Assembly: GCA_021792315.1 (NCBI GenBank)
Contig: JAJYUX010000032.1
Location: 1-16,326, forward strand
Reading direction: 5' to 3'
DNA length: 16,326 bases
Source: an archaeon
Lineage (GTDB): Archaea > Thermoproteota > Nitrososphaeria > Nitrososphaerales > CADDZS01
Positions 1-16,326 of the stretch are shown here, piece by piece (within the stretch, counting starts at the first letter, position 1; each line of letters begins with the position of its first letter). Below the pieces are notes generated by a model, which made no database searches, had not been told where the DNA came from, and saw nothing but the letters and a program-made list of their open reading frames with translations. A program made the translations under genes and the position numbers.

Positions 1-663
1 GGCAATGAATCATTTGTATTTCTCTCAGAGGAACTCGGAGAAGTGCAAGTTAGAAATGGAGACTCGCTACCAGTTGTGATCTGCGACCCGCTGGATGGTT
101 CGCACAATGCCCAAGTGGGCATTCCCTTCTTCTCGCTCTCACTCTGTGTGATTCCGACGAAGAAAGAGAGAACATTCGGCAATGTTTCTCACGGTCTAGT
201 CATGAGCATTAAGACAGATGATGAGTACTTTGCAGCAAAGGGAACCGGAGCTTATCATAATGGAGAAAAACTGCCGAAGAGACGCAGTCCGAATAAGAGA
301 ATTGAGACCATGCTGGTGGAGACTGGAGACATCGATTTCCTACGAGATAGGTTGATTCACCGATTGAGCTTGAAGTTGATCTTAAAACCCAGGATACTTG
401 GAAGCGCTGCTTTGAGTTTTTGTCTTTTAGCTGACGGATCAGCCGACGCATATATTTTCGCCCAGCCCAGAGGGGCGCGAACAATTGACTCGCCAGCAGG
501 GTACTTGATTGCTCGTGAGACTGGATGTGTGTTCGCAGACCTCTCCGGGAGAAATAGCGACATTGACGATGTTAGAGTTGGTTTCGATTCAAAACTGGAT
601 TTGATAGGAGCTCCTGACAGGCAAACGCTGGAGAGACTCAGGAAGCTGGTGCGAATCGTCTGA
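1..663 (+). CDS. Inositol monophosphatase-family phosphatase, 5' end outside the window
   Basis: This is a metal-dependent sugar or nucleotide phosphatase of the IMPase/FBPase/CysQ superfamily. The frame is open to base 1, so the true start lies upstream and 220 residues are visible. A GTG at 43 opens an internal frame, but it would cut off the metal-binding SEE (fragment residues 9-11), so I reject it as the start. The second metal motif DPLDGS is at residues 29-34, and the third (canonical WDxxAG) appears as TIDSPAG near residue 165, with the tryptophan replaced but the aspartate kept. All metal ligands I can identify are present, so it is probably active. It is followed after 2 nt by an APS-kinase-like gene, so they probably share a transcript. 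Family members act on inositol-1-phosphate, fructose-1,6-bisphosphate or 3'-phosphoadenosine phosphates; the sequence alone does not decide which. Confidence 0.9.
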   Translation, partial: GNESFVFLSEELGEVQVRNGDSLPVVICDPLDGSHNAQVGIPFFSLSLCVIPTKKERTFGNVSHGLVMSIKTDDEYFAAKGTGAYHNGEKLPKRRSPNKRIETMLVETGDIDFLRDRLIHRLSLKLILKPRILGSAALSFCLLADGSADAYIFAQPRGARTIDSPAGYLIARETGCVFADLSGRNSDIDDVRVGFDSKLDLIGAPDRQTLERLRKLVRIV

Positions 664-665
664 GA

Positions 666-1244
666 GTGAAACCAGGACTCGTCATATGGTTCACCGGCTT
701 GCCTGGATCTGGCAAGTCCACCATCGCAAGACTACTAGCGAAGAGAGTTTCCCACCCTTGTGTTCTAATCTCGATGGATGCGATTAGAAAGAAAATCTAT
801 CCAAAGCCGACTTACAGTGATATTGAGAGGGATGTTTCGTACCGTTGTTTTGTTTTGATTGCAAGTCATCTCTCATATGCCGGTGTGACAGTTATCCTTG
901 ATGGTACTGGACATAAGCTTGTCTGGAGAAAATTGGCCCGGACAGAGTGTCCGAGGTTCGTCGAGATCTTCGTGAAATGTCCGATTGAAATCTGTATCGA
1001 ACGCGAAACCAAACGGAGAGACAATTCCTTTGTAAGAAAGAAGCTCTATGAGAAAGCACTTACTAGATTGAGGCAGGGAAAGAGGATTCGCGGAATGGGA
1101 AAGATGCCCGGAATTGATGAGTCTTATGAAGAGTCCCCAAAACCCGAGATAGTTCTGGACTCCTCTTCTAAAGCACCGAGACAGCTTCTGAAACAAGTGA
1201 CTGAGGAACTTTCCGAGTATTCTCCAGACTTGTTTATGACTTAA
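666..1244 (+). CDS. Adenylylsulfate (APS) kinase-like P-loop kinase
   Basis: This is a 192-residue P-loop kinase of APS-kinase size. Walker A GLPGSGKS is at residues 11-18 and the C-terminal GIDESYE...PEIVLD stretch matches the family's GIDxPYExPxxPEI segment. The APS-binding motif FISPYR is not present: after the central strand the sequence reads ILDGTGHKLVWR. The FSxxDR segment is only partly kept (YSDIERD). The fold is therefore supported but the substrate is not; PNK/AAA_33-type kinases are the main alternative. The start is GTG, 2 nt after the stop of the phosphatase gene. Pairing with a phosphatase superfamily that includes the PAP phosphatase CysQ is compatible with sulfonucleotide metabolism, but this is inference. 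Its TAA overlaps the stop of convergent tyrS in the palindrome TTAA. Confidence 0.75.
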   Translation: MKPGLVIWFTGLPGSGKSTIARLLAKRVSHPCVLISMDAIRKKIYPKPTYSDIERDVSYRCFVLIASHLSYAGVTVILDGTGHKLVWRKLARTECPRFVEIFVKCPIEICIERETKRRDNSFVRKKLYEKALTRLRQGKRIRGMGKMPGIDESYEESPKPEIVLDSSSKAPRQLLKQVTEELSEYSPDLFMT

Positions 1245-2191
1245 AGCAACAAGTCAGCCAAGTCTCGAACTGCAGATTTCTTGAACTCCTGTGGGCTGAT
1301 TTCTTTCTTCGCCCAAGCTGTTTCAAGGGATTTGTAGTCAGCAATACTCAGTGTTCCAAATTGCAATGGACCATCGAGAAGTGGAAGTATGAGAGTCTTG
1401 TACCAGCTGAGTATTGGATTCACTTCAATATCTCCGGGAGAGCAAAATGTCTTCCTAATTTTTATTTCGAGTGATTCCTGAGTCTCGTCAAGATTTATCG
1501 TGTTTCCAAAGGACTTGCTCATGAGTCTCTTGCCATCTGTTCCGATTATTGCTCCGCTATGGATCGCAACCGGAGTTGGGTATCCCAATTTCTTTAGATT
1601 CTCTATTGCGAGGACGTGAACTTTTCTTTGAGCAAAACCTCCCACCGCAACGTGGACTCCCATGGCGCCGATATCAAGGGCTTGCATTAGCGGGTAAATC
1701 ACCGAAGCAGTCATTCTAGACATAGTGGATTTGCTAATCTCGTCCATGCTCTTTTCAGCCTCTGTAAAGTTCACTAGTTTCGCGAGACGCAGCATCTGAA
1801 TGAAGTATTTCTGATCTTCAAACTCGGTGCCCAGCTTGTACTCGAATTTACCCCCGACACCCATCTTCGAGGCTATTCTCTCGAAAACACCCTGATCATA
1901 CTTCGCGACAGTTCTAATTTCGTCGATCTCGCCTTTGTCATTCGCAAGGGCATGCAGATCTGCGAGCAGAATGATCGAACGAAATCCGTGTTTTGCAAGC
2001 TTGATCACTGGAATGGAGCTACTGAAATTGCCAATGTGCAAAACGCTGCTCGGTTCAAACCCGATGTAGGTTGTTGGAGCAGGAATCTCATATATTAACT
2101 TCGTCAAGCGTTCTTCTGTGATTATTTCAATCTCTTGTCGATTCAGGTCCCCTAGGACATCCTGCGCGTTCACTTGCAGTTCTTTTTCCAT
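1241..2191 (-). CDS. tyrS: Tyrosyl-tRNA synthetase, archaeal type
   Basis: This class I synthetase charges tRNA-Tyr with tyrosine in the cytoplasm. It has 316 residues, close to the 306 of the Methanocaldococcus enzyme, and is collinear with it: YIGFEPS, LLADLHA and AVGGxxQRKxH are all present. Residues equivalent to the known tyrosine pocket are intact: Y42, Y166, Q170, D173 (contacts the phenol OH) and Q188. That favours tyrosine over tryptophan. The two signature motifs differ from typical archaeal forms: HIGN at 52-55 instead of HxGH, and LMSKS at 223-227 instead of KMSSS. The start is ATG. The NUDIX gene lies 55 nt upstream on the same strand, and that gap contains a candidate promoter. 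Its stop overlaps that of the kinase gene on the opposite strand. Confidence 0.93.
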   Translation of the reverse strand: MEKELQVNAQDVLGDLNRQEIEIITEERLTKLIYEIPAPTTYIGFEPSSVLHIGNFSSSIPVIKLAKHGFRSIILLADLHALANDKGEIDEIRTVAKYDQGVFERIASKMGVGGKFEYKLGTEFEDQKYFIQMLRLAKLVNFTEAEKSMDEISKSTMSRMTASVIYPLMQALDIGAMGVHVAVGGFAQRKVHVLAIENLKKLGYPTPVAIHSGAIIGTDGKRLMSKSFGNTINLDETQESLEIKIRKTFCSPGDIEVNPILSWYKTLILPLLDGPLQFGTLSIADYKSLETAWAKKEISPQEFKKSAVRDLADLLL

Positions 2192-2204
2192 TTTTTACGT
2201 GAAG

Positions 2205-2227
2205 TTATTTAAGGTAAATTACAAAAA
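2205..2227 (-). promoter_or_regulatory. Candidate tyrS promoter (A/T-rich boxes)
   Basis: Read on the minus strand, the 55-nt gap between the NUDIX gene and tyrS holds two A/T boxes, TTAAATAA (centre about 17 nt before the ATG) and TTTTTGTAATTTA (centre about 30 nt before it). The farther one would give a nearly leaderless mRNA. Spacing is approximate, so confidence is low. Confidence 0.3.
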
Positions 2228-2246
2228 CCATCTATCGACTATTGAC

Positions 2247-2822
2247 TCATCGAGATATCACTGAAAGGAGTTCATCAATTATCCTCAGAGTCATCCCCCA
2301 GACAACGTAAGATTCTCCGTATCTGTATGACTTTACGATGTGATCAAATCCGAATCTTTTTGCGTTCATCGGGGTGGAGTTATTCTTGTTCATGAAGAAA
2401 TCAAGTGGGATCCAAACATAATCTGTTATTTCATTTCCATTGACGATTACTTTGATTGATTCTGGAGCTATTGCGACGAACGGGGTGACGCGGAGTGATT
2501 TGTTTCCAGGCAGAACATCCTCGAGAGAGCCGAGCAATTCAATTGTCCGCATATCCACACCTGTCTCTTCGATCACTTCTCGTCTCGCCGTGTTAAGGAG
2601 CTCACCATCATTTTCCTTCGCCCTGCCCCCGGGAAAAGCCATGTGGCCGGACCAAGGGTCCGATTCAGAAATCTTTCTCTTGACAAGGAGTATATCCAAT
2701 CCTTGATTTGTGTTCTTTGGACGGAGTATCATGCACACGGCCGCTTTTGGAAGATTATCATAGCGTGAGGAACTAACCGCTGGCTGGTAACGCAGTGCAA
2801 TCCTGATCTTTTCTGCTAGCAC
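2247..2822 (-). CDS. NUDIX hydrolase, CoA-pyrophosphatase-like
   Basis: This is a NUDIX pyrophosphohydrolase that would cleave a nucleoside diphosphate linked to another group. It has 191 residues. The block DPWSGHMAFPGGR (residues 55-67) followed by REVIEETGV (81-89) gives the NUDIX box with the REUxEE metal helix intact. The spacing has one extra residue before the helix compared with the minimal box, as in NudL/CoA-diphosphatase-type members. The NudL-type xxxRxxxG arginine is not present, so CoA as the substrate is uncertain. The start is GTG and no ATG, GTG or TTG precedes it in frame before a stop at 2868-2870. It lies upstream of tyrS on the same strand and is divergent from the small membrane protein gene. 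Confidence 0.85.
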   Translation of the reverse strand: MLAEKIRIALRYQPAVSSSRYDNLPKAAVCMILRPKNTNQGLDILLVKRKISESDPWSGHMAFPGGRAKENDGELLNTARREVIEETGVDMRTIELLGSLEDVLPGNKSLRVTPFVAIAPESIKVIVNGNEITDYVWIPLDFFMNKNNSTPMNAKRFGFDHIVKSYRYGESYVVWGMTLRIIDELLSVISR

Positions 2823-2990
2823 AGGGTCAGATATTTTTCTAACTCGGTCCGTCTTAATCCTTGCAGCTTAGCCATTCACACGTATTTCAAGTCTGTGAGA
2901 AATCGACTTAAGTCCTTGGCAAGTCAGATAAGCTTTTGAGGGCTGTTTCTGATCTGACCGGAACATACAGACAAGGGTACTCGAAGATAA

Positions 2991-3173
2991 ATGTTAGAAA
3001 TTGCTTTGCTCCTTATTGGTTTCGGATTTGCGCAGAGTTACCTGACTGTTACCTCATTGTTCAACTTTGCTGCCGGGCTCGTTGCATTCTTCTTCATTGT
3101 TGTGGCCATACTGATATTCATCTTTGTTTATGACAACTTGAGGAAGCAGAGAAAGACAACAGCTCCTGCATAG
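2991..3173 (+). CDS. Small two-helix membrane protein, function unknown
   Basis: This 60-residue ORF starts with ATG. Two hydrophobic stretches are visible, about residues 4-22 and 25-47 (the second very rich in F, I, V and A), followed by a hydrophilic basic tail with R and K residues. By the positive-inside rule the tail should be cytoplasmic, making a hairpin with both ends inside. No signal peptidase site or conserved motif was recognised. A longer overlapping frame starting at 2936 gives a cysteine-rich, less plausible peptide and was set aside. It sits in the gap between the NUDIX gene and lhr, 91 nt upstream of the latter. There is no clear Shine-Dalgarno sequence. I do not recognise the family; coding is judged from the coherent membrane pattern. 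Confidence 0.6.
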   Translation: MLEIALLLIGFGFAQSYLTVTSLFNFAAGLVAFFFIVVAILIFIFVYDNLRKQRKTTAPA

Positions 3174-3264
3174 GGCCATATCAAGACTTCCGTAAATGAC
3201 GAAGGTTATTATCTAGATCTTCCCATTTTCCTTCTCTGCCGGTAGATTCCATACGCAAACGTCC

Positions 3265-6036
3265 TTGGACTCCTTTGCTTCACTGGATGAGCATGTAGAA
3301 CAGAGATATCATCAAATCGGTTGGCCTGATCTTACGCCAATCCAAAGTAAATCGTACAAATTATTGGTGAGAGGTAAAAACGCTCTCTTAATAGCTCCCA
3401 CTGGATCCGGAAAGACAGAGGCTGCGGTAATTTCAATGTTCGCAAGACTCGCTTCGACAAAAGAACCTTCACTCGCGCGGGGCATCCGACTGATCTACAT
3501 CACTCCGCTTAGGGCTCTCAATCGCGATATTTTCAAACGGATTATTACATACGCAGAAGCAGAGGGCTTAACAGCCGAACTGAGACACGGCGATACAAGT
3601 TCATACGCAAGACAGAAGATGCTTCAGACGCCACCAGACGTCCTGATAACCACCCCAGAAACACTTGGAATATTGCTCGTCAGTAGGAAGTTTAAAACTC
3701 ATCTGTCGCATCTGGAATGTATCGTTGTCGATGAGCTCCACGAGCTTTTGGGAAACGAGAGAGGATCTCATCTCTCACTGAGTTTAGAACGACTTTCCAG
3801 AATTTCTAGATTCCCGGAATTCATGCGAGTTGGCCTTTCCGCGACTGTAGGCGATCCGGAAGCGGCAGCGAAGTTTCTCGTTGGCGAACACGGCCGATGC
3901 GCAATTATTGCAGATACAGAAGCAAGGGGTTATGATGTAAAGATCAAATTCATCGAAGGAAACCTCGCAAATCTAGCGGAAGAAGTACTCGATTACATCT
4001 CGTCTGAAAACGGACAAGACAAGAGCACACTTGTCTTCACGAACACACGTGACGAAACCGAATTCTTGGGTGCTGTGTTAAAAGCAAAATCCCCTTCAAT
4101 CCCTGTAGAAGTCCATCACGGTTCTCTGTCAAAAGAAAGCAGAGAAACCACGGAAGGGATGCTCCGAAGCGGCGAGGCAGGAATCGTAGTGTGCACTTCC
4201 TCTCTTGAGCTTGGTTTGGATATCGGAGCCGTGAATTTGGTCGTTCAGATTGGATCGCCCAGGCAATCGACCAAACTAATTCAAAGGATCGGTAGGAGTC
4301 GACACAAGACACGGAGCAGAGCTGTCGGTGCGCTCATAACAAACAAACTCGACGAAGAGTTAGAAGGGATTGCACTATTGGAACGGGTTCGGGAGAACAT
4401 TCTAGAGTCAGTCAGCATTCACATGAAACCACTCGACGTCTTGGCTCATCACTTGGCTGGACTCGCTCTTGAAGAGAGTTCATTCAAGATTGAAGATGTT
4501 CTGGCACTATTCAAGAAATCGTATCCTTTTCATGACGTATCGAAGGAAGACATCGATTCAGTTGCAAGAATACTCGAGAGTCAAGGAATCATAAGATGGG
4601 ACGGCGAGACACTGAAGAGGAGGGGTCCCAGAACCTATGACTACTATTTCTCGAACCTTTCGACGATTCCGGACATTCAGCAATTCCAAGTGATAGACAT
4701 CACTACAAAGAAGATAATCGGTCGTCTGGATCAGGTATTTGTTGGCGAGTATGGTGAACCCGGAAAACCCTTTGTGTTGAAAGGTAACTCCTGGAGGATC
4801 GTCTCAATAGATGATGACAAGGAGACTCTTTATGTCGAGCCCATGTTCAGAGATATCAGCACAATCCCTTACTGGGTCGGTGAGTTGATACCTGTTGAGC
4901 TAGCGACGTCACAAATTGTTGGAGCTATTCGAAGAAAAATTGCATCTAGCAGAATCTCTGAGATTCGAGTCTCACAGAAACAGTCGGAACGATTCAGCCG
5001 AGTTTCGAAAGAGCTTGGCGGAATTCCTGATGACAGAGAATTAGTGATTGAGAAGAGGAGGGCATCAACTGCTATTGTTGTTCACTCCTGTCTCGGAACC
5101 AAGATTAATCAGACTTTATCCACAATACTTTCTACTCTTCTTTCTTCCAAGATAGGATACCTCGTCGAGACAAAGTCCGACGCCTACAGAATCTTGCTTT
5201 CATCTAACGGTCCACTTGAGGCGAAGATCGTGGTAGAGACACTGAAAGAGGATTTCGTGATCGAAGACATTCTTAAGGCGTCGATTGTCGGGACCCATCC
5301 TCTTAACTGGAAGACGTGGTATGTGTCTAAGAAATTCGGCATCGTAGACAAGAATGCCCAGTATGATAGGAGAGCCGCGAGATTGATTCAGGATCGATAC
5401 AGGAGCACTGCGCTTTACGACGAAATTCTCCGAGAACTTTTCTTGGAGAAGTACGACATCCAAGGCGCCAAAGAAATTATGCAATCGCTGAGAGAAGGTA
5501 GAATGTTCTTGCGTACAGTGGAAGTAAACGATTTCTCGGAACTTGCGAGACCGATTCTTGAATACACATCTAGTTTCGCAGCGCTTCCTCTCACTATGGA
5601 AAAGGCAATACTTGATCTCGTCAAGGAAAGGCTCGGAAATTCTAAACACAAGTTCATTTGCATGAGCTGTGGGAGGTACGAGTCTGTACAAAAAACGAAT
5701 GACGTAAAGGAACCGCTCATCTGCCCGCTCTGTCGCTCTCGTCTGCTAACAGAGACTTACATATCAGATTTGGATCTTCCTAGGATCATTCAAAAGAAAA
5801 AGAAAAACCAAACTCTGACAGAAGAAGAGGACAAGAAGTACAGGAGAGCTTGGAAAACTTCGAATCTCATTCAGAATTTCGGTAAGAGAGCCATTGTGAT
5901 CTTGTCCGGTTACGGTGTTGGAGTAGATACCGCGGCTAGGATCATCAGGAGAACAGGCGATGAAGATCAGTTCTACCGAAACATATACCTCGCAGAGAAG
6001 AATTACGTCGCAACCCGAGGATTCTGGCAGGAATGA
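3265..6036 (+). CDS. lhr: Lhr-type superfamily 2 ATP-dependent helicase
   Basis: This is a 923-residue Ski2/Lhr-like helicase that would translocate on single-stranded nucleic acid using ATP and is expected to act in DNA repair or RNA handling. Motifs in order: Q-like TPIQ (24-27), Walker A PTGSGKT (45-51), motif II DELH (156-159), motif III SAT (192-194), motif VI QRIGRSRH (340-347). The region after the two RecA domains carries winged-helix-like and Lhr-specific sequence. Near the C-terminus there is a putative zinc site, C799/C802 with C820/C823, then a basic KKKKN stretch and a GYGVGVDTAARII segment typical of archaeal Lhr tails. The length is normal for archaeal Lhr. The start is TTG, the only start between the upstream in-frame TAG (3214) and the TPIQ motif. 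It ends one base from the stop of convergent rpa. Confidence 0.93.
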   Translation: MDSFASLDEHVEQRYHQIGWPDLTPIQSKSYKLLVRGKNALLIAPTGSGKTEAAVISMFARLASTKEPSLARGIRLIYITPLRALNRDIFKRIITYAEAEGLTAELRHGDTSSYARQKMLQTPPDVLITTPETLGILLVSRKFKTHLSHLECIVVDELHELLGNERGSHLSLSLERLSRISRFPEFMRVGLSATVGDPEAAAKFLVGEHGRCAIIADTEARGYDVKIKFIEGNLANLAEEVLDYISSENGQDKSTLVFTNTRDETEFLGAVLKAKSPSIPVEVHHGSLSKESRETTEGMLRSGEAGIVVCTSSLELGLDIGAVNLVVQIGSPRQSTKLIQRIGRSRHKTRSRAVGALITNKLDEELEGIALLERVRENILESVSIHMKPLDVLAHHLAGLALEESSFKIEDVLALFKKSYPFHDVSKEDIDSVARILESQGIIRWDGETLKRRGPRTYDYYFSNLSTIPDIQQFQVIDITTKKIIGRLDQVFVGEYGEPGKPFVLKGNSWRIVSIDDDKETLYVEPMFRDISTIPYWVGELIPVELATSQIVGAIRRKIASSRISEIRVSQKQSERFSRVSKELGGIPDDRELVIEKRRASTAIVVHSCLGTKINQTLSTILSTLLSSKIGYLVETKSDAYRILLSSNGPLEAKIVVETLKEDFVIEDILKASIVGTHPLNWKTWYVSKKFGIVDKNAQYDRRAARLIQDRYRSTALYDEILRELFLEKYDIQGAKEIMQSLREGRMFLRTVEVNDFSELARPILEYTSSFAALPLTMEKAILDLVKERLGNSKHKFICMSCGRYESVQKTNDVKEPLICPLCRSRLLTETYISDLDLPRIIQKKKKNQTLTEEEDKKYRRAWKTSNLIQNFGKRAIVILSGYGVGVDTAARIIRRTGDEDQFYRNIYLAEKNYVATRGFWQE

Positions 6037-6037
6037 T

Positions 6038-7576
6038 TCAAGAATCGAGTCTTCGAACTGTCGAGTAATTCTTCAGCTGAATGAACTTCTTGCCTTCGTG
6101 AGTCTGGACTTCCACGCAACCTAGTAAGATTAGGTCTCCAGCGTGGTAGTTATCCAGAACCTTTGAGAGACTTCTCCAGCCGTATACCCTTATCTCCCCA
6201 GTGTGATCTCCAACGGTCAGTTCCGTTCGCTTCACAAGTCCTTCTTTCGTCTGAATTTCTCTAGCGATAGAGTCGTTCAGACACATTACCTCTAATGAAA
6301 TAATGCCGTCTTGAGGAACATCTTCGACGCACAATTTCAACGAGTCAGAAGTTGGAATATCTGATCTCTTTGACTGAAGTTTGGTAAGGTTCTTTTCCTT
6401 GGTAACGGAAACTTTCGATCCTTCCTTGTCAGATGTTTCGGGTCTGCAAAGGATGATATTGTCTTGATCGAAAGATTCCATACTCTTCAAAGCCGCACCA
6501 ACAGCAGTAATGGAAATCTTTCTCTTTTGCGAATCCATTACCAAGAGAAATGATTTCTCTTCCGAACCAACTCTTCGGAAAGAAAGTACTCTTCCAATGA
6601 ATGGAATCGGCGCATTCTTGACGATTTCCGCAGTCGACAGATATTCTGGATCGACGACTGCTCCGTAGCTCTTCGCTAATTCTTTCATCCAGGACTTGGT
6701 CACACCCCATCTTTCCAGAATGCAAGTAGTTTCATCTCCGTGAATTTCAACTGACACGGAATTCTGGAAATTCGAAATCTTAGTTCGCACATTTAGCAAA
6801 GTGATCGAATCCGAATCTTTCAAAAACTCAAAAGCAGGGTTTTGGTTTCCCCAAACCACTACTCTGTGCTCTGTGTTTTTGTCATCCCCGTCACTAATGG
6901 CAAAGCTGGTCAATCCAGACGATGAACCATCGCTCTTTGAAAATACACTCTTCTTTACCTCTCCACACACCCTGCCATGGAGAATAAGATACTTTTCGTT
7001 TTCTGGAACTCGTCGCAGGCCAAGTCGTCTCTCCGTCAGACTTCTTATCTGCTTGTCTTTGCTTTCGGAAATTCTTTCAATAAGTGAGTTTTCCCCAGTG
7101 TTTAGGGCAATTGTACCATCAATGGCCGTTCTAACATAAACGTTTGATATCTTCACCACGTCTCCGGGTCCGATCTCGGACTCCAGAAAGGCGGAGACGG
7201 AACGATCCCAAATGTTCAGCGTAGTTGAACCAGTGGTGTCGTAGATAACAAGACGCATCAATAGTCCCCTGCTAGCATCGGTCTTTCTTGTGAATGTTTT
7301 CGGATACCCGACTGATAGGACCCTACAAGTGAGGGTCACGGATTTGTGATCCTTAGAGAGCGCAGCAATATTCAACTCGTTTGTCTGATTGTACTCGATC
7401 ATTACGCCAAGATCAACAGCCACTAGAAACAACGCACCTTGATCTGTGAGATATCCGTCTCCTACGGTGTCCTTCTTCTTCTTGATGAGCTCTTTGAGAT
7501 TCTCTCTTGTCAAGCTACACTTCGACGCCAACTCCAGTAGTAGAATATCGAATTGATTCTCTTCGACTATGGTCAC
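6038..7576 (-). CDS. rpa: Replication protein A-like ssDNA-binding protein with about four OB folds
   Basis: This 512-residue protein is predicted to coat single-stranded DNA in replication and repair. Residues about 8-58 form the small helical N-terminal domain seen in archaeal RPA (ELxxKCxLTRENLKELI..., GYLTDQGALFLVA). OB-like repeats follow at about 75-170, 195-300, 315-390 and 420-510. The first and last have the clearest OB features: RVLSVGYPKTFTRK, and a final segment with GEIRVYGW and KKFIQLKN. No zinc ribbon is visible; only isolated cysteines occur, unlike euryarchaeal RPAs with a CxxC finger. The start is GTG, supported by the A/T box about 24 nt upstream and the lack of a Shine-Dalgarno, so a leaderless mRNA is likely. 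It is convergent with lhr and divergent from the HTH/ATP-cone gene. Confidence 0.85.
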   Translation of the reverse strand: MTIVEENQFDILLLELASKCSLTRENLKELIKKKKDTVGDGYLTDQGALFLVAVDLGVMIEYNQTNELNIAALSKDHKSVTLTCRVLSVGYPKTFTRKTDASRGLLMRLVIYDTTGSTTLNIWDRSVSAFLESEIGPGDVVKISNVYVRTAIDGTIALNTGENSLIERISESKDKQIRSLTERRLGLRRVPENEKYLILHGRVCGEVKKSVFSKSDGSSSGLTSFAISDGDDKNTEHRVVVWGNQNPAFEFLKDSDSITLLNVRTKISNFQNSVSVEIHGDETTCILERWGVTKSWMKELAKSYGAVVDPEYLSTAEIVKNAPIPFIGRVLSFRRVGSEEKSFLLVMDSQKRKISITAVGAALKSMESFDQDNIILCRPETSDKEGSKVSVTKEKNLTKLQSKRSDIPTSDSLKLCVEDVPQDGIISLEVMCLNDSIAREIQTKEGLVKRTELTVGDHTGEIRVYGWRSLSKVLDNYHAGDLILLGCVEVQTHEGKKFIQLKNYSTVRRLDS

Positions 7577-7595
7577 GCAATCACCCCAGGGATCG

Positions 7596-7603
7596 AAATA
7601 TTT
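7596..7603 (-). promoter_or_regulatory. TATA box for rpa
   Basis: AAATATTT (self-complementary) is centred about 24 nt before the rpa GTG. That places transcription start at or within a few bases of the start codon, consistent with a leaderless mRNA. Confidence 0.5.
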
Positions 7604-7643
7604 GTAGAAGAAGGATTGACTCTCCGATAATAATCGTTATGAT

Positions 7644-7871
7644 TCAAATTGATTCTTTTGACCCTTGAAAAAGGTCGTTTGGCTGACAGTTTCTAAAATT
7701 CTTTTGGACAGATTCCTGATCGGAACTTGATAGTACAGAGAACCCCGTTTCATTAGATCGTCTAGAAATATTGGCATATTGATTTACCCCAGATCTAGAA
7801 TTATCAATCTTTTTTAACCAATACATGAAGTCTTGAGGCATTTGAATCACTTTTTCTTCACCCTGTTTCAT
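7644..7871 (-). CDS. Possible small hydrophilic protein (75 codons), unrecognised
   Basis: This ATG-started ORF lies in the divergent gap between rpa and the HTH/ATP-cone gene. The protein is polar, rich in S, N, Q and K, with one cysteine and a MPQDFMYWLKKID segment near the N-terminus that could form an amphipathic helix. There is no signal peptide, membrane segment or known motif. Base composition is more A/T-rich than the surrounding genes, and no convincing A/T box or Shine-Dalgarno precedes it. It may be a real lineage-specific gene or simply an open frame in regulatory DNA. Apart from this ORF and the rpa TATA box, I see nothing assignable in 7577-7946. Confidence 0.33.
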   Translation of the reverse strand: MKQGEEKVIQMPQDFMYWLKKIDNSRSGVNQYANISRRSNETGFSVLSSSDQESVQKNFRNCQPNDLFQGSKESI

Positions 7872-7946
7872 GAGGCCTATCTTGCCATTTGTTGCAAAAG
7901 ATCGCTTTCTGCTTGTACTCTTGGCTTAGTGGAGAACCAGATCTGA

Positions 7947-10022
7947 TTGAGCGCTCCCCGCCGGGTCAGAACAATTTACTCTGTAATTGCATCGCCAAAT
8001 AGGCTCGACATACTTCGAATTCTAAACACCAAGGGACCACTGAGTTACTCCGAGCTAAAGACACTAGCTGGGTTCAAGTCGAAAAAAGAATCCGGTAAGT
8101 TCGCTTACCACTTGAGAAAATTGGTGAAGCAGACTCTGATTTCGTTAAACAGAGCGGAGCGGAAATACACAGTAACAAGCCTGGGGAGACTTGTACTGAA
8201 TCTAACCAAGCAGATCGAGGAGCAATCTATGCTCGAATCTGGAAAGCTCTACGTACGTAGCTCCAGACAGGCGCTGGAGGAGTTTAATGCCGACAAGATA
8301 CTTCAGTCTCTTGTGAAGGAAGCAGGGATGCCAGTCGAGCTCGCGCAGAAGATTGCAAGTGAGACCGAGGCGCGAGTTTACAAATTCCAGACCGCTTACC
8401 TTACTGCCCCCCTGATCCGAGAAATAGTGAACAGCATTCTCGTTGAACATGGATATGAGGAATACAGGCACAAGCTTACCCGCCTAGGACTTCCCGTCGC
8501 AGATGTTGCTGACCTGATACTCAGGGCAGGTGATGGCTCAGATTCCATAGATACTGTACTGTCTACGACTTCAGGAAGAGTCTTTTCTGAATATGCAATT
8601 CTTACCCAAATTCCGAGAGACGTTTCTGACGCCCACCTTTCTGGTGACCTGCACATATCAAGTCTTGGTAGCTGGAGTCTAATGCCCGACACCCTCTATC
8701 TTGATCTGAACGCTCTGTATTCAAATCCATACAATCTTGGAAGCAAGATCAGCAACGCCCCGAGGCTGGGAGCGATAAAGAATTTTGATTCTGCGCTGGA
8801 AACTGTCGAGATACTTGCGAGCATTGTTTCGCGGGAAGTTTCAAACGAAGTGTGCCTTGACAACTTGATTTCTTACCTCTCCAAGCTGTACTCTCCTCGT
8901 TCGCAGGAGGAGCAGGTAAGGATGTTCTCGCGAATGCTCTCTTCTCTTTCAACGGCCGCGGGGATGGGAAGAGCTCGCAGCATCACATTCAGGATCGGAG
9001 AACCGCAAAAGGACGAGGACGTTCCCTCCCAACTCGAGCTCAGAGATTCCTTACTTCAAGCATATTCTAGGTACGTGGAAATAGTGCCGATGCCTTCGAT
9101 TCATTTAGTGGTCTCTCCGGGAAGGTACTTTGATCGAAGAGTCGTGGAAGGTATCACTAACATTATCTCAAAGGGTGGAGACATCGCAGTCGAATCTGAT
9201 GGCAAGCACTCGTTCTCTGGGTTGAATCTTGATTTGCATGGTTCAAACTCAGGCTCAATTGATGGCATCCTGTTTCTTCAGAACCTGACTCTTAACCTTC
9301 CAAGGCTCGCATATGAGTCAAATAAGGATGAAACATACTTCAGGGCAAAGCTGGCTCTCTTGCTCCAGACTGCTGTCAACGCAATGGTGAATAGAAAGGA
9401 TCATGTGATAGACAGCATGAAGAAGGGTCTCCTTCCAGCACTCTATCAGATTCCGGTAGTCTCCTCACTCGAGGAGATGCCATTCGTGATCAACATGGTG
9501 GGACTGAATGAGGCAATATCGAGTTTGATGTCTGAAAGGGACCCAATGAGTAGACAGGAACTGGCTATGAAGATTCTAGACACAGCAAGCAAAGTCGCCA
9601 CCGAAAAGACGTCAAAACTGGGATGTAAGGCTCTCGTTTCGATGCTCCACGCTGAAGGATTCGAACGTCTATCTGAAATCGACGGCGAGAAATTCGGCAG
9701 GTCACAGGAAACACGCCTCAGTGGCTATCAAGAAGGCATCCTCGGATTGGAGCATTATGACGACGAGAAAACGGTATCCGACATTTCAGAGATGTTCAAT
9801 GCAACGAGCGGCGGAGCAATTGTTATGTTGAAATTCGCGAAAGAGACTGGTGATAATTTGAATTTTGGAAATATCGTTGTTGGTGTTTCAGGCAAAGTTC
9901 CATTTGTTAGGTTTTCAAGAAGTCTGGATGTCTGTAAGAAATGTGGAACGAAAGTGTTCGGCGGGGCGAGATGTCCAGCTTGCAAATCCACTTCGTTGAT
10001 TCTACAACCGTTATTGCTCTGA
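7947..10022 (+). CDS. Winged-helix / ATP-cone / degenerate NrdD fusion; candidate nucleotide-sensing transcription regulator
   Basis: Domains in 691 residues: an ArsR-like winged helix at about 8-95 (SPNRLDILRIL, ESGKFAYHLRKL); an ATP-cone at about 101-192, the module that binds ATP or dATP in reductases and in NrdR; then a class III reductase-like body at about 205-691. NrdD landmarks are AHLSGDLHI (229-236), LTLNLPRLAYE (447-457), VINMVGLNEA (514-523), TSGGAI (620-625) and the zinc site C663/C666/C676/C679. The C-terminal RxxGYL glycyl-radical motif is missing: the protein stops 12 residues after the last zinc cysteine. No cysteine lies just before the NLPR segment, where the thiyl-radical cysteine of NrdD sits. 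The only non-zinc cysteines are C303 and C560. No NrdG activase gene is in the window. It therefore looks catalytically dead. TTG is the only start after the in-frame TGA at 7944. Automatic pipelines may call it an anaerobic ribonucleotide reductase. Confidence 0.85.
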   Translation: MSAPRRVRTIYSVIASPNRLDILRILNTKGPLSYSELKTLAGFKSKKESGKFAYHLRKLVKQTLISLNRAERKYTVTSLGRLVLNLTKQIEEQSMLESGKLYVRSSRQALEEFNADKILQSLVKEAGMPVELAQKIASETEARVYKFQTAYLTAPLIREIVNSILVEHGYEEYRHKLTRLGLPVADVADLILRAGDGSDSIDTVLSTTSGRVFSEYAILTQIPRDVSDAHLSGDLHISSLGSWSLMPDTLYLDLNALYSNPYNLGSKISNAPRLGAIKNFDSALETVEILASIVSREVSNEVCLDNLISYLSKLYSPRSQEEQVRMFSRMLSSLSTAAGMGRARSITFRIGEPQKDEDVPSQLELRDSLLQAYSRYVEIVPMPSIHLVVSPGRYFDRRVVEGITNIISKGGDIAVESDGKHSFSGLNLDLHGSNSGSIDGILFLQNLTLNLPRLAYESNKDETYFRAKLALLLQTAVNAMVNRKDHVIDSMKKGLLPALYQIPVVSSLEEMPFVINMVGLNEAISSLMSERDPMSRQELAMKILDTASKVATEKTSKLGCKALVSMLHAEGFERLSEIDGEKFGRSQETRLSGYQEGILGLEHYDDEKTVSDISEMFNATSGGAIVMLKFAKETGDNLNFGNIVVGVSGKVPFVRFSRSLDVCKKCGTKVFGGARCPACKSTSLILQPLLL

Positions 10023-10069
10023 AACTTCGAAATTCGTTTCTGTGAAATACGTCAGAAAAAAATTCCGCG

Positions 10070-10090
10070 AAATAATTTATGTTGACAATT
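10070..10090 (+). repeat. Direct repeat copy 1: A/T box plus GTTGACAATT
   Basis: AAATAATTTAT is followed directly by GTTGACAATT, 48 nt after the stop of the HTH/ATP-cone gene. It matches copy 2 (10202-10221) at all but two positions plus a 1-nt length difference. The A/T part resembles an archaeal TATA box, so this may be a promoter (P1, start near 10100) or an operator. Confidence 0.55.
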
Positions 10091-10145
10091 CTTTCGCAAG
10101 TTGGAGAACAGCTAATTAATACAGATGTGAAGAATAGTTAACGTC

Positions 10146-10167
10146 TTTTTTTGCATCTGATATTTTT
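10146..10167 (+). terminator. Candidate U-tract terminator
   Basis: A run of seven T (10146-10152) is followed 10 nt later by a run of five T (10163-10167), both on the coding strand after the HTH/ATP-cone gene. Archaeal RNA polymerase terminates at such oligo-T tracts without needing a hairpin. The position, between the two repeat copies, would separate the regulator transcript (or a short RNA from copy 1) from the nrdJ transcript. Confidence 0.45.
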
Positions 10168-10199
10168 CTCTTGAAATTCATTTGCCGATTTGCTTAATG

Positions 10200-10208
10200 T
10201 TAAATAAT
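10200..10208 (+). promoter_or_regulatory. TATA box of the proposed nrdJ-operon promoter P2
   Basis: TTAAATAAT is centred about 22 nt before the ATG at 10226 and lies downstream of the T-rich tract. It is the best archaeal TATA match in this gap and is part of direct repeat copy 2. Confidence 0.5.
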
Positions 10209-10221
10209 CTAGTTGACAGTT
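10202..10221 (+). repeat. Direct repeat copy 2: A/T box plus GTTGACAGTT
   Basis: AAATAATCTA is followed by GTTGACAGTT, 132 nt downstream of copy 1. The GTTGACARTT half lies between the TATA box and the expected transcription start near 10226-10230, a position where a bound repressor would block initiation. A weaker relative, GCTGACAGTT, occurs at 7682-7691 in the gap before the HTH/ATP-cone gene. Confidence 0.55.
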
Positions 10222-10225
10222 ACAA

Positions 10226-10285
10226 ATGGCCCGATATGTTACTAAGGAGATTGATTTGTGCGACATCAGCCTCGAGGGAGAATGA
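10226..10285 (+). CDS. Possible 19-residue leader peptide
   Basis: The frame starts with ATG (MARYVTKEIDLC...) about 22 nt downstream of the P2 TATA box, the spacing of a leaderless transcript. Its TGA stop (10283-10285) overlaps the ATG of the next small ORF in the sequence ATGA. It may be a leader peptide, a tiny protein, or the 5' half of one small gene split by a frameshift. No family was recognised. Confidence 0.3.
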   Translation: MARYVTKEIDLCDISLEGE

Positions 10286-10425
10286 GCGTGTTGGCCGAGA
10301 TGTCTATCGAATTCCCCTTGCGCGACGACACTATTTCTTGCGAAACTTCCCGTTGGAACCTCGCGGGAATTTGGATCAATTTCGTCACAGGTGAAGCCCC
10401 TGTTTACGGCCCCATAATCCCTTGA
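10282..10425 (+). CDS. Possible 47-residue small protein upstream of nrdJ
   Basis: The frame starts at the ATG of the ATGA overlap and ends with a TGA (10423-10425) that overlaps a TTG start (10422) in frame with nrdJ, as TTGA. Codons look coding-like, and the peptide is balanced (EFPLRDD, then WNLAGIWINFV, then a proline-rich end), with one cysteine. Stop/start overlaps at both ends suggest translational coupling. A -1 frameshift at 10281-10285 would join it to the preceding 19-codon frame into one protein of about 66 residues. I do not recognise it. Two short inverted repeats lie in its second half, so an RNA-leader reading is the alternative. Confidence 0.35.
   Translation: MSVLAEMSIEFPLRDDTISCETSRWNLAGIWINFVTGEAPVYGPIIP
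10347..10403 (+). other. Two adjacent short inverted repeats (possible RNA hairpins)
   Basis: TTCCCG (10347-10352) pairs with CGGGAA (10364-10369) across an 11-nt loop, and ACAGG (10387-10391) pairs with CCTGT (10399-10403) across a 7-nt loop. Both lie between P2 and nrdJ. The arms are short, so chance cannot be excluded. No cobalamin-riboswitch box was found. Confidence 0.25.
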
Positions 10426-10448
10426 AAAGACAACAATCGAGAAAATTC

Positions 10449-10455
10449 AAAATAT
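10449..10455 (+). promoter_or_regulatory. Possible proximal nrdJ TATA box
   Basis: AAAATAT is centred about 24 nt before the ATG at 10476, fitting a leaderless transcript that starts at that ATG. If used, it would make the upstream TTG (10422) irrelevant for this transcript. Confidence 0.35.
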
Positions 10456-10475
10456 GCAGTAGGACTGTGAAAGAA

Positions 10476-12788
10476 ATGGAAACAAATTCGTTAGATGATA
10501 GAGTTGCTGAAGAGTCGGAGAATGCTTCAGAATATGCAGGAGAGCTAGAGCAAATTGCGACGCCGATTCAACTTCCCAAGGAGACTTTGGAGTTTTTCAA
10601 CGCGGACGAGCTCAGAGCGAGAGTATTCTACGAGAAATACGCTCTGAAGGATCTGAATGGGCTGGTAGTCGAGCAAACACCTGTCGACATGTGGGCTAGA
10701 GTGGCGAGAGAATTAGCATCTGTGGAAACCACAGAAGAAAAGAGATCAGAATGGACAAAGAAGTTCTACTGGTTGCTGGAGAACTTTAGATTCGTTCCAG
10801 GGGGAAGAATAATGTTTGGTGCTGGTCAACCGAGACGCTCAACCCTGTTGAACTGCTACTATCTTCCAATCAAATCTGATTCTCTAGAGGACATTTTCGA
10901 CTTTTGTAAAGAAGCTGGCAGAACCTACTCATATGGTGGTGGAGTGGGCACCGATATTTCAATTCTGAGACCCAAGGGTGCACCGGTGAACAACTCTGCT
11001 GTTGTTTCCACTGGTTCCGTCTCCTTCATGGAACTCTTCTCCGTTACCACAGGAACCATTGGTCAGGCGGGCAGGAGGGGAGCACTGATGATTACAATAC
11101 ATGTGGATCATCCTGACGTTGTGGATTTCATCGATGTGAAGCGCGACTTGAGTCACGTCAACCATGCAAACATCAGCGTATGCATAACTGACAAGTTCAT
11201 GCAAGCCGTGGAGAAGGACGAAAACTTTACGCTGGAGTTCCACAACGACAAGGCGGACGTTAGACGGGTCGTCAAAGCTAAGGAATTATGGGATAAACTG
11301 GTTCGTTCCGCGTGGGCATCCGCCGAACCTGGGATAATCTTCTGGGACAACGTGAAGAATGAATCGCCAACAGAATACAACGGCATGGAGGTTCATGGGT
11401 TCAACCCTTGCTCGGAGCAGTGTCTCGAAGATTATGGTTGCTGCTGCTTGGGCAACATAAACCTCTCAGCCTTCGTCGTCGACGAGTTCTCTGAAAGAGC
11501 AAGATTGGACTGGAGAAATCTGGAGAAGGCGTTGCGCTATTCGACACGCTTTCTGGATAACGTGCTAGATTACAACGCAGACAAGCACCCGCTCCCAGAA
11601 CAGAAGAAAGCATCAATGTGGTCCAGAAGAATCGGCGTTGGTTTCACTGGATTTGCCGACATGTTGATCAAACTCAGCATGAAATACGATTCACCGCAAT
11701 CAGTCAAGTTCATCGACCGGATGTTTGACAGAGTGAAGAACATCTGTTACGACGAGAGTTGCAATATTGCAGTTGAAAAGGGACCGGCGCCTGCTTTCAT
11801 CGCTGAAAAACATCTTGCGCGACCTTTCATCCAGCGGCTAGACAACGGAGTAAAGCAGAAGATCGCATCCAGGGGCATCAGAAACTCTTGCGTTCTTACA
11901 GTTCCTCCTGTGGGTAGTGGAGCTATAATTGCTGGCACAACTTCGGGGATAGAACCAATCTTTGCTCTGAGCTATGTTCGCAAGTCAAAGTCATTAACCG
12001 GCGGGGAGTTTAAGGTCTATCATCCTCTTGTCCAAGAATACATGAAACGCTTCGGACTCAAGACTGAATCGGAGCTTCCCGACATTTTTGTCACTGCGCA
12101 CAACATAAAGGCTGAGTTTAGAGTGCAGATGCAAGGAACAATTCAGAAACACATTGACTCTAGCATCTCCAGTACAGTCAACATTCCCAAGGAAGCAAGC
12201 GTCCAAGACGTCAAGGATATTTACTTCCAAGCTTGGAGATCTGGATGCAAAGGAATCACCGTGTATAGGGAGGGCGTGAGAGAGGGAATCCTTCTGACCA
12301 ACGAAGAAGCGGCGTCTCAAAAGGGGGGAGTGAAAGCAAAGATGCAAAAGTTTGAGAGACCAAAAGTTCTGATCGGGCACACAGTCAAGATGAAGCTGCC
12401 GCAAGGTAGTCTCTATGTTACTGCTAACAAGAATGGAGACGACATCATCAGGGAAACATTCGTCACCTTGGGCAAATCTGGTGGAGATGAAAAAGCTGAC
12501 GCTGAAGCTCTTGGACGTCTCATCAGCCTTTACCTGCAACACGGCGGAAGGGTACAGGAAGTCATTCAGACTTTGAAGGGAATTCAGGGTAGAGATGTTT
12601 CTTGGGATAATGGACAGCAACTCCTATCCGTTCCCGACGCCGTCGCGAAGGCTCTTGCCAGTCTATCAGGCACGACAGTCGAAAAGGATCAGGAGCTCAA
12701 GCACTGTCCGGACTGCGGAGAGGCTGGACTGATATTCGAGAACGGATGCTACCGCTGCCAACAATGCGGCTACTCCAAGTGTAACTAA
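10476..12788 (+). CDS. nrdJ: Ribonucleotide reductase class II, adenosylcobalamin-dependent
   Basis: This enzyme reduces ribonucleotides to deoxyribonucleotides using a B12-generated thiyl radical, with no need for oxygen or an activase. Numbered from this ATG (770 residues): redox cysteine C127 in LNCYYLP; finger loop NPCSE with N310, C312 (thiyl site) and E314; second redox cysteine within GCCCLGNINLS (C322-C324, canonical position C323); SGIEPIFAL; GCKGITVYREG; a TSCPD-type domain (GHTVKMKLPQGSLYVTAN onward); and a C-terminal zinc ribbon CPDCG...CYRCQQCGYSKC that also supplies the reductant cysteines. There is no N-terminal ATP-cone. The ATG is supported by an A/T box 24 nt upstream; a TTG at 10422 would add 18 basic residues and couples to the preceding small ORF. 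Its TAA overlaps the TAG of convergent pyrB. Confidence 0.95.
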   Translation: METNSLDDRVAEESENASEYAGELEQIATPIQLPKETLEFFNADELRARVFYEKYALKDLNGLVVEQTPVDMWARVARELASVETTEEKRSEWTKKFYWLLENFRFVPGGRIMFGAGQPRRSTLLNCYYLPIKSDSLEDIFDFCKEAGRTYSYGGGVGTDISILRPKGAPVNNSAVVSTGSVSFMELFSVTTGTIGQAGRRGALMITIHVDHPDVVDFIDVKRDLSHVNHANISVCITDKFMQAVEKDENFTLEFHNDKADVRRVVKAKELWDKLVRSAWASAEPGIIFWDNVKNESPTEYNGMEVHGFNPCSEQCLEDYGCCCLGNINLSAFVVDEFSERARLDWRNLEKALRYSTRFLDNVLDYNADKHPLPEQKKASMWSRRIGVGFTGFADMLIKLSMKYDSPQSVKFIDRMFDRVKNICYDESCNIAVEKGPAPAFIAEKHLARPFIQRLDNGVKQKIASRGIRNSCVLTVPPVGSGAIIAGTTSGIEPIFALSYVRKSKSLTGGEFKVYHPLVQEYMKRFGLKTESELPDIFVTAHNIKAEFRVQMQGTIQKHIDSSISSTVNIPKEASVQDVKDIYFQAWRSGCKGITVYREGVREGILLTNEEAASQKGGVKAKMQKFERPKVLIGHTVKMKLPQGSLYVTANKNGDDIIRETFVTLGKSGGDEKADAEALGRLISLYLQHGGRVQEVIQTLKGIQGRDVSWDNGQQLLSVPDAVAKALASLSGTTVEKDQELKHCPDCGEAGLIFENGCYRCQQCGYSKCN

Positions 12789-13726
12789 GAATTCAGTATC
12801 AAAGAGAGCAGTGCTGCTCTCACAATTCTTCCGTACTGCATCTGCCTGAAGTACCTAGCCTGTGGGGTTGAATCCACATCAGGCTTTATTTCGTCGATGC
12901 GTGGTAGAGGGTGCATGATTATCGCGTCACTCTTCATTAACTTCACGTGCTCTGCCCCGATGAAGTATGATCCTCTCACTTTTTCGTACTCTTGGTCGTC
13001 CGGAAACCTTTCTCTCTGGATTCTTGTAACATAAAGAACGTCAAGATCCGTAAGAACTTCCTGAAGGTTATCGTGTTCCGTTATTTCAATCGAAGTGGAC
13101 TTGCCAGGTATCTTCCCAATGTCGTGCGTTGCCTCCTTCCTAATCTTGAGGCCGTCAGGAGCGATGAGTTCTATCTTCACGTCGTATTTTGCCAATCCAT
13201 ATATCAGTGAGTAGACGGTTCTTCCATATCTCAAATCGCCTACTATTCCAATCCGAAGTCCATCGATCCTCTTCTTCTCTTTCAGAATGGTATAGAGGTC
13301 AAGCATTCCCTGCGATGGGTGTTCTTCTGTTCCTGTCCCTGCGCTCACGACTGGTTTCACTGCAATCTCCGCTGCAAATCTGGCAGCGCCCTCGTTGGAG
13401 TGTCTTAATGCCAGAACGTCGCAATTCGCCTCAACGACTCGCACTGTATCTGCAAGAGACTCTCCTTTTTCCATGGAGGTTGTGCTCACCTCACTGAATC
13501 CGATCGATGTGCCCCCGATTGACGCCATGGCAGATTCGAAACTCAATCTTGTTCTGGTGCTTGGTTCGTGAAACATTATTCCTAGTATACGACCTTCTCC
13601 GAGGGCTACCTTGTCCCTATATTTCATTTCGACAAGTTTGTCGGCAGTGGAAAACAAAAGATCTAAGTCATCACGATTGAAATCCTTCATTGAAAGAACG
13701 TCGCGCTTGAAGAAGGGATTTGGCAC
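12785..13726 (-). CDS. pyrB: Aspartate carbamoyltransferase catalytic chain
   Basis: This enzyme condenses carbamoyl phosphate with L-aspartate in the committed step of pyrimidine synthesis. It has 313 residues, the usual length. Carbamoyl-phosphate loop STRTR is at 56-60, the 80s loop STTSMEKGES at 81-90, EHPSQ at 135-139 (canonical QHPTQ with the catalytic H and Q kept), GDLRYGRTVYSL in the aspartate domain and HPLPR near 275. The start is GTG, giving NPFFKRDVLSMKD, the family's standard N-terminus. A regulatory chain gene (pyrI), often adjacent in archaea, is absent here: downstream of pyrB lies convergent nrdJ, whose stop overlaps. It lies 70 nt downstream of tfe and may be read through from that cluster or from its own weak promoter. 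Confidence 0.95.
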   Translation of the reverse strand: MPNPFFKRDVLSMKDFNRDDLDLLFSTADKLVEMKYRDKVALGEGRILGIMFHEPSTRTRLSFESAMASIGGTSIGFSEVSTTSMEKGESLADTVRVVEANCDVLALRHSNEGAARFAAEIAVKPVVSAGTGTEEHPSQGMLDLYTILKEKKRIDGLRIGIVGDLRYGRTVYSLIYGLAKYDVKIELIAPDGLKIRKEATHDIGKIPGKSTSIEITEHDNLQEVLTDLDVLYVTRIQRERFPDDQEYEKVRGSYFIGAEHVKLMKSDAIIMHPLPRIDEIKPDVDSTPQARYFRQMQYGRIVRAALLSLILNS

Positions 13727-13767
13727 TGAACCGCACCATCCACTTTTTCTTCAGTGAGGTGATTCGG

Positions 13768-13774
13768 ATATTAA
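13768..13774 (-). promoter_or_regulatory. Possible pyrB TATA box
   Basis: TTAATAT on the minus strand in the 70-nt tfe-pyrB gap is centred about 45 nt before the GTG, which would give a leader of roughly 20 nt. The match is weak. Confidence 0.25.
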
Positions 13775-13796
13775 GGGTATCAGAACGTCATCATCA

Positions 13797-14309
13797 TCAT
13801 CGGAGGGAGCTTTCCTGCTCCATCTGTTTGATCTTCCACTCGAGTGCCTTCTTGAATTCTGAGTTATCTATGAGGTTCAGGTTCTTGCCACATGTTGGAC
13901 ACTTGAAGAAAGCCTCCATAGCTTCCTCGAAAGTGAGCTTCTTGCAAGTCGGCGTCTCGCAGTTGTAAAACTCATGATCGGTTTCATATCCAAGTCTGCT
14001 GCGCAGGCGTTCAAGCGCCTTGCGTTTCTGAGCTTCAATGAAGCCGTCCACCTGATCGTGTTGGGCTTTCCACCTGTAGACAAACCAGCCGCGTTTCAAG
14101 TCTCTGACTCTTATTCCGGTGATTAATGATCTACCAAACATGTCGTAGAGCGCCTTGCGGACAGAGTTTATCTTTAGACCTGTGGCGCTGGCAATCTCTT
14201 CGTCGGTAGCATTTTCGTTGTTCAAAAGTGCCCTTGCTACCTTTACATAATCCTCACCTCCAAGGAGGCTGGCTATCTTTACGAATGAGTCTTCATAATC
14301 GATTTTCAT
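13797..14309 (-). CDS. tfe: Transcription initiation factor E, alpha subunit
   Basis: TFE binds the RNA polymerase clamp and helps promoter opening with TBP and TFB; it is the archaeal counterpart of TFIIE-alpha. It has 170 residues. The winged helix spans about 10-85, and the zinc ribbon uses C117/C122 and C137/C140 around the family stretch LTFEEAMEAFFKCPTCG. The first pair is Cx4C rather than the common CxxC. A charged helical tail follows. It overlaps trm56 by 4 nt (ATGA), so the two are likely translationally coupled. The reading frame ends in four consecutive TGA codons (13788-13799). Confidence 0.95.
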   Translation of the reverse strand: MKIDYEDSFVKIASLLGGEDYVKVARALLNNENATDEEIASATGLKINSVRKALYDMFGRSLITGIRVRDLKRGWFVYRWKAQHDQVDGFIEAQKRKALERLRSRLGYETDHEFYNCETPTCKKLTFEEAMEAFFKCPTCGKNLNLIDNSEFKKALEWKIKQMEQESSLR

Positions 14310-14863
14310 TGAGTTTCAACCTTCTTTCCATTCGAACTCGGCTTGATCCTAATTCTTGCCTTAACAAACGTAGTATAGAGCTCTTCTCCCATAAAAAGCC
14401 TATCAAGAAAGACCGCAAGAGCGGCCACTTCGCTGTGGGGTTGATTGCCGACAGACACATTATAGCTTGCTAGATCGTATATCTCGCGAGGAACCTTCTC
14501 CGCACCAACGACTACAAGCAACTTTCCTTTCGCCCCCGTTGCTTTTTCGATTCTGGGTAATGCATCGTCGAGCGCCTCTCCGTACATCGTTAAATGCACA
14601 ATTACTCCTTTCCAGCCGCTCACAATTTCCCTCCAGTTTCGTTGGTATTTCAAAGAAAGACTTTCACCCCAACGATTATTCACTCGGCTTATGGAGTCAA
14701 TTGTACGGTCGTCTGCTCCCGTTAGAATCAGTTCCTTAGCACCGAATGCTCTGGATACAAGGCCTATGTGAGTACTAATTCGTTCGTCTCGAACAAGTCT
14801 GTGCCCGAGTCTGAGCACAGTTACTTCAAATGGAAGTCTTTGACGATTTGAACGTTCTTTCAT
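14306..14863 (-). CDS. trm56: tRNA (cytidine-56) 2'-O-methyltransferase aTrm56
   Basis: This is a SPOUT-class enzyme that methylates the ribose of C56 in the T-loop of tRNA using S-adenosylmethionine; the family is specific to archaea. It has 185 residues. Diagnostic stretches are VLRLGHRxxRDERxxTHIGLxxRAFGA near the N-terminus, VVHLTMYG-like IVHLTMYG near 90, VVVGAEKVPREIY at about 117-129 and VGNQPHSEVAALAVFLDRLF at about 137-156, the last two forming the trefoil-knot cofactor site. The start is ATG, 8 nt after the mbf1 stop, and its TGA overlaps the tfe ATG. It is clearly in one transcription unit with mbf1 and tfe. Confidence 0.96.
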   Translation of the reverse strand: MKERSNRQRLPFEVTVLRLGHRLVRDERISTHIGLVSRAFGAKELILTGADDRTIDSISRVNNRWGESLSLKYQRNWREIVSGWKGVIVHLTMYGEALDDALPRIEKATGAKGKLLVVVGAEKVPREIYDLASYNVSVGNQPHSEVAALAVFLDRLFMGEELYTTFVKARIRIKPSSNGKKVETQ

Positions 14864-14871
14864 TTCTAGTT

Positions 14872-15363
14872 TTAGCGTGTATCCGAAGATAGTTCTTCTT
14901 CTATCGGGACAAATAGTTGTATCTTCAGGAAGTGCTCTAACTTCTTTGCTAGAAGGTCGTCCGGCTTCATTGAACCAACCTCAAGGTGTCCTATCATAGA
15001 AGGTTTTTCGTTAATCTTCCTGCCGAGTTCCTCCTGTGTTATACCGAGACTTTCGCGGGCACCTTTGATTGCGCTGCTGTAGTCTTCTCTCAAGATCATC
15101 TCTTCTGACTCATAGGAGAATCCAGGAGAAGGAGGCGGAGCATTGTTTCTTGGAATCGCCCTTACCGGGACATGTGGTGACAATGAATGATCTGTTCTCA
15201 CAGGTACCGGCTTTGGGACTCGCACCGGTGTGCCAAGTTTTGCACAATTATTACACACCCTGAAAACTCCTCCGTCGATATTTACAACCTGCACTTCACC
15301 GCGGATCGAGTTGCCGCACAATTCGCAATTCAAGTAAGGTCTACCATTAAATATCGAAGACAC
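14872..15363 (-). CDS. mbf1: Multiprotein bridging factor 1 (aMBF1)
   Basis: This DNA- and ribosome-associated factor resembles eukaryotic MBF1. It has 163 residues. The N-terminal zinc ribbon uses C13/C16 and C37/C40, a proline-rich linker spans about 45-85, and a Cro/C1-type helix-turn-helix spans about 96-150 (IKGARESLGITQEELGRKI, SMIGHLEVGSMKPD). The start is GTG; the zinc ribbon begins ten residues later, so no large N-terminal part is missing. It is first in the mbf1-trm56-tfe unit. Its start is separated by only 48 nt from the divergent PUA gene, so the two share a promoter region. Confidence 0.94.
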   Translation of the reverse strand: MSSIFNGRPYLNCELCGNSIRGEVQVVNIDGGVFRVCNNCAKLGTPVRVPKPVPVRTDHSLSPHVPVRAIPRNNAPPPSPGFSYESEEMILREDYSSAIKGARESLGITQEELGRKINEKPSMIGHLEVGSMKPDDLLAKKLEHFLKIQLFVPIEEELSSDTR

Positions 15364-15381
15364 GCATTTATGTGCTTTGTC

Positions 15382-15390
15382 AGAATAACA
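15382..15390. promoter_or_regulatory. Shared A/T box between divergent mbf1 and the PUA gene
   Basis: AGAATAACA is centred 23 nt from the mbf1 GTG and 26 nt from the PUA-gene ATG. It is the only A/T-rich stretch at a usable distance from both starts. The match to the archaeal TATA consensus is modest in either direction. Confidence 0.35.
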
Positions 15391-15411
15391 CCCTCGAGTT
15401 TACTCGTGGTC

Positions 15412-15963
15412 ATGCCAGAATCCTCCCAAAGGAGAACAAGTATCTTTGCCAAAAAGAGAGACGAATTTAGCAAGTCAAAGCTTGCAATGTCGCTCGATTA
15501 CATTTTCGGAAGAGGCACTTCTCGTTCCCTAGATTTCTCCAATCTTGAATTTCAACACTCCAATAGAACAGGCCGAATCAAATATGTCGGGATGAAAGAT
15601 TCCAAGGAATTACTATTCACTTTCCGTCCAAACGGAAGCATCGCACCCACGCTTCGAGCTTACAGAATCCTATTGTCCAAAAGTAAATTGAAAAAGATTC
15701 GATTGCGACCCAAGTGGACCGTCACTGTGATAGATGGAGTCTCAGACATAGTCTCAAATGGAAGAACTGTCTTCTGTAAACACGTTGCATCATGTAACGA
15801 TAGTCTTCGCGCCGGACAAGACGTTGTTGTGTTGAACGAAAATGGTGAGCTTCTCGCGACTGGGCGGAGCGTCCTCTCCGGACCGACGATTAAACAATTT
15901 AAGCGAGGTGTGGCCGTGAAGGTGAGAGAAGGAAGTCGCAAGAATGCCACAGATGAATCTTGA
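15412..15963 (+). CDS. PUA-domain protein resembling the archaeosine transglycosylase C-terminal module
   Basis: This is a 183-residue predicted RNA-binding protein. Residues about 24-95 match the domain that precedes PUA in archaeosine tRNA-guanine transglycosylases (LDYIFGRGTSRSL, NRTGRIKYVG, FRPNGSIAPTLRAYRIL). Residues about 97-175 are the PUA domain (GRTVFCKHV, SLRAGQDVVVLN, GELLATGRSVL, FKRGVAVKVREG). No transglycosylase catalytic barrel is present, so it is a stand-alone RNA-binding partner or a tRNA/rRNA modification cofactor; which one is not shown here. The ATG at 15412 is chosen because the open frame upstream runs antisense to mbf1 and has no family similarity. Its stop lies 20 nt inside the NAC gene, so the two are co-transcribed. 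Confidence 0.88.
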   Translation: MPESSQRRTSIFAKKRDEFSKSKLAMSLDYIFGRGTSRSLDFSNLEFQHSNRTGRIKYVGMKDSKELLFTFRPNGSIAPTLRAYRILLSKSKLKKIRLRPKWTVTVIDGVSDIVSNGRTVFCKHVASCNDSLRAGQDVVVLNENGELLATGRSVLSGPTIKQFKRGVAVKVREGSRKNATDES

Positions 15964-16285
15964 CAATCGTCAAACACGCAGGATGCTCGAACGCATGGGG
16001 GTAAGCATGGAGCAGATAGACGGTGTTGAAGAGGTTATCATAAGAACATCAGGCAAAGATCTTGTGATAAAGAACGCGAGTGTTTCTGAGATGAACATGA
16101 AAGGTTCTCGTATGTTTCAAGTTGTGGGCGACGATGTGGAGGAAAGGATGAGAGAAAAGCCAAAGTACACTCGCGAAGATGTCCTTCTTGTGGCGCAACA
16201 GGCAAACGCTAATGAGGCAAAGGCCGAGCAGGCGCTCAAAGACACTGATGGAGATCTTGCTCAGGCCATACTGAGGCTCTCCTAA
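15944..16285 (+). CDS. nac: Nascent polypeptide-associated complex protein (archaeal NAC)
   Basis: This protein binds emerging nascent chains at the ribosome and in archaea acts as a homodimer of the alpha-like subunit. It has 113 residues, the usual length. The NAC domain spans about 8-65 (RRMLERMGVSMEQIDGVEEVIIRT, then a strand pattern ending in FQVVGDD), and a UBA-like domain spans about 75-112 (TREDVLLVAQQANANEAKAEQAL, GDLAQAILRL). The start is ATG at 15944; a second ATG at 15953 is equally possible and would shorten the protein by three residues. It overlaps the end of the PUA gene by 20 nt. The 41 nt after its stop to the window end show no gene. Confidence 0.95.
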   Translation: MPQMNLDNRQTRRMLERMGVSMEQIDGVEEVIIRTSGKDLVIKNASVSEMNMKGSRMFQVVGDDVEERMREKPKYTREDVLLVAQQANANEAKAEQALKDTDGDLAQAILRLS

Positions 16286-16326
16286 TCGCGACTTCGATGC
16301 GAATGATTCCTACCCTCTATCTGATG

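Follow-up and report, generated by a model that had tools for sequence, protein, structure and literature searches.

Ribonucleotide reductase produces DNA building blocks, and we know of no answer to the question of how archaea adjust its expression to nucleotide supply. One of the closest described systems is bacterial NrdR (TIGR00244), which combines an ATP-cone with a DNA-binding domain, the latter being an N-terminal zinc ribbon. Passages in two papers describe NrdR as rare in archaea (PMC12176259, PMC9110341), and one of these presents it as a repressor (PMC9110341). Two further families have a bearing on the locus considered here, i.e., the class III reductase NrdD (TIGR02487 / PF13597) and the winged-helix regulators of the ArsR kind (HTH_20, DUF7347).

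The window (i.e., the entire 16.3 kb stretch of DNA that was analyzed) carries one gene whose product has something in common with each of these families. Its parts are as follows:

7947..10022, plus strand: putative regulator gene, 691 aa, TTG start, encoding a winged helix, an ATP-cone, an apparently dead NrdD body, and a zinc knuckle
7965..8198, plus strand: winged-helix domain (residues 7-84)
8070..8126, plus strand: recognition-helix region GFKSKKESGKFAYHLRKLV (residues 42-60), with a presumed role in reading DNA
8247..8492, plus strand: ATP-cone (residues 101-182)
8535..9926, plus strand: NrdD-fold body without the active-site cysteines (residues 197-660)
9933..9983, plus strand: C-terminal zinc knuckle formed by C663/C666/C676/C679, lacking the radical-glycine segment that comes next in NrdD

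Domain matches confirmed the initial annotation, which had placed a winged helix, an ATP-cone, the NrdD fold, and a terminal zinc site in a single frame. HTH_20 scored 33.6 bits (cut-off, 27), DUF7347, a second winged-helix family, was also above its cut-off, and the Pfam ATP-cone reached 34.1 bits (cut-off, 25.8), while the NrdD barrel fold is present over residues of about 190-691. The NrdD equivalog model (TIGR02487) gave 85.3 bits, below its cut-off of 326.35, NF033788 HTH_metalloreg gave 24.3 vs a cut-off of 55, and TIGR00244 (NrdR) was not among the model matches of the window protein. The source names of matched proteins conflict, with reductase (formate), ArsR family regulator, helix-turn-helix protein, and hypothetical protein all in use.

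Like NrdR, the protein joins an ATP-cone to a DNA-binding domain, and the two likely share reductase genes as targets, autoregulation, and a short inverted-repeat operator; unlike NrdR, it has a winged helix rather than an N-terminal zinc ribbon and about 500 additional residues of apparently dead NrdD. With NrdD it has in common the fold, the N-terminal ATP-cone, and the C-terminal zinc cysteines, whereas the active-site cysteines and the glycyl-radical segment of NrdD are both absent and a winged helix has been fused on. The winged helix is also a feature of ArsR-kind regulators, but here an ATP-cone and a reductase body follow it in the same chain. On the best reading of this comparison, the protein would be NrdR-like in its working, but it is not a member of NrdR. 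NrdR itself (TIGR00244) was above cut-off in 0/250 genomes of the class sample (controls, 9/14 positive), with weak partial matches in 11/250, and the window has no match to the NrdR-box consensus even when as many as three mismatches are allowed, real boxes being variable. No protein of this architecture was recognized in searches of a library of open-license papers, whose scope makes such an absence weak evidence.

Gene neighborhood and a candidate operator

The initial annotation had also suggested surveying genomes for this domain order and its neighbors. In such a survey, the window protein was matched in 232/250 genomes of the class sample, a few of them weakly, and nrdJ, which encodes a class II ribonucleotide reductase, lies downstream in 51/54 distinct loci. 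This sample comprises 250 genomes from the class of genome G004, presumably Nitrososphaeria, in which NCBI places the Nitrososphaerales, and homologs from outside the sample may likewise hint at other classes. Ammonia-oxidizing archaea belong to class Nitrososphaeria. Among the class matches listed, most span the full protein length; the weak ones in G017, G025, G031, G037, and G054 (E 1e-4 to 1e-6) may be canonical NrdD or fragments. A profile search of a 300-genome draw from the phylum, which includes class members, found 194/300 genomes at E 1e-20 or better, and weaker matches there may be canonical NrdD. The 20 loci fetched from this draw, none from the 250 class genomes, encode the same fusion or a shortened form. 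The shorter homologs of L144-L146 and L148 (599-620 aa) have a whole or partial winged helix, the cone, and a much diverged body.

The 54 distinct loci were obtained from 93 (92 fetched plus the window) by removing any locus whose residues 51-150 equaled those of one already kept, a filter that acts on highly conserved residues and also removed some distinct genomes; the canonical NrdD loci (L092-L096) are outside this set. In addition to the 51/54 loci in which nrdJ lies immediately 3' of the putative regulator on the same strand, it is convergent in 2/54 and was not seen in 1/54 (L097, a 12 kb locus; its genome, G016, yielded two NrdD genes and no NrdJ match). A separate RNR gene thereby adjoins the regulator in 53/54 loci, and the linked NrdJ proteins range from 87% down to 26% identity to that of the window. 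Some NrdJ forms are unusually built: L046 encodes a long one (1046 codons), and those of L005, L042, L050, L054, and L068 have in-frame, intein-like inserts in open frames of 1149-1570 codons.

Outside the class sample, the next gene is a reductase in only 2/20 loci (L129 and L140), in one case behind a small glutaredoxin-like gene, and is pyrB-like and on the opposite strand in 10/20; a reductase was above cut-off somewhere in 19/20 of these genomes (11 NrdD, 15 NrdJ). In genome G489 of the phylum sample (L140, 3516-8434), the apparently dead homolog is followed by the glutaredoxin-like gene and a canonical NrdD. Within the class, the linkage outlasts an exchange of reductase type, which points to a tie with the pathway rather than with a single protein partner; the 2/20 loci outside the class sample speak against this reading.

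Other neighbors were noted as well. In the window, which contains 0 tRNA genes, pyrB (aspartate carbamoyltransferase; 12785-13726, minus strand) adjoins nrdJ, and pyrB adjoins the homolog (in L140, the NrdD) in 11/20 loci outside the class sample (L130-L132, L134, L135, and L137-L142), where the pyrB genes are 50-53% identical; the gene after pyrB often looks pyrI-like by eye. On the other side of the putative regulator, an OB-fold gene (6038-7576, minus strand), fast-evolving and perhaps RPA-like, is divergent from it in 8/8 loci of the window clade, the 7 relatives being 35-52% identical to the window's. These two genes have a common intergenic region, which contains one of the candidate operators among the following elements:

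10476..12788, plus strand: nrdJ, class II ribonucleotide reductase, with no Pfam ATP-cone match; the ORF opens at a TTG (10422), and relatives point to the ATG at 10476 as the likely start
10127..10142, plus strand: candidate operator O2, GTGAAGAATAGTTAAC, a perfect GTNAA-N6-TTNAC upstream of nrdJ, kept in relatives
10192..10206, plus strand: AT-rich block GCTTAATGTTAAATA, conserved in the alignment, a possible nrdJ promoter element
7803..7818, plus strand: candidate operator O1, ATCAATCTTTTTTAAC, which departs from GTNAA-N6-TTNAC at one position, upstream of the putative regulator
7841..7861, plus strand: second conserved element, TTTGAATC...TTCAC, a TGAA-N10-TTCA dyad seen in the alignment upstream of the putative regulator

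An alignment of eight relatives, window included, revealed a conserved TGTNAA-N6-TTNAC-like block 5' of nrdJ, which recurs in a clade with about 49% protein identity, and the O1 position reads [AG]T[CG]AA-N6-TTAAC in 6/8 of the same set. Of the two regions that the initial annotation had named for DNA binding, 10040-10240 does hold the perfect repeat, whereas 7872-7946 is without it, the candidate on that side lying at 7803-7818. In the window, O2 is the only perfect match; at least one match also arises in 42/200 shuffles, and a match in the window alone would therefore mean little. Relaxing the pattern after the alignment had been seen added just one more window match, i.e., O1.

Comparison across loci is more telling. 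Counted over related, non-independent loci (the counts are not probabilities), the 16-bp repeat GTNAA-N6-TTNAC is present in 15/51 regulator-nrdJ gaps, against an expectation of 0.34 sites when the remainder of the loci, largely coding DNA, is taken as background, and in 11/54 regions upstream of the regulator. One position or the other has it in 21/54 loci, and 33/54 lack a perfect repeat; spacers of 4, 5, and 7-10 gave counts of 0 to 3. Against dinucleotide shuffles, with mismatches allowed, the 6-bp spacer was found in 16/51 gaps and 13/53 upstream regions vs 1.6 expected for each, and the 5-bp spacer was somewhat enriched before nrdJ (5/51 vs 1.2). Among loci outside the set that defined the pattern, the repeat occurred in 9/41 vs 0.29 sites expected (32/41 without a perfect repeat) and its 5-bp variant in 3/41 vs 0.43; omitting the 6 loci inspected before the pattern was fixed left 7/35 vs 0.27.

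A stricter form, TGTSAA-N6-TTNACA, was searched in 20 whole genomes and gave 26 distinct sites, 11 of them at the regulator-nrdJ locus. Matches were found in 14/20 genomes and none in 6/20, and in the 7 genomes with a single site, that site was at the regulator-nrdJ locus in 7/7. Since the total of genome-wide rows (38) is near that of a reversed-pattern control (29), the repeat appears special by its position and not by its number. A wider regulon was considered and set aside: the 15/26 sites elsewhere may be chance occurrences, and the genes read at 20 loci had no common theme. A riboswitch in the nrdJ leader was likewise set aside, with no Rfam family above its gathering score in the window.

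The repeat is not found throughout. In 30 loci with an NrdJ 31-35.6% identical to the window's, it occurs in only 5/30, and the recognition helix of the aligned members is the same. Two other operator candidates for this group were rejected as weak, namely TCAA-N5-TTGA (9/30 intergenic regions vs a control maximum of 6) and a block resembling GTCAYAAGTCTTATTTAC, possibly overlapping a promoter. Upstream of the 20 homologs outside the 250 class genomes, no GTNAA-N6-TTNAC was found in 7.2 kb; the helix differs there.

Collectively, a winged helix conserved family-wide, linkage to nrdJ, and a 16-bp repeat that favors a 6-bp spacer and occurs at both predicted promoters, in a class sample with NrdR above cut-off in 0/250 genomes, lend substance to the NrdR-like regulator of reductase genes that the initial annotation had proposed. 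From these comparisons, we consider it likely that the protein is a dedicated, autoregulated transcription factor of ribonucleotide reductase genes, which would fill in these archaea the role that NrdR has in bacteria. In the proposed mechanism, it would dimerize via the NrdD body so that each half-site receives one winged helix; the dimer geometry would change when a nucleotide occupies the cone, and possibly also the body, and plentiful deoxynucleotides would lead to repression of nrdJ and of the regulator's own gene. The repressive sign is the least certain step of this model, and activation is also possible because in the window about 50 bp separate the nrdJ-side repeat from the AT-rich, promoter-like block downstream of it.

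In a variant that overlaps the preferred explanation, scarcity of deoxynucleotides would lead the protein to increase transcription of nrdJ, and the protein would limit its own gene. In keeping with this variant, the nrdJ-side repeat lies upstream of a conserved AT-rich block, whereas the regulator-side repeat of L040, L041, and L042 contains GTTAAATA and has its first base 17-35 bp ahead of the chosen start codon. Nevertheless, we think this variant rather unlikely, given that the promoter positions are predicted ones and that the functional analogue NrdR is a repressor in the passage cited (PMC9110341).

Conservation of the winged helix and the ATP-cone

Mean column conservation over 75 sequences is 0.88 in the winged helix, 0.84 in the cone, and 0.51 in the body (over 206-660), and it rises to 0.98 in residues 40-60. 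Columns that are at least 95% conserved make up 60% of the winged helix, 41% of the cone, 8% of the body, and 90% of residues 40-60. Indeed, GFKSKKESGKFAYHLRKL is nearly constant across the 22 sampled class members, with L097 deviating at five positions; of the 20 homologs outside the class sample, most have a different helix, often NxxPxRDAGKFxYHLKxL-like. The conservation pattern looks like that of a protein retained for its DNA-binding head and its cone.

The initial annotation had the protein read the ATP/dATP ratio, a claim that is weakened by the cone sequence: the domain passes the Pfam cut-off, but the KRDG of aligned canonical NrdD cones is replaced by V-R-[TS]-S. Sensing of ATP/dATP by the putative regulator is for this reason an assumption of the model. 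The loss of KRDG does not exclude nucleotide binding, since E. coli NrdR itself carries VKSNDVREPF at the cone signature; its cone has V-[KR] and F-N-x-[DE]-K-[IL] in common with the cone described here. More tentatively, the whole dead reductase might serve as the sensor, with the cone, the specificity site, and the substrate pocket jointly reading several nucleotide pools. If this is true, the living reductase would have its gene governed by a molecular replica of its own allosteric apparatus.

The dead NrdD body could instead act mainly as an allosteric partner that binds NrdJ and exerts nucleotide control in trans, the winged helix then having another or a secondary role. This would suit the window, whose NrdJ has no ATP-cone match, and the way in which the two genes travel together. 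An N-terminal ATP-cone is, however, present in 34/51 of the same-strand NrdJ frames (17/51 have no cone match), and the best conserved part of the putative regulator is the winged helix and not the body. Furthermore, a homolog is also found before a class III enzyme, and in G016 a homolog is present although no NrdJ was matched. Weighing these points, we find a partner role improbable and retain transcriptional control of reductase genes as the preferred reading.

Catalytic residues, ancestry, and selection

In a joint alignment, 22/22 sampled class members lack each of the three catalytic sites at its position (the SPYC cysteine, CCR, and the RVxGY segment), L046 having one cysteine offset by one residue from the expected position. 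The initial annotation had read the window protein, which ends a few residues past the zinc knuckle, as a dead NrdD, and the loss extends to all of the relatives sampled. NrdD was above cut-off in 4/250 class genomes. The 4 canonical NrdDs aligned from class-sample genomes each keep all three catalytic sites, and radical-SAM-like genes, read by eye, adjoin at least three of the four (L092, L095, and L096). NrdG was above cut-off in 0/250 class genomes, but this cut-off was passed by only 3/14 controls and weak matches occur in 217/250; none was found among the 14 window ORFs scanned. As judged from these alignments, the protein is a pseudoenzyme of the NrdD family, catalytically dead.

These data are very hard to reconcile with a protein that still functions as an anaerobic reductase or radical enzyme despite its altered residues. 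The NrdD fold, the cone, and the zinc site are kept, the protein is often named a reductase in the sources, and single residues survive in a few homologs from beyond the class sample, i.e., a GCR in L140, an aligned glycine (RIYGRY) in L143, and a glycine close to the radical-glycine position in L129 and L147, with L137, L138, L139, and L142 having a cysteine close to the CCR position. Nonetheless, every sampled class member lacks both cysteine sites as well as the radical glycine, a full catalytic set was found in 0 of the aligned homologs, whether from the class or from outside the class sample, and a separate RNR gene is adjacent in 53/54 loci.

In a tree of 48 bodies, which contains three long-branch sequences, six canonical enzymes fall on one side of a branch supported at 89/82 and present in 90% of bootstrap trees, a topology that leaves room for a single origin of the dead form. 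From four pairs whose dS was unsaturated, whole-gene dN/dS came out at 0.03-0.07 (dS was saturated in the two pairs involving the window); by part, it is 0-0.036 in the winged helix, 0-0.010 in the cone, and 0.04-0.09 in the body. The gene is under strong purifying selection. A decaying, functionless pseudogene fusion, to which the lost catalytic residues might point, is already contradicted by these values, by the open frames, and by the matches in 232/250 genomes, and has next to no chance of being correct.

A candidate for archaeal reductase control

This regulator family is a concrete candidate for the control of ribonucleotide reductase in archaea, with a predicted target gene and a predicted DNA site. 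If the proposed role is true, database entries that name the protein an anaerobic reductase would be corrected, and the family would clearly exemplify the conversion of an essential enzyme to the regulator of a relative.
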